Shown here: positions 1 through 64,000 of the stretch, piece after piece
How positions within the stretch are numbered: the stretch's first letter is position 1
Layout: each line of letters begins with the position of its first letter
From: Albidovulum sediminicola
GTDB taxonomy: Bacteria > Pseudomonadota > Alphaproteobacteria > Rhodobacterales > Rhodobacteraceae
Assembly (NCBI RefSeq): GCF_025751575.1
Contig: NZ_JAOWLA010000003.1
Location: 62,001-126,000 of the forward strand
DNA: 64,000 nt
Direction: 5' to 3'
Position numbers and translations under genes: made by a program
Notes under the pieces: generated by a model
What the model saw: only the letters and a program-made list of their open reading frames with translations
What the model was told of the DNA's origin: nothing
Databases searched by the model: none

Positions 1-252
1 CGAATGCAGAACGAAGCCGCGGCTGTTTTCGACCGGCCCGCCGAAATGTACGCGGATGTCGCGCGACCGGGGCGTTGTCGGAATGTGCAACTGCCGCAGC
101 AGGTCCGCGAAGCGCAGGTCGGTCGCGGGTTTGTTCACGATCAGCCCCATCGCGCCTTCGCCCGAATGGGCGCACATGAAGACGACGCTGCGATCAAATC
201 GTGGATCGCCCATGCCGGGCATCGCGATAAGCATCTTGCCGCTCAGGTTCAT
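1..252 (-). CDS. yqgE: YqgE/AlgH family protein (UPF0301), N-terminal part
   Basis: The gene is cut by the left window edge; only the first 84 codons are present. The start is ATG at 252, with a strong AGGAGGT ribosome-binding site just upstream. The protein begins [17 protein letters not shown] and continues with a [19 protein letters not shown] stretch and an FGGPV motif, which are the hallmark blocks of the YqgE/AlgH (UPF0301) family. The molecular function of this family is not settled; AlgH of Pseudomonas was described as a regulator of alginate genes. It is transcribed divergently from the DsbD-alpha-like gene at 377, with 124 bp between the two starts. Confidence 0.9.
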
Positions 253-376
253 GGTGACCTCCTGCCCCAAAGATTGCGCCAGTTGCGCTTTCTGACAAGA
301 CACCCGCGACAATCTCGCGCGGCGTTGGCGGAAAGTTGACTTCTCCTTCCCGCACGGGATGCCTAGATTGTCTACG

Positions 377-1183
377 ATGAAAAGAGTTGCAGGATATCTG
401 GCGGTCACGACCGCCTGCGTGGCCTTGGCGGGGGCGGTCGCCGCCCAGGCCGTTCCCGAGGATCTTTATGCGGCGGAGCTTCTGCCGGGCTGGCAAACGC
501 CCGAGGGCACGCGCATGGCGGCCCTTCACCTGACCCTCAAGGAGGGGTGGAAGACCTACTGGCGCGCGCCGGGCGAGGCGGGCATTCCCCCGATCTTTGA
601 CTGGTCGGGCTCGCGGAATGTCGCCTCCGTCACCTATCACTGGCCGGCGCCCGAGGTCTTTGAACTGAGCGGCTACACGACCTTCGGCTTCCACGGCGAG
701 CTGGTCCTGCCGATCGAGATCCGGCCCCAGGACCCCGGCCAGCCGATCCTTGCATCGGCCGATGTCGAGCTTGGCATCTGTGAGGAGATCTGCGTGCCCG
801 TCGCCTTCCGCATCGCCGGAGAGTTGTCGAAGGGCGGGCCGGACAAGCGCATCGCCCGTGCCCTCGATGCGGGGCCCGTGCCCGCCAAGACCGCGGGGCT
901 GACCGGCTTTCAATGCGCGGTGGAGCCGATCCGGGACGGGCTGCGGCTTACCGCAACGCTCACCATGCCGCCGCTTGGCGGCGAGGAGATCGCGGTGCTG
1001 GAGGCGGGCGCGGGCGACATCTGGGTCTCCCCGGCGGAGACCCGGCGCGAGGGCGGCAGGCTGGTTTCCGTCGCCGACCTGATCCCGCCCAACGCGCGGC
1101 CCTTCGCGCTCGACCGGTCATCGGTGGTGGTCACGGTGCTGTCACCCGGCCGCGCGGTGCAACAGATCGGCTGCACCGGTTAG
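377..1183 (+). CDS. DsbD-alpha-like periplasmic thiol-disulfide protein
   Basis: This 268-residue protein has an N-terminal signal peptide (residues 1 to about 24, [10 protein letters not shown] then a hydrophobic core ending AVAAQA). The rest resembles the N-terminal alpha domain of the disulfide reductase DsbD, with a CEEIC pair (Cys135 and Cys139) at the position expected for the redox-active cysteines. There is no membrane domain and no thioredoxin domain, so this is the stand-alone form. It may pass electrons to periplasmic partners in cytochrome c maturation or disulfide repair; that role is inferred. An upstream in-frame ATG at 359 would add six residues before the signal peptide and is less likely. 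Its stop overlaps the stop of the convergent RND gene by 4 bp. Confidence 0.8.
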
Positions 1184-4100
1184 GACTTGCCGCGCCCCCG
1201 CGCCGCAAGTGCCGTCGCGAGGCCTGCGGCCAGAACCAGCGCGGCAAGGGCGATGCCGAGGGCGAGCGGCCCGGGGTTGGCGCCAGTGATCGCGACCAGC
1301 GCCACGACCGCCGCACCCGCAGCGGCCGCAAGCGCGGCCAGCAGGAGCCGCAGCCGACCGGAGCGTTGTCCCGCCCGCAGCGCGCGCCTGAACGCCCGGA
1401 CCTGGCCTGCGATATCGGCCTGAATGGCCAGGAACACGGGCACCACGACCAGCACCAGCACCATCCCGAACCCGAGCCCGTAGCAGAGCGTGATCACCGT
1501 GGGCTTGAGGAACTGCGCCTGCTTCGATGTCTCGTAGAGCAGGGGCGCGAGCCCCGCGACAGTCGTTGCAGTGGTCAGGAAGACCGCGCGCAGGCGGCCT
1601 GCGACGGCCTCCACGATGGCGGGGCCAAGGGCGCGGGTACGCGCGCCCTCATCCACCGCGACGACAAGCACGATGGCGTCGTTGACGATGATCCCGGCCA
1701 TGCCGATCATCCCCACCACCGAGAACATCGAAAGCGGAACGTCCCAGGTCCAGTGCCCGTGCAGCGCGCCGATCAGGCCGAAGGGAATGACCGCCATGAC
1801 CACGATCGGACGCCACCAGCTTGCGAAGATCCAGGCCAGAACGGCGTAGATCCCCGCCAGCGCCGCGGCCAGGCCCAGAAGCGCGTCGGACAGAAACCGC
1901 CCCTCGTCCTCGCTCAGCCCGGTCAGCTTGAAGCCGATGTCGTATTCCTGGGCCAGTTCGGGCAGCAGGCTGTCGCGGACCTCGTCAAGGAATGCGGCGG
2001 CCTGTGCGGGGTTGTCATCAGCGAGATCGCCGGTGACGGAGACCACCGCGCGCCCGTCCTCGCGCCGGATCGAGGAAAAGCCGCCCTTGACCGACACGGT
2101 GACGATATCGGCGAGCGGCACATAGGCCCCGCCCGGCGCCCTGAGGAGCGTATGGTCGAGGAAATCCGCCCTCAGATCCGCCTTCGGCATCTCCACCCGG
2201 ATGGCGGCGGAACGCGCGCCCGAGGGGAAGGTCGCCGCCTCGATCCCCGACAGCCGCGCGCGCAGTTCGCGCCCCACGTCCTCTGTCCGGAACCCCAGCG
2301 CCTGGCCTTGCGGCGTCAGGTCCAGCACCAGTTCATCCTTGTCATGCGGCAGGCTGTCTTCGAGCGCTGATACCTCGGGGTACCGCGCAAGCCGTGCCTT
2401 CAGTGCCTCGGCGGCGGTCTTTAGCACCTCCGCCGAGGCGCCCGAAAGCTCCACCGTCAGCGCGTCCGCGGCCGGGCCAAAGCGGGCGCCTCGGAAGGAC
2501 AGCTCTTCCAGCAACGGGTGAGCCGGGGCGGCCTCTTGCAGGTCGGCGAGGAACTGGAAGCTTGACCAGGGGCGCAGGTCGGCGTCGATCAGCTCGATCG
2601 AGATGCCCCCAAGAAGGTCGGGGTCGCGGGTTTCGTTGGCGCCGAAATAGCGGCCGGAACTGGCGCCCACCTCGGCCAGGACATGGCGCACCGGGTAGGC
2701 CCCGTATTTCGCCTCGTAATCGCGGGCGACCTTTTCGGTGGCCTCCTCCAGCGCGTAGGCGAAGGCCAGCGTGTCATCCCGCCGCGCGTCCGGCAGCATC
2801 GAGAAGTTGCCCGAGACCGCCCCCCGTTCCGGCGAGTTGAAGAAGCGCCACGGGATGTCGCCGCGCAGGAACAGCCCCACCTCGAAGGCCAGCAGCGCGA
2901 TCGCGCCCGCGAGGACCGCGTAGCGCATCGCCAGGGCGGCGCGGATCAGGGGGCGGACCGCCCGGTCGCGCAGCCAGCCGAAACCGCGGTTCACCTGCCG
3001 GCTGGGCCAGTCGTACCAGCGCCCCTCGCCGACATGCGCAAGGGCGTTGGCCATGTGGTTGGGCAGGATCAGGAACGCCTCAAGCAACGAGGCGGCAAGG
3101 ACGGCAGTCACGGTCAGCGGGATGTCCCCGATCAGGCGCCCGAAGGTGCCGCTGATCGCCGTGAGTCCGAGGAAGGCGATGACCGTGGTGATGGTGGAGG
3201 AAAAGACCGGCGCCGCCATGCGGGTGACGGCGGTTTCGGCCGCGACCAAGGGCGGCTCGCCCAGACGGCGCGCGCGGTAATCGGCATGTTCGCCCACGAC
3301 GATGGCGTCATCGACCACGATGCCGAGCGTGAGGATCAGCGCAAAGAGCGAGATCATGTTGAGCGTGAGGCCCGCGGCATACATGAAGGCCACCGCCGCC
3401 AGCATCGCGGCGGGGATGCCCGCCGCCACCCAGAACGCGGTGCGCGCATGGAGGAACAGGAACAGGAAGACGAGCACGAGGCCCAATCCCATCGCTCCGT
3501 TGCCGACCAGGATCGAAAGGCGCGCGGAAATGTCGGCTGACCGGGTGCGGACCAGATCGACCGTCACCCCCTGGGGCAAGGTCGGGCGCAGCGCCTCGGC
3601 GACGGTCTCGACGGCGGCCTGGATGCCGATCGCATCGCCCGCCGCGGAGCGATCGACCCTGATGACGACGGCGGGATTGGTTCCGGCGAAATAGGCGCGG
3701 GACCGGTCGGCGGGCTGTTCCACGATGCGGGCGACATCGCCAAGGCGAAGCGTGGTCCCGTCCGCCGCCCCCCGCAGCACGATCGCGGCCAGCGCGTCGG
3801 GCGCCCGGCGCTCGGTTCCGGTGCGCAGCCGGGTGTTGGCGCCCTCGATCTCGCCCGCGGGCCGGGTGGCGGCTTCGGCGGCGATGGTGCGGGCGATCTC
3901 CTCCAGCGTCAGGTCGTGGCGCAGAAGCGATGCCATCGGCACCTCGACCGTGATCTCCGGATCGGCAAGGCCCTGGACCGTCGCCCGCGTGATCCCGGCA
4001 GCGAAAAGCTGGGCCACGAATTCATCGGCGAAGCGGCCCAGCTGCTCGACCGCGACCGGGCCGGAGATGACGACATCGGTCACCCGGTCGCGCCAGGAAC

Positions 4101-4515
4101 CGCGCCGGACCTCAGGTGTTTCCGCCTCTTCCGGCAGTGTGGTGATGGCGGCGACGGCAGCCTCCACATCCGAAAGCCCGCGCGCGATGTCCCAGCCCGG
4201 CTCGAAGGCCAGCTCGATGCTGGCGCGCCCCTCGCTGGCGACGGAGCTGGCGTGTTCCACCCCCTCAACCGCGCGCAGCGCGGGTTCCATCAGTTCGACG
4301 ATGCCCCGGTCCGCGTCCGCCGCCCCCGCGCCGGGCCAGGCGACGGTGACATCGACCTCCGGCACCACGACATCGGGGAAATACTGCGTCCGCATCTTCG
4401 GGATGGCGGCCAGCCCCGCCATCATCACGCAGACCAGAACCAGGTTTGCCGCCGTCGCGTGGCGGGTGAAGTAGGACAGGATGCCGCCCGCCAGCCCCTC
4501 GCCGCGCCGGGCCAT
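1180..4515 (-). CDS. RND-family efflux transporter permease (AcrB/MexF-like)
   Basis: This 1111-residue inner-membrane protein has the two-fold repeated RND architecture: a transmembrane helix near residue 20, a large periplasmic loop starting TQYFPDVVVPEVDVTVAWPG, a hydrophobic helix cluster near residues 310-530, a second periplasmic loop, and a second cluster near 830-1040. The TM4 motif LGIVVDDAIVVGEH contains the adjacent aspartates of the proton relay, and the TM10 equivalent reads AGIIVNDAIVLV. The start at 4515 lies 1 base past the adaptor stop, so the two genes are translationally linked. The C-terminus carries two extra hydrophobic helices (about residues 1065-1105), which is more than the typical RND tail. 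No outer-membrane channel gene is adjacent. The substrate is unknown. Confidence 0.92.
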   Translation of the reverse strand: MARRGEGLAGGILSYFTRHATAANLVLVCVMMAGLAAIPKMRTQYFPDVVVPEVDVTVAWPGAGAADADRGIVELMEPALRAVEGVEHASSVASEGRASIELAFEPGWDIARGLSDVEAAVAAITTLPEEAETPEVRRGSWRDRVTDVVISGPVAVEQLGRFADEFVAQLFAAGITRATVQGLADPEITVEVPMASLLRHDLTLEEIARTIAAEAATRPAGEIEGANTRLRTGTERRAPDALAAIVLRGAADGTTLRLGDVARIVEQPADRSRAYFAGTNPAVVIRVDRSAAGDAIGIQAAVETVAEALRPTLPQGVTVDLVRTRSADISARLSILVGNGAMGLGLVLVFLFLFLHARTAFWVAAGIPAAMLAAVAFMYAAGLTLNMISLFALILTLGIVVDDAIVVGEHADYRARRLGEPPLVAAETAVTRMAAPVFSSTITTVIAFLGLTAISGTFGRLIGDIPLTVTAVLAASLLEAFLILPNHMANALAHVGEGRWYDWPSRQVNRGFGWLRDRAVRPLIRAALAMRYAVLAGAIALLAFEVGLFLRGDIPWRFFNSPERGAVSGNFSMLPDARRDDTLAFAYALEEATEKVARDYEAKYGAYPVRHVLAEVGASSGRYFGANETRDPDLLGGISIELIDADLRPWSSFQFLADLQEAAPAHPLLEELSFRGARFGPAADALTVELSGASAEVLKTAAEALKARLARYPEVSALEDSLPHDKDELVLDLTPQGQALGFRTEDVGRELRARLSGIEAATFPSGARSAAIRVEMPKADLRADFLDHTLLRAPGGAYVPLADIVTVSVKGGFSSIRREDGRAVVSVTGDLADDNPAQAAAFLDEVRDSLLPELAQEYDIGFKLTGLSEDEGRFLSDALLGLAAALAGIYAVLAWIFASWWRPIVVMAVIPFGLIGALHGHWTWDVPLSMFSVVGMIGMAGIIVNDAIVLVVAVDEGARTRALGPAIVEAVAGRLRAVFLTTATTVAGLAPLLYETSKQAQFLKPTVITLCYGLGFGMVLVLVVVPVFLAIQADIAGQVRAFRRALRAGQRSGRLRLLLAALAAAAGAAVVALVAITGANPGPLALGIALAALVLAAGLATALAARGRGKS

Positions 4516-4516
4516 C

Positions 4517-5953
4517 CTAGCCCCCGTTCCGCGCTTCGATCCGCTGCACGGTCGCGGCCGGGACGAGGTCCTGCCCCAGTTCGGCAAGGACACGGGCCTT
4601 GGCCGCCGCGGGCATGCGCTCGTTCGCCTCGACCAGCGCCACGAGGGCGGCGCGGCGTTCGGGCGCCAGAGGGATCAGGCTGGCCTCTTCCGGGGCGCCT
4701 TCGCGAACCGGGCGGATGCGGATGCCCGGGCCCAGAAGCGGCGAGCGGCCGGCCACGATCTCGCGCCCGGCGAGGTTTCCGGGCGCCACGATCACCGCGT
4801 CGCCCTGCCGGCGCAGGACGGTGACCCGCCCGGTTTCAAGCCGGTCCTCGGCGCCCACCAGCAGCACCGAGCCGTCGGGGCCAAGCGCGGCGGCGGGGAT
4901 CATCGCCACGGCCTGAAGCGCTGGTTCCGTGATCGTGAGGGCGACGAAATCGCCGGGGCGCAGCCCTTCGGCCCGTTCCAGCGCGGCAAAGACGAGCCGG
5001 CCGCTTTCGCCCACTGCCACGGACGCCGCGGCGCGGTCGAGCCGGCCCCGGGCCTCCGCCTGGCCAGAGGTCGCCTGGACCGGAAGCGCCCGCAGCGCGC
5101 CGTCCTCGTCCAGAAGCCGCGAAAACTCCGCCGAGGAGATGCGGAAGGACACTTCCAGCGCGCTTGGGTCGATAAGGTCGCCCAGCTTTTCGTTGCGGCT
5201 GACCAGGCCGCCCCGGACCGCACCCACGCCCGAGAGCACCCCGGCAAATTCGCCGCTCAGAACGGTATCGGCCACGCGGCGTTCGGCCTCGGCCAGCGTG
5301 ATCTCCGCCCGGGCGACGGAAGATGCCGCGCGGTCGAGCCGCGCCTCCGCTTCCGCCAGCGCCTGGCGGCGGGTCAGCACCCCCTGCGCGGCCGAGGAGG
5401 CAGCCAGCGCCGCCGCTTCGCGATCGGCCGCCGTGCCAAGGCCGCGGGTGGCAAGATCTTCGAGCCGCGTTAACGCCTGGTTGCGCAGATCCGCCTGAAC
5501 CTCGGCGGCAGCGAGGTCGTCGCGGGCCAACACCAGCGCCCGCTCCGCCTCCCCCCGCTCCAGCCGGGCGGAGGCGAGGTCGGCTTCGGCAAGATCGCGC
5601 GCGGCCTCCGCGTCGCGGGGATCGAGGCGCAGAAGGACATCGCCCGCCGCGACCGCGCCGCCCTCAAGGAAATTCGGGTGAATGTCGACGATCGTTCCCT
5701 CGGCGGCGGCCCGCAGTTCCAGCGTGCGGCGGCTGCGGATCGTGCCATAGGCCGTCAGGAAGGGCGCGATCGTCTGCGGCTCAAGCCGGAGCACATTCGC
5801 GGCAAAGACGCGTTCCCGCGCGCCCTCGGCGGGGCCGGGGGCCGCCTGCCGCGCCTCCATCGCGTCGCGCAGCCAAAGGCCTGCCATCGCCAGCAGCGCG
5901 ACGGCGGCGGCAAGATGCACCAGTCCCAGAAGGCTGCGAAGCACGAAGCGCAT
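4517..5953 (-). CDS. RND efflux periplasmic adaptor (HlyD/MFP family)
   Basis: This 478-residue membrane-fusion protein has one N-terminal hydrophobic helix (about residues 8-27) and no lipobox, so it is anchored by a helix rather than by lipid. A split lipoyl half-motif (GTIVDIHPNFLEGGAVAAGD) is followed by a long alanine- and glutamate-rich coiled-coil hairpin (about residues 110-225). The second lipoyl half and a beta-barrel domain come after that. It is the first gene of a two-gene pump operon with the permease at 1180-4515. The C-terminal 60 or so residues extend beyond the usual barrel and include a charged segment (LAPERRAALVALVEANERMP) of unknown role. Confidence 0.9.
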   Translation of the reverse strand: MRFVLRSLLGLVHLAAAVALLAMAGLWLRDAMEARQAAPGPAEGARERVFAANVLRLEPQTIAPFLTAYGTIRSRRTLELRAAAEGTIVDIHPNFLEGGAVAAGDVLLRLDPRDAEAARDLAEADLASARLERGEAERALVLARDDLAAAEVQADLRNQALTRLEDLATRGLGTAADREAAALAASSAAQGVLTRRQALAEAEARLDRAASSVARAEITLAEAERRVADTVLSGEFAGVLSGVGAVRGGLVSRNEKLGDLIDPSALEVSFRISSAEFSRLLDEDGALRALPVQATSGQAEARGRLDRAAASVAVGESGRLVFAALERAEGLRPGDFVALTITEPALQAVAMIPAAALGPDGSVLLVGAEDRLETGRVTVLRRQGDAVIVAPGNLAGREIVAGRSPLLGPGIRIRPVREGAPEEASLIPLAPERRAALVALVEANERMPAAAKARVLAELGQDLVPAATVQRIEARNGG

Positions 5954-6035
5954 GGGCTCTCTCTTGTCCGGACCGTAAAAGCCTAGCGCCGCGCCCCCCC
6001 GGCTCCAAGCGCAAAGCGATCAGCGCACGCGGGCG

Positions 6036-6578
6036 TTACTTGCGGCGCAGGTGCTCGTCGAGCCTCGGCATGATCTCGACGAAGTTGCAGGGGCGGTGGC
6101 GGTAATCCAACTGCCATTTCAGGATCTCGTCCCAGGCGTCCTTGCAGGCGCCGGGGCTGCCGGGCAGAGCGAAGAGGTAGGTGCCCATCGCCACCCCGCC
6201 CGTCGCCCGGCTTTGCACGGCGGAGGTGCCGATCTTCTGCATGGAGGCGATGGTGAAGACGGTGGCGAAGGCCTCGATCTCCTTCTCGTAGACATCGCGG
6301 TGGGCCTCGACCGTCACGTCGCGCCCCGTCAGCCCGGTGCCGCCGGTGGAGATGATCACGTCGATGCCCGGATCGGCGCACCAGGCGCGCAGCTTGTCCG
6401 CGATCTCGGCCCGTTCGTCGCGCACGATGTGGCGGGCCGCAAGCACATGCCCAGCCTCCGCGATGCGCGCGACCAGCGTGTCGCCCGACCGGTCTTCAGA
6501 GAGGCCGCGGGTGTCCGAAACCGTCAGCACGGCGATCCTGACCGGGATGAAGTCCTTGGTTTCGTCGATGCGGCTCAT
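6036..6578 (-). CDS. moaB: Molybdenum cofactor biosynthesis protein MoaB
   Basis: This 180-residue protein is of the MoaB/MogA fold, acting on molybdopterin in molybdenum-cofactor synthesis. It shows the family signatures VLTVSDTRG near the N-terminus and ISTGGTGLTGRDVT in the middle, followed by FRSARQ-equivalent residues and the ATGGVAMGTYLFALPGSPGAC segment near the C-terminus. The start codon overlaps the stop of the upstream uracil-DNA glycosylase gene by 4 bp (ATGA), so the two are co-transcribed. moaD and moaE lie separately at 18 kb. MoaB and MogA are hard to separate by sequence alone; the length and motif order favour MoaB. Confidence 0.9.
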   Translation of the reverse strand: MSRIDETKDFIPVRIAVLTVSDTRGLSEDRSGDTLVARIAEAGHVLAARHIVRDERAEIADKLRAWCADPGIDVIISTGGTGLTGRDVTVEAHRDVYEKEIEAFATVFTIASMQKIGTSAVQSRATGGVAMGTYLFALPGSPGACKDAWDEILKWQLDYRHRPCNFVEIMPRLDEHLRRK

Positions 6579-7372
6579 GTCGGGTCCTTCAGCCTTGCCT
6601 TGATCTCCAGGAGGTCCGCCCAGGCCTCGCGCTTGGCGGCCGGGTTGCGCAGCAGGTAGGCTGGATGGGTCATCGGAAGCGCGGGCCTGCCGAGGGCCTC
6701 GGCCCAGTGCCCCCGAAGCCTGAGGATGCCGCGCTTGCCCAGGGCCGCCGCGCAGGGCGTGTTGCCCATCAGGACGACCAGGTCCGGGTTTGCCAGCGCC
6801 ACATGGCGCTCAAGGAAGGGCAGCATCATCGCGATCTCGGTCGCCTCCGGCTCGCGGTTCTGCGGCGGGCGCCAGGGCATGACGTTGGTGATATAAAGCG
6901 CCTCGTCCCGGTGATGGGCCGTGCGCGCCAGCCCGATCGCGGCGAACATCCGGTCCAGAAGCTGGCCCGCGCGGCCGACGAAGGGCCTTCCCTCGATGTC
7001 CTCGTCCCGGCCCGGCGCCTCTCCGATGATCATGACGCGGGCTTCGGGGTTGCCGTCGGCGAAGACGAAGTTGCGCGCGCCCTTCTTCAGCTCGCAAAGC
7101 TCATAGGCGGCCTGGATCGCCGCCAGTTCCTCAAGCGTGCTGGCGCGCGCGGCCGCCGCGGCCGCGACGGCGACCGGATCGGCGCCCCGAGGTGCGGCGG
7201 ATGCGTCGGGCACCGCAGACGCGGGTGCCGCGCGGGGCGTGGGCGGGGGTGCCTCGGCCTCATAGCGATCCACGGGCAGGTCGCCGACGGGCTCGTCGGC
7301 GCCAAGCTCCACCTGCCACTCATAAAGCGCGCGGGCGGTCGCAAAATCCATCTGGGCAAGGCTCGTTTCCAT
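6575..7372 (-). CDS. Uracil-DNA glycosylase, family 4-like
   Basis: This 265-residue protein removes uracil from DNA. The catalytic domain starts near residue 95 with the [16 protein letters not shown] block, which holds a cysteine likely to bind the family-4 iron-sulfur cluster. It continues with the active-site motif GEAPGRDED and the GRAGQLLD segment, and ends with [11 protein letters not shown], the substrate-clamping histidine motif. Residues 1-90 are a low-complexity region rich in alanine and proline that is probably a linker. The start ATG at 7372 gives [10 protein letters not shown]. The gene is coupled to moaB by a 4-bp overlap. It should not be confused with the larger open frame that runs on through the antisense of pyrB. 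Confidence 0.87.
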
Positions 7373-7477
7373 GCGCGTCAAGCTAGGCGTCCGCCCTTCC
7401 GACCACAAGGCACGTATTCGCCGTTGCCCCAATCGCGTCCATTTGCCATAAGCCCCTGAAACGGATCGGAGGCCCTG

Positions 7478-8440
7478 ATGACATTCCGCGCGCGGCATCT
7501 TCTGGGGATCGAGCACTTGGCCCCGGAAGAGATTCGGTCCGTCCTCGACCTGGCGGAAACCTATGTCGATCTGAACCGGCGCACGGTGAAGCATTCCGAC
7601 GCGCTGGCCGGCATGACGCAGATCAACATGTTCTTCGAGGCATCGACACGCACGCAAGCCTCGTTCGAGCTTGCGGGCAAGCGGTTGGGCGCGGACGTGA
7701 TGAACATGTCGGTCGCGCATTCGTCGGTGAAGAAGGGCGAAACGCTGATCGACACGGCGCTGACCTTGAACGCGATGCACCCCGATCTGCTGGTGGTGCG
7801 GCATCCGGCCTCGGGCGCGGTGGACCTGCTGGCGCAGAAGGTGAAATGCGCGGTCCTGAACGCGGGCGACGGGCGGCACGAACACCCGACCCAGGCGCTT
7901 CTGGACGCGCTGACGATCCGCCGCGCCAAGGGCCGCATCCAGCGCCTGACGGTCGCCATCTGTGGCGACATCGCCCATAGCCGCGTCGCGCGATCGAACC
8001 TGATTCTGCTTGGCAAGATGGAAAACCGCGTGCGGCTCATCGGCCCGCCGACGCTGATGCCCTCGGGCGTGGGCGAGCTGGGCTGCGAGGTCTACGAGGA
8101 CATGCGCGAAGGGCTGAAGGATGCCGACGTGGTGATGATGCTGCGCCTTCAGAAGGAACGGATGGACGGCGGCTTCATCCCCTCCGAACGCGAATACTAC
8201 CACCGCTACGGGCTCGACGCGGAAAAGCTCGCCCACGCGAAAGAGGACGCCATCGTCATGCACCCCGGCCCCATGAACCGGGGCGTGGAGATCGACGGCG
8301 AACTGGCCGACGACATCAACCGATCGGTCATCCAGGACCAGGTGGAGATGGGCGTGGCCGTCCGCATGGCCTGCATGGACCTCTTGGCGCGCAACCTCAG
8401 GGCCGAGCGCGGGCGCCAGGCCGTGGGGGTGATGGTGTGA
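7478..8440 (+). CDS. pyrB: Aspartate carbamoyltransferase, catalytic subunit
   Basis: This 320-residue enzyme joins carbamoyl phosphate and aspartate in de novo pyrimidine synthesis. It carries the carbamoyl-phosphate-binding loop STRT (Ser56-Thr59 within [12 protein letters not shown]), the SVKKGE loop near residue 85, and the C-terminal HPGPMNRG motif. The ribosome-binding site GGAGG precedes the ATG. No pyrI is present. It is followed after 34 bp by the dihydroorotase-like gene, as in bacteria where PyrB forms a complex with an inactive dihydroorotase homologue. Confidence 0.96.
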
Positions 8441-8474
8441 TGGACGGGGCGGCCGGCGGAAACAGGCAGACGGG

Positions 8475-9758
8475 ATGACAATGACGACACTTCTCACCAA
8501 TGCCCGCCTGATCGATCCGGAGGCGTTGACGGACACCCCCGGCAGCCTGCTGATCGAAAACGGCCGCATCGTCGCAACCGGCGATGTCGCGACCCCCGAG
8601 GGCGCGGCCGTCGTCGACTGCGGCGGCCGCTGCCTCGCCCCCGGGATCGTTGACCTCGGCGTCAAGATCGGGGAGCCGGGTGAGCGGCACAAGGAATCGT
8701 TCCGCTCCGCCGGCCTTGCCGCCGCCGCGGGGGGCGTCACGACGATCATCGCCCGGCCCGACACCCACCCCACCATCGACACGCCCGAAACGCTGGAATT
8801 CGTGACCCGCCGCGCGGCCGAGGCCTCGCCCGTGCGCATTCGCCACATGGCCGCGCTCACCAAGGGCCGTGAGGGGCGCGAGATGACGGAGATCGGCTTC
8901 CTGCTGGACGCCGGCGCCATCGCCTTTACCGATTGCGACCATGTCGCGACGGATACCAAGGTGCTTTCCCGCGCGCTGACTTACGCCAGGTCGCTTGGCG
9001 CGCTGGTGATGGGCCATCCGCAGGAGCCGGGGCTGTCGAAGGGCGCGGCCACGACCTCGGGCAAGTTCGCCAGCTTGCGTGGGCTACCGGGTGTCAGCCC
9101 GATGGCCGAGCGGATCGGGTTTGACCGCGACATGGGCCTGGTCGAGATGACGGGCGTCAAATACCACTTCGACCAGATCACCACCGCCCGCGCCCTGCCG
9201 CCGCTGGAGCGCGCAAAGCGGAACGGCTTCGACGTGACGGCGGGAACCTCGATCCATCACCTGACGCTGAACGAATTCGACGTGGGCGATTACCGGACCT
9301 TCTTCAAGGTCAAGCCGCCCCTGCGGTCGGAGGACGACCGGCTGGCAACCGTCGAGGCGGTGGCTGCGGGCGTGATCGACATCATCAGTTCCATGCACAC
9401 GCCCCAGGACGAGGAATCCAAGCGCCTGCCCTATGAGGACGCGGCGGCGGGCGCGGTGGCGCTGGAGACCTTCCTGCCGGCGGCGATGCGGCTTTACCAC
9501 GCGGGGCAGCTCAGCCTGCCGCAGCTCTTCCGGGCGATGGCGCTGAACCCCGCGCGGCGGCTCGGACTGCCGCAGGGGCTACTGGCTGCGGGCGCGCCGG
9601 CGGATCTGGTGCTGTTCGATCCCGACACGCCCTTCGTCCTGGACCGCTTCAAGCTGCGCTCGAAATCGAAGAACACGCCCTTCGACGGGCAAAGGATGGA
9701 AGGCCGGGTGCTGGCGACCTGGGTCGCCGGAAAACAGGTCTACAACGCGGAGGCGTGA
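8475..9758 (+). CDS. pyrC: Dihydroorotase-like protein, probably catalytically inactive
   Basis: This 427-residue amidohydrolase-fold protein aligns over its full length with type I dihydroorotase, including LAPGIVDLG, GTSIHHLTLNEF and KVKPPLR. The metal-binding DxHxHxREPG motif reads D60-L-G-V-K-I-G-E-P-G, so both histidines are replaced (Gly62, Lys64) and the substrate arginine is Gly66. The TDHAPH motif near the C-terminal third reads SMHTPQ (Met307, His308), so the catalytic aspartate is also lost. It sits just after pyrB and 1 base before plsY. By analogy with Pseudomonas PyrC-prime it probably has a structural role with PyrB. A working dihydroorotase should be elsewhere in the genome. 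An alternative ATG lies at 8481. Confidence 0.85.
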   Translation: MTMTTLLTNARLIDPEALTDTPGSLLIENGRIVATGDVATPEGAAVVDCGGRCLAPGIVDLGVKIGEPGERHKESFRSAGLAAAAGGVTTIIARPDTHPTIDTPETLEFVTRRAAEASPVRIRHMAALTKGREGREMTEIGFLLDAGAIAFTDCDHVATDTKVLSRALTYARSLGALVMGHPQEPGLSKGAATTSGKFASLRGLPGVSPMAERIGFDRDMGLVEMTGVKYHFDQITTARALPPLERAKRNGFDVTAGTSIHHLTLNEFDVGDYRTFFKVKPPLRSEDDRLATVEAVAAGVIDIISSMHTPQDEESKRLPYEDAAAGAVALETFLPAAMRLYHAGQLSLPQLFRAMALNPARRLGLPQGLLAAGAPADLVLFDPDTPFVLDRFKLRSKSKNTPFDGQRMEGRVLATWVAGKQVYNAEA

Positions 9759-9759
9759 G

Positions 9760-10365
9760 ATGCCGGAACTGACCAGCGGGGCCACGGCCCTGATCCTGAC
9801 CGCGCTTCTGGGCTACCTTCTGGGCTCGGTCCCCTTCGGACTGGTGATCACCCGCGCGCTGGGGTTGGGCGACGTGCGCAAGATCGGCTCGGGCAATATC
9901 GGGGCGACGAACGTGCTGCGCACCGGCAGCAAACCCGCCGCGCTGGCGACGCTGCTCCTCGACGGCGGCAAGGGCGCGGTCGCGGTGCTGATCGCAAGGG
10001 CCTTCGCGGGCGAGGACGCGGCGCAGATGGCGGGCCTTTCAGCCTTCCTGGGCCACCTTTACCCGGTGTGGCTGGGGTTCAAGGGTGGCAAGGGTGTCGC
10101 GACCTTCCTCGGCACCGTGATCGCGCTGGCCTGGCCCGTGGGGCTTGCGGCCTGCGCGACCTGGCTTACGGCGGCGGTCGTCACGCGGCGGTCGTCGCTG
10201 GGCGCGCTGGTCGCGGCGGCGCTCTGCGTGCTCTGGGCGCCGCTTCTGGGTCATGGCAGCCTGGTCATCCTGATCGCAATCCTCGCGGTGCTGGTCTTCT
10301 GGCGGCATCGCTCGAACATTGCCCGGATCATCGCCGGCGAGGAGCCGAAGATCGGCCGCAAGTAG
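9760..10365 (+). CDS. plsY: Acyl-phosphate glycerol-3-phosphate acyltransferase PlsY
   Basis: This 201-residue inner-membrane protein transfers an acyl group from acyl-phosphate to glycerol 3-phosphate, the first step in phospholipid synthesis. It shows the three PlsY motifs: GSVPFGLV with the following SGNIGATN block, the GHLYPVWLGFKGGKG block, and a C-terminal cytoplasmic loop RHRSNIARI. Several hydrophobic helices span the length. Its ATG follows the upstream stop after 1 base, so it is translated together with the pyrB gene pair. Confidence 0.95.
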   Translation: MPELTSGATALILTALLGYLLGSVPFGLVITRALGLGDVRKIGSGNIGATNVLRTGSKPAALATLLLDGGKGAVAVLIARAFAGEDAAQMAGLSAFLGHLYPVWLGFKGGKGVATFLGTVIALAWPVGLAACATWLTAAVVTRRSSLGALVAAALCVLWAPLLGHGSLVILIAILAVLVFWRHRSNIARIIAGEEPKIGRK

Positions 10366-10444
10366 GCGTGGGCCCTGCGGCTTTGCGGGGCTTGCGAAAG
10401 CGGGCCGCCTGCCTGACACTCGCGCTATTCGAAGGAGGGGCTCT

Positions 10445-10852
10445 ATGGATTTCTGGACTGCGGTCAGAACCTGTTTCAACAAGTATTCCTCGTTCCGGGG
10501 CCGCGCCACGCGGCCGGAGTTCTGGTGGTTCGTCCTCTTCCTGCTCATCGCCAACATCGTCCTGAGCGTGCTCGACACCGCGCTGTTCGGCATGCGGATG
10601 ATGCATTTTCAGCCGCTGTCCGCGATCTTTTCGCTCGTCACGATCCTGCCCAGCCTCGCGGTGGGCGCGCGCCGGTTGCACGACACCGGGCGCAGCGGGT
10701 GGTGGCAGTTGTTGCTGGCCATCCCGTTCCTGGGATTTCTCGTGCTGGTCTGGTTCATGGCCCAGCGGGGCGACGATCAGGATAACGACTATGGCCCCGC
10801 GCCGGGGATGCCGGTCGCGCGAAGCTCGCTTCCCAAGGTCCCCCGGCGCTAG
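10445..10852 (+). CDS. DUF805 family membrane protein
   Basis: This 135-residue protein shows the DUF805 pattern: a cytoplasmic start with KYSSFRGRATRPEFWWF, then hydrophobic helices near residues 30-48 and 62-78, and the signature RRLHDTGRSGWWQLL followed by a last helix. The function of DUF805 is unknown. The start at 10445 is supported by a strong GAAGGAGGGG ribosome-binding site. It follows plsY after 79 bp and converges on gshA with 7 bp between the stops. Confidence 0.9.
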   Translation: MDFWTAVRTCFNKYSSFRGRATRPEFWWFVLFLLIANIVLSVLDTALFGMRMMHFQPLSAIFSLVTILPSLAVGARRLHDTGRSGWWQLLLAIPFLGFLVLVWFMAQRGDDQDNDYGPAPGMPVARSSLPKVPRR

Positions 10853-10859
10853 GGCGCGC

Positions 10860-12230
10860 TCAGTAGCTGTATTCGGCGTAGATGCGGCTTAGATCGCCCG
10901 CCCATTCGCCGTGATACTTCTCCAAAAGCTCGTCGGCAGGGGCGCGGCCCGTCTCCACGCTTTCCTGAAGCGCGTTGAGGAAATGCGTCTCGTCCGGGAC
11001 CATGCCACCGGCACCCGGTTTCGAGCGCGCTTTCAGGCCGGCTTCAGCGATCGCGACGACCTCGCGCGCGAGATCGTGCATCTTGACGCCGCCCGCCTCG
11101 GCCTGAAGCCCTTCGACGGAGGCCGCGACGCGCAGCGCCTCGCGTGTTTCGTCGTTCCAGTGCTTGCAAAGGTCCCAGGCCGCATCCATCGCGGATTGGT
11201 CGTACAGCAGGCCGACCCAAAGCGCGGGCAGCGCGCAAAGACGCCGCCAGGGCCCGCCGTCGGCGCCCCGCATCTCGATGTATTTCTTGACCCGCGCCTC
11301 GGGGAAGACGGTGGTCATGTGATCCGCCCAATCCGAAAGCGTCGGCTTTTCGCCCGGCAGCGCGGGCAGTTCGCCCTTGAGGAAATCGCGGAAGGACTGC
11401 CCCAGCGCGTTGATGTAGTTCCCGTCGCGGTAGACGAAATACATCGGCACATCGAGCACATAATCGACATAGCGCTGGTAGCCCATGCCGTCCTCGAAGA
11501 AGAATGGCAGCATCCCGGTGCGCGCGTCATCAAGGCTGCGCCAGATCCGGCTGCGCCAGGATTTGTGGCCGTTGGGCTTGCCCTCGAAGAAGGGGGAGTT
11601 GGCGAAAAGCGCGGTCGCGACGGGCTGCAGGCTCAGCGCCACGCGCATCTTCTGCACCATGTCGGCTTCGGAGGCGTAGTCGAGGTTCACCTGGACCGTG
11701 CAGGTCCGGTACATCATCTGCGTGCCATGGGTGCCGACGCGGCCCATGTAGTCAGTCATCAGCCGATAGCGCCCCTTGGGCATCATCGGCATCTGTTCAT
11801 GCGTCCATTCCGGCGCGGCGCCCAGCCCGATGAAGCGCGCGCCGATGCGGTCGGCGATCTCGTGCACCTCGCGCAGGTGTTCGTTCACCTCGTCGCAGGT
11901 CTGGTGGATGGTTTCGAGCGGAGCGCCCGAAAGCTCCAGCTGGCCGCCGGGTTCGAGCGAGACGTTGGCGCCGCCTTTCGTCAGGCCGATGATGTTGCCC
12001 TGTTCCAGGACCGGGTCCCAGCCGAAGCGGTCGCGCAGCCCCTCCAGCATCGCCCTGATCGAGCGCGGGCCGTCATAGGGCAGGGGCTTCAGCGTATCGC
12101 GGCAATAGCCGAACTTCTCGTGCTCGGTCCCGATGCGCCAGTCGTCCTTGGGCTTCTCGCCCGAGGCCATGTATTCGGCCAATTGCTCGAACCGTTCGAT
12201 CGGGCCGCCGCCGGATTGGGGAATGGACAT
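10860..12230 (-). CDS. gshA: Glutamate-cysteine ligase, plant/alphaproteobacterial type
   Basis: This 456-residue enzyme makes gamma-glutamylcysteine, the first step of glutathione synthesis. It belongs to the plant-like class of GshA, seen in the WRIGTEHEKFGY block (glutamate and ATP/metal site) near residue 35, the LEPGGQLELSGAPL block, and the YRTCTVQVNLDY block. The length is that of the alphaproteobacterial form. It stands alone on the minus strand. Confidence 0.95.
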   Translation of the reverse strand: MSIPQSGGGPIERFEQLAEYMASGEKPKDDWRIGTEHEKFGYCRDTLKPLPYDGPRSIRAMLEGLRDRFGWDPVLEQGNIIGLTKGGANVSLEPGGQLELSGAPLETIHQTCDEVNEHLREVHEIADRIGARFIGLGAAPEWTHEQMPMMPKGRYRLMTDYMGRVGTHGTQMMYRTCTVQVNLDYASEADMVQKMRVALSLQPVATALFANSPFFEGKPNGHKSWRSRIWRSLDDARTGMLPFFFEDGMGYQRYVDYVLDVPMYFVYRDGNYINALGQSFRDFLKGELPALPGEKPTLSDWADHMTTVFPEARVKKYIEMRGADGGPWRRLCALPALWVGLLYDQSAMDAAWDLCKHWNDETREALRVAASVEGLQAEAGGVKMHDLAREVVAIAEAGLKARSKPGAGGMVPDETHFLNALQESVETGRAPADELLEKYHGEWAGDLSRIYAEYSY

Positions 12231-12287
12231 CAGGTGCGCTCCGCTGGGTTCTGCTTCAAGGCCGCATAGAGAGGCGCATCGGCAGGG

Positions 12288-12800
12288 TCAAGTCAAGGCC
12301 GCGTGCGCGGGGCGCCGCCACAGGATCTCTGTGCTTTCGCGCGCATCAAGTGCGCGCGAAAGCGCACCCAGATCGATGCCGGGCAGCACCGCGAATGCGT
12401 CGTAAAGACGCTCCGCCCCCGCGGCGGCGACGGGGATCAGCAGGACCTGGCCGTCCGCCTGCCTGAGCCGCCAGTGCCGCCGGGCCTGGATGTCGATCAG
12501 GCGGATCTCCGAAAGCTCGCGCACCGCGACATAGCCGCCGAAGGTGGGGCCGAGATAGCCGATCTGGCCCTCGTCGACCTCGACCATGCCGGGCGCCTCG
12601 ACCCTGCGCCCGAACCGGCGGCGGCGGATGGCGATCACGGCCCAGGCCAGGCCGAGGCCGCCGACAACCACCCCGAGCGGCACCAGAAGGTAGCCGCCCA
12701 GCCAGATCAGCCAGAGCCCAAGCGCCACGACCGCGAAGGCGGCCGCGGCCTCGCGCCAGGGCGCGAATCGGGCCATCAGGTCGGGCCGCACGAAGCTCAT
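12288..12800 (-). CDS. Membrane protein of unknown function
   Basis: I do not recognise this 170-residue protein. It has two closely spaced hydrophobic helices (about residues 17-36 and 38-58, LVPLGVVVGGLGLAWAVIAI) followed by an RRRRFGRR positive patch and a cytoplasmic domain of about 110 residues with PGMVEVDEGQIGYLGP and a C-terminal alanine-rich end. Its ATG overlaps the stop of the upstream unknown gene by 4 bp. It is therefore the third gene of the rsmE operon. The domain after the helices has the look of a bacterial PH-like or YdbT-like fold, but this is only an impression. Confidence 0.7.
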   Translation of the reverse strand: MSFVRPDLMARFAPWREAAAAFAVVALGLWLIWLGGYLLVPLGVVVGGLGLAWAVIAIRRRRFGRRVEAPGMVEVDEGQIGYLGPTFGGYVAVRELSEIRLIDIQARRHWRLRQADGQVLLIPVAAAGAERLYDAFAVLPGIDLGALSRALDARESTEILWRRPAHAALT

Positions 12801-13576
12801 GCCCGCGCCTCGGCATAGGGGGCCCTGCGTTCCTCATAGGTCATGGCGGTGAAATCCGCGATCCGCCGTGCCGGGCCGTCCTGCGTCCGTTCCCACAGGC
12901 AGCCCTGCGCTGCGTATTGCAGCCACCCCCGCCAAGTATCGGCCCATTCCCAGTCCGTGGGGCGGCGAGCCCCATTGGCGTCGATCACCGCGTAGCGGTT
13001 GGAGATCAGCGCCCTGTCGCGCGCGCCGAGGGCGAAACTCAGTTCAAGTTGCCCGCCCCAGGGCAGGTCGCGCAATAGCCGCGCATCGTAGCGTTCGCCG
13101 CCCGCATGGCGCCATCCCCGCGCCTGCATCGACGCGGCAAAGCTGGCGCCCATGTGAAACCCGTCGGTCGAATGCGGCCAGGCGTTCGCGGGGGCCTGGC
13201 TCAGTTCGCCCCCGGGCAGGCCCTCTAGCGGCCCGCCCCCGTTCAGCCAGACCGTGCCGGGCGCGGGAAAGACGCCGCCCCCGCCCCAGGTGCTGCCTTG
13301 CCCCAGAAAGGCGATCGCGCTCAGCCAGGGTGCGCGCGACACCGCCGTCCACCAATGCGATCCGCCCTTGCCGGCAAAGACGATCAGGTGCCGCCCGTTC
13401 GGCGACAGGTCGGAGCGGTGTTCGTAGATCCGCCCCTTCAGCCACTGGCCGGTCTCGAATCCGTTGGTATCGCGGTCCCAGCCGATCGTGGCGACCCTGC
13501 GCGCCGGTCCGCGGCGCAGGATCACCGCCTGTCCGCAGTCACGCGCCGTCAACACGAAAAGCCTGGGCGGTGTCAC
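12797..13576 (-). CDS. Conserved hypothetical protein, middle gene of the rsmE operon
   Basis: I do not recognise this 259-residue protein. It has no signal peptide and no membrane helix. It is rich in tryptophan and glycine, with blocks such as HLIVFAGKGGSHWWTAVSRAPWL, GQGSTWGGGGVF and WEWADTWRGWLQYA. The start is GTG at 13576, sharing a 4-bp GTGA overlap with the rsmE stop. Its own stop overlaps the ATG of the next gene by 4 bp. The tight coupling on both sides shows it is translated with rsmE. Confidence 0.75.
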   Translation of the reverse strand: MTPPRLFVLTARDCGQAVILRRGPARRVATIGWDRDTNGFETGQWLKGRIYEHRSDLSPNGRHLIVFAGKGGSHWWTAVSRAPWLSAIAFLGQGSTWGGGGVFPAPGTVWLNGGGPLEGLPGGELSQAPANAWPHSTDGFHMGASFAASMQARGWRHAGGERYDARLLRDLPWGGQLELSFALGARDRALISNRYAVIDANGARRPTDWEWADTWRGWLQYAAQGCLWERTQDGPARRIADFTAMTYEERRAPYAEARA

Positions 13577-14343
13577 GATCCGGCCTCGGCCGCCGCGTCC
13601 TCCGGCGTCTGCGCCCAATCGCCAAGCGCCGCTTGCCACAGGACAAGCGCCGCGAGCGCCGCCGTTTCCGCCCTGAGGATGCGGGGACCAAGCGCCACGG
13701 GCCGCACGAACGGGAGCGCGCGGAGCTCTACGCGTTCCGCCGGGGAAAACCCGCCCTCCGGCCCGATCAGGATCGCCCAGGGGCCGGGGGCCTCCGCGAC
13801 GAGTGCAGCAAGCGCCGGTGACTGGCCCGCCGCGTCCTCGTCCGCCCAGAGGATGCGCCGCGCCGGGTCCCAGCCCGCCAGAAGCTTCGCCAGCGGCGCG
13901 ATTTCGGTCACTTCGGGCAGGTTGAGGGCGCCGCACTGCTCGGCCGCCTCGCGCACATGCGCCTCGGCCTTGTCGCGGCGCAGGCGTTCGGCATTGGTAT
14001 ATTCGGTGGAGATCGGCACGATCCGGGCCGCGCCAAGCTCCACCGCCTTTTCCACGATGAAATCGGTGCGCGCCTTCTTGACCGGGGCGAACATCAGCCA
14101 AAGGTCGGGAAGGCCGCGCTGCGCCTTCGTCTGCGCGACGCAGGCCAGGCTGCCCTTGCGCTTGCCGGCCTCCGTCACCTCGGCGAGCCATTCGCCGTCG
14201 CGGCCGTTGAAAACCAGAACACGGCTTCCCACCGCTTCGCGCATCACGCCGAAAAGGTAATGCGCCTGCGCCTCGGACAGGGGAAGCGATTGCCCCGGGC
14301 CAAGCGGTTGGTCTACACAAAGCCTGATCTTCGCTGACGACAT
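13573..14343 (-). CDS. rsmE: 16S rRNA m3U1498 methyltransferase RsmE
   Basis: This 256-residue SPOUT-class methyltransferase modifies U1498 of 16S rRNA. The N-terminal PUA-like domain runs to about residue 75. The knotted SAM-binding domain shows KKARTDFIVEKAVELG, then IGPEGGFSPAE and the trefoil-knot signature LGPRILRAETAALAAL near the end. The ATG at 14343 gives MSSAKIRLCV. It is the first gene of an operon with two unknown genes and is divergent from ubiA with 12 bp between the two starts. Confidence 0.95.
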   Translation of the reverse strand: MSSAKIRLCVDQPLGPGQSLPLSEAQAHYLFGVMREAVGSRVLVFNGRDGEWLAEVTEAGKRKGSLACVAQTKAQRGLPDLWLMFAPVKKARTDFIVEKAVELGAARIVPISTEYTNAERLRRDKAEAHVREAAEQCGALNLPEVTEIAPLAKLLAGWDPARRILWADEDAAGQSPALAALVAEAPGPWAILIGPEGGFSPAERVELRALPFVRPVALGPRILRAETAALAALVLWQAALGDWAQTPEDAAAEAGS

Positions 14344-14355
14344 GAGGCCGAACTT

Positions 14356-15324
14356 ATGACCCCGCGCACGCAAAAGCCAGAGCCTGACGGGCAGGTGTCT
14401 GACGCCGTCCGGGGTAACTGGGTCGACCGGCTGGCACCGGAGTTCGCCCGCCCCTATCTGCGGCTCAGCCGGGCGGACCGGCCGATCGGGACCTGGCTGC
14501 TGTTACTCCCCTGCTGGTGGGGGCTGGCGCTGGCGGCGGCGGTCGACGGCTGGCGGTTGGCCGACATCTGGATCGCCGCGGGATGCGCGCTGGGCGCCTG
14601 GCTGATGCGCGGTGCGGGCTGCACCTGGAACGACATTACCGACCGGGAGTTCGACGCGGCAGTGGCGCGCACGCGGTCGCGGCCCATCCCTTCGGGCCAG
14701 GTCTCGGTCAAGCAGGCGATCGGCTGGATGTTCGCCCAGATGGCCGTCGCGGGCCTGATCCTGCTGAGCTTCGACTGGACCGCGGTGATCCTTGGCGTCT
14801 CGTCGCTGGGAATCGTCGCGCTTTATCCCTTCGCCAAGCGGTTCACCTGGTGGCCGCAGGCCGTCCTGGGCTTGGCCTTCAACTGGGGCGCCATCGTCGC
14901 CTGGTCCGCGCATACCGGCACCTGGCCCGGCCTGCCCGCCTGGCTGCTTTACGCGGCCGGAATTGCCTGGACGCTCTTCTACGACACGATCTACGCGCAT
15001 CAGGACAAGGAAGACGACGTGCTGATCGGCGTGAAGTCGACCGCGCGGCTCTTCGGCGCCGAGACCGGCAAATGGCTGGCCCGGTTCCTGGTCGCCGCGG
15101 TCTGCTTGATGGGGCTGGCGGTGGTGCTGGCGCTGGGGTCCAGTTCGGGCGTTCTGACGCTGATCGTCGCGCTGGCCGCACCCTGGGCACTTGGCTGGCA
15201 CCTCTTCTGGCAGATGACGCGGCTCGATATCGACAACCCGGACACCTGCCTGCGGCTCTTCCGCGCCAACCGGGACGCGGGCCTTCTGCCTGCGCTGTTT
15301 CTTGCCTGCGCGGGGTTCCTTTGA
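14356..15324 (+). CDS. ubiA: 4-hydroxybenzoate octaprenyltransferase UbiA
   Basis: This 322-residue membrane prenyltransferase attaches the isoprenoid tail in ubiquinone synthesis. The first aspartate-rich motif reads NDITDREFD inside CTWNDITDREFDAAVARTRS, and the second reads YDTIYAHQDKEDD. About eight hydrophobic helices cover the rest. The RPIPSGQVS segment is also typical of UbiA. The start lies very close to that of rsmE on the other strand, so the promoters must overlap the opposite coding regions. Confidence 0.95.
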   Translation: MTPRTQKPEPDGQVSDAVRGNWVDRLAPEFARPYLRLSRADRPIGTWLLLLPCWWGLALAAAVDGWRLADIWIAAGCALGAWLMRGAGCTWNDITDREFDAAVARTRSRPIPSGQVSVKQAIGWMFAQMAVAGLILLSFDWTAVILGVSSLGIVALYPFAKRFTWWPQAVLGLAFNWGAIVAWSAHTGTWPGLPAWLLYAAGIAWTLFYDTIYAHQDKEDDVLIGVKSTARLFGAETGKWLARFLVAAVCLMGLAVVLALGSSSGVLTLIVALAAPWALGWHLFWQMTRLDIDNPDTCLRLFRANRDAGLLPALFLACAGFL

Positions 15325-15387
15325 TTGATCCAGCCCGCATCGGACCGTAAGAGGGGGCGTTCCCTTTCCCGCGAGGATATCCGCCGG

Positions 15388-17310
15388 ATGAAACTGCCCC
15401 CCAATGCGATCGGCGCCGGCGCCTTTGCCGTTGCGGCGCTCTTGTCGATTCTGGCGGCGGTCTGGGCGGCCCATGCCATCGAGAGTCGCTCGGCACGCGC
15501 GGTCCGCGCCGCGCTCGACCAGGGCGGTTACGACTGGGCCGAAGTCAGCGTGGACGGGCTGCAGGTGACGCTGACCGGCATGGCGCCGAGCGAGGCGCTG
15601 CGGTTTCGCGCGCTGACGGCGGCCGGAACCGTGGTCGATGGTCGCCGTGTCCTCGATGCGATGGATGTGGTCGATCCCTCCGCGCTGGGCCTGCCGGAGT
15701 TCACGCTTGAGATCCTGCGCAACGGCGACGGTATTTCGCTGATCGGCCTCGTCCCCTCCGAGGACGCGCACAGCGCGGTGGTCGAGCGGCTCGCGGATCT
15801 CGCGGGCGAGGGCCAGGTCACCGACATGCTCGAAACCTCCGAACATCCGGAGCCGGAGGGCTGGCCGGCCGCCGTGGAATTCGGCCTGAAGGCGATGGAG
15901 TCGCTGCCGCGCTCCAAGATCTCGGTCACCGCAAGCCGCGTGGCAGTCATGGCGATCACCAACAGCGCCGCTGAAAAGGCGCGCATCGAGACGCAGTTGC
16001 AGCGCGGCAAGCCCGAGGGGGTTCAGCTCGCCCTCGACATTTCGGCGCCCCGGCCGGTGATCGCGCCGTTCACGCTGCGATTCGTCATGGACGATGCCGG
16101 TGCCCGCTTCGACGCCTGTTCGGCCAATAACGAACGCGCGCGCGACCGTATCGTCGCTGCCGCGACCAAGGCCGGGCTGGCGGGCAAGGCCACCTGCACG
16201 ATTGGTCTTGGCGTGCCGAGTCCGGAGTGGGAAAGGGCCGTGTCAATGGGCATCGCGGCCGTGGCGGAACTGGGCAAGGCGGTCATCACCTATTCGGATG
16301 CGGATGTGGCCCTGGTGGCGGACGCCACGGTACCCCAGGACCTTTTCGACAAGGTGGTGGGGGAGCTCGAATCGAACCTGCCCGAGGTGTTTTCGCTGCA
16401 TGCCGTGCTGACCCCGCCCGAGACCGACCAGGACAAGCCGGAGGGTGTTGCCGAGTTCGCTGCGGTCCTGAAGGAAGATGGCGGGGTGGAGCTTCGCGGA
16501 CGGGTGCCCGATCCGCTGGCGCGCGAGGCGGTGGAAAGCTACGCGCGGTCCCGTTTCGGGGCGGCCGCCGTCTATGCCGCGACGCGGCTAGACGAAGACC
16601 TGCCCAAGGGTTGGTCGATCCGGGTCCTGGCGGCGCTGGAGGCGCTGGGCCACCTCAAGTCCGGGCAGGTCCGGGTGCGGGCCGACCGCGTGATCATTTC
16701 CGGAACCACCGACCAGCCCGACGCCCGCGACGATGTCGCGCGCCTCCTGTCGGACAAGCTGGGCGAGGCGCAGAAGCTCCAGATCGACATTTCCTATGTG
16801 CCCGTCGTGGAGGCGGAGGTTCCGGTGGCCTCGCCCGAGGACTGCGTTGCGGACATCACCGCCGCCCTGGCCGAGCACAAGATCGATTTCGAGCCCGGCT
16901 CGGCCCGCATTGCGCCCTCGGCGAACCCGACGCTCGATGCCATTGCGGGGTATCTCAAGGACTGCGCCGACGCGCCGATCGAGGTGGCCGGGCATACCGA
17001 CAGCCAGGGCAGCGACGAGATGAACCTGAATCTTTCGAAGGCGCGGGCGCAGTCGGTCGTGCAGGCGCTGATGGTGCGTCGGGTGCTGACCGGCAACCTG
17101 ACGGCGGTCGGGTACGGCGAAACCATCCCGATCGCTTCGAATGACACCGAAGAGGGCCGAGAACAGAACCGCCGCATTGAATTCCGGCTTCTCACCGTCG
17201 CCGAAGACGGTACGGTGGTGCCCATGGCGCTGGTGCCCGGCCCCGACACGCCGCGGCCCCTGAAGCGCCCGGAAGCACCCGGCGCCGAGACGCCCAAGAC
17301 CAGCGACTGA
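15388..17310 (+). CDS. OmpA-family protein with BON-like repeats
   Basis: This 640-residue envelope protein starts with a membrane helix or uncleaved signal (about residues 8-28). BON-like alpha-beta units follow, for instance VSVDGLQVTLTGMAPSEA, ELRGRVPDPLAREAVESYA and VRADRVIISGTTDQPDA. A C-terminal OmpA domain (from about residue 500) has IDFEPGSARI, AGHTDSQGSDEMNLNLSKAR and a final NRRIEFRLL, the peptidoglycan-binding pattern. The tail is proline-rich. A TTG at 15325 in frame would add 21 residues; ATG at 15388 is chosen because the helix then sits at the N-terminus. A 109-residue membrane coiled-coil gene follows 19 bp later. Confidence 0.85.
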   Translation: MKLPPNAIGAGAFAVAALLSILAAVWAAHAIESRSARAVRAALDQGGYDWAEVSVDGLQVTLTGMAPSEALRFRALTAAGTVVDGRRVLDAMDVVDPSALGLPEFTLEILRNGDGISLIGLVPSEDAHSAVVERLADLAGEGQVTDMLETSEHPEPEGWPAAVEFGLKAMESLPRSKISVTASRVAVMAITNSAAEKARIETQLQRGKPEGVQLALDISAPRPVIAPFTLRFVMDDAGARFDACSANNERARDRIVAAATKAGLAGKATCTIGLGVPSPEWERAVSMGIAAVAELGKAVITYSDADVALVADATVPQDLFDKVVGELESNLPEVFSLHAVLTPPETDQDKPEGVAEFAAVLKEDGGVELRGRVPDPLAREAVESYARSRFGAAAVYAATRLDEDLPKGWSIRVLAALEALGHLKSGQVRVRADRVIISGTTDQPDARDDVARLLSDKLGEAQKLQIDISYVPVVEAEVPVASPEDCVADITAALAEHKIDFEPGSARIAPSANPTLDAIAGYLKDCADAPIEVAGHTDSQGSDEMNLNLSKARAQSVVQALMVRRVLTGNLTAVGYGETIPIASNDTEEGREQNRRIEFRLLTVAEDGTVVPMALVPGPDTPRPLKRPEAPGAETPKTSD

Positions 17311-17329
17311 GGGCAGGGAGGCCCGGGAC

Positions 17330-17659
17330 GTGAACAGGACCGACTTCATCATCGCCACGGCGATCGTGCTCTTCCTGGCCTTCCTCCTGGGGTGGTTCGT
17401 GTCCTGGCTCTTTCACCGCCTGACCCGCGTCACGCACGCGGGCATGGGCGAGCTGGAGCAGATGGCGCATGAACTGCACGAGGCCGAGGAGGCACGCGAC
17501 CGGGCGCTCGCCTACCTGGAGGAGCGTGAGCAGGAACTGATCCGCAAGCTGTCGCAATGCGAGGCCGAACTGCGCGCGGCGATGGAGGGGCTCAGGATCG
17601 CCCGGGCGGAGTCGGAGGAACTGCGGGACTATATCGAACGGACCAACGCTGCCGGTTGA
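17330..17659 (+). CDS. Small membrane-anchored coiled-coil protein
   Basis: This 109-residue protein starts at GTG with a GGGAGG ribosome-binding site 8 bases upstream. One transmembrane helix (about residues 7-27, IIATAIVLFLAFLLGWFVSW) precedes a long charged helix predicted as a coiled coil (residues 40-105, rich in E, A, L and R). It follows the OmpA/BON gene and probably works with it at the envelope. I do not recognise a named family. Confidence 0.75.
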   Translation: MNRTDFIIATAIVLFLAFLLGWFVSWLFHRLTRVTHAGMGELEQMAHELHEAEEARDRALAYLEEREQELIRKLSQCEAELRAAMEGLRIARAESEELRDYIERTNAAG

Positions 17660-17668
17660 GTGCCGGGG

Positions 17669-18106
17669 CTACCAGCGGTCCAGCGCGGCTTCGTCCTCAT
17701 CCTTCGCGGCGACCCATTCGGCGCCGTCGGCGCCGAATTCCTTCTTCCAGAACGGCGCGCGGGACTTGAGGTAGTCCATCAGGAATTCCGCCGCCTCAAA
17801 GGCCGCCTTGCGGTGCCGCGCGGCGGTCGCGACCATCATGATCGCCTCGCCGGGCGCAAGGGGCCCATGGCGGTGAATGATCAGCACGTCCGCGAGAGAC
17901 CAGCGTGCCTCGGCCTCTGCCGCGATCTTGGCCAGCGCGCTTTCGGTCATGCCGGGATAGTGTTCAATCTCCATCCGCGACAGGCCGCCGCTGCCGCGCA
18001 CGAGCCCGAGGAAGGTCACGACCGCGCCCGCTTGGCCGTCGCCCTGGCCGAAACGCCCGCATTCGGCGCCGTAGTCGAAGGCTTCCTGCTGAACGCGGAT
18101 GTCCAT
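17669..18106 (-). CDS. moaE: Molybdopterin synthase catalytic subunit MoaE
   Basis: This 145-residue protein is the large subunit of molybdopterin synthase, which adds two sulfurs to cyclic pyranopterin. It shows VVTFLGLVRG near residue 35, then IIHRHGPLAPGEAIMMVA, ARHRKAAFEA, and the lysine-containing RAPFWKKEFG near the C-terminus. The start lies 1 base after the moaD stop. It forms an operon pgsA-moaD-moaE on the minus strand. Confidence 0.95.
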   Translation of the reverse strand: MDIRVQQEAFDYGAECGRFGQGDGQAGAVVTFLGLVRGSGGLSRMEIEHYPGMTESALAKIAAEAEARWSLADVLIIHRHGPLAPGEAIMMVATAARHRKAAFEAAEFLMDYLKSRAPFWKKEFGADGAEWVAAKDEDEAALDRW

Positions 18107-18107
18107 C

Positions 18108-18356
18108 CTAGCCTCCTGTCATGGGCGGGAAGAACGCGACCTCCCGCACCCCTTCCAGAGGCGCGGAGAAATCCGAAAGCCGCTGGTCCAGCGCCACGCG
18201 CAGCGCCCTGAGGTCCGAGAACGCCAGCGCGTAGCGCTCTTCGCGCGCGCGCAGTTCCTCGACAAGCTCGGCGACCGTCGCGGCATTGGTCGCGACCTTT
18301 TCGCGCGGCAGGCCGATGCGTTCGCGCACCCAGGCGAAATAGAGAACCTCGATCAT
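18108..18356 (-). CDS. moaD: Molybdopterin synthase sulfur carrier MoaD
   Basis: This 82-residue ubiquitin-like protein ends in Gly-Gly (PPMTGG), the C-terminus that is thiocarboxylated to carry sulfur to MoaE. It begins MIEVLYFAWVRERIGLP, the usual MoaD opening. Its ATG overlaps the pgsA stop by 4 bp. Confidence 0.95.
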   Translation of the reverse strand: MIEVLYFAWVRERIGLPREKVATNAATVAELVEELRAREERYALAFSDLRALRVALDQRLSDFSAPLEGVREVAFFPPMTGG

Positions 18357-19018
18357 GCGTCATCCCTCAGGAACGGCAGGGCCTTGCGGAAATATTCCCA
18401 CCCGGTCAGGAATGTCAGGATCGCCGCGACCCAGATGACCGCAAGTCCCACCATCGTCGCGATCGAGGAGCAGCCCCGCGTCCCGCAGCTACGGATTGGG
18501 TCGGCCAAGCCCTGCTCGACCAGCGCGGCATATTGTTCCATCGTCATACCGCGCCGGGCGATCCCTTCCAGATGTTCAAGCCCGGTTCCCAGAAACAGGA
18601 TCGCGATGGCGATCATCTGGGCGGTCGTCTTCCACTTCGCGAGCTTGGTGACCTTGAGAAGCCCCGCCTTGCTGCCCAGAAACTCCCTGAGGCCGGAGAC
18701 GAAGACCTCACGGAAGAGGATCACGGTCGCAGGCAGGATCAGCCAGGGGTTCATGCCGGAATAGCCGGTAATCACCATGATCGCGATCACCACCATCGCC
18801 TTGTCCGCGATCGGGTCCAGCATCGCGCCGAACTTCGATTCCTGCTTCCAGAGCCGCGCCAGGTAGCCGTCGAAATAATCTGTGACGGCCGCCGACACGA
18901 AAAGCGCCAGCGCGAACCAATCGGCCAAGGGGCGATGGAAATAAAGAAACATCACCGCGACGCCGGGCGCGGCGAGCAGGCGCAGGACCGTGAGGCTATT
19001 CGGGATCGTCCATCTCAT
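18353..19018 (-). CDS. pgsA: CDP-diacylglycerol-glycerol-3-phosphate 3-phosphatidyltransferase
   Basis: This 221-residue membrane enzyme makes phosphatidylglycerol phosphate. It carries the CDP-alcohol phosphatidyltransferase signature D-x2-DG-x2-AR-x8-G-x3-D-x3-D, read as DYFDGYLAR then GAMLDPIAD. It starts MRWTIPNSLTVLRLL, the classic PgsA N-terminus. A TTG at 19027 would add three residues. A longer periplasmic or loop insertion (ATMVGLAVI preceded by SCGTRGCSS) sits before the last helix; cysteines there are unusual. Confidence 0.93.
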   Translation of the reverse strand: MRWTIPNSLTVLRLLAAPGVAVMFLYFHRPLADWFALALFVSAAVTDYFDGYLARLWKQESKFGAMLDPIADKAMVVIAIMVITGYSGMNPWLILPATVILFREVFVSGLREFLGSKAGLLKVTKLAKWKTTAQMIAIAILFLGTGLEHLEGIARRGMTMEQYAALVEQGLADPIRSCGTRGCSSIATMVGLAVIWVAAILTFLTGWEYFRKALPFLRDDA

Positions 19019-19088
19019 GGCTGGCAACCTAGCGGGACGGCGCGGCGGGGGGAAGGGGGGTCGGAGAGGCGCGAGGGCACCCGCCTGA

Positions 19089-19658
19089 TCAGAAGGTCGG
19101 TGGGGTGCAGGCCGACACCACCACGCAGTCGTCGGGGCCCGGGTTCTGGAACCGGTGCGGCGTGCGGCTGTTGAAGAGGTAGCCGTCGCCGGCCTCCAGC
19201 ACCTGCGTCTCGGATCCGACGGTCACGCTGATGCGGCCCGACAAGACGATCCCCGCCTCTTCCGCGTCGTGGCTGTAAAGGTCGGGGCCGGTGTCGGCGC
19301 CGGGCGTATAGGTTTCGTAAAGCATCTGGATCGCGCTGGCCCCCGGCCGCCCGATCTGGCGGAAGTTGACGCCGCCCTCGGTTTCGCCCCGCTTGGCGAA
19401 GGGAGTGATCTCGCGCAGTTCATGCTTGCGAAAGCACCATTTCGGCCCGGATTCCTCTGGTGTCGCGAAGAAATCGCTGAGCGTGATGTCGAGCCCGACC
19501 AGGATCTTCTTCAGCGTCGCGATCGAGGGGCTGGTACGATTCTGCTCGATCAGGGAGATCATGCCGCCGGTCACGCCGGTCGCGGCGGCAAGCTGGCGCT
19601 GGGACAGGCGGCGTCGTTCCCGCTCCTCCTTCAGCCGCGCCCCGGTATCAAATTCCAT
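19089..19658 (-). CDS. XRE-family regulator with C-terminal cupin (PuuR-like)
   Basis: This 189-residue regulator has an N-terminal helix-turn-helix (residues 8-62, LSQRQLAAATGVTGGMISLI) and a C-terminal cupin barrel with SHDAEEAGIVLSG and GDGYLFNSRTPHRF, where the His and Glu residues could bind a metal. The architecture is that of PuuR, the repressor of putrescine use in E. coli. It is divergent from the 4-aminobutyrate aminotransferase gene, which fits local control of GABA or putrescine degradation. The likely operators are the palindromes in the 131-bp region between the two genes. Confidence 0.85.
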   Translation of the reverse strand: MEFDTGARLKEERERRRLSQRQLAAATGVTGGMISLIEQNRTSPSIATLKKILVGLDITLSDFFATPEESGPKWCFRKHELREITPFAKRGETEGGVNFRQIGRPGASAIQMLYETYTPGADTGPDLYSHDAEEAGIVLSGRISVTVGSETQVLEAGDGYLFNSRTPHRFQNPGPDDCVVVSACTPPTF

Positions 19659-19702
19659 CCCGCATCTCCGAAGCACCGACCATCCACCGACCATTCATAA
19701 TG

Positions 19703-19734
19703 ATAAATTTATTAGGCATCAATTCGCAATATTG
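19703..19734. promoter_or_regulatory. Candidate operators between the XRE-cupin regulator and gabT
   Basis: In the AT-rich spacer between the divergent regulator and gabT there is a perfect 10-bp palindrome ATAAATTTAT (19703-19712) and a perfect 8-bp palindrome CAATATTG (19727-19734). A TGATCA palindrome follows at once. Palindromes in the shared promoter region fit binding sites of the dimeric regulator. The binding itself is inferred. Confidence 0.4.
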
Positions 19735-19789
19735 ATCATTGATCGCGGCTTCTGTAAGGATGCGCGCAAATTTCGCCAAGGAGGCCGCC

Positions 19790-21067
19790 ATGCAGAATGC
19801 CGAGATCGAAGCCCGCCGCAAGTCCGCCATGTCGCGCGGCGTCGGCGTGATGACCCAGATATTCGTGGACAAGGCTGAAAACGCCGAGATCTGGGACAAG
19901 GAAGGCAACCGCTACATCGACTTCGCCGCGGGGATCGCGGTCGTCAACACCGGCCACCGCCACCCCAAGGTGATCGAGGCGGTCAAGGACCAGCTCGATC
20001 ACTTCACCCATACCTGCCACCAGGTCGTGCCGTATGAAAACTACGTGCGCCTGGCCGAGCGGCTGAACACGATCGTCCCGATCTCGGGCGAGAAGAAGTC
20101 GATCTTCGTCACCACCGGCGCCGAGGCGGTCGAGAACGCGATCAAGATCGCGCGCTCTGCGACCGGCCGCCAGGCGGTCGTCGCCTTCACCGGCGCCTTC
20201 CATGGCCGGACCTTCATGGGCATGGCGCTGACCGGCAAGGTCGTGCCCTACAAGGTCGGCTTCGGCGCGATGCCGAACGATGTCTTCCACGTTCCCTTCC
20301 CGGTCGGGCTGCATGGCGTTTCGGTGCAGCAATCGCTGGACACGCTCAACTACCTCTTCAAGGCCGATGTCGATCCCAAGCGCGTGGCCGCGATCATCCT
20401 TGAGCCCGTGCAGGGCGAGGGTGGCTTCTACGAGGCGCCGCGCGAATTCTTCAAGGCGCTGCGCGCGATCTGCGATGAACACGGGATTCTGCTGATCGCG
20501 GATGAGGTGCAGACCGGCTTCGCCCGCACCGGCAAGATGTTCGCGATGGAGCATCACGACGTCGAACCCGACCTGATGACCATGGCCAAGGCACTTGCGG
20601 GCGGCTTCCCGCTGGCCGCCGTCACCGGCCGGGCCGAGGTCATGGACGCCCCCGCGCCGGGCGGTCTGGGCGGCACCTACGGCGGCAGCCCGATGGGTAT
20701 CGCCGCGGCCAACGCGGTGCTCGACGTGATCGAGGAAGAGGGCCTGTGCGACCGCGCAAACCAGCTTGGCTCGCGTCTCAAGCAGCACCTGGAATCGCTG
20801 CGCGGCGACATCCCCGAGATCGTCGACATCCGCGGCCCCGGCTTCATGAACGCGGTCGAGTTCAACGATGCGACGACCGGCAAGCCCTCCGCCGATTTCG
20901 CCAACAAGGTGCGGACCGAGGCGCTCAAGCGCGGGCTTCTGCTTCTGACCTGCGGCGTGCATGGCAACGTCATCCGCTTCCTGTCGCCGATTACGATCCA
21001 GGACGGCGTCTTCACCGAGGCGCTGGGCAAGCTGGAAGAAGCCATGCGCGCGGCCCGCGCGGCCTGA
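19790..21067 (+). CDS. gabT: 4-aminobutyrate-2-oxoglutarate aminotransferase
   Basis: This 425-residue class-III PLP aminotransferase converts GABA to succinic semialdehyde. It has ADEVQTGFARTG and the PLP lysine Lys267 in TMAKALAGGFP, the same position as in E. coli GabT. The ATG at 19790 has an AAGGAGG ribosome-binding site. No succinate-semialdehyde dehydrogenase gene is next to it. PuuE-type function in putrescine degradation is an equal possibility given the PuuR-like neighbour. Confidence 0.92.
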   Translation: MQNAEIEARRKSAMSRGVGVMTQIFVDKAENAEIWDKEGNRYIDFAAGIAVVNTGHRHPKVIEAVKDQLDHFTHTCHQVVPYENYVRLAERLNTIVPISGEKKSIFVTTGAEAVENAIKIARSATGRQAVVAFTGAFHGRTFMGMALTGKVVPYKVGFGAMPNDVFHVPFPVGLHGVSVQQSLDTLNYLFKADVDPKRVAAIILEPVQGEGGFYEAPREFFKALRAICDEHGILLIADEVQTGFARTGKMFAMEHHDVEPDLMTMAKALAGGFPLAAVTGRAEVMDAPAPGGLGGTYGGSPMGIAAANAVLDVIEEEGLCDRANQLGSRLKQHLESLRGDIPEIVDIRGPGFMNAVEFNDATTGKPSADFANKVRTEALKRGLLLLTCGVHGNVIRFLSPITIQDGVFTEALGKLEEAMRAARAA

Positions 21068-21084
21068 TCCGCGCCAAGCCAAGA

Positions 21085-21122
21085 AAGCGACGGCCGCCAC
21101 CCTGATGTGGCGGCCGTCTTCA
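21085..21122. terminator. Bidirectional intrinsic terminator after gabT and the lyase-like gene
   Basis: A perfect 12-bp stem, GACGGCCGCCAC with GTGGCGGCCGTC, and a 6-nt loop sits between the convergent stops at 21067 and 21145. T-rich tracts follow on both strands, though neither is long. Confidence 0.75.
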
Positions 21123-21144
21123 TTCGCAAAGTCCCGCAGACAGG

Positions 21145-21927
21145 TCAGCTGTTCCGCAGCTTGCCTTGATAGAGGTTGCGAACCTTTATCGAGATGCCAT
21201 TGCGCGGGAAGGGCAGAAAAGGGCTGGCTCTGCCGTAGTCTTTCCAGTCTGATCCGAAACCCCGATACCAGGGGCCGATCACCCAGCGGATCGGGTTGCG
21301 GTGCGCAAGCTTGTCGACATGACAGTTCGTCTTCGCGCTGGTTCCGCAGGCGGGCGGGATCAGAGTTTGTCCGGCCAGCGCATAGACCTGCTTCCCGTTG
21401 CACAGCACCCGCAGGAACCCGTCCTCGCGGAGTGACCATTTCACCAGCACCCGGACGGAATTCCAGGCCCCGAAACGCTTCCTGTCGAAGCAGAGGTGGT
21501 CCTCGAACGTTACCCCGCCACCCTTCAGGTTCATTTCAAAGAGGTGATTCTTGATCGCGCGAATATGCTGCCAGCCAGCGATTTCGACGCTGCCGCGGGT
21601 CCGGTACTTGAGGCTTTCCCGATACTCAAAGGATTTGGGCACGAAGACATCGAAAGCATATTCGACCTCGCGGCCCGGGGCAATGTCCGGCCCCTGAAGC
21701 TGAGAGCGCAGGTTGCCGTTGCCGCAATCACTCTCTCCTCGGCCATCGCCGTACTTCACGTCCTGGCAGAGCCCTTCCGTGAGGGTCATTGTCCAGGTGC
21801 CACCGGCCCGCTTGGGGTTCTCGCCGTTCAGCGCATAGGGCTTGAAATTCTGCCCCCAGGCGGGCGCTGACACCCCTGCGGCGAGAGCCGCCCAGACAAA
21901 TGCGCAAATGCGAAGTGCCCTTGGCAT
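21145..21927 (-). CDS. Secreted polysaccharide-lyase-like protein (heparin lyase I superfamily)
   Basis: This 260-residue protein has a clear signal peptide (MPRALRICAFVWAALAAG, cleavage probably after APAWG). The mature part reads like a jelly-roll lyase or lectin fold: GTWTMTLTEGLCQDVKYGDG, EYAFDVFVPKSF, and a C-terminal YRGFGSDW region. Several cysteines suggest disulfides. The resemblance to PF14099-type polysaccharide lyases comes from memory of the family and is not proven. Catalytic residues cannot be assigned. It is monocistronic and ends at the shared terminator. Confidence 0.5.
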   Translation of the reverse strand: MPRALRICAFVWAALAAGVSAPAWGQNFKPYALNGENPKRAGGTWTMTLTEGLCQDVKYGDGRGESDCGNGNLRSQLQGPDIAPGREVEYAFDVFVPKSFEYRESLKYRTRGSVEIAGWQHIRAIKNHLFEMNLKGGGVTFEDHLCFDRKRFGAWNSVRVLVKWSLREDGFLRVLCNGKQVYALAGQTLIPPACGTSAKTNCHVDKLAHRNPIRWVIGPWYRGFGSDWKDYGRASPFLPFPRNGISIKVRNLYQGKLRNS

Positions 21928-22045
21928 GGTGCGGTCAATGCTCCTCTTCTTCACCTGCGTCTCGAAAGCAGGCCTTGACCAACCCGTATCCATTCTGCCG
22001 GACGGCGCGGGGAAGGCAAGTTTCTTCCCCCCACGGCGCAACGGA

Positions 22046-22834
22046 TCAAAGGTCGAAGCTTGCGAAGACCGGCGCGTGGTCCGAAGGCTGTTCCCACCCC
22101 CGCGCGGCGCGCAGCACGCGGCTGCCATGCGCGGCGTTCGAGATGTCGGGCGTGGCCCAGACATGGTCCAGCCTGCGGCCCTTGTCGGCTGCATCCCAGT
22201 CCGCGGCGCGGTAGGACCACCAGCTGTAAAGCAGCCCCTCGGGGATGTCCTGCCGCGTCACGTCGACCCAGTTCCCCGCCGCGATGGCGTCGTTCAGAAG
22301 CTCGGTCTCGACCGGCGTGTGGCTGACGATCTTCAGAAGCTGCTTGTGGTTCCAGACGTCGTCCTCGCGCGGGGCGATGTTGAGATCGCCCACCAGGATC
22401 GACTTCTTCGGCGCCTCCCGATGCGCCCAGTCGCGCATGGCGGCGACGTAGTCGAGCTTCTGGCCGAACTTCTCGTTCTGCGCCCGGTCGGGGATGTCGC
22501 CGCCCGCGGGGACGTAGAAGTTGTGGACGGTGACTCCGTTCTCCAGTTCCGCCGCGACATGGCGGGCATGGCCGAGATCGGCAAAGTCGAAGGCCGCGAC
22601 CTCCCTCAGGGGAAGTTTCGACAGGATCGCCACGCCGTTGTAGCCCTTCTGGCCGCGCGCGACCATGTGGGTGTAACCCAGGGCTTGGAACGCCTCCGTC
22701 GGGATCTTCTCCACCGGGCTCTTGCATTCCTGAAGGCAGAGAACGTCCGGCGCCTCCTCGGACAGGAGTTTCGCAACCAGCCCCTCGCGCAGGCGGACGG
22801 AGTTGATGTTCCAGGTGGCAAGGGTGAAGGGCAT
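22046..22834 (-). CDS. xthA: Exodeoxyribonuclease III
   Basis: This 262-residue DNA-repair nuclease of the endonuclease/exonuclease/phosphatase fold shows WNINSVRLR, the metal-binding LQECK, GDLNIAPREDDVWN, and the C-terminal SDHAPV motif. Two ATGs lie close together; the second (22834) has AGGAG at the better spacing of 6 bases, so MPFTLATWN is taken as the start. Confidence 0.95.
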   Translation of the reverse strand: MPFTLATWNINSVRLREGLVAKLLSEEAPDVLCLQECKSPVEKIPTEAFQALGYTHMVARGQKGYNGVAILSKLPLREVAAFDFADLGHARHVAAELENGVTVHNFYVPAGGDIPDRAQNEKFGQKLDYVAAMRDWAHREAPKKSILVGDLNIAPREDDVWNHKQLLKIVSHTPVETELLNDAIAAGNWVDVTRQDIPEGLLYSWWSYRAADWDAADKGRRLDHVWATPDISNAAHGSRVLRAARGWEQPSDHAPVFASFDL

Positions 22835-22968
22835 GGTCATCTCCTGTTCTTCCGGCGCGACCTTAACGGCCCCGTTCACGGGCGGCAATGCGCCCGCCCC
22901 GCCAAGGGGGGGCTTGAGGCCGCCGTCCGCCCGTGCAAGATCGGCGGTACTGTCAACGGAGTGCCCCC

Positions 22969-23508
22969 ATGCGTCTGGCCGCCATCCTTCTGTCGCTCGT
23001 CCTCGCCCTTCCCGCCCAGGCCCGCCCGCTGACCGGGGAAGAGGCCGAAAGCCTCTCGGTTTCGGTCGATGCCTATCTGGATGCGATCGGCGCGGGCAAT
23101 GCCGAAAAGATCGTCGCCACCATGCCGCCCCGCATCCTCAACGTCTTCGCCGGGGCTTCGGGGACCGAGGTTTCGAAGCTGACGGAGGTCCTGACCGAAC
23201 AGACCGCGACCCTGATGAAAGGCAGCACCTTCACCGATCTGGCCGCCGGAAAGTCGAAGCTGAAGGCCGAGGACGGCACCATGCCGGACGGCAGCACGGT
23301 GACCTGGGTGCTGATCCCCACCCGCTTTACCGCGACCGCGAACGGCATCTCGACGATCAACGAACAGCCGCTTCTGGCGGTCAAGGAGGACGACGCCTGG
23401 TACTTCCTGCGGATCGACGGGCCGGAGCGTCAGCAGTTCGCGGCCATCGCCTATCCCTTCCTCGCCTCGGTGAACATGCCCGAGGCGACGGTGCGCCCCG
23501 CGCCCTGA
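22969..23508 (+). CDS. Small secreted protein of unknown function
   Basis: This 179-residue protein starts with a signal peptide (MRLAAILLSLVLALPAQARP, cleavage after AQA). The mature part is a mixed alpha-beta domain with SVDAYLDAIGAGNAEKIVATM, a pattern seen in NTF2-like or DUF4864-like domains, and ends in AFLASVNMPE. No catalytic motif can be named. It stands alone on the plus strand. Confidence 0.7.
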   Translation: MRLAAILLSLVLALPAQARPLTGEEAESLSVSVDAYLDAIGAGNAEKIVATMPPRILNVFAGASGTEVSKLTEVLTEQTATLMKGSTFTDLAAGKSKLKAEDGTMPDGSTVTWVLIPTRFTATANGISTINEQPLLAVKEDDAWYFLRIDGPERQQFAAIAYPFLASVNMPEATVRPAP

Positions 23509-23547
23509 GATCGCGCGCCCCGGCACCCAAAGCGCGGGCCCTTCCAC

Positions 23548-23574
23548 AAAAAAGACCCGGGCGGTGCCCGGGTC
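23548..23574 (-). terminator. Intrinsic terminator of the CenR-like gene
   Basis: Read on the minus strand, GACCCGGGC pairs with GCCCGGGTC around a 3-nt loop and is followed by six T residues. It lies 57 bp after the response-regulator stop. On the plus strand there is no T tract. Confidence 0.85.
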
Positions 23575-23631
23575 AGTCCAACAGGGAGGATGCCGCATCA
23601 TGACCCCGATGCGGCAAGGGGATTCGATTGT

Positions 23632-24318
23632 TTACGCCACCAGCCTATATCCACCAGATTCCGTAACAAGAAGGCGAGCGTTTGACGGATCTGGCTCTAT
23701 TTTCTGTCGCAGGCGATAAATGTGCGTTTCCAGGGTGTGCGTAGTCACACCGGCATTGTAGCCCCAAACCTCGTGCAGGAGAACATCCCGTGGCACCACG
23801 CCCTCGGAGGCGCGGTAGAGGAACTTCAGGATATTGGTTTCCTTCTCGGTCAGGCGGATCTTGCGCTCCCTCTCGTCGATCAGCATCTTCATCGACGGCT
23901 TGAAGGTATAGGGCCCAAGCTGGAAGACGGCGTCCTCGGACTGTTCATGGGTGCGCAGCTGGGCGCGCAACCGCGCCAGAAGCACCGGGAACTTGAACGG
24001 CTTGGAGACATAGTCATTCGCACCGGCATCCAGCCCGAGGATCGTGTCCGCGTCGCTGTCATGGCCGGTCAGCATGACGATGGGGCATTTGACGCCCTGC
24101 TTGCGCATGCGCTTGCAAAGCTCCCGACCGTCGGTGTCGGGAAGCCCCACGTCGAGAATGGCGAGGTCGTAGATCCCGGCCTTGACCTTCTCGATCGCCT
24201 CGGCGCCGTTGGCGGCTTCGAAGACGTCGAAGTCCTCGGTCATCACCAATTGCTCCGCCAGCGCCTCCCGCAGGTCGTCGTCGTCATCGACCAGAAGAAT
24301 TTTCTTGAGGTTGACCAA
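23632..24318 (-). CDS. OmpR/PhoB-family response regulator, CenR-like
   Basis: This 228-residue regulator has a receiver domain (residues 4-118) with the DDDDD acidic pocket, the phosphorylated Asp56 in LAILDVGLP, and Lys in VSKPFKFP. A winged-helix DNA-binding domain follows (about 130-228) with EKETNILKFLYRASEGVV and THTLETHIYRLRQKIEPDP. The whole C-terminus resembles CenR, an essential regulator of envelope processes in Caulobacter and Rhodobacter; I recall this from the family and did not align it. No histidine kinase lies nearby, as is common for CenR/CenK. Confidence 0.85.
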   Translation of the reverse strand: MVNLKKILLVDDDDDLREALAEQLVMTEDFDVFEAANGAEAIEKVKAGIYDLAILDVGLPDTDGRELCKRMRKQGVKCPIVMLTGHDSDADTILGLDAGANDYVSKPFKFPVLLARLRAQLRTHEQSEDAVFQLGPYTFKPSMKMLIDERERKIRLTEKETNILKFLYRASEGVVPRDVLLHEVWGYNAGVTTHTLETHIYRLRQKIEPDPSNARLLVTESGGYRLVA

Positions 24319-24472
24319 GGCATGCCCTCCGTTTCACTCCCTTCCAGATGCGCGCAGAGGGCGCCCCGGGCAAGGTTTGCAACAGGATTTCACACGGAGT
24401 TGTCGGTATGCCGGGAAATGTTTCAATTTGCTTCGCGGGCGACTATCTAGGGGGCGAAAGAACGGACGATCC

Positions 24473-25561
24473 ATGCCCCTTGGCCTGACACCCCTGGAAC
24501 AACTCAACCGCGCCCGCGCCGACCTGCGCATGGGCGTCCCTGTCGTCTTGGGCGCGGCGGGCCGCTTCGCCGTGGCCATCGCGGCAGAGGAACTGGGCGC
24601 CGCGCGGCTGGCGGGGATGCGCGCCCTGGGTGCCGTCACGCTCGCCATCACCGTGCGGCGGGCCGAGACGCTGAAAGCGCGCGCCTATGACGGCGACCTT
24701 GCGCGTATCGCGGTGCCCGAGGATGCCGACCTTGGCTGGATCCGCGGCGTGGCGGACCCCGCCGACGATCTGCGCGTGCCGATGAAGGGCCCACTTCACA
24801 GCGAACGGTCAGGCGACGCTGCGCTGCACCGTTTCGCGATCCATCTGGCCAAGTCCGCCCACCTATTGCCCGCCGCCGTGGTCGTGAACGTCGCCGATGG
24901 CCGCGACATCGCGAAGCGGGAGGGGCTGACGCTTCTCGACCTCGACATCGTCGCGCCGGAGGTGTCGCGCGCCGCCCTGCTGCACCCGGTCATCGCGGCG
25001 CGGGTGCCCATGCGCGCGGCCGAGGCCGGGCGGCTCCATGTTTTCCGCCCCGAGGATGGGGGGGAGGAGCACTACGTCATCGAAGTCGGCCAGCCGCCGC
25101 GTGACAAGCCGGTGCTGGCGCGGTTGCATTCGGCTTGTTTCACCGGCGATCTGCTCGGCAGCCTGAAATGCGATTGCGGTCCGCAGCTAAACGCGGCGCT
25201 TCAACAGATGGGGGCCGAGGGCGCGGGCGTTCTGCTTTACCTCAATCAGGAGGGGCGCGGGATCGGGCTGGCGAACAAGATGCGGGCCTATTCGCTCCAG
25301 GATCAGGGATTCGATACGGTCGAGGCCAACCACCGCCTGGGTTTCGAGGATGACGAGCGCGACTTCCGCCTGGGGGCGGGGCTCTTGAAGTCGATGGGCT
25401 TTTCGTCGGTCCGGTTGCTGACCAACAACCCCGCCAAGATCAAGATGATGGAGGCGATGGGCATCAAGGTTGCGGAACGGGTTCCGCTGAAGGTGGGCCG
25501 GACCCAGCACAACGATGCCTATCTTGCGACCAAGGCCGCGAAATCCGGGCATCTTCTGTGA
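24473..25561 (+). CDS. ribA: GTP cyclohydrolase II with a degenerate N-terminal domain
   Basis: This 362-residue protein opens the riboflavin pathway from GTP. The GTP cyclohydrolase II domain covers about residues 170-360, with the zinc cysteines in HSACFTGDLLGSLKCDCG, the active-site LNQEGRGIGL, and LLTNNPAKI. The first 160 residues look like a decayed RibB/DHBP-synthase domain: the arrangement ARADLRMGVPVVL then ADG is kept, but the acidic substrate motif DDEDRENEGD is absent. Such degenerate fusions are known in alphaproteobacteria. The L,D-transpeptidase gene begins inside its stop codon. Confidence 0.92.
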   Translation: MPLGLTPLEQLNRARADLRMGVPVVLGAAGRFAVAIAAEELGAARLAGMRALGAVTLAITVRRAETLKARAYDGDLARIAVPEDADLGWIRGVADPADDLRVPMKGPLHSERSGDAALHRFAIHLAKSAHLLPAAVVVNVADGRDIAKREGLTLLDLDIVAPEVSRAALLHPVIAARVPMRAAEAGRLHVFRPEDGGEEHYVIEVGQPPRDKPVLARLHSACFTGDLLGSLKCDCGPQLNAALQQMGAEGAGVLLYLNQEGRGIGLANKMRAYSLQDQGFDTVEANHRLGFEDDERDFRLGAGLLKSMGFSSVRLLTNNPAKIKMMEAMGIKVAERVPLKVGRTQHNDAYLATKAAKSGHLL

Positions 25562-26073
25562 TCGGTGGGGCCGGTGACCTTGTGCTGACACCCATGGGGC
25601 TCCGCTTCCACGGGCGGGTGTTTCCGGTGACATGGGGGCGCGGCGGCATCCGTTCCGACAAGCGGGAAGGCGACGGCGCCACGCCGGTCGGCCTGCACCG
25701 CACGATCGGCCTGCTCTACCGGTCTGACCGCATCGCGGCTGACGCGCTACCACCCTGGGCCGTTCCGATCCGGCTGGAAGACCGCTGGTGCGACGCGTCC
25801 GGCCATCCCGACTACAACCATCTGGTCCGCAAACCCTTCGGGAAAAGCCAGGAACGGCTGCGCCGGGCCGATCCGCTTTACGACCTGATCCTGCCCTTGG
25901 ACTGGAACTGGCCTGACGCGGTGCCGGGCAAGGGCTCCGCGATCTTCATCCATCAATGGCGCCGACCGGGCTTTCCGACGGCCGGGTGCCTCGCGCTGTC
26001 GCGTGCCGATCTTATGTTCGTGGCCCGGCATGCGGCACCGGGAACGCGGGTGGTGATCCGGCCTCAGCCGTAG
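25558..26073 (+). CDS. L,D-transpeptidase (YkuD) family protein
   Basis: This 171-residue protein starts with GTG in a 4-bp overlap with the ribA stop. It shows the YkuD active site IFIHQWRRPGFPTAGCLAL, with the catalytic cysteine and conserved histidine. It lacks a signal peptide, which is unusual for an enzyme that would act on peptidoglycan; it may be a member of the small cytosolic-looking YkuD subfamily found in alphaproteobacteria. Its 3-prime end overlaps the convergent yggS gene by 10 bp. Confidence 0.85.
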   Translation: MIGGAGDLVLTPMGLRFHGRVFPVTWGRGGIRSDKREGDGATPVGLHRTIGLLYRSDRIAADALPPWAVPIRLEDRWCDASGHPDYNHLVRKPFGKSQERLRRADPLYDLILPLDWNWPDAVPGKGSAIFIHQWRRPGFPTAGCLALSRADLMFVARHAAPGTRVVIRPQP

Positions 26074-26717
26074 TTGCGCGCGCCGAAGATGGCGGAGCCG
26101 ACGCGGACATGGGTGGCACCAGCCGCAATCGCGGCCTCGAAATCGCCGCTCATGCCCATCGACAGGCCGGTAAGCCCGTTGCGTTCCGCGATCTGCGCCA
26201 GCATCGCGAAATGCGGGCGGCTGTCGCCCTCCTCCGGCGGGATGCACATCACGCCCGCCAGCGGCAGGCCAAGCGCCCGGCAGTCGCGGATGAAGCCGTC
26301 GGTGTCCGAGGGCATCACGCCCGCCTTCTGCGGCTCTTCCCCCGTATTGACCTGTACGAAAAGCGCCGGGCAGCTTCCCCGCGCCTCGGCAAGGCGTGCC
26401 AGCTTTTCAGCAAGCGAGGGGCGGTCAAGCGTGTGGATCGCGTCGAACAGATCGACCGCGACCTTGGCCTTGTTGGTCTGCAAGGGGCCGATCATGTGCA
26501 GCTCGACCGGTCCGAAGCGATCGCGCAGCGCCGGCCATTTGCCAGTGGCCTCCTGCACGTAGTTTTCACCGAAGACCCGGTGCCCGGCCTCCAGCACCGC
26601 CTCGACCCGGTCGAGCGGCTGGACCTTCGACACGGCGATGAGGGTCACGGAGCCCTCAGGCCGGCCCGCCGCCTTCTCTGCCGCCGCGATCCGGCTCCGG
26701 ATCTCAGTCAGTGACAT
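26064..26717 (-). CDS. YggS-family pyridoxal-phosphate homeostasis protein
   Basis: This 217-residue TIM-barrel protein binds PLP at Lys31 in LIAVSKVQPLD. It has FGENYVQEA, LHMIGPLQTNK and the C-terminal LSMGMSGDFEAAIAAGATHVRVGSAIFG, all hallmark YggS/PLPBP blocks. The start at 26717 overlaps the end of the TPR-sulfotransferase gene by 14 bp, so both are probably in one transcript. Confidence 0.95.
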   Translation of the reverse strand: MSLTEIRSRIAAAEKAAGRPEGSVTLIAVSKVQPLDRVEAVLEAGHRVFGENYVQEATGKWPALRDRFGPVELHMIGPLQTNKAKVAVDLFDAIHTLDRPSLAEKLARLAEARGSCPALFVQVNTGEEPQKAGVMPSDTDGFIRDCRALGLPLAGVMCIPPEEGDSRPHFAMLAQIAERNGLTGLSMGMSGDFEAAIAAGATHVRVGSAIFGARNYG

Positions 26718-28872
26718 ACCCGCCCTCGCGCAGCGCATCGAGCATGGGTTTGAGATCCTTTTCGTAGCGCTGCCAGAGCGCGACGGAGGCCTTGGAGATC
26801 GGCTGGCGGACCTGGTAGACGCTGAGCGTCTGCACCTTGCGCTTGTTCTCGTGGAAGCTGAGGCAGGCGTCCTCCCACTCCAGCCCGCAGGCCGCGATCA
26901 GCTTGCGCGTTTCCTCTTCCGGATTGGCGATCAGGTCTTCGTACTGGACCTCGTAGAACCAGTCCGGGACATGCTCGCGCCAGAAATCGACCATGTCGAC
27001 GAAGGTGCCGTAGACCTTCACCAAATCGAGCTGGTCGTAGGCGTAGGCATGCGTCTCATCCGGGAACTTGTTCTTGTAGATCGACAGAAGGTTGTCCCGG
27101 GGGTCCCTGCGCACGACCACGAACTTGGCCTTCGGCATGGCCACCTTGAGCAAGCCCAGGGCCATGTAGGACTGGATGGACTTGTCGGTGATCTGCGGCG
27201 CGGTCGGAAACCGCTCACGGATGTACTTCTCGAAATCCGTTCCGAGCGCGACGAACTCCTCATCCTTCAGCGATCCGATGGGGCGCACCTTTCCGCGCAG
27301 CATCACGAGGCTGTGCGCCGCCGCCGCCGCTTCGCCGACCTCGCCCGCCCCCTCGACCCGAGAGTGGCTGGAGATGATCTGCTCGATCAGCGTCGTTCCC
27401 GAGCGGGGCATGCCAGTCACGAAGATCGGCGCGAAATCCGTCGTGCCGGGAATGTCTGCGGCCTTCCAGTCGAAGGCCGCATAGGCCTCCTTCAGGGCCG
27501 CGACGTCGTGGTAGCGCTTGGCCATGTCATAGGGGTTGATCTTGTGCATCAGCCCGTTGGCGACGTTCAGATACTTGAAGACGCGATCGTAGTCCTTCGC
27601 ATCCTCCAAGAGCTTGGAGACGCCGAAGCCAAGGTTCATCCGATCATTGTCCGAAAGCGTGGGGTCCTCGAACTTCTGCGCCATCCGTTCGATCATCGGA
27701 TCGCCCGGCTTCGCCTTGTAGGAGGCCGAGAACATCCGGTAGTTCTCGCCGTTGTTCGGGTCGATGTCGAAGGCGTGGAGGAACAGGTCCCGGGCTTCAT
27801 CGAAGCGTCCGAGGGTTTGCAGCAACTGCGCCTTGCCGCTGACGGCGCGGGGCGAATCCGGGTCCTTGCGCAGCGCGGCGTCAAAGATCTCAAGCGCCTT
27901 GTCGTCGTCTCCGATCTTGGTTTTCGTTATAGCCCAGAAGGCAAGGGCGGGCGCATCCACCGCGTCCCCCATCATCTCGACAAGGCGGCCGGCGACAAGC
28001 TCGGCAGGTTCGTATTTTCGAAGGCGAGAGAGCGCACTCCCCAGCACACTGTAGATCTCGGGCGAGGTCTCGTTCTCAGCCGAGAGCCTTTCGAGAAGTG
28101 GCAGGACCGACTCTGCGTTCCCCGCGTCGATCTGCAGGCTGGCCAAGGTCAGAACCGCCGAGATGGACCCCGGGCAAAGGCTCACGGCCTTGCGGAAACA
28201 CTCCATGGCTTCCGGCTTGCGCTCCATGGATAGCAGAAGACCGCCCAGATGTTCCCAGGCCTCGCTGTAGTTCGGATCAAGTCGCAGCGCCGCGCGGAAA
28301 CTCGCTTCCGCCCCCATCCTGTTGCCTTGCAGCGCTTGCGCGGCGGCGAGGATGTTGTGGGCGATGGCGGATTTCGGAAACTGCCGCAACATCTGGGAGG
28401 CAAGCTTCTCGGCCTCAACCGGCCGCTTCGCTTCGATCAGGTCGACCAGAGACTGCATCTGCGCGCGATTCATGCCCCCCGTCTCGGGGCGCGACCGGCG
28501 CCGCCGCGCGCCGAAGCGGTCTTGCAGTTGAACGCGGGTGGCCGGGTCGATCGGCGCGTCTTTCAGCGCCTTGAGGAATTCCTTCTCGGCTTCCACCGTC
28601 CCGCCGAGGGCGATCGCGTCGGCCAGCGCCATCCAGACGGCCCGCTCCTTGGGGCGAAGGGTGGTCGCCTTGCGCAGGTGCAGGATGGCGCGCGACGCCT
28701 TGTCGGTGTCGCACAGGATGCGGCCGATCTGGAAATGCACCTCGGCGACATTTGGGTTGGTCTTCAGGATGCGGCCATAGGTGTGGAGCGCGGCCTCATA
28801 GGCCTTCTCCGACTGCTGTTTCATCGCGCGGGCGTAGGTCGATTGAATTTGGTCGGCGGTCAGCACGGACAT
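26704..28872 (-). CDS. TPR-repeat sulfotransferase
   Basis: This 722-residue protein has many TPR repeats in the first 420 residues (for example AYEAALHTYGRILKTNPNVAEVHF and GAEASFRAALRLDPNYSEAWEHLG). A sulfotransferase domain follows, with the PAPS-binding loop VTGMPRSGTTLIEQIISSH and the 3-prime phosphate motif VVRRDPRDNLLSIYKNK. Such TPR-sulfotransferases are common in Rhodobacterales and their substrates are mostly unknown. No signal peptide is present. The gene is cotranscribed with yggS. Confidence 0.92.
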   Translation of the reverse strand: MSVLTADQIQSTYARAMKQQSEKAYEAALHTYGRILKTNPNVAEVHFQIGRILCDTDKASRAILHLRKATTLRPKERAVWMALADAIALGGTVEAEKEFLKALKDAPIDPATRVQLQDRFGARRRRSRPETGGMNRAQMQSLVDLIEAKRPVEAEKLASQMLRQFPKSAIAHNILAAAQALQGNRMGAEASFRAALRLDPNYSEAWEHLGGLLLSMERKPEAMECFRKAVSLCPGSISAVLTLASLQIDAGNAESVLPLLERLSAENETSPEIYSVLGSALSRLRKYEPAELVAGRLVEMMGDAVDAPALAFWAITKTKIGDDDKALEIFDAALRKDPDSPRAVSGKAQLLQTLGRFDEARDLFLHAFDIDPNNGENYRMFSASYKAKPGDPMIERMAQKFEDPTLSDNDRMNLGFGVSKLLEDAKDYDRVFKYLNVANGLMHKINPYDMAKRYHDVAALKEAYAAFDWKAADIPGTTDFAPIFVTGMPRSGTTLIEQIISSHSRVEGAGEVGEAAAAAHSLVMLRGKVRPIGSLKDEEFVALGTDFEKYIRERFPTAPQITDKSIQSYMALGLLKVAMPKAKFVVVRRDPRDNLLSIYKNKFPDETHAYAYDQLDLVKVYGTFVDMVDFWREHVPDWFYEVQYEDLIANPEEETRKLIAACGLEWEDACLSFHENKRKVQTLSVYQVRQPISKASVALWQRYEKDLKPMLDALREGGYVTD

Positions 28873-28947
28873 GGAACGATCTTGCTATTGGGTTTTCTCG
28901 GCGGAACTTACCGTCATGGCGGCGCCAAGTCGAGTTGAGCCGGGGCA

Positions 28948-28982
28948 TAAAAAGAGAAGAGCGGGCACAAGGCCCGCTCTTC
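28948..28982 (-). terminator. Intrinsic terminator of the porin gene
   Basis: On the minus strand GAAGAGCGGGC pairs perfectly with GCCCGCTCTTC around a 5-nt loop and is followed by TCTTTTT. It lies just after the porin stop, as expected for a strongly expressed gene. Confidence 0.9.
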
Positions 28983-29005
28983 CTTCAGCTTGGCTGACGT
29001 TCTGA

Positions 29006-30001
29006 TTAGAACGAGAGGCCCAGACCGGCGGAGAAGGTGTCTTCGCCGTTGCCGTTGAAGCTGGAGCCACCATCGCTGGACGAACCGTAGCCGAGCATGG
29101 CCACAGCGCCGCCGCCGAGGTCGTAGTTCACAACCAGGCCAAAGCCGCTGCCCATGGCGTCGCCGCCGTACTCGCCGTAGTTCACGCCAACCAGCAGCGC
29201 GCCGGTGGTGTAAGCAGCGCCGAGGCCCCACCAGTCTGCGCTTACGCCCGTCGCGGAGAAGTCAGCGTAACCAGCGTTGACCGAGAAACCGTTCGCCAGC
29301 GAAGCAGCGGCGCTCACGCCCCACTCATCAACGTCGTTGGCGGTGGTGTAGCCGACGCCGACCTGAACGTCCGCACCGGACAGGCTGCCCGACCACTTGC
29401 CACCGATCGAGAGGATGGTGTCGCCCGTGGCACGGCCGGAGGTCATGGTCTGCTTGAGGCAGAGGAAGGTCACGCCGTCATAGCCGCAGCTGCCGAGGGT
29501 GGAGGTGCGGCCATCGTCCTGCTCGGCCGAGATCGCAACCGCGAAGTCGCCGAAGGAGTACTCGTAGCGCATGATCTGGTTGTCATACGCACCGTCAAGA
29601 CCGGTGAACCAGTAGGCGCCCGCGTGGGTCGAGTGGTCGTCGAACAGCGAGGTGCCCGAGTAGATTTCCTGCAGGGCCCAGTCATAGGCGCCGTCGGTCT
29701 CACCCAGGGTGATCTTGCCGAACGAACCCGAAACCCAGACGGCTTCGTCGTCGAACTTCGGCAGACCGTTCGGCGTGTGCGAGCCGTTGGTGTCGTCGAG
29801 CTGAACCTTCGCGCCGAACTCCAGACCGTTGTCGGTCGAGCCGGACATGTTGAAGTTGATGACGATATCGTTGTGGAACTGCGTCTCCACATCGCTACCG
29901 CCGAAGATGCCCATTTCGGCGTAGCCGGAGAGCGAAACTTCCGCAGCCGCGGCGCCGGCGAAGCCGAGGAGCGCGGTGGAAGCGAGAAGAACCTTTTTCA
30001 T
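29006..30001 (-). CDS. Outer-membrane porin, Rhodobacter type
   Basis: This 331-residue protein has a signal peptide (MKKVLLASTALLGFAGAAAA) and a mature part of amphipathic beta strands starting EVSLSGYAEMGIFGG, ending in Phe (AGLGLSF), the outer-membrane-barrel signature. It matches the 16-stranded alphaproteobacterial porin type. One pair of cysteines (GSCGYDG and TFLCLKQ) could form a loop disulfide. It is monocistronic with a strong terminator and a GAGGGA ribosome-binding site. Confidence 0.95.
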   Translation of the reverse strand: MKKVLLASTALLGFAGAAAAEVSLSGYAEMGIFGGSDVETQFHNDIVINFNMSGSTDNGLEFGAKVQLDDTNGSHTPNGLPKFDDEAVWVSGSFGKITLGETDGAYDWALQEIYSGTSLFDDHSTHAGAYWFTGLDGAYDNQIMRYEYSFGDFAVAISAEQDDGRTSTLGSCGYDGVTFLCLKQTMTSGRATGDTILSIGGKWSGSLSGADVQVGVGYTTANDVDEWGVSAAASLANGFSVNAGYADFSATGVSADWWGLGAAYTTGALLVGVNYGEYGGDAMGSGFGLVVNYDLGGGAVAMLGYGSSSDGGSSFNGNGEDTFSAGLGLSF

Positions 30002-30257
30002 TTCGTTTTCCCTCGTTGTGTCAAAGGTAGGCCCAACTCAGGGGAATCCGAATTGGGTATGCGTCTATTTCCCTCCATGCCGGTCGCATTGCAACGGAAA
30101 CGGTTTGCTCTTCGGGAAGATCGGGGCTGATGGTGCAGAGTTGCCACAGTATGCCCGGCCGGCCCCTTTTTATCCCCCTAACGCCTTTGCCGGAAAAGCC
30201 TTGTTCGCGCGCGGCCGCTCGGCTAGACAGCGTTGAACGGCAGACGAGGACGGCGGA

Positions 30258-30803
30258 ATGACGATCCGGAGCATGGTGCGTAAAGCGATTCTGGGCGGCT
30301 GCCTTGTGTCCTTGACCGCGTGCGGGGGAATCGCCAGCGGCGATAGCGGCTGGTTCAAGCGGCGCCAGCCGACCCTCGACCAGGAAACCCTTGATCAGCG
30401 CGCCCTTGCCGATCAGCAGCGTGCCGAGCTTGCGGCCTTCGAGCCCAAGAAGAAGCGCGGCAATCTCTGGGATCTCTTCGGCCAGTCCGACGACCCCAAT
30501 GTGACCGTGCGGGTGAACAAGTATCTTTGGCAGGCCTCGCTTGAGGTGCTGAACTTCCTGCCGGTCGAATCCGTCGATCCCTTCACCGGCGTGATCGTGA
30601 CCGGATATGGCACGCCCCCGGGCGGCGGCCGTTCCTATCGCGCGACGATCTATGTGCAGGACCCCGCGCTGGACGCCCGCTCGCTCAAGGTGGCGCTGGT
30701 CGCACGCGGCGGCGGGCCGGTCTCGGCCGAGGTCGCGCGCTCGGTCGAGGATGCTATTCTGACCCGCGCCCGTCAGCTGCGCATCCGCGACCTCGATCTC
30801 TGA
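30258..30803 (+). CDS. DUF3576 family lipoprotein
   Basis: This 181-residue protein has an N-terminal signal with the lipobox LTAC, so Cys21 should be lipidated. The mature part contains GNLWDLFGQSDDPNVTVRVN and LNFLPVESVDPFTGVIVTGYG, the DUF3576 core, and an RATIYVQDPALDA block. The function is unknown; the gene lies just upstream of leuS-lptE-holA in many alphaproteobacteria, and LptE is an outer-membrane assembly protein, so an envelope role is plausible. Confidence 0.88.
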   Translation: MTIRSMVRKAILGGCLVSLTACGGIASGDSGWFKRRQPTLDQETLDQRALADQQRAELAAFEPKKKRGNLWDLFGQSDDPNVTVRVNKYLWQASLEVLNFLPVESVDPFTGVIVTGYGTPPGGGRSYRATIYVQDPALDARSLKVALVARGGGPVSAEVARSVEDAILTRARQLRIRDLDL

Positions 30804-30884
30804 GGGCGGCCATCTCCGCTAATCTCTGGACCTTCGCCACCCGCCGGGTATAACCACGCGCGGCAGTCGCATAAGGAAGGTCCC

Positions 30885-33440
30885 ATGTCGCGCTACGATC
30901 CCGCTATCACCGAAGCCCGCTGGCAAAAGGCCTGGGACGCGGCCGGCGCCTTCACCGCGCGGCGCGACGAGACCCGACAGAAATACTATGTGCTGGAGAT
31001 GTTCCCCTACCCCTCGGGGCGCATCCACATGGGCCATGTGCGCAACTACACGATGGGCGACGTGGTGGCGCGCTACAAATCCTCCTGCGGGTTCTCGGTG
31101 CTGCATCCGATGGGCTGGGACGCCTTCGGGATGCCCGCGGAAAACGCGGCGATGGAGCGGGGCGGACATCCCAAGGAATGGACCTACGGCAATATCGCCG
31201 TGATGCGCGACCAGATGAAGCCCTTGGGCCTGTCCATCGACTGGAGCCGCGAATTCGCGACCTGCGACCCGGAATACTACGGTCAGCAGCAGTCGATGTT
31301 CATCGATTTCATGGAAAAGGGCCTGGTCTACCGCAAGAACGCGGTCGTGAACTGGGACCCGATCGACATGACCGTCCTGGCCAACGAACAGGTGATCGAC
31401 GGCAAGGGCTGGCGGTCGGGCGCGGTGGTGGAGCGGCGGGAACTGACGCAGTGGTTCTTCCGCATCTCCGATTTCGCGGGCGAACTGCTTGAGGCGCTCG
31501 ACGGCCTCAACGACTGGCCGGAAAAGGTGCGCCTGATGCAGGCCAACTGGATCGGCAAATCGCGCGGGCTTCAATTCGCCTTCGACACGCTGGGCGCGCC
31601 CGAGGGCTTCGACCGGCTTGAGGTATACACGACCCGGCCCGACACGCTGATGGGCGCCTCCTTCGCGGCGATAAGCCCGGATCATCCGCTGGCCAAGGCG
31701 CTTGAGACAGGCGACGCGAAGGTCGCGGAGTTCGTAGCCGAATGCCGCCGTATCGGCACATCGGAAGAGGCGCTGGAAAAGGCCGAGAAGAAGGGGTTGG
31801 ACACCGGCATCCGGGTCCGCCATCCCTTTGATCCCGAATGGGAACTCCCGGTCTACATCGCCAATTTCATCCTCATGGACTACGGAACCGGCGCGATCTT
31901 CGGCTGCCCCGCGCACGACCAGCGCGACTTCGATTTCGCGACCAAGTATAGCCTGCCGATCCCGCCGGTCTTCGTGGCCGAGGGCGCGGAAGAGGCGGCC
32001 CTGACCGAGGCCTTCGTGCCGATGAAGTCCGAGCGCGTCCGCTTTGTCCGTGGCTTCGCGGGGGGGCAGGTGCAGACCGGCGAAGAGGCCGTGAACGCCG
32101 CCATCGAGGCCTGCGAGGCTAGGGGCGTGGGCCGCGGCGTCACCAACTACCGCCTGCGCGACTGGGGCATCTCGCGCCAGCGTTACTGGGGCTGCCCGAT
32201 CCCGGTCGTCCATTGCGCCGACTGCGGCGTGGTGGCCGAGAAGAAGGAAAACCTGCCCGTCCGCCTGCCCGATGACGTGACCTTCGACAAGCCTGGCAAT
32301 CCGCTGGACCGGCACCCGACCTGGGCCGCGACCGCCTGCCCGTCCTGCGGCAAGCCCGCGCGGCGCGAAACCGACACGATGGACACATTCGTCGATTCGT
32401 CCTGGTACTACGCGCGCTTCACCTCGCCGCGCGCGGCAACGCCGACGGACGCGGCCGATGTCGATTACTGGATGAACGTCGACCAGTATATCGGCGGGAT
32501 CGAGCATGCGATCCTGCACCTGCTCTATTCCCGCTTCTTCGCCCGCGCGATGCAGATCTGCGGCCACCTGCCGGAAAAGGCGATTGAGCCCTTCAACGCG
32601 CTCTTCACGCAAGGCATGGTCACGCACGAGACCTACGCGACCCGTGGCGCCGACGGCCGGCCGGTCTGGCAACTGCCGGAGGACGTGGTCCGCGAAGACG
32701 CAGGCGCGCGGCTCAAGGACGGCACCCCGGTCGAGGTCGGCCCCTCGATCAAGATGTCGAAGTCGAAGAAGAACGTCGTCGATCCGATGGACATCATCAC
32801 CCGCTACGGCGCCGACACCGCGCGCTGGTTCGTGATGTCCGACAGCCCCCCCGAGCGGGACGTGGAATGGACCGCCTCGGGCGCGGATGCGACGCACAAG
32901 CACCTGTCCCGCGTCTGGCGGCTAGCGCATGAGGTCACCACGCGCGGCGCGGGCAACCCGGCCCAGGACGAGGCGCTTTTGAAGGCGATGCACAAGACCA
33001 TCGCGGAAGTGACGGCCGGGATCGAGGGCTTCGCCTTCAACAAGGCGGTGGCGAAGCTTTACGAATTCACCAACACCTTCTCGAAATCCGACGCCTCGGC
33101 CGAGGCCAAGCGGGTGGCGATGCTGACGATGGCGCAGCTCATGTCGCCGATGGTCCCGCACCTGGCCGAGGATATCTGGTCGATGCTGGGGGGCGCCGGG
33201 CTTGTGGCCCAAGCCCCCTGGCCCAAGGCCGATCCGGCGATGCTGGTCGAGGATACGGTGACGCTGCCGATCCAGATCAATGGCAAGCGCCGCGCGGAAA
33301 TTGTCGTTCCCAAGGACATGCCGCCGGCAGAGGTTGAAAAGATCGCGCTGGCCGACGATGCTGTGATCAAGTTCCTGGCCGGCCAACCGGTCAAGAAGTT
33401 GATCGTTGTCCCGGGGCGCATCGTCAATGTCGTGGTCTGA
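30885..33440 (+). CDS. leuS: Leucyl-tRNA synthetase
   Basis: This 851-residue class I synthetase has the HIGH motif as HMGH in [16 protein letters not shown], the KMSKS motif as KMSKSKKN, and an editing CP1 domain with [12 protein letters not shown]. Zinc-like CPSCGK residues are present in the insert. It starts the operon leuS-lptE-holA, and the lptE start overlaps its last 14 bp. Confidence 0.98.
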
Positions 33441-33924
33441 CCGCCGCCAGTTCCTGAGCCTTCTTGCCGCGCTGCCGCTGGCGGCCTGCGGATTCCGCCC
33501 GGCCTACGGTCCGGGCGGGGCCGCGGCCGGGATGCTCGACAGCGTGAGCGTCGAGGCGCCCGAGGACCGCAATGGCTTCGACCTGGTGGAGCGGCTCGAA
33601 GAACGCCTGGGCCGCACCAAGTCACCGGTCTACAGGCTCTCCTACCGGATCGAGACCGGCGAAACCGGGCTCGGGATCACCCCGGAGGATACGACGACAC
33701 GGTTCAACATCGATGGCTCCGTCGCCTTCGTGCTGCGCGATGCGGCGACTGGGCGCGAGTTGACGGCAGGCAAGGTCGCCACCTTCACCGCCTATTCCGC
33801 GACCGGCACCGCGGTTTCGACCGAAACGGCCCGCGCCGCCGCTTATCAGCGCCTGATGCGGCTCCTGGCGGATCAGATTGTCACCCGCCTGCTCGCGACC
33901 TCCACCGAGTGGAGGGATGCGTGA
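33427..33924 (+). CDS. lptE: LPS assembly lipoprotein LptE
   Basis: This 165-residue outer-membrane lipoprotein plugs LptD for lipopolysaccharide delivery. It has a lipobox LAAC (Cys21) in [18 protein letters not shown], where GFRPxYG is typical of LptE. The ATG at 33427 overlaps the end of leuS. The gene order leuS-lptE-holA is conserved widely. Confidence 0.93.
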
Positions 33925-34946
33925 AGCTGACCGGCGCGGCGGCGGCGCGCTACTTCGCGCGTCCCGAACCGGACCGGACCGGGCTTCTGATCTTCGGACA
34001 AGACGCCATGCGCATCGCGCTGCGCCGGCAGGAGGTCGTGGCGGCGCTTGTCGGCCCGGAAGGCGAGGCGGAGATGCGCCTGACCCGGATCGCGGCCGGC
34101 GACCTGCGCAAGGATCACGCGATGCTTCTGGATGCCGCGAAGGCGCAGGGGTTCTTCCCCGGCCCGCGCGTCGTTCTGGTCGAGGACGCCACAGACGGTC
34201 TGGCACCCGTGGTCGCCGCGGCGCTGTCGGACTGGCGCCCGGGCGATGCCGCCGTCGTCGTGACCGCCGGACCGCTTGCGGCGAAATCCGCGCTACGGGC
34301 GCTTTTCGAGAAGCATCCCAACGCCTATTCGATCGGGATCTATGACGATCCGCCCAGCCGCGAAGAGATCGAGGCGACGCTGGCGCGTGCGGGTCTGAAG
34401 GACGTGGGCCGCGACGCGATGGCGGAGCTTGTCGGCCTCTCGCGGGACCTCGACCCCGGTGACTTTCGCCAGACGGTCGAAAAGGTCGCGCTTTACAAGT
34501 TCGGCGACAGCACGCCCCTGACCCCGGCGGAGGTGGAGCTTTGCGCCCCCGCCACGATCGAGGCCGGTTTGGACGATCTGATCCACGCCACCGCCGATGG
34601 CCGGCCGGAACGGATCGGCAGCCTGGTCCAGCGGCTTTCGGGGCAGGGGATGGGCGCGGTGTCGCTTTGCATCGCCGCGACCCGTCATTTTCGGGTGCTG
34701 CACCTGGCCGCGGCCGATCCCGGCGGGGCTTCGGCGGGGATCGCGCGTGCCCGCCCGCCGGTCATCTTCAAGCACCGTGAGGCGATGCAGCGCCAGGCGC
34801 AGACCTGGGGGCTTCGCAAGCTGGAACAGGCGCTGGCGATTCTGACCGACACGGACCTGACGCTGCGCTCGTCCTCGCGCGCGCCCGCGATGGCGGTGAT
34901 GGAACGGGCGTTGCTGCGGCTGGCCATGCTGGGGCGGTCCCGTTAG
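33921..34946 (+). CDS. holA: DNA polymerase III subunit delta
   Basis: This 341-residue clamp-loader subunit opens the beta clamp. It begins [15 protein letters not shown] (GTG start) and has LLIFGQDAMRIALRR, EYxRDP-like SRDLDPGDFRQTVEKVALYKFG and a helical C-terminal domain. The GTG at 33921 overlaps the lptE stop by 4 bp with GGAGGG 4 bases upstream; a GTG at 33909 is a less likely alternative. Confidence 0.93.
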   Translation: MKLTGAAAARYFARPEPDRTGLLIFGQDAMRIALRRQEVVAALVGPEGEAEMRLTRIAAGDLRKDHAMLLDAAKAQGFFPGPRVVLVEDATDGLAPVVAAALSDWRPGDAAVVVTAGPLAAKSALRALFEKHPNAYSIGIYDDPPSREEIEATLARAGLKDVGRDAMAELVGLSRDLDPGDFRQTVEKVALYKFGDSTPLTPAEVELCAPATIEAGLDDLIHATADGRPERIGSLVQRLSGQGMGAVSLCIAATRHFRVLHLAAADPGGASAGIARARPPVIFKHREAMQRQAQTWGLRKLEQALAILTDTDLTLRSSSRAPAMAVMERALLRLAMLGRSR

Positions 34947-35034
34947 GCCACAACGGCCGCGAACGCCCTTGCGCATCATCGCGGTGCATGTCTCCATGGG
35001 GGGCAAGACCACCTGCCTCGGGAACGAAAATTCC

Positions 35035-35622
35035 ATGTATACCGTGATCGGAACCTCCAAAAGCCGCGCCGCCCGCGTGCTGTGGATGCTCGAAGAACTG
35101 GAAGAACCGTTCAAGCATGTCGCCGCGACGCCGCGCTCGGAAGGGGTGGTGGAGTTCAATCCGGCGGGCAAGATCCCGGTCCTGATCGAGGACGGCACGC
35201 CGATCACCGATTCGACCGCCATCATCCAGTATCTGGCCGACAAGCACGGGCGCCTGACCTATCGGGCGGGAACCCTCGACCGGGCGCGCCAGGACAGCCT
35301 GACCCAGTTTCTGCTCGATGAGTTCGACGCAGCACTTTGGATGGCGGCGCGCCACAGCTTCGTCCTGCCGGAGGAGTTGCGCCAGAGCGCGATCAAGGAT
35401 TCCCTCAGGTGGGAGTTCGAGCGCAGCCAGAAGACGCTCATGCACCGCATGGGCGAGGGGCCGTTCCTGATGGGCGCGCAGATGACCGTGCCGGATATCA
35501 TCCTGACACATTGCGGCAACTGGGCGCTGACCGCGCGCTTCCCCATCGTCGACCACAAGCTGTCGCTTTACCTCGAACGGATGCGGGCGCGGCCCGCCTT
35601 CAAGCGGGCGATGGCGCGCTGA
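35035..35622 (+). CDS. Glutathione S-transferase family protein
   Basis: This 195-residue protein has an N-terminal thioredoxin-like domain (MYTVIGTSKSRAARVLWML, with a Ser in place of a catalytic Tyr or Cys) containing GKIPVLIEDGTPITDSTAI, the glutathione-binding cis-Pro and Ser motif, and an all-helical C-terminal domain. The substrate is unknown. The start is taken at 35035; a TTG at 34969 would extend it by 22 residues. Confidence 0.88.
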   Translation: MYTVIGTSKSRAARVLWMLEELEEPFKHVAATPRSEGVVEFNPAGKIPVLIEDGTPITDSTAIIQYLADKHGRLTYRAGTLDRARQDSLTQFLLDEFDAALWMAARHSFVLPEELRQSAIKDSLRWEFERSQKTLMHRMGEGPFLMGAQMTVPDIILTHCGNWALTARFPIVDHKLSLYLERMRARPAFKRAMAR

Positions 35623-35685
35623 TGACCGCCGCGTCGTGCAGGCCGCGCGGCTTAGGTCTGGCGCGGTGGCAAGGGGAGGATCGGG

Positions 35686-36135
35686 ATGGTTGACGCCTTC
35701 GCGGCATTGCATGCGGACTGCGCCCCCTTGGGCGCGCGGCTTTTCACCCTGACCGTTCACGACCCGAAGGCGCGGCTGTTCCGGCGGGCCTATAGCTCGC
35801 ATCCGGAGGACTATCCGGTTTCCGGCACCAAGCCGATGGGCGATGACGCCTGGACGCGCCATGTCGTCGATGGTGGCCAGAGCTTCATCGCCAACACGAC
35901 GGCGGAGTTCGCCCCGCTTTTCCCCGATCATGCGCAGATCAATGCGCTGGGCTGTCACGCGGCGCTGAACATTCCGGTCTTCGATGGCGCGGGCGCAGTG
36001 GTGGGCACCGTCAACATCCTGGATGCCGAAGGGCATTTCACCCCCGCCCGTGTTGCCGCGTTCGAGGCGCTGGTCGCCCGCCATCGTCCCGCGCTTCTGG
36101 CCCAGATCGCTGCGATGGACCTGATCGGCGGCTAA
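35686..36135 (+). CDS. GAF domain protein
   Basis: This 149-residue protein is a single GAF domain with RLFRRAYSSHPEDYPVSGTKP and ALNIPVFDGAGAVVGTVNILD. It has no output domain, so it may bind a small ligand on its own. The start has AGGGGAGGA upstream. It converges on the flavoprotein gene with a 4-bp overlap. Confidence 0.85.
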   Translation: MVDAFAALHADCAPLGARLFTLTVHDPKARLFRRAYSSHPEDYPVSGTKPMGDDAWTRHVVDGGQSFIANTTAEFAPLFPDHAQINALGCHAALNIPVFDGAGAVVGTVNILDAEGHFTPARVAAFEALVARHRPALLAQIAAMDLIGG

Positions 36136-37307
36136 GGCGCCGCCGCATGGCGCCCCGCCCAGAGCCCGGTCGCAAGGCAGGCCGTCAGCAGGTATCCCCC
36201 GGTCGGCGCTTCCCAGTCCAGCATCTCGCCGCAGGCGAAGTGACCGGGCAGCGCCTTCAGCTCCAGCCCCTCGGTCAGGCTGTCATGAAGCACCCCGCCG
36301 GCGGAGGATATCGCCTCGGCGATGGGCCGGGGGCCGGCATGGCGAACAGGTAGAGCCTTCAGAAGCCGCGCCAGGGCTGTGCCCTCGGGCAGGGGGCGGC
36401 CCCATTCCATGACGAGCGCGATCTTCGCCGGAACAAGGCCAAGCGCCTTGCGCAGCCGGTTGGCCGTGCTGTCCTTGCCCTTGGCGCGCGCAAGCCGGGA
36501 GGAGACTTCGGCCACGTCCAGATCGGGCAGCAGGTCGAGCGCGAGTTCCACCCCGTCGCGGACGGCGGCTGAGACGGCGTAAACTCCGCCGCCCTCGATC
36601 CCGCGGGCGGAGATCACGAACTCGCCCCGTTCGCGCTGCGGACCCGCCAGAAGCGCGACGCCTTTGATCGGCGTGCCGAAATGCGGCGCAAGATGCGCCG
36701 ACCAGTCCACGGCGAACCCCATGTTCGCGGGCCGGAAGGGGGCGATTCCCACCCCCTTTGCTGCAAGCCAGGGCACCCAGGCCGCGTCGGAGCCGAGCCG
36801 CGGCCAACTGGCGCCGCCGAGCGCCAGAACGGTCGAGGCCGGGGCCATGAGAGCAGGCCCTGAAGGTGTTTCGAAGGAGAGGGCCTGCCCCTCGAACCCC
36901 GTCCACCGCCAGCGCGTCCGCAACTCGACCCCAAGGCCGGAAAGTCGCGCCAGCCAGGCGCGCAGGAGCGGCGAGCCCTTCATCGTCACCGGGAACACCC
37001 GGCCGGAGGAGCCGGAGAACACCTCCTGACCAAGTCCGCGCGCCCAGGCTATGACTTCCTGCGGGCCGAAGTCTGCGAGCATCGGCCGCATCCAGGGGGC
37101 GCTGATCCGGCGGGCGAAATCCTCAGCCGGTTCGTCCTTGGTCAGGTTCAGCCCGGATTTGCCCGCCATCAGGAACTTGCGCGCGGGGCTGGGCTTGGCC
37201 TCGGTGACCACGACGCGCCGCCCGGCGCGGGCGAGCGCCTCGGCCGCCATCAGCCCGGCTGGGCCTGCGCCGATCACCAGCGCGTCGATACGTTCGATTT
37301 CCGGCAA
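36132..37307 (-). CDS. Flavoprotein of the TIGR03862/BaiN-like family
   Basis: This 391-residue FAD protein starts with the Rossmann dinucleotide motif DALVIGAGPAGLMAAEALARAG and has the RKFLMAGKSGLNLT block of the HI0933/BaiN family, plus a C-terminal GGVLHDSLTEGLELKALPGHFACGEMLDWEAPTGGYLLTAC region (read in pieces). The reaction is unknown. The TTG at 37307 is chosen as start because AGAGGGAGAGGG lies 6 bases upstream; an alternative TTG lies at 37343. Confidence 0.85.
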   Translation of the reverse strand: MPEIERIDALVIGAGPAGLMAAEALARAGRRVVVTEAKPSPARKFLMAGKSGLNLTKDEPAEDFARRISAPWMRPMLADFGPQEVIAWARGLGQEVFSGSSGRVFPVTMKGSPLLRAWLARLSGLGVELRTRWRWTGFEGQALSFETPSGPALMAPASTVLALGGASWPRLGSDAAWVPWLAAKGVGIAPFRPANMGFAVDWSAHLAPHFGTPIKGVALLAGPQRERGEFVISARGIEGGGVYAVSAAVRDGVELALDLLPDLDVAEVSSRLARAKGKDSTANRLRKALGLVPAKIALVMEWGRPLPEGTALARLLKALPVRHAGPRPIAEAISSAGGVLHDSLTEGLELKALPGHFACGEMLDWEAPTGGYLLTACLATGLWAGRHAAAP

Positions 37308-37420
37308 ATCCGACCCTCTCCCTCTCCCCCCCTCCTGTCGCAAGGACAGCGCCCGAGAGCAAGGGCGCAGAGGTGGCGGAGAGGTCGCGCCGATGCCCCG
37401 CCTCAGCGCCCGTCCGGCGT

Positions 37421-37448
37421 GGTTACACGGGCGCGGTTACACGGGCGG
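37421..37448. repeat. Tandem 14-bp repeat just after the GNAT stop
   Basis: Two near-identical units GGTTACACGGGCGC and GGTTACACGGGCGG lie back to back between the GNAT stop (37451) and the flavoprotein start. They may be a slippage duplication. No function is visible. Confidence 0.6.
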
Positions 37449-37450
37449 GG

Positions 37451-38188
37451 TCATCCCGGCGGGGTCAGCAGATATTCTCTCGTCTTCATGTCGAAGCCGG
37501 TGATGCGATAACCCTCGTCGAAGGCCGAGGTCAGCGCCGCGCGCACGCGAAGCCGTTCCGAAACCGCGCGGGGCAGGTCGTTTGACAGCAGCGCGCCGAA
37601 GTCCTCCGGGATCATGACGCGCCGGGTCAAGGGCGTCTCCGGCAGGTCCATGGATGCCTCTGGCGCCTCGGCGCGGCGCTGCACGCCCGGCGCCGTCAGA
37701 TGCCATTCGGCCAGCAGGCGGTCGGAGGCGACCCCGGCGTTGATCCCCTCCATCTTGCCGTAATAGTCGGTGTAGTAGGTTCCCGCCGTCGCACCCAGCC
37801 GCGTGATGTTCAGCCCCGCGTTGATGCGCCGCAAGGGATCGTAGGTCCAGCGCACGAGTGTGATGCCGCGCGCCAGGCACCAGTCGCGCTGGAACCACTT
37901 GAGCTTCAGGCCCAGCCCCATGCCGCGGCTGTCCGGGTGGACCGCCAGCCGATGGGAATGCTGCACCTTGGGGTCGCGGGTGGGAAACCCGAAGAGGAAC
38001 CCGAGCATCCGCCCGTCCTTGAAGGCCCCCGCCACAAGCCCGCCTTCGTGCGCGATGGCCAGCATGAGGTCGGAGTTATCGGCCGGATCGTCCTCGCCCC
38101 AGACCGTCCTCTGAAACGCCTCGGAGGCCTTGAGTTCCGCCACCCCGCTCAGTTCGCGCAGGATCAGCCCGTCGCCGGCGATGTTCAT
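37451..38188 (-). CDS. GNAT-family acyltransferase (COG3375-like)
   Basis: This 245-residue protein has a GNAT core with the acyl-CoA-binding motif PDSRGMGLGLKLKWFQRD (Q/RxxGxG/A type) near residue 90 and a C-terminal extension ending REYLLTPPG. Its ATG overlaps the racemase stop by 4 bp. In Geobacillus, a GNAT succinyltransferase paired with an N-succinylamino-acid racemase converts D-amino acids to L-amino acids; the same pairing here suggests N-acylation of amino acids, inferred from context. Confidence 0.82.
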   Translation of the reverse strand: MNIAGDGLILRELSGVAELKASEAFQRTVWGEDDPADNSDLMLAIAHEGGLVAGAFKDGRMLGFLFGFPTRDPKVQHSHRLAVHPDSRGMGLGLKLKWFQRDWCLARGITLVRWTYDPLRRINAGLNITRLGATAGTYYTDYYGKMEGINAGVASDRLLAEWHLTAPGVQRRAEAPEASMDLPETPLTRRVMIPEDFGALLSNDLPRAVSERLRVRAALTSAFDEGYRITGFDMKTREYLLTPPG

Positions 38189-39339
38189 GGGCGGATCTCC
38201 TCGGACTGGTCCGAGACGGTTTCGAGAAAGGCGCGGTCCAGCGTCACGCCGATCCCGGCGCCGTTCAGCGGGACCGGCATCCGGCCCTCGGCGGCTTCGA
38301 GCGGTTCGTTGATGATGTCGCGCTTGAAATAGCGGCTGGCGCTCGACGTGTCGCCCGGCTTGGTGAAGTTCGCAAGCGTGGCGAGGTGGATGTTGTGCGC
38401 CCGACCGATGCCGCTTTCAAGCATCCCGCCGCACCAGACCGGCGCGCCGGAGGCGGCGCTGATGTCATGGATGGCGCGGGCCGCGGCGAAACCGCCGACG
38501 CGGCCGACCTTGATGTTGATTACCCGCGTCGCGCGCGCCTCAAGCGCCTTTCGGGCATCGACGGGGGTGCGGATGCTCTCGTCAAGGCAGATCGCGGTCT
38601 TCAGCGCCGCCTGAAGCTGGGCGTGGTCGTGGATGTCGTCATGGGCCAGCGGCTGTTCGATGTAGTCCAGCCCGAACGCGTCCAACGCCCGCAGCACCGG
38701 GAGATCCGTCAGCCCGTAGTCGGTGTTGGCGTCCACGGTCAGCTTGATATCGGGGAAGCGTTCGCGCACGGCGGCCACGATCGCGATGTCATGGCCTTGC
38801 GCGATCTTGAGCTTGGTGCGCTTGTAGCCCTGCGCCACCGCCTCCTCGACGCGCTCCAGGGTCTTCGCGACCGGCGCGATGCCAAGGCTGACGCCCACAT
38901 CGACGGCGTCGCGAACGCCGCCAAGCGCGGATTTGAGCGGGATGTTCAGGCTTTTGGCCCAGAGGTCCCAGAACGCCATCTCCACCACGGCCTTGGCCAT
39001 GCGATTGCCGCGCCAGGGATCGAGGATCGGCGCCAGTTCATAGGGCGAGGCGAACCGTTTGCCGACGATGCGCGGCAAGAGGACATCGCGCAGGAAGGCC
39101 ATAGCGCCGGGCACGGTTTCCTCAAGGTAGTCGGGCGTCGGGTCCATGACGCCCTCGGCGATACCCTCCAGCCCCTCGCCCCGTAGGACCAGCAAGGGGA
39201 AGGTCTTGGCCGTCATCGTGCCGGTCGAGATGACGAAGGGCGTCAGCAGCGGCAGGCTGACGACGCGCAGTTCGGCCGCTTCGATCAGGATGCCGCCGCG
39301 CGGCGTCACGGCCTGCGGCGTGTCGGTTTTTTCTAGCAT
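38185..39339 (-). CDS. N-acylamino-acid racemase / o-succinylbenzoate synthase family enolase
   Basis: This 384-residue enolase-superfamily enzyme has the catalytic KxK motif as RTKLKI, metal ligands in TVDANTDY, DYIEQPLA and CLDES, the second lysine in INIKVGRVGG, and WCGGMLESGIGRAHN. These are the NSAR/OSBS subgroup residues. There is no menaquinone gene nearby, and the ABC transporter and GNAT neighbours favour the racemase role. GTG at 39348 is an alternative start three codons upstream. It is preceded by the transporter ATPase gene after about 30 bp. Confidence 0.87.
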   Translation of the reverse strand: MLEKTDTPQAVTPRGGILIEAAELRVVSLPLLTPFVISTGTMTAKTFPLLVLRGEGLEGIAEGVMDPTPDYLEETVPGAMAFLRDVLLPRIVGKRFASPYELAPILDPWRGNRMAKAVVEMAFWDLWAKSLNIPLKSALGGVRDAVDVGVSLGIAPVAKTLERVEEAVAQGYKRTKLKIAQGHDIAIVAAVRERFPDIKLTVDANTDYGLTDLPVLRALDAFGLDYIEQPLAHDDIHDHAQLQAALKTAICLDESIRTPVDARKALEARATRVINIKVGRVGGFAAARAIHDISAASGAPVWCGGMLESGIGRAHNIHLATLANFTKPGDTSSASRYFKRDIINEPLEAAEGRMPVPLNGAGIGVTLDRAFLETVSDQSEEIRP

Positions 39340-39369
39340 GTCTGGCACTTTGCACTCTGTTGGAGGTGT

Positions 39370-40128
39370 CTATCGAACCTTGGCGATGAACCGCTCGAAG
39401 ACCTCGGTCTTGGGATTGGTGAACATTTCTTCGGGCGGGCCCTGCTCGGCGATGCGCCCCTGGTGGAGGAAGACCACTTCGGAGGAAACGTCGCGCGCGA
39501 AGCCCATTTCATGGGTCACGACGATCATCGTGCGCCCCTCGGCGGCAAGGTCCTGCATTACCTTCAGCACCTCGCCGACCAGTTCCGGGTCAAGCGCCGA
39601 GGTCGGCTCATCGAAGAGGATGGCCTCCGGCTCCATGGCCAGCGCCCGGGCGATGGCCACACGCTGCTGCTGTCCGCCGGAAAGCTGCGAGGGATACATC
39701 TGCATCCGCTCCTCCAGCCCGACGCGCTTCAGAAGGGCTTCGGCCTTGTCGCGGGCCTCCGCCTTGGACGTGCCCTTGACGTGGATCGGGCCCTCCATGA
39801 CGTTTTCCAGAACCGTGCGGTGGGTCCAGAGGTTGAATTGCTGGAACACCATGCCCAGCCGGGCGCGGATCTGCTCGATATGGCGGGCGCTTTGCGGCTT
39901 GCCGTTCTTCACGAGGATTTCCTCGCCCAGAATGGTCACCTTGCCGGAGGTTGGGATTTCAAGGAAATTCAGGCAGCGCAGGAAGGTCGATTTGCCCGAC
40001 CCCGAGGAGCCCAGGATCGAGATCACGTCGTGATTGCGCGCCTTGAGCGAGATCCCTTTCAGGACTTCGAGGTTGCCGAAGGATTTGTGGATGTCCTCTG
40101 CCTGCAAGATGATGTCGGGCTGGGTCAT
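39370..40128 (-). CDS. Polar amino-acid ABC transporter ATP-binding protein
   Basis: This 252-residue ATPase has Walker A GSSGSGKST, the ABC signature LSGGQQQR, Walker B AILFDEPTSALD and the switch His in VVTHEM. It is of the GlnQ/HisP subfamily of polar amino-acid importers. The ATG overlaps the upstream permease stop by 4 bp. Confidence 0.96.
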   Translation of the reverse strand: MTQPDIILQAEDIHKSFGNLEVLKGISLKARNHDVISILGSSGSGKSTFLRCLNFLEIPTSGKVTILGEEILVKNGKPQSARHIEQIRARLGMVFQQFNLWTHRTVLENVMEGPIHVKGTSKAEARDKAEALLKRVGLEERMQMYPSQLSGGQQQRVAIARALAMEPEAILFDEPTSALDPELVGEVLKVMQDLAAEGRTMIVVTHEMGFARDVSSEVVFLHQGRIAEQGPPEEMFTNPKTEVFERFIAKVR

Positions 40129-40859
40129 GCCTGGGTTCCCTTGACGGTTGGGGTGGTGGTGCGGGGCCGTTCCCGGGCCTCGATGTGACGGCTCAGATAG
40201 CGTTCCGCCTGGCGCCAGACGAAGACGAAGACCGCGGTCATGAAGAGGTAGATCAGTGCCGCCCAGAGGTAGACCGAGAAGTCGAAGGTCTTGGAAAAGA
40301 CCTGCCGCGTGCGACCCATCAGGTCGAAGACGGTCACGACGCTGGCCAGCGCGCTGGCCTTCATCAGCAGGATGAACTCGTTGCCGAGCGCTGGCCAGGC
40401 GATGCGGTAGGCGTGGGGGAAGACGACGCGGGCCAGGGTCTTGCGCCACGTCATGCCCACGGCCTTGGCCGCCTCGATCTCGCCCTGCGGCACGCCCATG
40501 ATGCCGCCGCGCAGGATCTCTGTCTGGTAGGCGGTGGAGTTGAGGGCGAAGGCCAGCAGCGCGCAGTTGAACGGATCGCGGAAGAAGGTCCAGAGACCCC
40601 AGTCCTCCAGCGCGGGCCGGAACTGGCCGGACCCGTAGAAGATCAGGAAAAGCTGGGCGAGGATCGGCGTGCCCCGCATGAAGGAGACATAGAGCCGGAG
40701 CGGCGCCTGCGCGAGCGGCGAGACACGCACGCGAATGAGCGCGAAGCCGGGCGAGACCAGCGCCGCGATCAGCGCGCCCAGGAACGTCAGCTTGATCGTC
40801 ATCAGCGCGCCGTCCAGAAGCCGCGGCCAGTAGTCGATGAGGATCTCGATCGGGTTCAT
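40125..40859 (-). CDS. Polar amino-acid ABC transporter permease 1
   Basis: This 244-residue HisM/GlnP-type permease has about five hydrophobic helices and the EAA loop EIEAAKAVGMTWRKTLARVVFP that docks with the ATPase. MRGTPILAQLF is also typical. The ATG at 40859 overlaps the second permease stop by 4 bp. Confidence 0.95.
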   Translation of the reverse strand: MNPIEILIDYWPRLLDGALMTIKLTFLGALIAALVSPGFALIRVRVSPLAQAPLRLYVSFMRGTPILAQLFLIFYGSGQFRPALEDWGLWTFFRDPFNCALLAFALNSTAYQTEILRGGIMGVPQGEIEAAKAVGMTWRKTLARVVFPHAYRIAWPALGNEFILLMKASALASVVTVFDLMGRTRQVFSKTFDFSVYLWAALIYLFMTAVFVFVWRQAERYLSRHIEARERPRTTTPTVKGTQA

Positions 40860-41569
40860 GAGGTGACCCTCCGGATGCCGCGATTGGCGCGCCGCTCCAG
40901 CTTCGCCAGGACCAATTCCGACAGCACGCACATCACCCAGTAGATCAGGCAGGCCAGCAGGTAGAAGGTGAAGGGCTGCTTGGTGACGCCGACGGCAACC
41001 TTCGTCATCCGCATCAGGTCATCCAGCGCGATGACGGAGACCAGCGCCGTGTCCTTGAGCATGTTGATCCAGAGGTTGCCAAGCCCCGGCAGGGCAAAGC
41101 GCCAGACCTGCGGCAACTGGATCCGAAGGAAGATCTGGCGGTTGGTCATGCCGATGGCGCGACCGGCCTCGATCTGGCCAATGTCGAGCGACTGGAACGC
41201 CCCGCGCAGCACCTCGCCCGCGAAGGCCCCGAACACCATGCCGAGCGCGATGACCCCGGCGGCGAAGGGGCTGAAATCGGTCGGAGGGGCCTCCGGGCTC
41301 CACCAGCGCAGGATCACGTTCAGCAATAGCCCCGCGCCGTTGTAGACGACGAAGAGCGTCAGTATCTCCGGCAGGCCGCGCATGACGGTCGTATAGCCGA
41401 AGCCCAGAACGCGCAGCGGCCGCCATTTCGACATCGACGCGAAGGCCGCGAGGAAACCGAGGAAGAGCCCCACGGGAAGCGTCACGACCGCCAGTTGGAC
41501 GGTGATCGCGAGCCCCCGCAGGATTTCATCCCCCCAGCCGGCATCTCCATATGAGAACAGTTCATACAT
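40856..41569 (-). CDS. Polar amino-acid ABC transporter permease 2
   Basis: This 237-residue permease pairs with the one downstream. It has MRGLPEILTLFVVY, the EAA loop QIEAGRAIGMTNRQIFLRIQLPQ and LWINMLKDTALVSVIALDDLM. The two together form the membrane channel. Confidence 0.95.
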   Translation of the reverse strand: MYELFSYGDAGWGDEILRGLAITVQLAVVTLPVGLFLGFLAAFASMSKWRPLRVLGFGYTTVMRGLPEILTLFVVYNGAGLLLNVILRWWSPEAPPTDFSPFAAGVIALGMVFGAFAGEVLRGAFQSLDIGQIEAGRAIGMTNRQIFLRIQLPQVWRFALPGLGNLWINMLKDTALVSVIALDDLMRMTKVAVGVTKQPFTFYLLACLIYWVMCVLSELVLAKLERRANRGIRRVTS

Positions 41570-41602
41570 GGGTCAGACCCTTGGTCGGGGGGACGGTTCG
41601 CA

Positions 41603-42388
41603 TCATTTCATCGTATAGACATCGATGTCGAAATACTTGTCGTTGATCGCCTTGTAGGTGCCGTCGGCACGAATTTCGGCGAGTGCTGCATTCAGTTTCT
41701 CGCGCAGCTCGTCATCTTCCTGGCGCACGGCGATGCCGACGCCTTCGCCCACGAAGGCCGGATCGGTGATCGGCTCACCCGCCAGTTCGCAGCAGCTGCC
41801 GTCCTCGGTCTTGGTGGTCCAGTCGAGCATGGGGAGCATGTCGCCGACCTGCACGTCGATCCGGCCGCTGGCCATGTCGAGGTTCACCTCGTCCTGGGTC
41901 GGGTAAAGCCGGATGTCCGCGTCGGGATAGGTCGCCTCGACGTAATCCGCCTGGGTGGTTCCGGACTGGGCGCCGATGACCTTGTCCGAAAGCGTCTCAT
42001 TGGTGAATTCGGTGATGTCCGAGCCTTTCGGAAGGACATGGGTCATCGCGGCAAGATAGTAGGGATCGGTGAAATCCACCTGCTTCTTGCGCTCTTCGGT
42101 GATGAACATCGACGCGATGATGAAGTCGTACTTGTTGGCCAGAAGGCCCGGAATGATGCCATCCCAGTCCTGGGCCACGACTTCGCATTCGGCGCCCATG
42201 CGCTTGCAAAGCTCCTGCCCGATCTCGACGTCGAAGCCGGCGATCTCGCCGTTCGCTTCGATGTAGTTGAAGGGGGGGTAGGCGCCTTCCGTGCCCAGCC
42301 GCAGCGTTTCGGCCGATACGGCGGTGGCCGTCGCCCCGCCGGCCGCGGCCAGGGCGAGTGTCGCGGCGATGGTGTTCCAGAGTCTCAT
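41603..42388 (-). CDS. Amino-acid ABC transporter substrate-binding protein
   Basis: This 261-residue protein has a signal peptide (MRLWNTIAATLALAAAGG, cleavage after VSA) and a family-3 periplasmic binding fold: LRLGTEGAYPPFNYIEANGEIAGFDV, IIASMFITEERKKQVDFTDPYY. Such proteins bind polar or basic amino acids; the CC in DGSCCELAG could form a disulfide. The ligand is not known. The start at 42388 has GGGAGA upstream. Confidence 0.95.
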   Translation of the reverse strand: MRLWNTIAATLALAAAGGATATAVSAETLRLGTEGAYPPFNYIEANGEIAGFDVEIGQELCKRMGAECEVVAQDWDGIIPGLLANKYDFIIASMFITEERKKQVDFTDPYYLAAMTHVLPKGSDITEFTNETLSDKVIGAQSGTTQADYVEATYPDADIRLYPTQDEVNLDMASGRIDVQVGDMLPMLDWTTKTEDGSCCELAGEPITDPAFVGEGVGIAVRQEDDELREKLNAALAEIRADGTYKAINDKYFDIDVYTMK

Positions 42389-42419
42389 GCGTTTTCTCCC
42401 GGTTGCATGCTTGTCGTCG

Positions 42420-43313
42420 TCAATTTTCCACCTGGGCCTGCGGCGCACCGACATGACCCGTGAAGCGTCCGTAAAGTCGCGCGATCTTGTCGAGCCTGTT
42501 GTCGACCTCGGGGCCGAGCTCGGTGAATACGCCGTGGATGAGCAGGTTCGAAAGGCTCGCCATCAGCGCGGTCGAGTCCCAGAACTGGTGAAACTGGGTC
42601 CGCACGGCGAAAACCTCGTCGGCGACGGCGTGCCCCCAGTCGCAGAAGACGTCGGTGACCAGCGTGACCGGAATCCCGGCTGCGCGCGCCTCCTGCGCGA
42701 GGAGCTTCGCCAGCCGCGAATACCGCCGCGCCTCGAAGATCACCAGGCAGGCGTCCTGATCCGTCGCGAGCGTTTCGATGAAATTGCCGCCCGCGAGGTC
42801 GAGCAGGGTCACGCGATCGCGGATATATTGCAGCTGGTTCGCGAAGTATTGCGCGATCCCGCGCTCGGTCTGAAATCCTGCGACATGGACGCAGTCGCGG
42901 GTGGCCAGCCGCTTGACCGCGCGGCGCCATTCGGGGGTGCGGGCAAGCTCGTAGACGCTGACCAGGCCCGCGATCTCCAGCTCCATCCCGCTCGCCAGCG
43001 CGGCGTCCCCGGCAATCTCGTTGCCCTGCAACTCCCGCAGGCGGTCGCTCATGAGCCAGGGGTGATCCCCGATATCGTTCTTGAGATGATCCTTGAGGTT
43101 CTTGAAGCTCGTATATCCGAGTGAGCGGCAGAACCGGCCGACCGTGGCCTCGCTGACCTCCACCTTCTTGGCGATGCTGGAGGCCGTCTCGAACGGCAGT
43201 TCGGACAGGCCGCTCATCATGAAATTGGCGATCTTCCGATCAGCCTTCGAGCCCTTGTTCAGAGCATTGTCGAGCCGAATCTTCAGAGGCTGGTTCAAGG
43301 GCGGGGCCTTCAC
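42420..43313 (-). CDS. RpiR/MurR-family transcriptional regulator
   Basis: This 297-residue regulator has an N-terminal helix-turn-helix (residues about 20-80, with ETASSIAKKVEVSEATVGRF) and a C-terminal SIS domain that binds a sugar phosphate or similar ligand (VHVAGFQTERGIAQYFANQL, VIFEARRYS). It heads the operon that runs into the amino-acid transporter, racemase and GNAT. A SIS-domain regulator on an amino-acid operon is uncommon; its effector is unknown. Confidence 0.9.
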   Translation of the reverse strand: MKAPPLNQPLKIRLDNALNKGSKADRKIANFMMSGLSELPFETASSIAKKVEVSEATVGRFCRSLGYTSFKNLKDHLKNDIGDHPWLMSDRLRELQGNEIAGDAALASGMELEIAGLVSVYELARTPEWRRAVKRLATRDCVHVAGFQTERGIAQYFANQLQYIRDRVTLLDLAGGNFIETLATDQDACLVIFEARRYSRLAKLLAQEARAAGIPVTLVTDVFCDWGHAVADEVFAVRTQFHQFWDSTALMASLSNLLIHGVFTELGPEVDNRLDKIARLYGRFTGHVGAPQAQVEN

Positions 43314-43668
43314 TTTCGATCTTCAGGACTCAAGTTGAAATATTTCTGTCATTACGTCAACAAATAAATATGTCTTTCATTCTTGGGCGCCGCCGCGAAG
43401 CTTGCAGCGCGCCCTTCGGTGGTCGTTTCAGGTTCGGCGGCGCGCCCCCGGATGCCGCAAGACGCTTGCTGATTCCCAAGAAAAGAAGGACGCTTGGCTC
43501 ATCTGTTCTGACAAGGAGAGGCCGCGCCGCCATTCGGCCCCAAGGTTGCGATGACGGTCGGACGCTCCAGCAAGCGGCGCTGCGCGGAACGCGGTCGCCG
43601 CAAGAGCCGGAAGGTTCCGGGCCCCGGGGGGACGGGGATCGGATCGCTTGCCAAGCGGAGGTGGGTCC
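43314..43668. other. 355-bp intergenic region between the RpiR operon and the subtilase
   Basis: The first 70 bp are AT-rich and hold the start region of the RpiR operon, including the palindrome at 43337. The rest is GC-rich and noncoding in appearance, with no conserved domain in any frame, and ends with the subtilase ribosome-binding site CGGAGG. I see no tRNA, repeat or terminator in it. Confidence 0.6.
43337..43346. promoter_or_regulatory. Candidate RpiR operator
   Basis: GAAATATTTC is a perfect 10-bp palindrome 23 bp upstream of the RpiR start in an otherwise GC-rich region. RpiR-type proteins bind inverted repeats, so this may be the autoregulatory operator. Confidence 0.35.
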
Positions 43669-45774
43669 ATGGCGTTCAAGCTTCGAGAGGTCAAAGACGC
43701 GAAAAAGACATTTGGCGCCGTGGCGGCCGAAATCGACCCCTACGAGAACTGGGAAAAGGCGACCGTGCCTGCGCACGAAAAAGAACCCGACAAGCGGCGC
43801 TGGCAGCCGGTCTATCTGCAGTTGGAAGGCGATCCCCGGATCTCGGCGAGGAAGCTGAGGGAGGCAGCGCGGAAACAGGGGCAAATCTTCCGCATTGGCC
43901 TCTTCGAGGATTCGATCCTCTCCTGGGTCGCAAGTCTGGAACCCTGCGATCCGGTCCCGGAAGAATATCTGCGCCTTTTCGCCTTCCGGCCGGAGACGGA
44001 TGCCTACGTCCCGCTGAGTGAAGGCTCCACCCAGCTTTACTCGGTGCTGCATGTCGGCCCGGCTATTCCCATGGCGTTCGTCGAAAAGTTCATCGGCTGG
44101 CCTTCCTCCTATCAGGCGCGCGGAAACCGCCGGGGGGATGGCGTCGTGACCGCGGTCATCGACGACTTCATCGGATTCGCCAACACGAGCTTCAGAAGCG
44201 GCGAAAGCGAATCGCGGTTCCACTGGTTCTGGGCCCAGGGGCAGCCGATCGTGGGCGAGAGCAGCAGTCCCGTCGAGATCGGGACAATCTGGGGCAAGGG
44301 CGATATGGACCGGATGCTTTCGCCGGGCCTGACCGAGCCCGAGATCTACGCAAAGTACTACCCCGACGGGATCAGATCGATCGGCCGCACGCCCGAGCCC
44401 ATGGGGGCGAACGACATCCGCGATCCCGCCCTTGCACGGCCCTTCGACTTTCTGGCCAGCCACGGGACCCACGTCGCCGAGATCGCAGCCGGTTACCCCA
44501 TGGAGGACGAGCGCCGCGATCAGCCCATCATTGGCGTGCAACTGCCAAGGCTGGCCACACAGGAAACCTGGGGGGCACGCCTGGATGTCTTCATCCTGAT
44601 GGCCGTTCAGCGCATCCTGGACTGGGCCGACCGGTGGACCGAAGGTGGCAAGACAGTCCGGGCGCCGGTGGTGATCAACATCAGCTACGGCATCCTGGCC
44701 GGACCGAAGGACGGGACGGGGTTCTTGGAAGCCGAGATCGCCCGCCTTGTTAGGTTGCGCAACGCCGGTGGCAAGGGCATTCCGACCGCCGTCGTGTTTC
44801 CGGCGGGCAACGGATACCGGGCCGATTGCCACGCAGAGAAGTGGTTGCCCCCCGGCAAGACCGCTCGGGTTTCCCTGCGCGTCCAGCCCGAGGACCTGTC
44901 CGCGACCTTCGTGGAGATCTGGCTCGAACAGCAGGAGCCCGCGCGCTTCACGCTCACGCTGCCGAACGGCGAAGTGCTTGCGGCGGATCTGACGGGCGCC
45001 GCGATCTGGGACGTGACCGAGGACGGACCGCCCCCGCGGATCGTCGGGCGGGTCTATGACACGGATCTTCCAAACGGGCGGCGCCGAGTTGTCCTCGCCC
45101 TTGGACCGACGCTGGACCACGAAACGCCCGACATCGTCGCGCCGGCCGGGGAATACGGCCTCATGATCACCAACACGTCCAAACGCCGGCAGTTCGTCAC
45201 GATCGGCGTCCAGCGCGACGACACGCCAAGCGCCTTCCCGGCCTACGGCCGGCAGGCCTATCTCGATCATGAGGGCGTGGGCGCCTACGACCCCGCCACG
45301 GCCGACTGGACGCTGCCCGGAACGGGGCCGGTGACACGGCAGCGAACGATTTCCGCCTATGCTACGTCGGGTGAGCAGAACTTCATCGTCGTGGGCGCGG
45401 CGATCGGCGCAGGGGCCCCGCCATGGGCCGCGCTTTATGCGGGCGCGGGGGTGGCCGACACACTGCCGTCGCGTCCGCGCCAGACGCCGGATATCGGGGC
45501 GATTTCGGAAGAAGGCTGGGCCCATCCCGGGGTGCTTGCGACAGGAACCTATTCCGGGTCTTCGGCTCTCTTCCAGGGCAGCAGCGCCGCAGCGCCCCAG
45601 GTCACGCGTGCGATCGTCCGGCAGTTCGGCCAGATGAAGAGCGGAACGGATGTCGACGTTAGAGCCTTGCTACGGGGGGGCTCGCACCATGCGAAGCCCG
45701 ATCTGCAGTTGGGGCGGGGGACGCTGGCGTTCGATTGGCCCGGTCAGAAGATCGCGCGGCGCCGAACGTGCTAG
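43669..45774 (+). CDS. S8 serine peptidase (subtilase) without signal peptide
   Basis: This 701-residue protein has a subtilase domain with Asp165 or Asp166 in VVTAVIDDF, His265 in SHGTHVAEIAAG, oxyanion Asn381 in FPAGNG and Ser639 in QGSSAAAPQV, so the triad is intact. About 120 residues come before it and there is a large insert (about residues 390-580) between the Asn and the Ser with a beta-rich, barrel-like look (FTLTLPNGEVLAADL). No signal peptide is visible at MAFKLREVKD, so it probably acts inside the cell or is exported in another way. The stop is 70 bp from the convergent Slam-like gene. Confidence 0.88.
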   Translation: MAFKLREVKDAKKTFGAVAAEIDPYENWEKATVPAHEKEPDKRRWQPVYLQLEGDPRISARKLREAARKQGQIFRIGLFEDSILSWVASLEPCDPVPEEYLRLFAFRPETDAYVPLSEGSTQLYSVLHVGPAIPMAFVEKFIGWPSSYQARGNRRGDGVVTAVIDDFIGFANTSFRSGESESRFHWFWAQGQPIVGESSSPVEIGTIWGKGDMDRMLSPGLTEPEIYAKYYPDGIRSIGRTPEPMGANDIRDPALARPFDFLASHGTHVAEIAAGYPMEDERRDQPIIGVQLPRLATQETWGARLDVFILMAVQRILDWADRWTEGGKTVRAPVVINISYGILAGPKDGTGFLEAEIARLVRLRNAGGKGIPTAVVFPAGNGYRADCHAEKWLPPGKTARVSLRVQPEDLSATFVEIWLEQQEPARFTLTLPNGEVLAADLTGAAIWDVTEDGPPPRIVGRVYDTDLPNGRRRVVLALGPTLDHETPDIVAPAGEYGLMITNTSKRRQFVTIGVQRDDTPSAFPAYGRQAYLDHEGVGAYDPATADWTLPGTGPVTRQRTISAYATSGEQNFIVVGAAIGAGAPPWAALYAGAGVADTLPSRPRQTPDIGAISEEGWAHPGVLATGTYSGSSALFQGSSAAAPQVTRAIVRQFGQMKSGTDVDVRALLRGGSHHAKPDLQLGRGTLAFDWPGQKIARRRTC

Positions 45775-45844
45775 GTGCGGGCGTTGCGGGCGGAGGTTAA
45801 GGGCGGGCGACGGCTTGCGGCGCCCGCCGCAGGTCAGGCCTTGG

Positions 45845-47137
45845 TCAGAACCGCTGACTGAGCGAGATGCCGAAGTCGAGCTTGTCGAAGTCGTAGAACT
45901 CGACATTCGACTTCGACTGGGTGTAGGCCACCGAGAACTCGGGCACGAAGCGCCCGAACCTCAGCTTGGAATGGCGCAGTGACAGGCCCGCCGTGGTCTT
46001 GCGGTCGTGCCGGGGTACCCCGAAAACCGGAAAGTCACCCTCGTAGCGCGCGTCCGTGTATCCGAGCGAAAAGGCGGTGGACAGGCCGCCCGTCCAGCTT
46101 TTCTCCAACCCGAGCTTCAGGCCGATGTCGCGGTGATTGAGATGCGCGCGCCCGGTCCGTTCGATCTTGAACGGCACCCCTGCGGTCACGGCGAGCTTCG
46201 GCGAGACGGTCCAGCGCATCGTGGCCGAGCCCTCCAGCAGGTGGCCATCAAGGAAATCCTGTCCGGGGTAGTCCTGCTTGAAGTAGCTGAGCCCGCCGCC
46301 GACCTGCAACCCGTCGCGCAGCAGGTACTCTCCGGCGGCCGCAAGGCCAAGGCGCTTGCGGTATCCATCGCCGTTGCGCCAAGTGTAGTCGGCCTGCGGT
46401 CCGAAGCTCAGCCGATGGCGCGCGCCATGCGTGGAAAAGTCCAGGCGTGTGGCCAGAACGGTTTCGTCCGGGATCAGGTCGGTGTCGTAGCGCAGGACAT
46501 CGAGGCTGCCGAACAGGGTCGCCTCGGTCCTCGGCGACAACCGCCAGCGGTTCCACGCCGTCGCGCCGATCGAAACCCCGATCGCGCGCGTCGCGCGCGA
46601 AGCTGGGTCGATGACGAAGGGAAGGCCGCCGATGTCCACGGTCTCGGTCTCGGTCCCGCCGTTCGCGTTGGACGAGGGCAGGATCGCGAAGCGCGTGGTG
46701 ATGCCGCGCTTCTTCGCGCGCCCCTGGGTCGCAAGGAAACCCTGCAACTGGGCGCGCAGCGCCGGGTCCTGGGTCGTCGCCAGAAGCGTTTCGGCGTGAA
46801 AGAGCGCGCCCTCCGTCTGACCTGTCGCCGCCAGCAGCACGGCCAGTTCGCGGCGGGCCGGCTCGAAGTCGGGGGCCACGTCCAGGATGTCGCGCAGGAG
46901 CTTCGCCGCCTTGTCGGGATAGCCCTCGCGGATGAGGATCAGCGCCTCCAGAAAGGCGAAATGCAGCGCGGCGTCCCGCCGCCCGCCGACCTGGGCGAGC
47001 AGCAGCTTGTGTGCCTCTTCGTAGTCGCCTGCGGCCACAAGCGGATAGACCCCCTGCCCCGAGGCAGGAGAGGTAAGGAGCGCGAGCGCCATCGCGGCAC
47101 CGGCAACGCCCCTGCGAATGGAGCTAAGAATGGACAT
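45845..47137 (-). CDS. Slam-like surface lipoprotein assembly modifier (DUF560)
   Basis: This 430-residue protein has a signal peptide (MSILSSIRRGVAGAAMALAL, cleavage near PASG), a TPR-like helical region (about residues 30-150, with YEEAHKLLLAQVGG and ARRELAVLLAATGQTEGA), and a C-terminal beta barrel of about 14 strands ending SNVEFYDFDKLDFGISLSQRF (read in pieces), with terminal Phe. This is the Slam layout: N-terminal TPRs and a C-terminal DUF560 barrel that moves lipoproteins to the cell surface. The two lipoproteins just upstream are its likely substrates. It follows the second lipoprotein after 167 bp with hairpins between. Confidence 0.85.
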   Translation of the reverse strand: MSILSSIRRGVAGAAMALALLTSPASGQGVYPLVAAGDYEEAHKLLLAQVGGRRDAALHFAFLEALILIREGYPDKAAKLLRDILDVAPDFEPARRELAVLLAATGQTEGALFHAETLLATTQDPALRAQLQGFLATQGRAKKRGITTRFAILPSSNANGGTETETVDIGGLPFVIDPASRATRAIGVSIGATAWNRWRLSPRTEATLFGSLDVLRYDTDLIPDETVLATRLDFSTHGARHRLSFGPQADYTWRNGDGYRKRLGLAAAGEYLLRDGLQVGGGLSYFKQDYPGQDFLDGHLLEGSATMRWTVSPKLAVTAGVPFKIERTGRAHLNHRDIGLKLGLEKSWTGGLSTAFSLGYTDARYEGDFPVFGVPRHDRKTTAGLSLRHSKLRFGRFVPEFSVAYTQSKSNVEFYDFDKLDFGISLSQRF

Positions 47138-47217
47138 TGTCTTCCCCAAGCCTTGATGTAACGGACCGCGGTTTCCCGGCCGGCCCCTGTTCCCAAGCCG
47201 ATTGTCCGACAGGTTGT

Positions 47218-47270
47218 GCGCGGGCGCGGCTTGGGTCACGCCCGCGCCGGGAATGGATCCTGGATACCGG
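47218..47270. other. Two inverted repeats between lipoprotein 1 and the Slam gene
   Basis: A 9-bp perfect stem (GCGCGGGCG with CGCCCGCGC, 47218-47247) and a 7-bp stem GGATACC with GGTATCC (47252-47267) lie in the 167-bp gap before the Slam start. They could form transcript hairpins that weaken read-through to slam. No T tract follows, so they are not clear terminators. Confidence 0.4.
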
Positions 47271-47304
47271 GGTATCCGGGACATCCGCCCCCGAACCGAT
47301 GGGC

Positions 47305-48261
47305 TCAGTTGCCCCAGAAGAACCCGACGCCAGAGAACGGATCCGTCCCGGTGCCGTCGGCGCCCGTGATCGTCAATGTTCCCGCCACCTCTTCGGCATT
47401 CGGCCCGTAGAACCGCCCGCTATAGGTGCCGGAGGTGTCCGCCGAGAGGTCGAGCGAGGTCCTGAGATCGGCATCCGGCGTCAGCGTGCCGTCGAAGCTG
47501 TTGCCGACGATGTCGGTCTCATCCATCGAAATACTGCCCAGGGTGGGGTCGAAGGACGACCCGCCCGCCGGGCGCGTCTCGATGTTGTAGATCGACCCGG
47601 CGATGGTTGCGGCCCCGAAATCCGCCGTCATCTCCATGTCGCCCCGTACCTGCGTCCGTGCCGTCGAGAAGTCGGGGTCGCCGTCGTTCGGTAAGGCCAT
47701 GATCCGTGCCCTGCCGTTGTAGGTGGCGGTGGGCAGCGATCCGATATCCGAGGGGCGCGTTTCGGTGCCGACGACGGCGAAACCGTACTGGTCGGGCTGC
47801 GTGCCGCTGTTGATGTAGTAGTCCCAGATGTCGGCGTAATGCGGATCGTTGGGATCGAGTGCTTCGTCCAGCGTGCGGCGCCAGTTCGACAGCCAAATGT
47901 CGCTTCCACCCGGCTTGGCATTATAGCCATAAATCTGCATATCGCTTGGCTCGACATAGCGGTCGCCAGGCGCGAAGGCATACTCGACCCCGTCGACAAC
48001 CATGGTGAGCTCGCCGTCGGCGTTCTTCTTCAGTTCGAACGTCGAATCGGCCAGCCCCGCGGTGTGGGTATCGAAGTTCAGGGCCATGCCAGCGACGGCC
48101 CCCTTCTGGGCGACAAGCGTCTTGCCATCCTCAAGCGCCTTTCCGGCGGTGCCGGCATCGACCGAATAGACGCTGGTGCTGCGCGAGGTCGACCCGGAAC
48201 TGCACGCGGCGAGCGCGGCCGCCATGGCGGTGCAAGTCAGGACAAGTGTTCTACGTTTCAT
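47305..48261 (-). CDS. TbpB-like surface lipoprotein 1 (Slam substrate candidate)
   Basis: This 318-residue protein has a lipoprotein signal with lipobox LAAC at AAALAACSSGS. The mature part is a beta-rich domain with a C-terminal FYGPNAEEVAGTLTITG block, the signature of the TbpB-like barrel of transferrin-binding and Slam-dependent surface lipoproteins. It is paralogous to the next gene over its full length. Its start has AAGGGG upstream. The transport or binding partner is unknown. Confidence 0.78.
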   Translation of the reverse strand: MKRRTLVLTCTAMAAALAACSSGSTSRSTSVYSVDAGTAGKALEDGKTLVAQKGAVAGMALNFDTHTAGLADSTFELKKNADGELTMVVDGVEYAFAPGDRYVEPSDMQIYGYNAKPGGSDIWLSNWRRTLDEALDPNDPHYADIWDYYINSGTQPDQYGFAVVGTETRPSDIGSLPTATYNGRARIMALPNDGDPDFSTARTQVRGDMEMTADFGAATIAGSIYNIETRPAGGSSFDPTLGSISMDETDIVGNSFDGTLTPDADLRTSLDLSADTSGTYSGRFYGPNAEEVAGTLTITGADGTGTDPFSGVGFFWGN

Positions 48262-48282
48262 TTCATTTCCCCTTTTGATGAG

Positions 48283-48296
48283 AGGCCCAAGCGGGC
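48283..48296 (-). promoter_or_regulatory. Conserved leader element upstream of lipoprotein 1
   Basis: AGGCCCAAGCGGGC (read on plus) contains GCCC-GCTT-GGGC as an inverted repeat. The same 14 bases recur at 49408 upstream of lipoprotein 2 at nearly the same distance from the start (22 and 19 bp). Confidence 0.4.
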
Positions 48297-48341
48297 AGTG
48301 ATGTTGCGACCGGAAGGTCCGGCCGCGGGACGGGTCGCAGG

Positions 48342-48354
48342 GCAGCGCAATTCT
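48342..48354 (-). promoter_or_regulatory. Conserved upstream element of lipoprotein 1
   Basis: GCAGCGCAATTCT recurs at 49468 before lipoprotein 2; the distances to the two start codons are 81 and 79 bp. This suggests a shared promoter or regulator site. Confidence 0.45.
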
Positions 48355-48444
48355 TTGGTGATGCAATCGCCGGTGGATCGGACCCGGTCACCCGAGAGGG
48401 TTTCCCAAGCCTGGGACCGTCGCCGCCCTGCGGGTCGCCCGGAC

Positions 48445-49389
48445 CTAGTTGCCGATGAACACACCGACACCGTTCACCGACAGTCCGGTCGATTCCTGCG
48501 TGCCGGTCAGCGTCAGGATGCCGGCCACCTCCTCTGCGCTCGGCCCATAGAACTTGCCGTCATAGGTGCCGGTCGTATCGGCAGAGAGGTCGAGCGAAGT
48601 CTGTAGATCGGCGTCCGGCGTCAGCGATCCCGCATAGCCGTTGCCCGAGATCGCGGTGCTGTCCATGGCCACCGACCCCGCGATGGGATCCCAGGTAGCC
48701 GCGCCCGGCGCGCGATACCCCATGTTGGTGATCTGGCCGGAAATCGTGCCCGCGCCGAAATCGGCCGTCATCTCCAGATCACCGTTCACGCGCTTCATGC
48801 TGGTGTCCCAGTCCACGTAGCCTTCGGCCTCGGTCATGTTGATCTGTGCATAACCGTTGTAGGTGGCCGTCGGCAGGCTGCCGAGCGCGTCGGGCCTGGT
48901 CTCGGTCCCGACGATGGCCTGCCCCCAGGTGTTGGGCTCGGTCCCGTCCCAGACGTAATAGCCCCAGACCTGGGCATACTGGTCTTTTGTGGTGTCGAGC
49001 GCGTCGTCGATTGAGCCCCTGTAGTAAAAGAGATTGGTGTAGTGATCGGCCTCATCGACGACATAGCCGTCGCCGCTGGGGTCCCGGTCGGCGATGGTGA
49101 AGGCGTATTCCTTGCCGTTCACCATCATCGTCAGTTCGCCATCCGCATTCTTGACCAGCTCGAACGTGGCATCGCCGATCGACGTCTCGCCGGTGGCGTG
49201 ATTGAGCCGCAAGGTCTTGGCACCGTTCGTCTGAGCCACCAGCGTCTTGCCGTCGGCAAGCGCCTGGGCGGCATTGCCGGCGTCCGCGGCGAAGATGCTT
49301 GTGCTTTTGGTGGTGGAAGACCCCGAACTGCACGCCGCAAGCGCGGCGGCCATGGCGGTCAAGCCCAGGTGTGTCATATTGCGCGTCAT
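48445..49389 (-). CDS. TbpB-like surface lipoprotein 2 (Slam substrate candidate)
   Basis: This 314-residue protein has a lipobox LAAC in AMAAALAACSSGS, then a beta-rich domain. It shares many blocks with lipoprotein 1: DGKTLVAQ, KNADGELTM, VGTETRP, LGSLPTATYNG, LEMTADFGAG and FYGPSAEEVAG. The shared blocks show a gene duplication. The start has GGGGGAG upstream. It is the likely second substrate of the Slam-like barrel. Confidence 0.78.
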   Translation of the reverse strand: MTRNMTHLGLTAMAAALAACSSGSSTTKSTSIFAADAGNAAQALADGKTLVAQTNGAKTLRLNHATGETSIGDATFELVKNADGELTMMVNGKEYAFTIADRDPSGDGYVVDEADHYTNLFYYRGSIDDALDTTKDQYAQVWGYYVWDGTEPNTWGQAIVGTETRPDALGSLPTATYNGYAQINMTEAEGYVDWDTSMKRVNGDLEMTADFGAGTISGQITNMGYRAPGAATWDPIAGSVAMDSTAISGNGYAGSLTPDADLQTSLDLSADTTGTYDGKFYGPSAEEVAGILTLTGTQESTGLSVNGVGVFIGN

Positions 49390-49407
49390 GTCGTTCTCCC
49401 CCGTGAC

Positions 49408-49421
49408 AGGCCCAAGCGGGC
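49408..49421 (-). promoter_or_regulatory. Conserved leader element upstream of lipoprotein 2
   Basis: Same 14 bases as at 48283, in the same place relative to the start codon. Confidence 0.4.
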
Positions 49422-49467
49422 GATCGCGTCCGTGACCGGCATCCCGGTCGGGGGAAGCATTTCGCAT

Positions 49468-49480
49468 GCAGCGCAATTCT
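49468..49480 (-). promoter_or_regulatory. Conserved upstream element of lipoprotein 2
   Basis: Same 13 bases as at 48342; the neighbouring bases also match in part (the second copy continues ATCGTGAATC, the first TTGGTGATGC). The element lies in the gap between the regulator stop and lipoprotein 2. Confidence 0.45.
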
Positions 49481-49519
49481 ATCGTGAATCCGTCACGGGG
49501 CCTGGTCGGGGCGCGCGCC

Positions 49520-51160
49520 CTACAGAAGATCCCGGAGCCGGGTGCGCGCCAGCAATCCGGCATTGCGCATCGCCGCGACCGGATAGGCGGGGTCGTTCAG
49601 CATCTGGTCCAGAGAGAAATCGTCCTCCAACCGGGTCAGACGCTCCAGCGCGGTCGTTGCGGCGTCAAGTGCGCCTTTCTCAGCCGAAAGCGCGGCCAGG
49701 TAGCGCAAAGGCGGCCGGAAATCGGGGGCCAGCACAGATGCCGACCGGGCCGCCTTCAGGGCCGAATCAAGGTCGCCGGTCACGACGGAGGTCAGGCAAA
49801 GACCCATGTCCCAGAAGTGGCGGATCGGAGAGCGTGCTGCCAGCCGCGAGGCGGTCAGCTGATGCTGATGCGCTTCGCGCGCGCGCCCTTCCATCAACCG
49901 CGCGATCGAGAGGCAGTCCCACGCGAAGGGATTGGCCGGGTTCAGCGCGAGGCTGCGTTCCGCAAGCTCCAACCCCGAGCTCACGTCGTTTTCCAGGAAC
50001 ACCATCGCGTTTGCCGCCGAGGCGAGCACCATCGCATTCCAGGGCTCGAGTTCGAGCGCCGTGCGCATGAGGCCCGCGAATTCGTGGAGGTCGAAGGCGT
50101 CGGGCGGGGCGTGCCGTTCCAACCGCTGGATCACCCGAAGCTGGATCTTCCAGGCGAGGAAGATGCCGCGCGGGTGCAACGCGAAGGCATGATCGAGCAG
50201 CGCGTCGGCCGAAACAAGGTCGGGCGCATTCATCGAGAAGATCTTGCGCAACGCGATGCGGCCGAGCATCGCCGCCTCGGTCGCGTGCCCCTCGCTGCCG
50301 ATCCGGATGGCCAGGGCATCCGCGACGGCCTCGATCGCGCCGCTGACCAGCGCCAGGATCTGCTCGTCATCGATCGGTGGGGCGCCTCGGACGCGCGCCA
50401 CATGCCGACCCGACCACAGGGCGCGCCGCCGTCGGCCTTCCTCGACGGAAATGCGCAGGCCCAGACTGCCCTCGCCCGCCGCATAGGCCTGGACCTGCAC
50501 GACAACCTGGCGTTCGGTGGGTGTCGCCGGGGGCGCGCGATAGACATCGGCGACCAGCGCGGAAGAGATGTAGCGCTCCAGACAGTCGATGATCAGGGAT
50601 TCGAAGAGCGATTCCGTGCCCTCCGCGCGCGTCGTGGCCACAAGGTAGACCGGGCGCGGCGCATCGTGGCGCACCACATCCGGGGTCAGGGCGTTTTGCG
50701 CTTGGCTGGCCTTGGCGCGGCGCGTCCGTTCGGTGCGCAACCAATCCTCGAACTCCGGGTCGCGCACATCCATGCCTTCCAGGAACTCGGCTCCTGTCCC
50801 AGGGTTCGCATCGTGGATGTTGACCCGCCCCGCGATCAGGCCGATCCGGCTTCTGCTGACCGAGAGCGCAGATGCCGCCGGGCCAAGTTCGCGGCGCATC
50901 TGGCTCAACGCCTGGCGCAGGCTCGCGGTCGCTTGGTCGCGGCCACGATCGCTCCACAGTTTGTCCTGAACCCAGGCGCGGGTATGTTCCAGGTTCGGCT
51001 GGCTGGCGAGAAGGGCGAGCAATGCGCAGGCCTTGGCGCTTCGCGGAGTCAGTTGCTGCCCTTCTCGCGTTTCGACGCGAAAGGGGCCGAACAAATGGAT
51101 CTCAAGAATTTCGCCGTCCGCGTCTTTGCTCAACCCAAGCCTCTCAAGCAAGAGCGTCAC
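49520..51160 (-). CDS. SARP-like transcriptional regulator with TPR region
   Basis: This 546-residue protein has an N-terminal winged helix of the OmpR/SARP kind (residues about 20-110, IHLFGPFRVET, ACALLALLASQPNLEHTRAWVQDKLWSDR) without a receiver domain. A central part (about 165-290) has VYLVATTRAEGTESLF and resembles regions found between a winged helix and TPRs in CadC- or cyclase-like regulators. The C-terminal half is made of TPR-like helices. It lies directly upstream of the two lipoproteins in the same direction and divergent from the PAP2 gene, so it may control both. Start GTG at 51160 has a weak ribosome-binding site; TTG at 51133 has GAGAGG upstream. Confidence 0.8.
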   Translation of the reverse strand: MTLLLERLGLSKDADGEILEIHLFGPFRVETREGQQLTPRSAKACALLALLASQPNLEHTRAWVQDKLWSDRGRDQATASLRQALSQMRRELGPAASALSVSRSRIGLIAGRVNIHDANPGTGAEFLEGMDVRDPEFEDWLRTERTRRAKASQAQNALTPDVVRHDAPRPVYLVATTRAEGTESLFESLIIDCLERYISSALVADVYRAPPATPTERQVVVQVQAYAAGEGSLGLRISVEEGRRRRALWSGRHVARVRGAPPIDDEQILALVSGAIEAVADALAIRIGSEGHATEAAMLGRIALRKIFSMNAPDLVSADALLDHAFALHPRGIFLAWKIQLRVIQRLERHAPPDAFDLHEFAGLMRTALELEPWNAMVLASAANAMVFLENDVSSGLELAERSLALNPANPFAWDCLSIARLMEGRAREAHQHQLTASRLAARSPIRHFWDMGLCLTSVVTGDLDSALKAARSASVLAPDFRPPLRYLAALSAEKGALDAATTALERLTRLEDDFSLDQMLNDPAYPVAAMRNAGLLARTRLRDLL

Positions 51161-51289
51161 GAGTCCGATGCCTTGTGTTTAGGCTAGCGCAAATTTTTCG
51201 TAATTTCCACGGGTTTGAGACCTTTGGCATTGACCGCCGGGGCAGTGAAGGCGCCAAATTGAGCCGCCGATATGACTTGGGAGGGGCAT

Positions 51290-52393
51290 ATGAGCGAGTT
51301 TGGCAGATCAGGGCGTTCCGGGCGCTCCGGCCGTTCGGGAAGATCGGGAAGATCCGGGCGCTCCGGTGGAACGGGGTCGGACGAGCGCTTCGATCATGCG
51401 GGGGGTGAGGCCTCTCCGATCTTGCAGGCGGCACTGACTGCGACGCATGACGGTATCTCAGGCCATTGGAAGGCCCCCAAAGCGCCCTGGGCGAACCCCG
51501 ATCTGGGAACGGATGACGCAGATATTTCCTATCTGCGTTCTTCGACCCGCGCCTTGATGCTGGATCATGAACTGCACTCATCGATTCTGGTTGGCGGCCA
51601 CCTGGGTCAGGCCAAGGTCGTCGCCAAGACTCCGTCGTCACGTCTGCTTTTGACGATCAACCGGCCGAGCGTGTCGGATTTCACGACCCAGATGGACTGG
51701 TTGCGCGCCTACGCGGACTTGCGGGACGACCGTTTGTCCGAGATCCATGTGCAGATGGAGGACATCCTGTCCTTCTTTGGCGCGATCGCGTTTCTGGACG
51801 GAGACCGCCGTCGCCACACACTCGAATTTCTGGAAGCGGTCGTCCGTTTTGCGATCCATGTCGAGATGAAGGTGAAACATCTGTGCCGTTCCAAGCGGCC
51901 TGTCGACTACTCGGCCCAGTTGCAGCCCGTGATCCAGACGCCTGATCATTCCAGCTTTCCCAGCGGGCATTCGACCGAGGCCTTCGCCGTCGCGACGGTG
52001 TTGCACCGCCTGATGCCCGCGACGGACCCGAAAGCGGCAGAGAACGGCCCGAAGAAAGGTGTGGGTGACCGTGCGCAGCTCTTCCGGCTCGCGCATCGGA
52101 TCGCGTCGAACCGCACGGTCGCCGGCGTCCATTTTCCCGCCGATTCAGCCGCCGGCGCGCTGCTCGGATGCGCGATCGGAGAGCATGTTTTCGGCATGGC
52201 CACCGGCGCCCGACCCAAGCGGGCCGTCACCTTCATGGTCGGGGACAAGGCAATGTTCAAGCCGACCGAAGATTTCAGCCTCGACTGGCTCAAAAGGCAA
52301 TTGCCGCCGGATCGCCGCCTCCCGCCACCGCCCGCTTCGTCGCAGTCTATATTGCAGCGATTCTGGGCCCTTTGCGAAGCCGAGTGGGCCTAG
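51290..52393 (+). CDS. Soluble PAP2/vanadium haloperoxidase-type enzyme with an N-terminal GRS repeat
   Basis: This 367-residue protein has all phosphate- or vanadate-binding motifs of the PAP2 superfamily: KHLCRSKRP (K-x6-RP), SFPSGHST, and SNRTVAGVHFPAD (R-x5-H-x3-D). It has no signal peptide and no obvious membrane helices, so it is closer to soluble vanadium-dependent haloperoxidases than to membrane lipid phosphatases; which reaction it does is unknown. Residues 5-27 are seven tandem GRS units. The codons vary between units (Arg: AGA, CGT, CGC; Ser: TCA, TCC, TCG), so the repeat is kept at the protein level. The ATG at 51290 has GGGAGGGG upstream. Confidence 0.83.
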   Translation: MSEFGRSGRSGRSGRSGRSGRSGRSGGTGSDERFDHAGGEASPILQAALTATHDGISGHWKAPKAPWANPDLGTDDADISYLRSSTRALMLDHELHSSILVGGHLGQAKVVAKTPSSRLLLTINRPSVSDFTTQMDWLRAYADLRDDRLSEIHVQMEDILSFFGAIAFLDGDRRRHTLEFLEAVVRFAIHVEMKVKHLCRSKRPVDYSAQLQPVIQTPDHSSFPSGHSTEAFAVATVLHRLMPATDPKAAENGPKKGVGDRAQLFRLAHRIASNRTVAGVHFPADSAAGALLGCAIGEHVFGMATGARPKRAVTFMVGDKAMFKPTEDFSLDWLKRQLPPDRRLPPPPASSQSILQRFWALCEAEWA

Positions 52394-52606
52394 GCGGAAC
52401 TGACCGACCTGATCGGGTGCGGCGGCGCTGACACGGCGGAAAGCGGCCGTCCGGGCCTGCCGTCGCCTTGACGCCGGGCGCCGAATTCGGGCCAACTGGA
52501 CCCGGACCGGGTGGCTGCACGAGCGCCGGGCCGCGATTGATGTGACGCCTCCATTACCGAGTTCTGGAATCGTGCGTTCCGTCGGACTTCGAAAGGAAGA
52601 ACTGCG

Positions 52607-54235
52607 ATGCTGACCAGGGTCCCCCTCGCCGCCGCCGCCCTTCTTGCCGCATGGCCCGCCTGGGCGCGCGATGTGGCTCTTGTGATCGGGAACGAGAATT
52701 ACCGCCGCGCGCCCGATATCTCCTCTGCCGAGGATGTCGCGGACGCGGGCGCGGCGCTGGAGGCGGCCGGGTTCACGCTGCATGAGGGGCGCGATCTTGA
52801 CGCCGCGGGCCTCCGCCGCGTGCTTGCGGAGTTTCACGCCGATGCCGGGGATGCCGACCGTCTGGTGATCCTGGCGGCGGGGCATTTCGCCCATGCGGGC
52901 GCGCAGGGCTGGCTTCTGGGAACCGAGGCGGACAAACCCGCACTTGGTTCGGCCGATGCGATGGGCTTGCCGGTTGCCACGCTTCTGGCCATCGCCGCCG
53001 AACGCCCCGGCGCCGCCATCGTGCTTCTGGGGACGGAACCGCAGCCCATGGCCCTTGGCCGCAGGCTGGAGGGCGGACTTGGCGCCGAACCGGCGCCCCA
53101 GGGTGTGACGGTCATCACAGGGGACGCGGGCACGCTGGCCGAATACGTCACCGACGTTCTGACCCAGCCGGGTCAGTCACAGGCGGCCCTCGCCGCGCAG
53201 GCGGAGGGCCTGAGCGTGACGGGGTTCCTGGGCGATGGCGCCCCCTTCCTGCCGCTGCCCGATATGGCCCGGACGGAAACCGGCACCGGTGAACAGGCCG
53301 CTTGGGACGTGGTGCGCAAGCTCGACACGATCCCGGCCTACGAAGGATTCCTGCGCCAGTATCCCTCCGGCCTGCACGCCGCCGAGGCGCGCGCCGCGAT
53401 CGATGCGATCAAGGCCCAGCCGCTCTTGCAAGCCCAAAAGACCGAGGAGGCGCTGGGCCTCAGCCGTGACCAGCGGCGCGAGATCCAGCGCAACCTGAGC
53501 CTTCTGGACGTCGATCCGCGCGGGATCGACGGGCTTTTCGGCCCCGGGTCGCGCCGGGCGATCGCCGCCTGGCAGAAGGCAAACCGGATTGAGGCGACGG
53601 GATATCTGGATGCCGACCAGCTCACCCGGCTTCAGGCGCAGGCCGACCGCCGCGCGGCCGAGCTTGAGGCCGAGGCGCGCGCGCGGCAGGCCGAACTGGA
53701 ACGTCAGGACCGGCTTTACTGGGATCAGACCGGCGCGGCGGGCGACGAGGCGGGGCTGCGCGCCTATCTGAAGCGCTACCCGGACGGGCTGTTCGCCGAG
53801 CTTGCGCAAGAGCGGCTCGCAATCTTCGAGGAAGAGCGCCGCCGCGCGGCTGAGGGCGCGGACCGGCAGGCATGGGATCAGGCCGCCGCCGCCGACACCG
53901 CCGAGGCCTACCGCGACTATCTGCGCGCCTTCCCGAACGGCGTCTTCGCCGAGGACGCAAAGGCCGCGCTTGAGGCGACGGAGTCGGCCAACGCGTCGGA
54001 GGCCGAGCGCGCCCAGGCCGAAGCCGCGGAAAACGCGCTGGGGCTGAACGCCTTCTTCCGCCAGGCCATTGAGAAGCGGCTGGCGAGCCTGGGCCTGAAG
54101 CCCGGCCGCGTGGACGGAACCTTCGACGAGGACACTCGCCGCGCGATCCGCCGCTACCAGGAAGCGCGCGGCATGGAGGTCACGGGCTACCTGACCCAAG
54201 CCGCCGTGGTCCGGTTGCTGGCCGAGGGTTTGTGA
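52607..54235 (+). CDS. Caspase-like protein without catalytic Cys, with two peptidoglycan-binding domains
   Basis: This 542-residue secreted protein has a signal peptide (MLTRVPLAAAALLAAWPAWA). A caspase/metacaspase-like fold (residues about 22-170) starts RDVALVIGNENYRR and keeps the His in AAGHFAHAG, but the usual LDACR strand reads VLLGTEPQP, so the nucleophile cysteine is missing. Two PG_binding_1 domains follow, near residues 285-345 (RREIQRNLSLL, IDGLFGPGSRRAI) and 480-542 (FFRQAIEKRLASLGLKPGRVDGTF in pieces). Between them lie two repeats of WDQxxAAxxxxxYxxYLxxxPxGxF. It may be a structural cell-wall protein. Confidence 0.82.
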   Translation: MLTRVPLAAAALLAAWPAWARDVALVIGNENYRRAPDISSAEDVADAGAALEAAGFTLHEGRDLDAAGLRRVLAEFHADAGDADRLVILAAGHFAHAGAQGWLLGTEADKPALGSADAMGLPVATLLAIAAERPGAAIVLLGTEPQPMALGRRLEGGLGAEPAPQGVTVITGDAGTLAEYVTDVLTQPGQSQAALAAQAEGLSVTGFLGDGAPFLPLPDMARTETGTGEQAAWDVVRKLDTIPAYEGFLRQYPSGLHAAEARAAIDAIKAQPLLQAQKTEEALGLSRDQRREIQRNLSLLDVDPRGIDGLFGPGSRRAIAAWQKANRIEATGYLDADQLTRLQAQADRRAAELEAEARARQAELERQDRLYWDQTGAAGDEAGLRAYLKRYPDGLFAELAQERLAIFEEERRRAAEGADRQAWDQAAAADTAEAYRDYLRAFPNGVFAEDAKAALEATESANASEAERAQAEAAENALGLNAFFRQAIEKRLASLGLKPGRVDGTFDEDTRRAIRRYQEARGMEVTGYLTQAAVVRLLAEGL

Positions 54236-54241
54236 TCGGTT

Positions 54242-54264
54242 GGCCGGGGCGCGGTGCCCCGGCC
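54242..54264. terminator. GC-rich hairpin between the caspase-like gene and gdx
   Basis: GGCCGGGGC pairs with GCCCCGGCC around a 5-nt loop just after the plus-strand stop at 54235 and before the gdx stop at 54271. No T tract follows, so termination is uncertain. Confidence 0.4.
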
Positions 54265-54270
54265 ACCCCC

Positions 54271-54591
54271 TCATTCCCCACCCGAAAGCTTCATCAGCAT
54301 GATGCCCGCGACGATCAGCAGCGCCGCCGCGACCCGCGTCAGGGTCAGCGCCTCGCCCATGAAGACGGCACCCGCCAGGAAGGCCCCCGCCGCGCCGATC
54401 CCGGTCCAGACCGCATAGGCCGTCCCGAGCGGCAGCGACCGCATCGCCATCGACAGCAGCGCGACGCTGGCGATCATCGCGACAAAGGTCAGGATCGTCG
54501 GGCCGAGGACGGTGAAGCCTGCCGACTTCTTCATCGCGAAGGCCCAAAGCACTTCGAGGACGCCGGCTACGAGAAGATAGGTCCATGCCAT
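54271..54591 (-). CDS. gdx: Guanidinium exporter Gdx (SugE, SMR family)
   Basis: This 106-residue four-helix protein of the small multidrug resistance family has the Gdx signature: Glu13 in GVLEVLWAFAMKKSAGFT, and GTAYAVWTGIGAAGAFLAG. Gdx exports guanidinium in exchange for protons. The assignment over quaternary-ammonium exporters (Qac) rests on these residues and on the guanidine-II riboswitch in its leader. Confidence 0.93.
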   Translation of the reverse strand: MAWTYLLVAGVLEVLWAFAMKKSAGFTVLGPTILTFVAMIASVALLSMAMRSLPLGTAYAVWTGIGAAGAFLAGAVFMGEALTLTRVAAALLIVAGIMLMKLSGGE

Positions 54592-54610
54592 GATATGTTC
54601 CGTGGACTAT

Positions 54611-54654
54611 GCCGGGTCGTCCCGGCCAACCTGCCTGAATTCGGGGCCGTCCCC
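54611..54654 (-). promoter_or_regulatory. Guanidine-II (mini-ykkC) riboswitch upstream of gdx
   Basis: Read on the minus strand, two hairpins have the defining ACGR tetraloops: GGGG-ACGG-CCCC (54643-54654) and GCCGGG-ACGA-CCCGGC (54611-54626), with a 16-nt linker. The second ends 19 nt before the gdx ATG, and the weak GGAA ribosome-binding site sits between. In this class, guanidinium binding makes the two loops dock and frees the ribosome-binding site, turning expression on. Confidence 0.88.
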
Positions 54655-54740
54655 AGACCGGAACCCTATGGGGGTGACCGAACCGCTGCAAGCCCCATCA
54701 GGGGCCTCCGGTGCAGGCCCGATCAAAGCAAAAGGCCCGG

Positions 54741-54777
54741 CCAAAGCGAAAGGGCCACCGGTTTCCCGACGGCCCTT
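54741..54777 (-). terminator. Intrinsic terminator of rpmJ
   Basis: On the minus strand a 12-bp stem (two G-U pairs) with a GAAA tetraloop, AAGGGCCGTCGG and CCGGTGGCCCTT, is followed by a T-rich stretch. It lies 30 bp after the rpmJ stop and also isolates the gdx leader. Confidence 0.75.
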
Positions 54778-54806
54778 CAAGCCTTGCCCTCAACAGGCGG
54801 CGCAGC

Positions 54807-54932
54807 TTAGCCCTGACGGGCCTTGTAGCGCTTCTGCGTCTTGTTGATCACGTAGACGCGGCCCTTGCGGCGCACGACCTGACAATCGCGATGCCGGCTC
54901 TTGAGCGAGCGGAGCGAGTTCCGGACCTTCAT
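54807..54932 (-). CDS. rpmJ: 50S ribosomal protein L36 (cysteine-poor type)
   Basis: This 41-residue protein begins [18 protein letters not shown] and ends [15 protein letters not shown]. It keeps only one of the zinc-binding cysteines, so it is the zinc-independent C-minus form of L36. The gene is too short to stand out among open frames. It has its own terminator. Confidence 0.95.
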
Positions 54933-55004
54933 CGGCCTTCTCCCAATATGGCGCGTCTGCGCCGGCGAAAACGAATGCCCCCGCATTTCTGCCGGGGGCG
55001 GTGA

Positions 55005-55079
55005 TGGTGGGCGCGACAGGGATCGAACCTGTGGCCACTACGATGTCAACGTAGTGCTCTACCGCTGAGCTACGCGCCC
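55005..55079 (-). tRNA. tRNA-Val (anticodon GAC)
   Basis: On the minus strand the sequence starts GGGCGCGTAGCTCAGCGG, has a CTACG/CGTAG anticodon stem with loop TTGACAT (anticodon GAC, valine), a T-arm ACAGGTTCGATCCCTGT and ends CGCGCCCA with an encoded CCA. The length is 75 nt. Confidence 0.97.
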
Positions 55080-55231
55080 GTCCGACTGCGTCACCACCCC
55101 TATCCGGAAACCCGGTTCGCGGGCGGCACCGCTTCGGTCCCGGGGTCTATAGAAGGAGTCGCGGGGCCTTTCAAGGGGTTTCGACACATTGCGATTTGGC
55201 TTTATAGTCGTGTCAATGCGCAGGAGAGGAC

Positions 55232-56092
55232 ATGACGCCCGGACCCTACCGACTGACCCTTCCCGACCGGCGCACGACCAGCGTGGTCTTCGCCTCTCCG
55301 CACAGCGGCAGCTATTACCCGAAGGAGTTCCTGGGCCGGTCGGTCTTGGGCGAAAAGGCGATCCGCAGTTCCGAGGATGCCTTTGTCGATAGGCTTCTCG
55401 ATCCCGTCCCGGGCTTTGGCGCGCCGCTTCTGACCGCCGTTGCGCCGCGGGCCTTCGTCGATCTGAACCGGGCCGCGGACGAGCTTGACCCGGCGCTGAT
55501 CGAGGGGTTTCGCGCCCCCGCGCACAATCCGCGCGTCGCCTCGGGGCTGGGGGTGGTGCCCCGCGTCGTATCGGGGGGGCGGGCGATCTATGCCGGAAAG
55601 CTGCCGCTGCATGAGGTCAAGGCGCGCATCTCGGACTGGTGGCACCCCTACCATGACCGCCTTCAGATCCTGATGGACGAATCACGGCTGCGCTTCGGGC
55701 AGGCGATCCTGATCGACATGCATTCCATGCCGCACGAGGCGCTCGATGCCGTCACCGTGCCCGGGCGCCTGCGCCCGGAGGTGGTCCTGGGCGATCGTTA
55801 CGGCACCTCCGCCTCCGCCGCGATCATGGAGGCCGTGGACGCGGCCTTTGCCCGCGCCGGGCTGCGCACCGTGCGCAACATGCCCTTCGCGGGCGCCTAT
55901 ATCGCGCAGGCCTATGGCCGCCCGGCCCGCGCCCAGCATGTCGTCCAGATCGAGATCGACCGGTCGCTTTACATGAACGAAGCCGAGGTGCGGCCGAACG
56001 GGAATTTCACGGGCTTCCAGCGGATCCTCTCGGGCGTCCTGTCCGAGATCGCCATGATCGGGCGGGCCGAGGATCGGCTTGCCGCAGAATGA
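55232..56092 (+). CDS. N-formylglutamate amidohydrolase
   Basis: This 286-residue hydrolase has the FGase signature VVFASPHSGSYYP near the N-terminus, FVDLNRAADELDP, and LIDMHSMP, with metal- or substrate-binding His residues. It would release formate and glutamate in histidine or related degradation, but no hut genes lie nearby, so another N-acyl substrate is possible. The start has AGGAGAGG upstream. Confidence 0.9.
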   Translation: MTPGPYRLTLPDRRTTSVVFASPHSGSYYPKEFLGRSVLGEKAIRSSEDAFVDRLLDPVPGFGAPLLTAVAPRAFVDLNRAADELDPALIEGFRAPAHNPRVASGLGVVPRVVSGGRAIYAGKLPLHEVKARISDWWHPYHDRLQILMDESRLRFGQAILIDMHSMPHEALDAVTVPGRLRPEVVLGDRYGTSASAAIMEAVDAAFARAGLRTVRNMPFAGAYIAQAYGRPARAQHVVQIEIDRSLYMNEAEVRPNGNFTGFQRILSGVLSEIAMIGRAEDRLAAE

Positions 56093-57346
56093 TCAGCGCA
56101 GGGCGCGGCCCTTGACGATCGCGTCCTTCCCGAACTTCGCGCGGATCGCGTCGGTGGCCTTTTCGGCGCCCGCGCGGCGGGCGGCCTGCGGGTCCAGGAG
56201 GTCTCCGGTCAGGTCCGCAGCCCTGTCGTCCGACAGATCCGAGATGCCGACGCCGATCAGGCGGAAGGGGCCCGGCTCCTTCACCTGCGCCATCAGCTCC
56301 GCTGCCTGGTGGTAGATGCGGTCGGCCGTCTGCGTGGGTTCGCGCAGGGTGTGGCGCCGGGTGATGGCGGTGAAATCGGCGCGCTTCAGCTTCAGCGTCA
56401 CGGTGCGCCCCGCCAAGTCCTTGGCCTTGGCGCGGTCCGCGACCCGTTCTGCCAGGCGCCAGATGTGGCCGTCCAGCAGGTCGCGGTCCGCGGTATCCTC
56501 GTCGAAGGTTGTCTCGGCTGAAATCGAGCGCATCGGCTCATTCGGGTTCACGCGGCGGAAATCCTCGCCCCGCGCCAGATGCCAGAGCCGGTCGCCGATC
56601 GATCCGAACCGTGCCGTCAGGTCCTTGCGGTCCCAGCGCATGAGGTCGTCGAAGGTACGGATGCCGGCGGCCTCCAGCGTGGTCTGGGTCGCAAGGCCGA
56701 CGCCCCAGATCATCCGCACCGGCTTGCCCTTCAGGAACGCGGCCGTATCGGCACGTCCGATCACCGAAAACCCGCGCGGCTTGTCGAGGTCCGAGGCGAT
56801 CTTGGCCAGGAACTTGTTGTGCGACAGACCAATGGAACCGGTCAGGCCCAGCTCCGTCTCCATCCGCTTCAAAAGCCGGGCCAGCGTGACGGCGGGGGGC
56901 GCATGATGAAGCCGCACTGTCCCTGTCAGGTCAAGGAAGGCCTCGTCCAGCGACAGGGGCTCGATCACCGGGGTCAACTCGTCCATCAGCGCCCGGATCT
57001 GCCGCGACACGGCGGCGTAATGTGCACCCCGCGGCTTGACCACCACTGCCTCGGGGCAAAGCTTCAGCGCCTGGAACATCGGCATGGCCGAGCGCACGCC
57101 CTTGATGCGGGCAAGATAGCAGCAGGTCGAGACCACGCCCCGATGCGCGCCCCCGACGATCACTGGCTTGTCGCGCAGGTCCGGGTTGTCGCGCTTTTCG
57201 ACCGAGGCGTAGAAGGCGTCGCAATCCATGTGGGCGATGGACAGCTCGAAAAGCTCTGGGTGCGACAGAACGCGCGGACTGCGGCACGCGGGGCAGCGCG
57301 TGCCGGCGTCAAACGGGGTAAGGCATTCGCGGCATAGGGCGGGCAT
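56093..57346 (-). CDS. dinB: DNA polymerase IV with an N-terminal zinc-ribbon-like motif
   Basis: This 417-residue Y-family polymerase has SIAHMDCDAFYASVE (catalytic Asp), the IEPLSLDEAFLDLTG motif with the second acidic pair, and the GLSHNKFLAKIASDLDKPRG block. Before the usual start there is a 35-residue extension with CxxC...CxxC (Cys5, Cys8, Cys18, Cys21; LCRECLTPFDAGTRCPACRS), a likely zinc ribbon absent from E. coli DinB. It converges on the amidohydrolase gene: the two coding regions abut at 56092/56093. Confidence 0.93.
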   Translation of the reverse strand: MPALCRECLTPFDAGTRCPACRSPRVLSHPELFELSIAHMDCDAFYASVEKRDNPDLRDKPVIVGGAHRGVVSTCCYLARIKGVRSAMPMFQALKLCPEAVVVKPRGAHYAAVSRQIRALMDELTPVIEPLSLDEAFLDLTGTVRLHHAPPAVTLARLLKRMETELGLTGSIGLSHNKFLAKIASDLDKPRGFSVIGRADTAAFLKGKPVRMIWGVGLATQTTLEAAGIRTFDDLMRWDRKDLTARFGSIGDRLWHLARGEDFRRVNPNEPMRSISAETTFDEDTADRDLLDGHIWRLAERVADRAKAKDLAGRTVTLKLKRADFTAITRRHTLREPTQTADRIYHQAAELMAQVKEPGPFRLIGVGISDLSDDRAADLTGDLLDPQAARRAGAEKATDAIRAKFGKDAIVKGRALR

Positions 57347-57453
57347 GGGCCGAGATTATCGCAAGCGGGGCGGGGCCCCAAGGGGAACCCTGCACCGCCG
57401 ATGTCGGGTTTCGCCTATGAACCCCCGGTGCGTCCGCACAAGAAAACGCCAGA

Positions 57454-58101
57454 TCAGAGCGGCACGAAGGCCCCACTGGCCGGGTCGTATTGTTCCAGCC
57501 CGCCCGCGCCAATATCGGTCCAGAGACCGTGCAGCGACAGCTCTTCGGCCTCCACAGCCGAGCGCACGAAGGGGAAGGTCATGAGGTTTTCGAGGCTGAT
57601 CAGCACGGCCTCCTTTTCCAGCGCGCGCAGGCGCTGATCCTCGGGCCGGTCCTTCACGCGGTCGAAGCCGGGGCGCAGCAGGTCCATCCAGCGGCCGACG
57701 AAGCTCGACTTCTCCTCAAGCTCGGGCGCCTGTCCGGTGCACATGTCGTGGCAGCCCTTGACGCCGCCGCAGAGCGAATGGCCGACGATGATGATATGCG
57801 CGACCTTCAGCGTGTTGACGGCATATTCCACCGTCGCGGAGGTGCCGTGGTGTTCGCCGTCCGGGTTGTAGGGCGGCACCAGGTTCGCGATGTTGCGGTG
57901 GATGAAGAACTCCCCCGAATCCGCACCGAAGATCGAGGTGACATGCACCCGGCTGTCGCAGCAGGAGATCACCATGGCGCGCGGGCGCTGGCCTTCGTCC
58001 GCCAGCCTGCGGTACCAGGCGCGGTTTTCCGTCCAGGTCGTGGCCTTCCAGCCATGATAGCGGTGGACGAGGTAGGAGGGCAGCGGCCGGACGTGTTGCA
58101 T
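57454..58101 (-). CDS. Beta-class carbonic anhydrase
   Basis: This 215-residue enzyme interconverts CO2 and bicarbonate. It has the zinc ligands in ISCCDSRVH (Cys, with the catalytic Asp-Arg pair) and in IIIVGHSLCGGVKGC (His and Cys). RNIANLVPPY is also typical. It has no signal peptide. It is divergent from the small gene at 58246. Confidence 0.95.
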   Translation of the reverse strand: MQHVRPLPSYLVHRYHGWKATTWTENRAWYRRLADEGQRPRAMVISCCDSRVHVTSIFGADSGEFFIHRNIANLVPPYNPDGEHHGTSATVEYAVNTLKVAHIIIVGHSLCGGVKGCHDMCTGQAPELEEKSSFVGRWMDLLRPGFDRVKDRPEDQRLRALEKEAVLISLENLMTFPFVRSAVEAEELSLHGLWTDIGAGGLEQYDPASGAFVPL

Positions 58102-58245
58102 GGGGTCGCCTCGCGTTGTTGCAGCGCCTACATATAGGCTGGATCATTCGAATTCGAGATGTTTTGCGCGCCGTATCAAGGTTTTCTTGACAATGCGGAC
58201 CTAAGACCTCCCCATCCGCAGGGGTGCGGCAAGGAGGGTGAAAGG

Positions 58246-58626
58246 GTGGCAGAACTTGCCAGGTTGCGCCATGACGAAGGCATTCGGCTTGATCCGGATG
58301 CGCTCGCGGCGATCTATGCCCGCATGGGCGAAGGCGGTGCCGAAAAGCTGATCAGCCGTGCGATGGAGGATCTTGCGCGCCGGATGCAGGACCTTCGCGC
58401 CTGCATGGCCGAGGGGCGCAGCGCGCAGTTCGTGCGCTCGGCGCGCATGCTGACCCAGCTTGGCGCGCAGGTGGGAATGACGAGTGTCGCGCGGGTCGCG
58501 GGCGACCTGATCCGCGTGACCGAGGCCGGGGACGCCGCCGGGCAGGCGGCGGTTCTGGCGCGGCTTGAGCGGATCGGCGAGCGGTCGCTGACCGCGGTCT
58601 GGGATCTGCACGACATGACGGTCTGA
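58246..58626 (+). CDS. Small helical protein, possibly a degenerate histidine phosphotransferase
   Basis: This 126-residue protein starts with GTG, with AAGGAGG 8 bases upstream. It is all-helical in appearance. The segment FVRSARMLTQLGAQVGM has the spacing of the Hpt motif (H-x-LKGSAxxLG) but an Arg or Ser in place of the phosphorylated His. The rest, with VARVAGDLIRVTEAGDAAG, also fits an Hpt-like four-helix bundle. The match is by eye and weak. Confidence 0.55.
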   Translation: MAELARLRHDEGIRLDPDALAAIYARMGEGGAEKLISRAMEDLARRMQDLRACMAEGRSAQFVRSARMLTQLGAQVGMTSVARVAGDLIRVTEAGDAAGQAAVLARLERIGERSLTAVWDLHDMTV

Positions 58627-58686
58627 GGGGCTTGCGGCGGCCGGGCAAGAGGCTAGGCTGGCGCCATCACCCTTTCAGGACCTGCC

Positions 58687-60072
58687 ATGACCTCGACCCT
58701 TGCCGCGCCCGGCGCCGCCGCCTTGCCCCTTCACCTGGTCGAAGAGGGCGGGCTGACCGCGATCTCCGCCACGCTGAGCGCGGGGCAGGCCAATTGGGCC
58801 GCCGCCAACGGTTTCACCGGCGCCTTGGGCCAGCTGTGCGTCCTGCCGGGGGCGGAGGGGCACCCTTCTGGCGCGCTTCTGGGCATGGGCACTGAGGCAA
58901 AGCGGCGGCGCGGACGCTTCCATGTCGCCCGGGCTGCGGCGGGCCTGCCCGAAGGCGATTGGGCCATCGCCACCCACATGACCCCCGCCGAGGCGGAGGC
59001 GGCGGCCCTGGGCTGGAACCTCGCCGCCTACCGTTTCTCCCGCTACAAGGCCGACAAACCGCAGAAGGCCCGGCTTGTCCTGCCCGCGGGCGTGGACGGT
59101 GCGCGCATCGACGCCATCGTCGCCGGTGAATGCCTGACGCGTGACCTGATCAACACCCCCGCCTCCGACATGGGGCCGGAGGAGCTTGAGGCGGCCTTCC
59201 TGCATCTGGCCTCCGAATTCGGGGCCGAGGCGCGCGTGATCCGGGGCGACGAGCTGCTGTCGGAAAACTTTCCGCTGATCCACGCGGTGGGGCGCGCCTC
59301 GTCCCGGGCGCCACGGCTACTGGACCTGCGCTGGGGGGCCGAGGGGCCGTCGCTGACGCTGGTCGGCAAGGGCGTCTGCTTCGATACCGGCGGGCTCGAC
59401 ATCAAGCCGGCCTCCTCGATGGGGCTGATGAAGAAGGACATGGGCGGGGCGGCGGCGGTCCTGGGGCTGGCGCGCATGATCATGGCGCTGCGGCTTCGGC
59501 TGCGCTTGCGGGTCCTGGTTCCGGCGGTCGAAAATGCCGTCGGCGGCAACGCCTTCCGTCCGCAGGATGTACTGCACAGCCGCAAGGGGTTGACGGTCGA
59601 GGTCAACAACACCGACGCCGAGGGGCGGCTGGTGCTTGCCGATGCGCTGGCGCTGGCCGATGCGGACCGGCCGGACCTGCTCATCTCCATGGCGACGCTG
59701 ACGGGGGCGGCCCGGGTGGCGGTGGGCCCCGACCTCGCCCCCTTCTACTGTGATGACGACCGGGTGGCCGACGCGCTGGCCGAGGCGGGCCAGGCGGTGT
59801 CCGACCCGCTGTGGCGGATGCCCTTCTGGGACCCCTATGAGCCGCTGATCGAACCCGCGATCGCGGATCTGGACAATGCGCCCGCGGGCGGCATGGCCGG
59901 GTCGATCACGGCGGCGCTGTTTCTGCGCCGCTTCGTGACCGAAACCCCGCGCTATGTGCATTTCGACATATACGGCTGGCAGCCCACGGCGGCCCCCGCC
60001 CGGCCGAAGGGGGGCGTGGGGCAGGGCGCACGCGCGGTGCTGGACGCGCTGCCCGGGGTGCTCGGCCTGTGA
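58687..60072 (+). CDS. Leucyl aminopeptidase family protein (M17)
   Basis: This 461-residue peptidase has the M17 core LVGKGVCFDTGGLDIKPASS, KKDMGGAAAVLG and NTDAEGRLVLADAL, holding the two-metal site. The typical PepA N-terminal domain is shortened. The stop overlaps the GTG of the NlpC/P60 gene by 4 bp, so a cell-wall-peptide recycling role is possible. Confidence 0.93.
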   Translation: MTSTLAAPGAAALPLHLVEEGGLTAISATLSAGQANWAAANGFTGALGQLCVLPGAEGHPSGALLGMGTEAKRRRGRFHVARAAAGLPEGDWAIATHMTPAEAEAAALGWNLAAYRFSRYKADKPQKARLVLPAGVDGARIDAIVAGECLTRDLINTPASDMGPEELEAAFLHLASEFGAEARVIRGDELLSENFPLIHAVGRASSRAPRLLDLRWGAEGPSLTLVGKGVCFDTGGLDIKPASSMGLMKKDMGGAAAVLGLARMIMALRLRLRLRVLVPAVENAVGGNAFRPQDVLHSRKGLTVEVNNTDAEGRLVLADALALADADRPDLLISMATLTGAARVAVGPDLAPFYCDDDRVADALAEAGQAVSDPLWRMPFWDPYEPLIEPAIADLDNAPAGGMAGSITAALFLRRFVTETPRYVHFDIYGWQPTAAPARPKGGVGQGARAVLDALPGVLGL

Positions 60073-60914
60073 GCGACCGTCGCCTGACCCCCGCCAATGG
60101 CCGCGTGGCCCATGTCTCGCTCAGCGGGCAGGTGGCGGCGGATGCCTTCGTGACGGGGAAGCCCGCGCGCGTCGTCGCACCGCTCGCCGACCTGCTGGCG
60201 GCCCCCGGCGGCGCGCGCGACCGCCAGCTTCTGTTCGGCGACACGGTGCTGGAGCTTGAGCGACAGGCGGGCTTTGCCTTCGTCCGCTCCGACAAGGACG
60301 GCTATTGCGGCTACGTCGCGGCACAGGCGCTGGGGGCGCCGCTGACTGCCACGCACTGGGTCGCGGTGCCCGCCACGCATCTTTACCGTGCCGCCGACAT
60401 CAAGACGAAGGAGGCCGCGCTCCTGTCGCTCGGCGCCAGGGTTGCGGTCGCGGAAACGGGGGGCCGGTTCGCGCGCACGAACGAGGGCGACCATGTGATC
60501 GCCCGCCACCTGCGGCCCCTGGGTAACTGGGCGGAGGACCCGGCGGCGATCGCAGAGCTGTTCCTGGGCACGCCCTATCTCTGGGGCGGCAACAGCCGTT
60601 CGGGGATCGACTGTTCGGGGCTTGCGCAGGCGGCGCTGCTGGCCTGCGGCATCCCCTGTCCGGGTGACAGCGACCTTCAGGCGGCGACCGTCGGCACGGA
60701 CAGCGCCCCCACGGGTCCCTTCCGGCGCAACGACCTTCTGTTCTGGAAGGGCCATGTCGCCATTGCGCTGGGGCCCGAACGGATGATCCACGCGACCGGG
60801 CACTACATGGCGGTGGTGATCGAGGGTATCGCCGAGGCCATCGGCCGGATCGAGGCGCAGGGCGGCGGGCCGGTCACGCGCGCCAAGCGGATCGCGCTGG
60901 GGCAGTCTGGCTAA
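60069..60914 (+). CDS. NlpC/P60 family hydrolase with N-terminal SH3-like domain
   Basis: This 281-residue protein has an SH3-like region (about residues 25-100) and an NlpC/P60 domain with the catalytic Cys in GIDCSGLAQAALLACG and His in GHVAIAL. Such enzymes cut peptidoglycan stem peptides, here without a visible signal peptide. GTG start inside the aminopeptidase stop suggests coupled use: this enzyme could split murein peptides that the aminopeptidase then trims. Confidence 0.92.
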   Translation: MSDRRLTPANGRVAHVSLSGQVAADAFVTGKPARVVAPLADLLAAPGGARDRQLLFGDTVLELERQAGFAFVRSDKDGYCGYVAAQALGAPLTATHWVAVPATHLYRAADIKTKEAALLSLGARVAVAETGGRFARTNEGDHVIARHLRPLGNWAEDPAAIAELFLGTPYLWGGNSRSGIDCSGLAQAALLACGIPCPGDSDLQAATVGTDSAPTGPFRRNDLLFWKGHVAIALGPERMIHATGHYMAVVIEGIAEAIGRIEAQGGGPVTRAKRIALGQSG

Positions 60915-61258
60915 TCCACCGGGCGAATCAGCTTACGCTCCAGCACCCGCAGCACGGTCGGCAGGTCTTGCCCGCGCTTGAGGATCTGGCCGTCCATGCC
61001 GACGACCGAATACATCCCCTGACGCGCGCGCAGTTTCGGGCGCTTCTCGATCCGGTACAGCGGAAACTCCGCCGCTCGGCGGAAGACCGAGAACACCGCC
61101 ATGTCGCGCAGGAAGGACATCGCGTAATCGCGCCATTCTCCCGCCGCGACCATCCGGCCGTAAAGCGCCAGGATCGCGGACAACTCAACCCTGTCGAACG
61201 CGACCTGGTCGGGCACGGGCTGCGGGGGGGTGAACTGGGTCGGCGGCTGGACCGTCAT
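60911..61258 (-). CDS. DUF2794 family protein
   Basis: This 115-residue protein contains the DUF2794 core AFDRVELSAILALYGRMVAAGEWRDYAM (read in pieces) and PLYRIEKRPKLRARQGMYSVV. It is restricted to alphaproteobacteria and has no assigned function. Its end overlaps the convergent NlpC/P60 gene by 4 bp. Confidence 0.88.
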   Translation of the reverse strand: MTVQPPTQFTPPQPVPDQVAFDRVELSAILALYGRMVAAGEWRDYAMSFLRDMAVFSVFRRAAEFPLYRIEKRPKLRARQGMYSVVGMDGQILKRGQDLPTVLRVLERKLIRPVD

Positions 61259-61312
61259 ACCCTGAATCTTAGCCTCGGCGGGCCGCAAATCAAGCCTGAC
61301 GCGCGATCGAGC

Positions 61313-61954
61313 CTATCGCACCGCGGGCATCAGCGCGTCCCGCATCCGGCAGTCACGCTGGGCGTCGAGCCCGCAGGGCCGCGGTTCGAGGTCGCGGGTC
61401 AGGCAGATCCGCGCCTCCTCGATCATGCCCTGCTTGCAGGTAATGATGATCGCGTTGCGGTCAAGGTCCGGGTTTGCCTCGATGAAGGCATCTTCGACGA
61501 CCGAGGCGGGCAGGGTCACGTCGCGGTCCAGATCCTCCAATACTGCGGGCAAAGCGATGCTTTCGTAGGCGCGTCGCGACAGCTCGAAATAGGCATCGGC
61601 ATCCAGGCCCGAGCAGGTGCCGTGCTTGCGCCATTCATGGCGGACAAGTCCGAGCGAGCCCATGATATCGGTCATCAACGCGGCGTCGGCCCGGCCCGGA
61701 TCGCGCCCGCCGCTGTGGCACCAGCTTGGCCAGCCGAAGTCGTACTGCGGCCAGAGCCCGTGCAGGGTGAAGCCCCGGTCCGCGCCGCTCCGGCATTCCA
61801 GCGCCTGGCGTTCGTCGCCTTCCCGCGCGCACCAGCCGGGCGACCAGCTGAGCGACAGGATATAGTAATCGAAGTCGCCCGCGCGTTCCCCCTCGGCGCC
61901 GGCAGGCGGAGGCACGAGAATGAGGGTGGCGAGCAGGGCGGCGATCAGGCGCAT
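61313..61954 (-). CDS. Secreted ribonuclease T2
   Basis: This 213-residue enzyme has a signal peptide (MRLIAALLATLILVPPPAGA) and the two T2 active-site motifs FTLHGLWPQYD and HEWRKHGTCSG, with the catalytic histidines. Cysteines in SPGWCA, LECRSG and SWCHSG suit disulfides. It acts in the periplasm or outside and degrades RNA. Confidence 0.95.
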   Translation of the reverse strand: MRLIAALLATLILVPPPAGAEGERAGDFDYYILSLSWSPGWCAREGDERQALECRSGADRGFTLHGLWPQYDFGWPSWCHSGGRDPGRADAALMTDIMGSLGLVRHEWRKHGTCSGLDADAYFELSRRAYESIALPAVLEDLDRDVTLPASVVEDAFIEANPDLDRNAIIITCKQGMIEEARICLTRDLEPRPCGLDAQRDCRMRDALMPAVR

Positions 61955-62102
61955 TTTCTCTTCCCTTGGCGGTCCGGGACGACTATATAGCCCGTTGACT
62001 TCCCCGAAAACGTGGAATGGCGGACCGAAAGGCCGCAGCCGTTTTCCCGGCGCGGGAAAGATTTGTCCGGCCCCTGACGCGGCCAAGCATAGGAGAGATC
62101 CG

Positions 62103-62852
62103 ATGACGAAACCCCTGATGGCCAAGGCGACCGCCGTCTGGCTGGTTGACAACACCACGATCAGCTTCAAGCAGATCGCCGATTTCTGCGGCCTGCATGA
62201 GCTTGAAGTGCAGGGCATTGCCGACGGCGACGTGGCTGCCGGCGTGAAGGGCTTCGACCCGGTCGCCAACAACCAGCTCGACGCCTCCGAGATCGAGAAG
62301 GCGGAGAAGAGCCCGCTCCACAAGCTGAAGCTGAAGTTCAATGCTGCAGCACTGGGCGAGGAAAAGCGCCGTGGCCCGCGCTACACGCCGCTGTCCAAGC
62401 GTCAGGACCGTCCGGCCGCGATCCTCTGGCTGGTGAAGTTCCACCCGGAACTGACCGATGCCCAGATCGGCAAGCTGGTCGGCACCACGAAGCCCACCAT
62501 CGCCTCGATCCGCGAGCGGACCCACTGGAACATCCAGAACATCACCCCCATCGACCCGGTCGCGCTGGGCCTGTGCCGTCAGTCGGAACTTGACTCGGCC
62601 GTGCAGAAGGCGGCGAAGAAGCGCGCCGCCGAGGGCGCCGTGATGAGTGATGATGAACGCCGCAAGCTCGTCTCGACCGAGCAGTCGCTGGGCATGTCCA
62701 CCGAACCGCGGATGCCCTCGAACATCGCGGGGCTCGAAAACTTCTCGCTTTCCAAGCCCGAGGAGGAAGAGGAGAGATCGGCGCGCGACTATTCGGATGC
62801 CGAGAGCTTCTTCAACCTGCCGCATGGCGACGACGACGAAGACGACAACTGA
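62103..62852 (+). CDS. trcR: Cell-cycle transcriptional regulator TrcR (DUF1013)
   Basis: This 249-residue protein is of the DUF1013/TrcR family: TAVWLVDNTTISFKQIADFCGLHELEVQGIADG (read in pieces) and RQDRPAAILWLVKFHPELTDAQIGKLVGTTKPTI, a helix-turn-helix-like region. The C-terminus is acidic (DDDEDDN). The gene is typical of alphaproteobacteria. A terminator follows. Confidence 0.9.
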   Translation: MTKPLMAKATAVWLVDNTTISFKQIADFCGLHELEVQGIADGDVAAGVKGFDPVANNQLDASEIEKAEKSPLHKLKLKFNAAALGEEKRRGPRYTPLSKRQDRPAAILWLVKFHPELTDAQIGKLVGTTKPTIASIRERTHWNIQNITPIDPVALGLCRQSELDSAVQKAAKKRAAEGAVMSDDERRKLVSTEQSLGMSTEPRMPSNIAGLENFSLSKPEEEEERSARDYSDAESFFNLPHGDDDEDDN

Positions 62853-62857
62853 TCGCG

Positions 62858-62888
62858 AAACCCCGGCCAGGCGCCGGGGTTTTCGTTT
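62858..62888 (+). terminator. Intrinsic terminator of trcR
   Basis: CCCCGGC pairs with GCCGGGG around a 5-nt loop, flanked by AAA and followed by TTTTCGTTTT. It lies 6 bp after the trcR stop. Confidence 0.88.
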
Positions 62889-62936
62889 TCGGGCCGGGGC
62901 GCTACCCTCAGCGCCGGCGGGCTGACGGAGGGCGCG

Positions 62937-63692
62937 ATGCGGCGGCTGGTGTTCGGGATCATGGCAGCGGGTCTGGGCGCGGCGAGCGCACAGGCGCAGA
63001 CCGCGGTGGAACGCGTCCTGGCCGAGGCGCGCGCGGAGTGTGAAAGCTTCGAGGGCGGCGCGTTCGACCCCGGCAATGCCGTAAGCGCCGTCGACCTGAC
63101 CGGCGACGGCACCGCTGACAGTCTCGTCGATGAGGGCACCTTTTCCTGCACCAGTGCCGCATCGCTTTATTGCGGGACCGGCGGCTGCATGCTGCACGCC
63201 GTCGTGGGCGATACGGTGACAAGCTGGCAGGCCACCGGCTGGCAGGTGATCGACTGGGGCCAGTCGCGGATCGTGCTGATCGGGCGGGACGGCGGCTGGT
63301 GCGGCGGCATCGGGGCCGAGACCTGTTTCGAGGCGCTGACCTGGAGTGACGGTCGCTTCCTGACCGTGATGCCGACAGCACCGGCACCGACCGCCACCGC
63401 GCCCTATTCCACCGACGATTACGATGCGACGACGCTTCTGCCCTGTTCGCTGGGCGAGCCCACGCAGGATCAGTCCTGCCCTGCGGGCATCCTGCGCGGC
63501 GCGCCGGGGGTGGCCACGATCCGCATTACTGCCCCGGACGGGGCCGAGCGCGTGCTTGAGTTCTCCGAAGGCGCGATCGCGTCGCCGGGCACGGACGAAC
63601 TGACCTGGGCCAAGGATGGCGACACCTGGTATGTCGGGATCGGCGGGCGGGAATATTACATCGTGCCCGAAGCAGCGGTCTTCGGCGGCTGA
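62937..63692 (+). CDS. Secreted protein of unknown function
   Basis: This 251-residue protein has a signal peptide (MRRLVFGIMAAGLGAASAQA). The mature part has cysteines in CESFEGG, FSCTSAASLYCGTGGCML and GGWCGGIGAETCF, which suggests disulfide bridges, and a DLTGDGTADSL stretch that looks like a calcium-binding or integrin-repeat motif. I do not recognise a named family. Confidence 0.7.
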   Translation: MRRLVFGIMAAGLGAASAQAQTAVERVLAEARAECESFEGGAFDPGNAVSAVDLTGDGTADSLVDEGTFSCTSAASLYCGTGGCMLHAVVGDTVTSWQATGWQVIDWGQSRIVLIGRDGGWCGGIGAETCFEALTWSDGRFLTVMPTAPAPTATAPYSTDDYDATTLLPCSLGEPTQDQSCPAGILRGAPGVATIRITAPDGAERVLEFSEGAIASPGTDELTWAKDGDTWYVGIGGREYYIVPEAAVFGG

Positions 63693-63698
63693 GCGCGG

Positions 63699-64000
63699 CT
63701 ACTGGACGGCCTTGCGCGCCCGCAGCGCCGCCTGGATCGTGCCGTCGTCGAGGTAATCGAGTTCGCCCCCGATCGGCACACCCTGGGCGAGCGAGGTGAC
63801 GGCGACCCCGGTCCCTTCCAGCGCCTCGGCGATGTAATGGGCGGTGGTCTGGCCATCGACGGTCGCATTCAGCGCCAGGATGACCTCGCGCACGCCCTCG
63901 TCGCGGGTGCGTGCAACCAGGGCAGGGATGCGCAATTCCTCCGGCCCCACGGCATCGAGCGCCGAGAGCGTGCCGCCGAGGACATGATAGCGGCCACGGA
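63699..64000 (-). CDS. recR: Recombination protein RecR, C-terminal part
   Basis: The gene runs off the right window edge; about 100 C-terminal residues are seen. They include YHVLGG, the Toprim-domain segment [21 protein letters not shown] and [23 protein letters not shown] (read in pieces), the classic RecR ending. RecR loads RecA in the RecFOR pathway. Confidence 0.93.

Follow-up and report, generated by a model that had tools for sequence, protein, structure and literature searches.

A predicted Slam lipoprotein export set within a REG-PAP2-subtilase cassette in Albidovulum sediminicola

In the stretch of Albidovulum sediminicola DNA considered here (the window; 64,000 nucleotides of contig NZ_JAOWLA010000003.1, from position 62,001), four consecutive minus-strand open reading frames at 45845-51160 were read in an initial annotation as a Slam export system with its own SARP-like regulator, and as a candidate undescribed system. 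The positions of these frames were confirmed.

A predicted T11SS export set and its cargo

The first of the four frames spans 45845-47284, with its likeliest start at the ATG at 47137 (Table 1). Its product combines a signal peptide (MSILSSIRRG...ASG/QG, read by eye), TPRs (PF14559 TPR_19, 1.2e-7, 32.4 bits against a cut-off of 25) and a SlipAM (DUF560) barrel (PF04575, 87.9 bits against 22), matching its original description; the Slam-specific TPR model PF24575 scored 19.4 bits, under its cut-off of 35.2. Directly upstream lie two paralogous lipoproteins, 52% identical in alignment, each with the ...MAAALAAC lipobox and FYGPxAEEVAG block first noted in them. Both exceed the PF01298 TbpB_B_D cut-off of 26 bits (scoring 47.4 and 45.8) and the FHBP_C cut-off of 28.1 bits (34.0 and 33.3), fall below the cut-off for HphA_C, and score 62.1 and 58.6 against the NCBIfam slam_lipo equivalog NF041636, below its curated cut-off of 80. 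A profile of six cargos matched solved TbpB chains at 1e-12, and with the family models above threshold the assignment to a Slam system with TbpB-barrel cargo was upheld. An AlphaFold2 cargo model from two rows reached a pLDDT of 42, too low for interpretation.

Table 1. Features of the locus (window coordinates)
Feature	Position	Strand	Basis and remarks
Subtilase (S8) of PAP2 cassette	43669..45774	(+)	PF00082 7.1e-7; D/H/S triad intact
Slam / T11SS outer-membrane protein	45845..47137	(-)	430 aa; PF04575 1.1e-24; start chosen from sequence
Cargo lipoprotein 1, TbpB-type barrel, LAAC lipobox	47305..48261	(-)	PF01298 3.4e-12; start chosen from sequence
Cargo lipoprotein 2, paralogue of cargo 1, LAAC lipobox	48445..49389	(-)	PF01298 1.1e-11; alignment
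REG, wHTH-TPR regulator of PAP2 cassette, not Slam-specific	49520..51160	(-)	Linkage to PAP2 and domains
PAP2-fold enzyme, N-terminal peptide array	51290..52393	(+)	PF01569 2.3e-13; start chosen from sequence
GRS tripeptide array, perfect, 7.3 copies, codons scrambled	51302..51367	(+)	

The genome holds one Slam by PF04575 search and two TbpB-barrel genes. A single-sequence scan of genome contigs with Slam gave one weak relative. The window protein at 26707-28884, at 160 bits against the Slam profile, was considered as a second Slam and, given the single genomic match to PF04575, taken to be a TPR cross-match; a 'Slam' match inside a REG frame of genome G191 was dropped on the same judgement.

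The closest known system is the T11SS, or Slam with TbpB_B_D cargo (Grossman 2025, PMC12282271; Grossman 2021, PMC8406197; Slam family, PMC5449769), and cargo-Slam loci in Rhodobacteraceae were predicted earlier (PMC12282271). The window Slam shares the signal peptide, TPRs and SlipAM barrel of that system and the adjoining lipoproteins its TbpB-type C-terminal barrel, whereas the two tandem paralogous cargos and the genome without a plug-domain match set it apart. Unlike the marine cluster 3 locus, the seven window genes scanned contain none of its markers DUF1194, thymidylate synthase and glyoxalase. The cargo-cargo-Slam order recurs in genome G022 (L094), there without REG. Predicted from its genes, the trio is an ordinary T11SS export set of a kind already described in Rhodobacteraceae: the lipoproteins, which carry lipobox signals, would reach the outer membrane, and Slam, by analogy with its family, would place them on the outside of the cell, presumably through recognition of the C-terminal TbpB-type barrel.

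The partner-receptor search proposed at the outset was run with the TonB-receptor plug model PF07715 and found no plug domain anywhere in the genome, with positive controls in E. coli, Caulobacter and Bacteroides; the statement that no TonB-dependent receptor lies in the window thereby extends to the genome, as far as the plug model goes. Zero plug domains make a hand-over of transferrin or heme to a receptor unlikely, and favour the earlier suggestion of a role other than their capture. The cargo has a C-terminal barrel homologous to TbpB chains, a likeness to the iron carriers TbpB, LbpB and haemophilin. TbpB, however, is two-lobed, whereas the window cargos are about 300 aa long with one barrel match each, and the TonB-dependent partner that marks TbpB-TbpA iron uptake has no counterpart here among plug-domain matches. 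To judge from sequence, the ligand bound by the cargos at the surface is probably not an iron carrier destined for uptake. A Slam with TbpB-barrel cargo in a genome without a plug-domain match offers a clean T11SS case for cargo that would not feed a TonB receptor.

A regulator linked to a PAP2 enzyme and a subtilase

The description of the fourth gene as 'SARP-like' found no support in the strict sense. REG shares its wHTH and TPR layout with SARP and HilA-type regulators, but differs from them in being tied to PAP2 and in lacking a BTAD match, both in the copy encoded here (E up to 1) and in 18 relatives (E up to 0.01); because of the missing BTAD match, REG was dropped as a SARP. Its own matches to Trans_reg_C and TPR_17 lie only under the Pfam cut-offs (E 0.0014 each), and among 18 REG proteins at E <= 0.01 TPR_2 appears in 12 and Trans_reg_C in four (best 3e-12). 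A single-sequence AlphaFold2 model of REG, with a pLDDT of 40, is likewise too poor to interpret.

Gene neighbourhoods separate REG from Slam. No REG was seen near Slam in 20 Slam loci (8-18 kb read each; 20 of the best 23 matches outside this genome), and no Slam adjoins REG in 20 REG loci drawn from the best 21 outside this genome (G193, the 21st, replaced G046, the 20th, which was later sampled as L186). Two of the latter have a Slam 12-14 kb away; the stretches from G040 and G193 were extended to include Slam-like matches on the same contig. PAP2, by contrast with Slam, stands beside REG in 18 of those 20 loci. Among 100 PAP2 frames above 100 bits, REG lies within 2.5 kb in all 100, a subtilase within 2.5 kb in 93, and a Slam within 6 kb in one, that of the window, whose subtilase, 5.5 kb from PAP2, is itself one of the seven misses.

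The samples behind these counts were defined as follows. At L128, a PAP2-like frame of 66 bits that has no repeat and lies 3.7 kb away from REG fell under the 100-bit threshold of the first set; later sets used lower thresholds, with L317 and L318 scoring 92. Two loci in which PAP2 was not seen stand outside the PAP2-based tallies: L121, on a 3.6-kb contig, and L122, among the best REG relatives, whose 18-kb stretch showed none. Eighty further loci were taken mostly by rank, skipping among others G164, G171:C40, G025:C942, G054, G138 and G186, and five low-ranking deep-clade loci were added deliberately. A class search sampled 12 of 17 places, leaving out those already sampled and the weakest (G457), and a further set sampled 16 listed places, high and low ranking. 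REG-like proteins occur in 120 of 248 genomes, and are thus commoner than the set sampled for linkage; the cassette itself is so far known from the class to which the window belongs and from two genomes of one other class.

REG, PAP2 and subtilase form a conserved cassette separate from the Slam trio, and the trio sits between its subtilase and REG. The same-genus genomes G002, G010 and G011 have the full cassette, with no Slam found. In most relatives the subtilase adjoins PAP2; L164, nearest in the tree, and same-genus L314, both with GRS arrays, have the order S8(+)-PAP2(-)-REG(+), against which the window's REG-PAP2 block is inverted, and L221 has the window's order, S8(+)-REG(-)-PAP2(+), with the trio absent. 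This gene order suggests that the trio was inserted into a pre-existing cassette. Five same-genus stretches gave no exact empty site: they retain the right-hand flank from about 52590 onwards and matched nothing to the left of it.

That Slam has 'its own regulator', as first proposed, could still apply locally if the trio had recruited REG here, making all four genes a single unit. REG and the trio share a strand, with 130 bp between the REG stop and the start of cargo 2, so REG may also drive the trio here. Recruitment is nevertheless unlikely given the absence of REG from the Slam loci read, its constant association with PAP2 and the three same-genus cassettes without Slam. We consider it probable that two unrelated modules are nested here, a T11SS trio and a REG-PAP2-subtilase cassette, with the roles proposed in this paper. 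The claim of an undescribed system therefore divides: it falls for the Slam part, the T11SS being known, and stands for the cassette to which REG belongs, which is apparently undescribed.

Peptide arrays at the start of the PAP2 enzyme

The window enzyme has the PAP2 domain and the complete PAP2 catalytic motif, K-RP / PSGH / R-H-D, whose residues are conserved in 91-100% of 95 rows. Its family profile matches structures of acid phosphatase, LpxE and bromoperoxidase; like PAP2 phosphatases and vanadium haloperoxidases it carries the full signature, and unlike them it has a homogeneous N-terminal array and REG as a constant neighbour. The D/H/S triad of the subtilase is conserved in 98-100% of 94 rows, and no signal peptide was seen by eye in the window protein. 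Its profile is closest among solved structures to a germination-related subtilase (1e-20) and CspB (2e-17), and the intact triad adds to the likeness. CspB activates a spore cortex hydrolase, whereas the partner here is PAP2. NCBIfam gave only sub-threshold matches for the window PAP2 and subtilase, and six window proteins had no PADLOC-DB 2.0.0 matches (E up to 1) that would indicate anti-phage defence.

Perfect tandem repeats of 2-6 residues occur in 125 of 127 REG-linked PAP2 proteins, mostly near the start, in 85 different units (GRS x7 in the window). With at least three perfect copies required, arrays are present in 98/100 of the first set, 12/12 from the class search, 10/10 further REG-linked proteins and 5/5 from the same genus, but in none of six related PAP2 frames without REG, which look secreted by eye. 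No perfect array was detected in L182 and L238, the latter having a degenerate one. In many members a HAGG stretch follows directly after the array. Under a strict criterion (at least 18 aa and four copies) arrays remain in 88 of the first 100 PAP2 proteins, ten more failing besides those two, against 1 of 570 other genes.

In the 88 strict arrays, 2403 codon comparisons between adjacent copies gave 1682 synonymous and 13 amino-acid-changing differences, the latter undercounted because arrays were chosen for a perfect run. In 81 of 98 arrays, codon sharing between neighbouring copies is lower than in shuffled order (sign test 4e-11, relatedness ignored). Repeat units are lineage-specific, and all copies within an array change together. 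The copies of an array stay almost the same at the protein level even as their codons diverge.

Some arrays resemble, by eye, higher-order DNA repeats, and copy number differs between close relatives (GNQ x19 against x12). Both would suit neutral, functionless low-complexity tails produced by replication slippage, an origin made highly improbable by the synonymous excess, even with its selection caveat, by the presence of arrays in 125 of 127 REG-linked enzymes and none of the six unlinked ones, and by the clade-specific chemistry of the units.

Possible roles of the cassette and their significance

REG would control the PAP2 gene, and the subtilase, an intact-triad relative of CspB, may trim or control PAP2. 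The favoured, if tentative, prediction is that the array acts as a multivalent self-association tail (condensate or filament) whose removal by the S8 protease would switch a phosphatase or haloperoxidase-type activity; the enzyme would then be a regulated, protease-processed phosphatase. Sixteen of the 125 arrays lie in cassettes without S8, so the protease is not required for array retention.

Alternatively, the array could be a polyprotein of identical short peptides, from which the subtilase frees di- to hexapeptides sensed by the TPR domain of REG, giving a lineage-specific signal carried on the enzyme under its control. Copies near-identical in protein and not in DNA, units that diverge between lineages yet change in concert, and a TPR regulator always adjoining, usually with an intact subtilase, would all fit, and TPR regulators that bind short peptides occur in Firmicutes. 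We regard this as rather unlikely in view of the cassettes without S8, of the many units (GS, GQ, GGA) with no obvious cleavage residue, and of neighbourhoods in which, scanned by eye, no export signal or transporter was seen as a fixed partner. Beside the favoured self-association tail, it is conceivable, though doubtful, that the array is part of a new system, a lineage-specific code that changes in concert and whose copies are held identical by selection. Reading of the code, whether by the TPR regulator, by the protease or through self-assembly, would then switch the enzyme's state.

We know of no bacterial enzyme family with a near-universal, perfect short-peptide homopolymer at its start that is lineage-specific, protein-identical and codon-scrambled. 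A literature search on narrow word combinations, covering few subscription papers and no preprints, found no description of such a cassette or of such repeats. The cassette offers a natural experiment in why a protein might depend on strict periodicity and not on any one sequence; if the lineage code were real, the cassette would constitute a peptide-code signalling or self-recognition system.

Export genes and their neighbouring regulator

Four minus-strand genes of the window had been read in the initial annotation as a Slam (type 11 secretion, T11SS) export island, with two TbpB-like lipoproteins, a SARP-like regulator of its own and no TonB-dependent receptor. All four genes are present as described, and profile searches bear out the export components: PF04575 hits the Slam protein at 1.1e-24, TPRs are matched too, and each lipoprotein has a TbpB_B_D match of about 1e-12 and scores under the cut-off of the equivalog model for Slam-dependent lipoproteins. 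A profile built from the two cargos and four relatives finds solved TbpB chains (1e-12). The cargos are 52% identical, and alignment of their 5' leaders gives identical blocks of 13 and 14 bases, as expected if a tandem duplication carried the leader along. Across the whole genome, the one SlipAM match and the two TbpB_B_D matches all lie inside the window, and the absence of a TonB-dependent receptor holds genome-wide, with no match to the receptor plug domain. The trio of Slam and two cargos is predicted, with high confidence, to be ordinary T11SS export.

Features of the window locus and its right flank
Feature	Coordinates	Strand	Description
S8	43669-45774	+	subtilase
Slam	45845-47137	-	
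Cargo 1	47305-48261	-	lipoprotein
Cargo 2	48445-49389	-	lipoprotein
REG	49520-51160	-	wHTH-TPR regulator
PAP2	51290-52393	+	PAP2-fold enzyme; GRS x7 near start
Flanking gene	52607-54235		putative caspase-like and peptidoglycan-binding protein (by eye)
tRNA-Val	55005-55079		

The claim that the Slam system has its own regulator is not supported: REG belongs to a cassette with PAP2 and S8, not to the Slam system. This linkage is established by two samples: 1) in 20 REG loci, fetched from the 21 best matches outside the window's genome with about 8 kb on each side where the contig permitted, PAP2 adjoins REG in 18, a subtilase as well in 17, and Slam is adjacent in none (in L127 and L133 it lies 12-14 kb off); 2) of 100 PAP2 ORFs above 100 bits, collected after 80 further loci were fetched, every one has REG and 93 have S8 at no more than 2.5 kb, and only that of the window has Slam within 6 kb. 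The REG loci without PAP2 are a 3.6-kb contig (L121) and a real exception within the 18 kb read (L122). Seven PAP2 ORFs have no S8 within 2.5 kb: five are in deep-clade loci, one (L132) sits at the edge of its contig, and the seventh is the window's, whose S8 lies on the far side of the trio at a distance of 5.5 kb.

Within the genus, the PAP2 profile matched 5 of 22 genomes. The four besides the window's hold five PAP2 loci, with REG in all five and S8 in three, and none has a Slam match (G010 and G011 being 84% and 87% complete). In L317 and L318, of this genus, the PAP2 open frame runs to 841 and 770 aa, with TK x10 at its start and REG adjoining, which makes these another variant among the array proteins. 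L124 (genome G210) carries two neighbouring cassettes whose units differ, GS and SAY.

Locus history and distribution

In the window the gene order is S8(+)-[Slam, cargo 1, cargo 2](-)-REG(-)-PAP2(+). The window's nearest neighbour in the PAP2 tree (L164) and a same-genus locus (L314), both with GRS arrays, read S8(+)-PAP2(-)-REG(+), and L221 reads S8(+)-REG(-)-PAP2(+), the trio being absent. The simplest history we infer is that the REG-PAP2 block turned and the trio was placed beside it. Five same-genus stretches match the window right of about 52590 and none matched left of it. The flanking gene has a DNA match in 22/22 genus genomes searched, and the matching flank extends beyond the tRNA-Val.

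Slam is found in one of 22 genus genomes, the window's. In the family, the Slam protein finds a match in 65/248 sampled genomes and TbpB_B_D in 39/248; of the 65, at least one (G191, inside a REG ORF) is a TPR cross-match rejected as Slam. The nearest relative (G022, 37% identity; locus L094) likewise has its genes in cargo-cargo-Slam order, and REG does not adjoin them; in no other of the 20 Slam loci fetched do two recognised cargos of this family precede Slam. T11SS loci with cargo lipoproteins are already published for Rhodobacteraceae and Roseobacteriaceae (PMC12282271); neither that paper nor PMC8406197 uses the term 'regulator' in its main text. Judged by gene content, the window's genome would lie close to these two families. 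In six of the 20 Slam loci (L099, L101, L102, L106, L107, L112), a lipoprotein gene (214-361 aa) and Slam adjoin a pair of genes of about 700 and 215 aa. In the three scanned (L102, L107, L112) the pair is a histidine kinase and a LuxR-type response regulator, so some T11SS loci seem to carry a conserved regulator of their own; TbpB_B_D matched only the L112 lipoprotein, under cut-off.

The window PAP2 matched 144/394 family genomes at E <= 0.001, a count that includes weak, perhaps generic PAP2 matches. A PAP2-core profile matched 14/385 class genomes at E <= 1e-15 and 34/398 phylum genomes at E <= 1e-12, both draws including the window's family and weak matches including PAP2 proteins of another kind (L306-L311). 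The two strong matches outside the class (G808, G1006; L302, L303) carry the cassette complete, their arrays being SGGA and GGA.

The peptide array

Near the PAP2 start lies an array, a perfect tandem repeat of a short peptide unit, present in at least three copies in 98/100 ORFs. Under a strict criterion (at least 18 residues and four copies), arrays occur in 88/100 PAP2 ORFs vs 1/570 other genes of the window and L094-L133; the 12 that fail show that impure and short arrays exist. That single control gene (L116:13338-15908), directly downstream of an S8 gene, encodes an 856-aa protein whose interior holds a DPV array, about 17 copies long. Counted from the nearest upstream in-frame start codon, which may differ from the true start, the array begins four codons in for 42/88 and within ten for 87/88. 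Arrays were also present in 12/12 class-search loci (one from the same family; the weakest, L282, with three copies only), 10/10 further REG-linked loci and 5/5 same-genus loci. Pooled, 125/127 REG-linked PAP2 proteins carry one, the exceptions being L182 and L238, the latter having a degenerate array; an array is absent from all six weakly matching PAP2-fold ORFs with no REG beside them (L306-L311).

Collapsing rotations leaves 85 distinct units, and 91/125 arrays have three-residue units. Relative to the surrounding proteins, arrays are enriched in glycine, asparagine, glutamine, histidine and serine, and depleted in residues including leucine, proline, aspartate, isoleucine and cysteine. 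Cassettes without S8 hold 16 of the 125 arrays; there, charged residues are commoner (11/16 vs 23/109 with S8) and Y/F/W/L/I/V/M rarer (1/16 vs 44/109).

The homogeneity of the arrays is established: in 2403 adjacent-copy codon comparisons from 88 arrays, extended into neighbouring impure copies, 1682 differences are synonymous vs 13 amino-acid-changing, changes that break a run being undercounted because the search for arrays looked for perfect runs. In 81/98 arrays, codon sharing between neighbouring copies is lower than in shuffled order (sign test 4e-11, treating related arrays as independent), so DNA-identical neighbours seem to be removed or avoided and the protein repeat kept. Unit chemistry tracks ancestry when 100 PAP2 cores are placed in a tree: x-x-[Y/F] units predominate in one clade (SAY, NAY, GGY, GAF, NSF; exceptions AGI, NAL, TGW), x-x-[Q/E/D] units in a second (GNQ, NSQ, GHE, GYD; exception EAV) and GGxH units in a third, which also has GGTQ and GGGI. 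Pairs with identical units rise from 0/97 at 20-30% core identity through successive steps of 16/3599, 12/657, 11/132 and 9/42 to 3/4 at 70-80%. One same-genus pair (G320/G1075), at 69% core identity, has TGV x14 vs AGV x16.

Cassette proteins and their possible role

Both enzymes have their catalytic residues established. PF01569 is matched by 16/16 PAP2 profile members, the residues that we take to be the catalytic motif occur in 91-100% of 95 rows, and among solved structures the profile matches acid phosphatases, LpxE and bromoperoxidases. PF00082 is matched by 12/12 subtilase members. D/H/S, together with the oxyanion asparagine, is conserved in 98-100% of 94 rows, and CspB-type germination proteases are the closest relatives of solved structure. 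Among 18 REG members, TPR_2 is matched in 12, Trans_reg_C in four and a cyclase domain in one. The main rival to our reading, that a peptide released from the array serves as a signal sensed by these TPRs, we consider rather unlikely.

PADLOC matched none of the three window cassette proteins. The literature searched held no relevant description of the cassette or of such repeats; 'undescribed' applies to that limited extent, because the searches were narrow, with preprints and most subscription papers outside their scope. The reading we tentatively favour, itself some way short of an even chance, is that the array would act as a self-association tail on a regulated PAP2 phosphatase, which the dedicated protease could trim.
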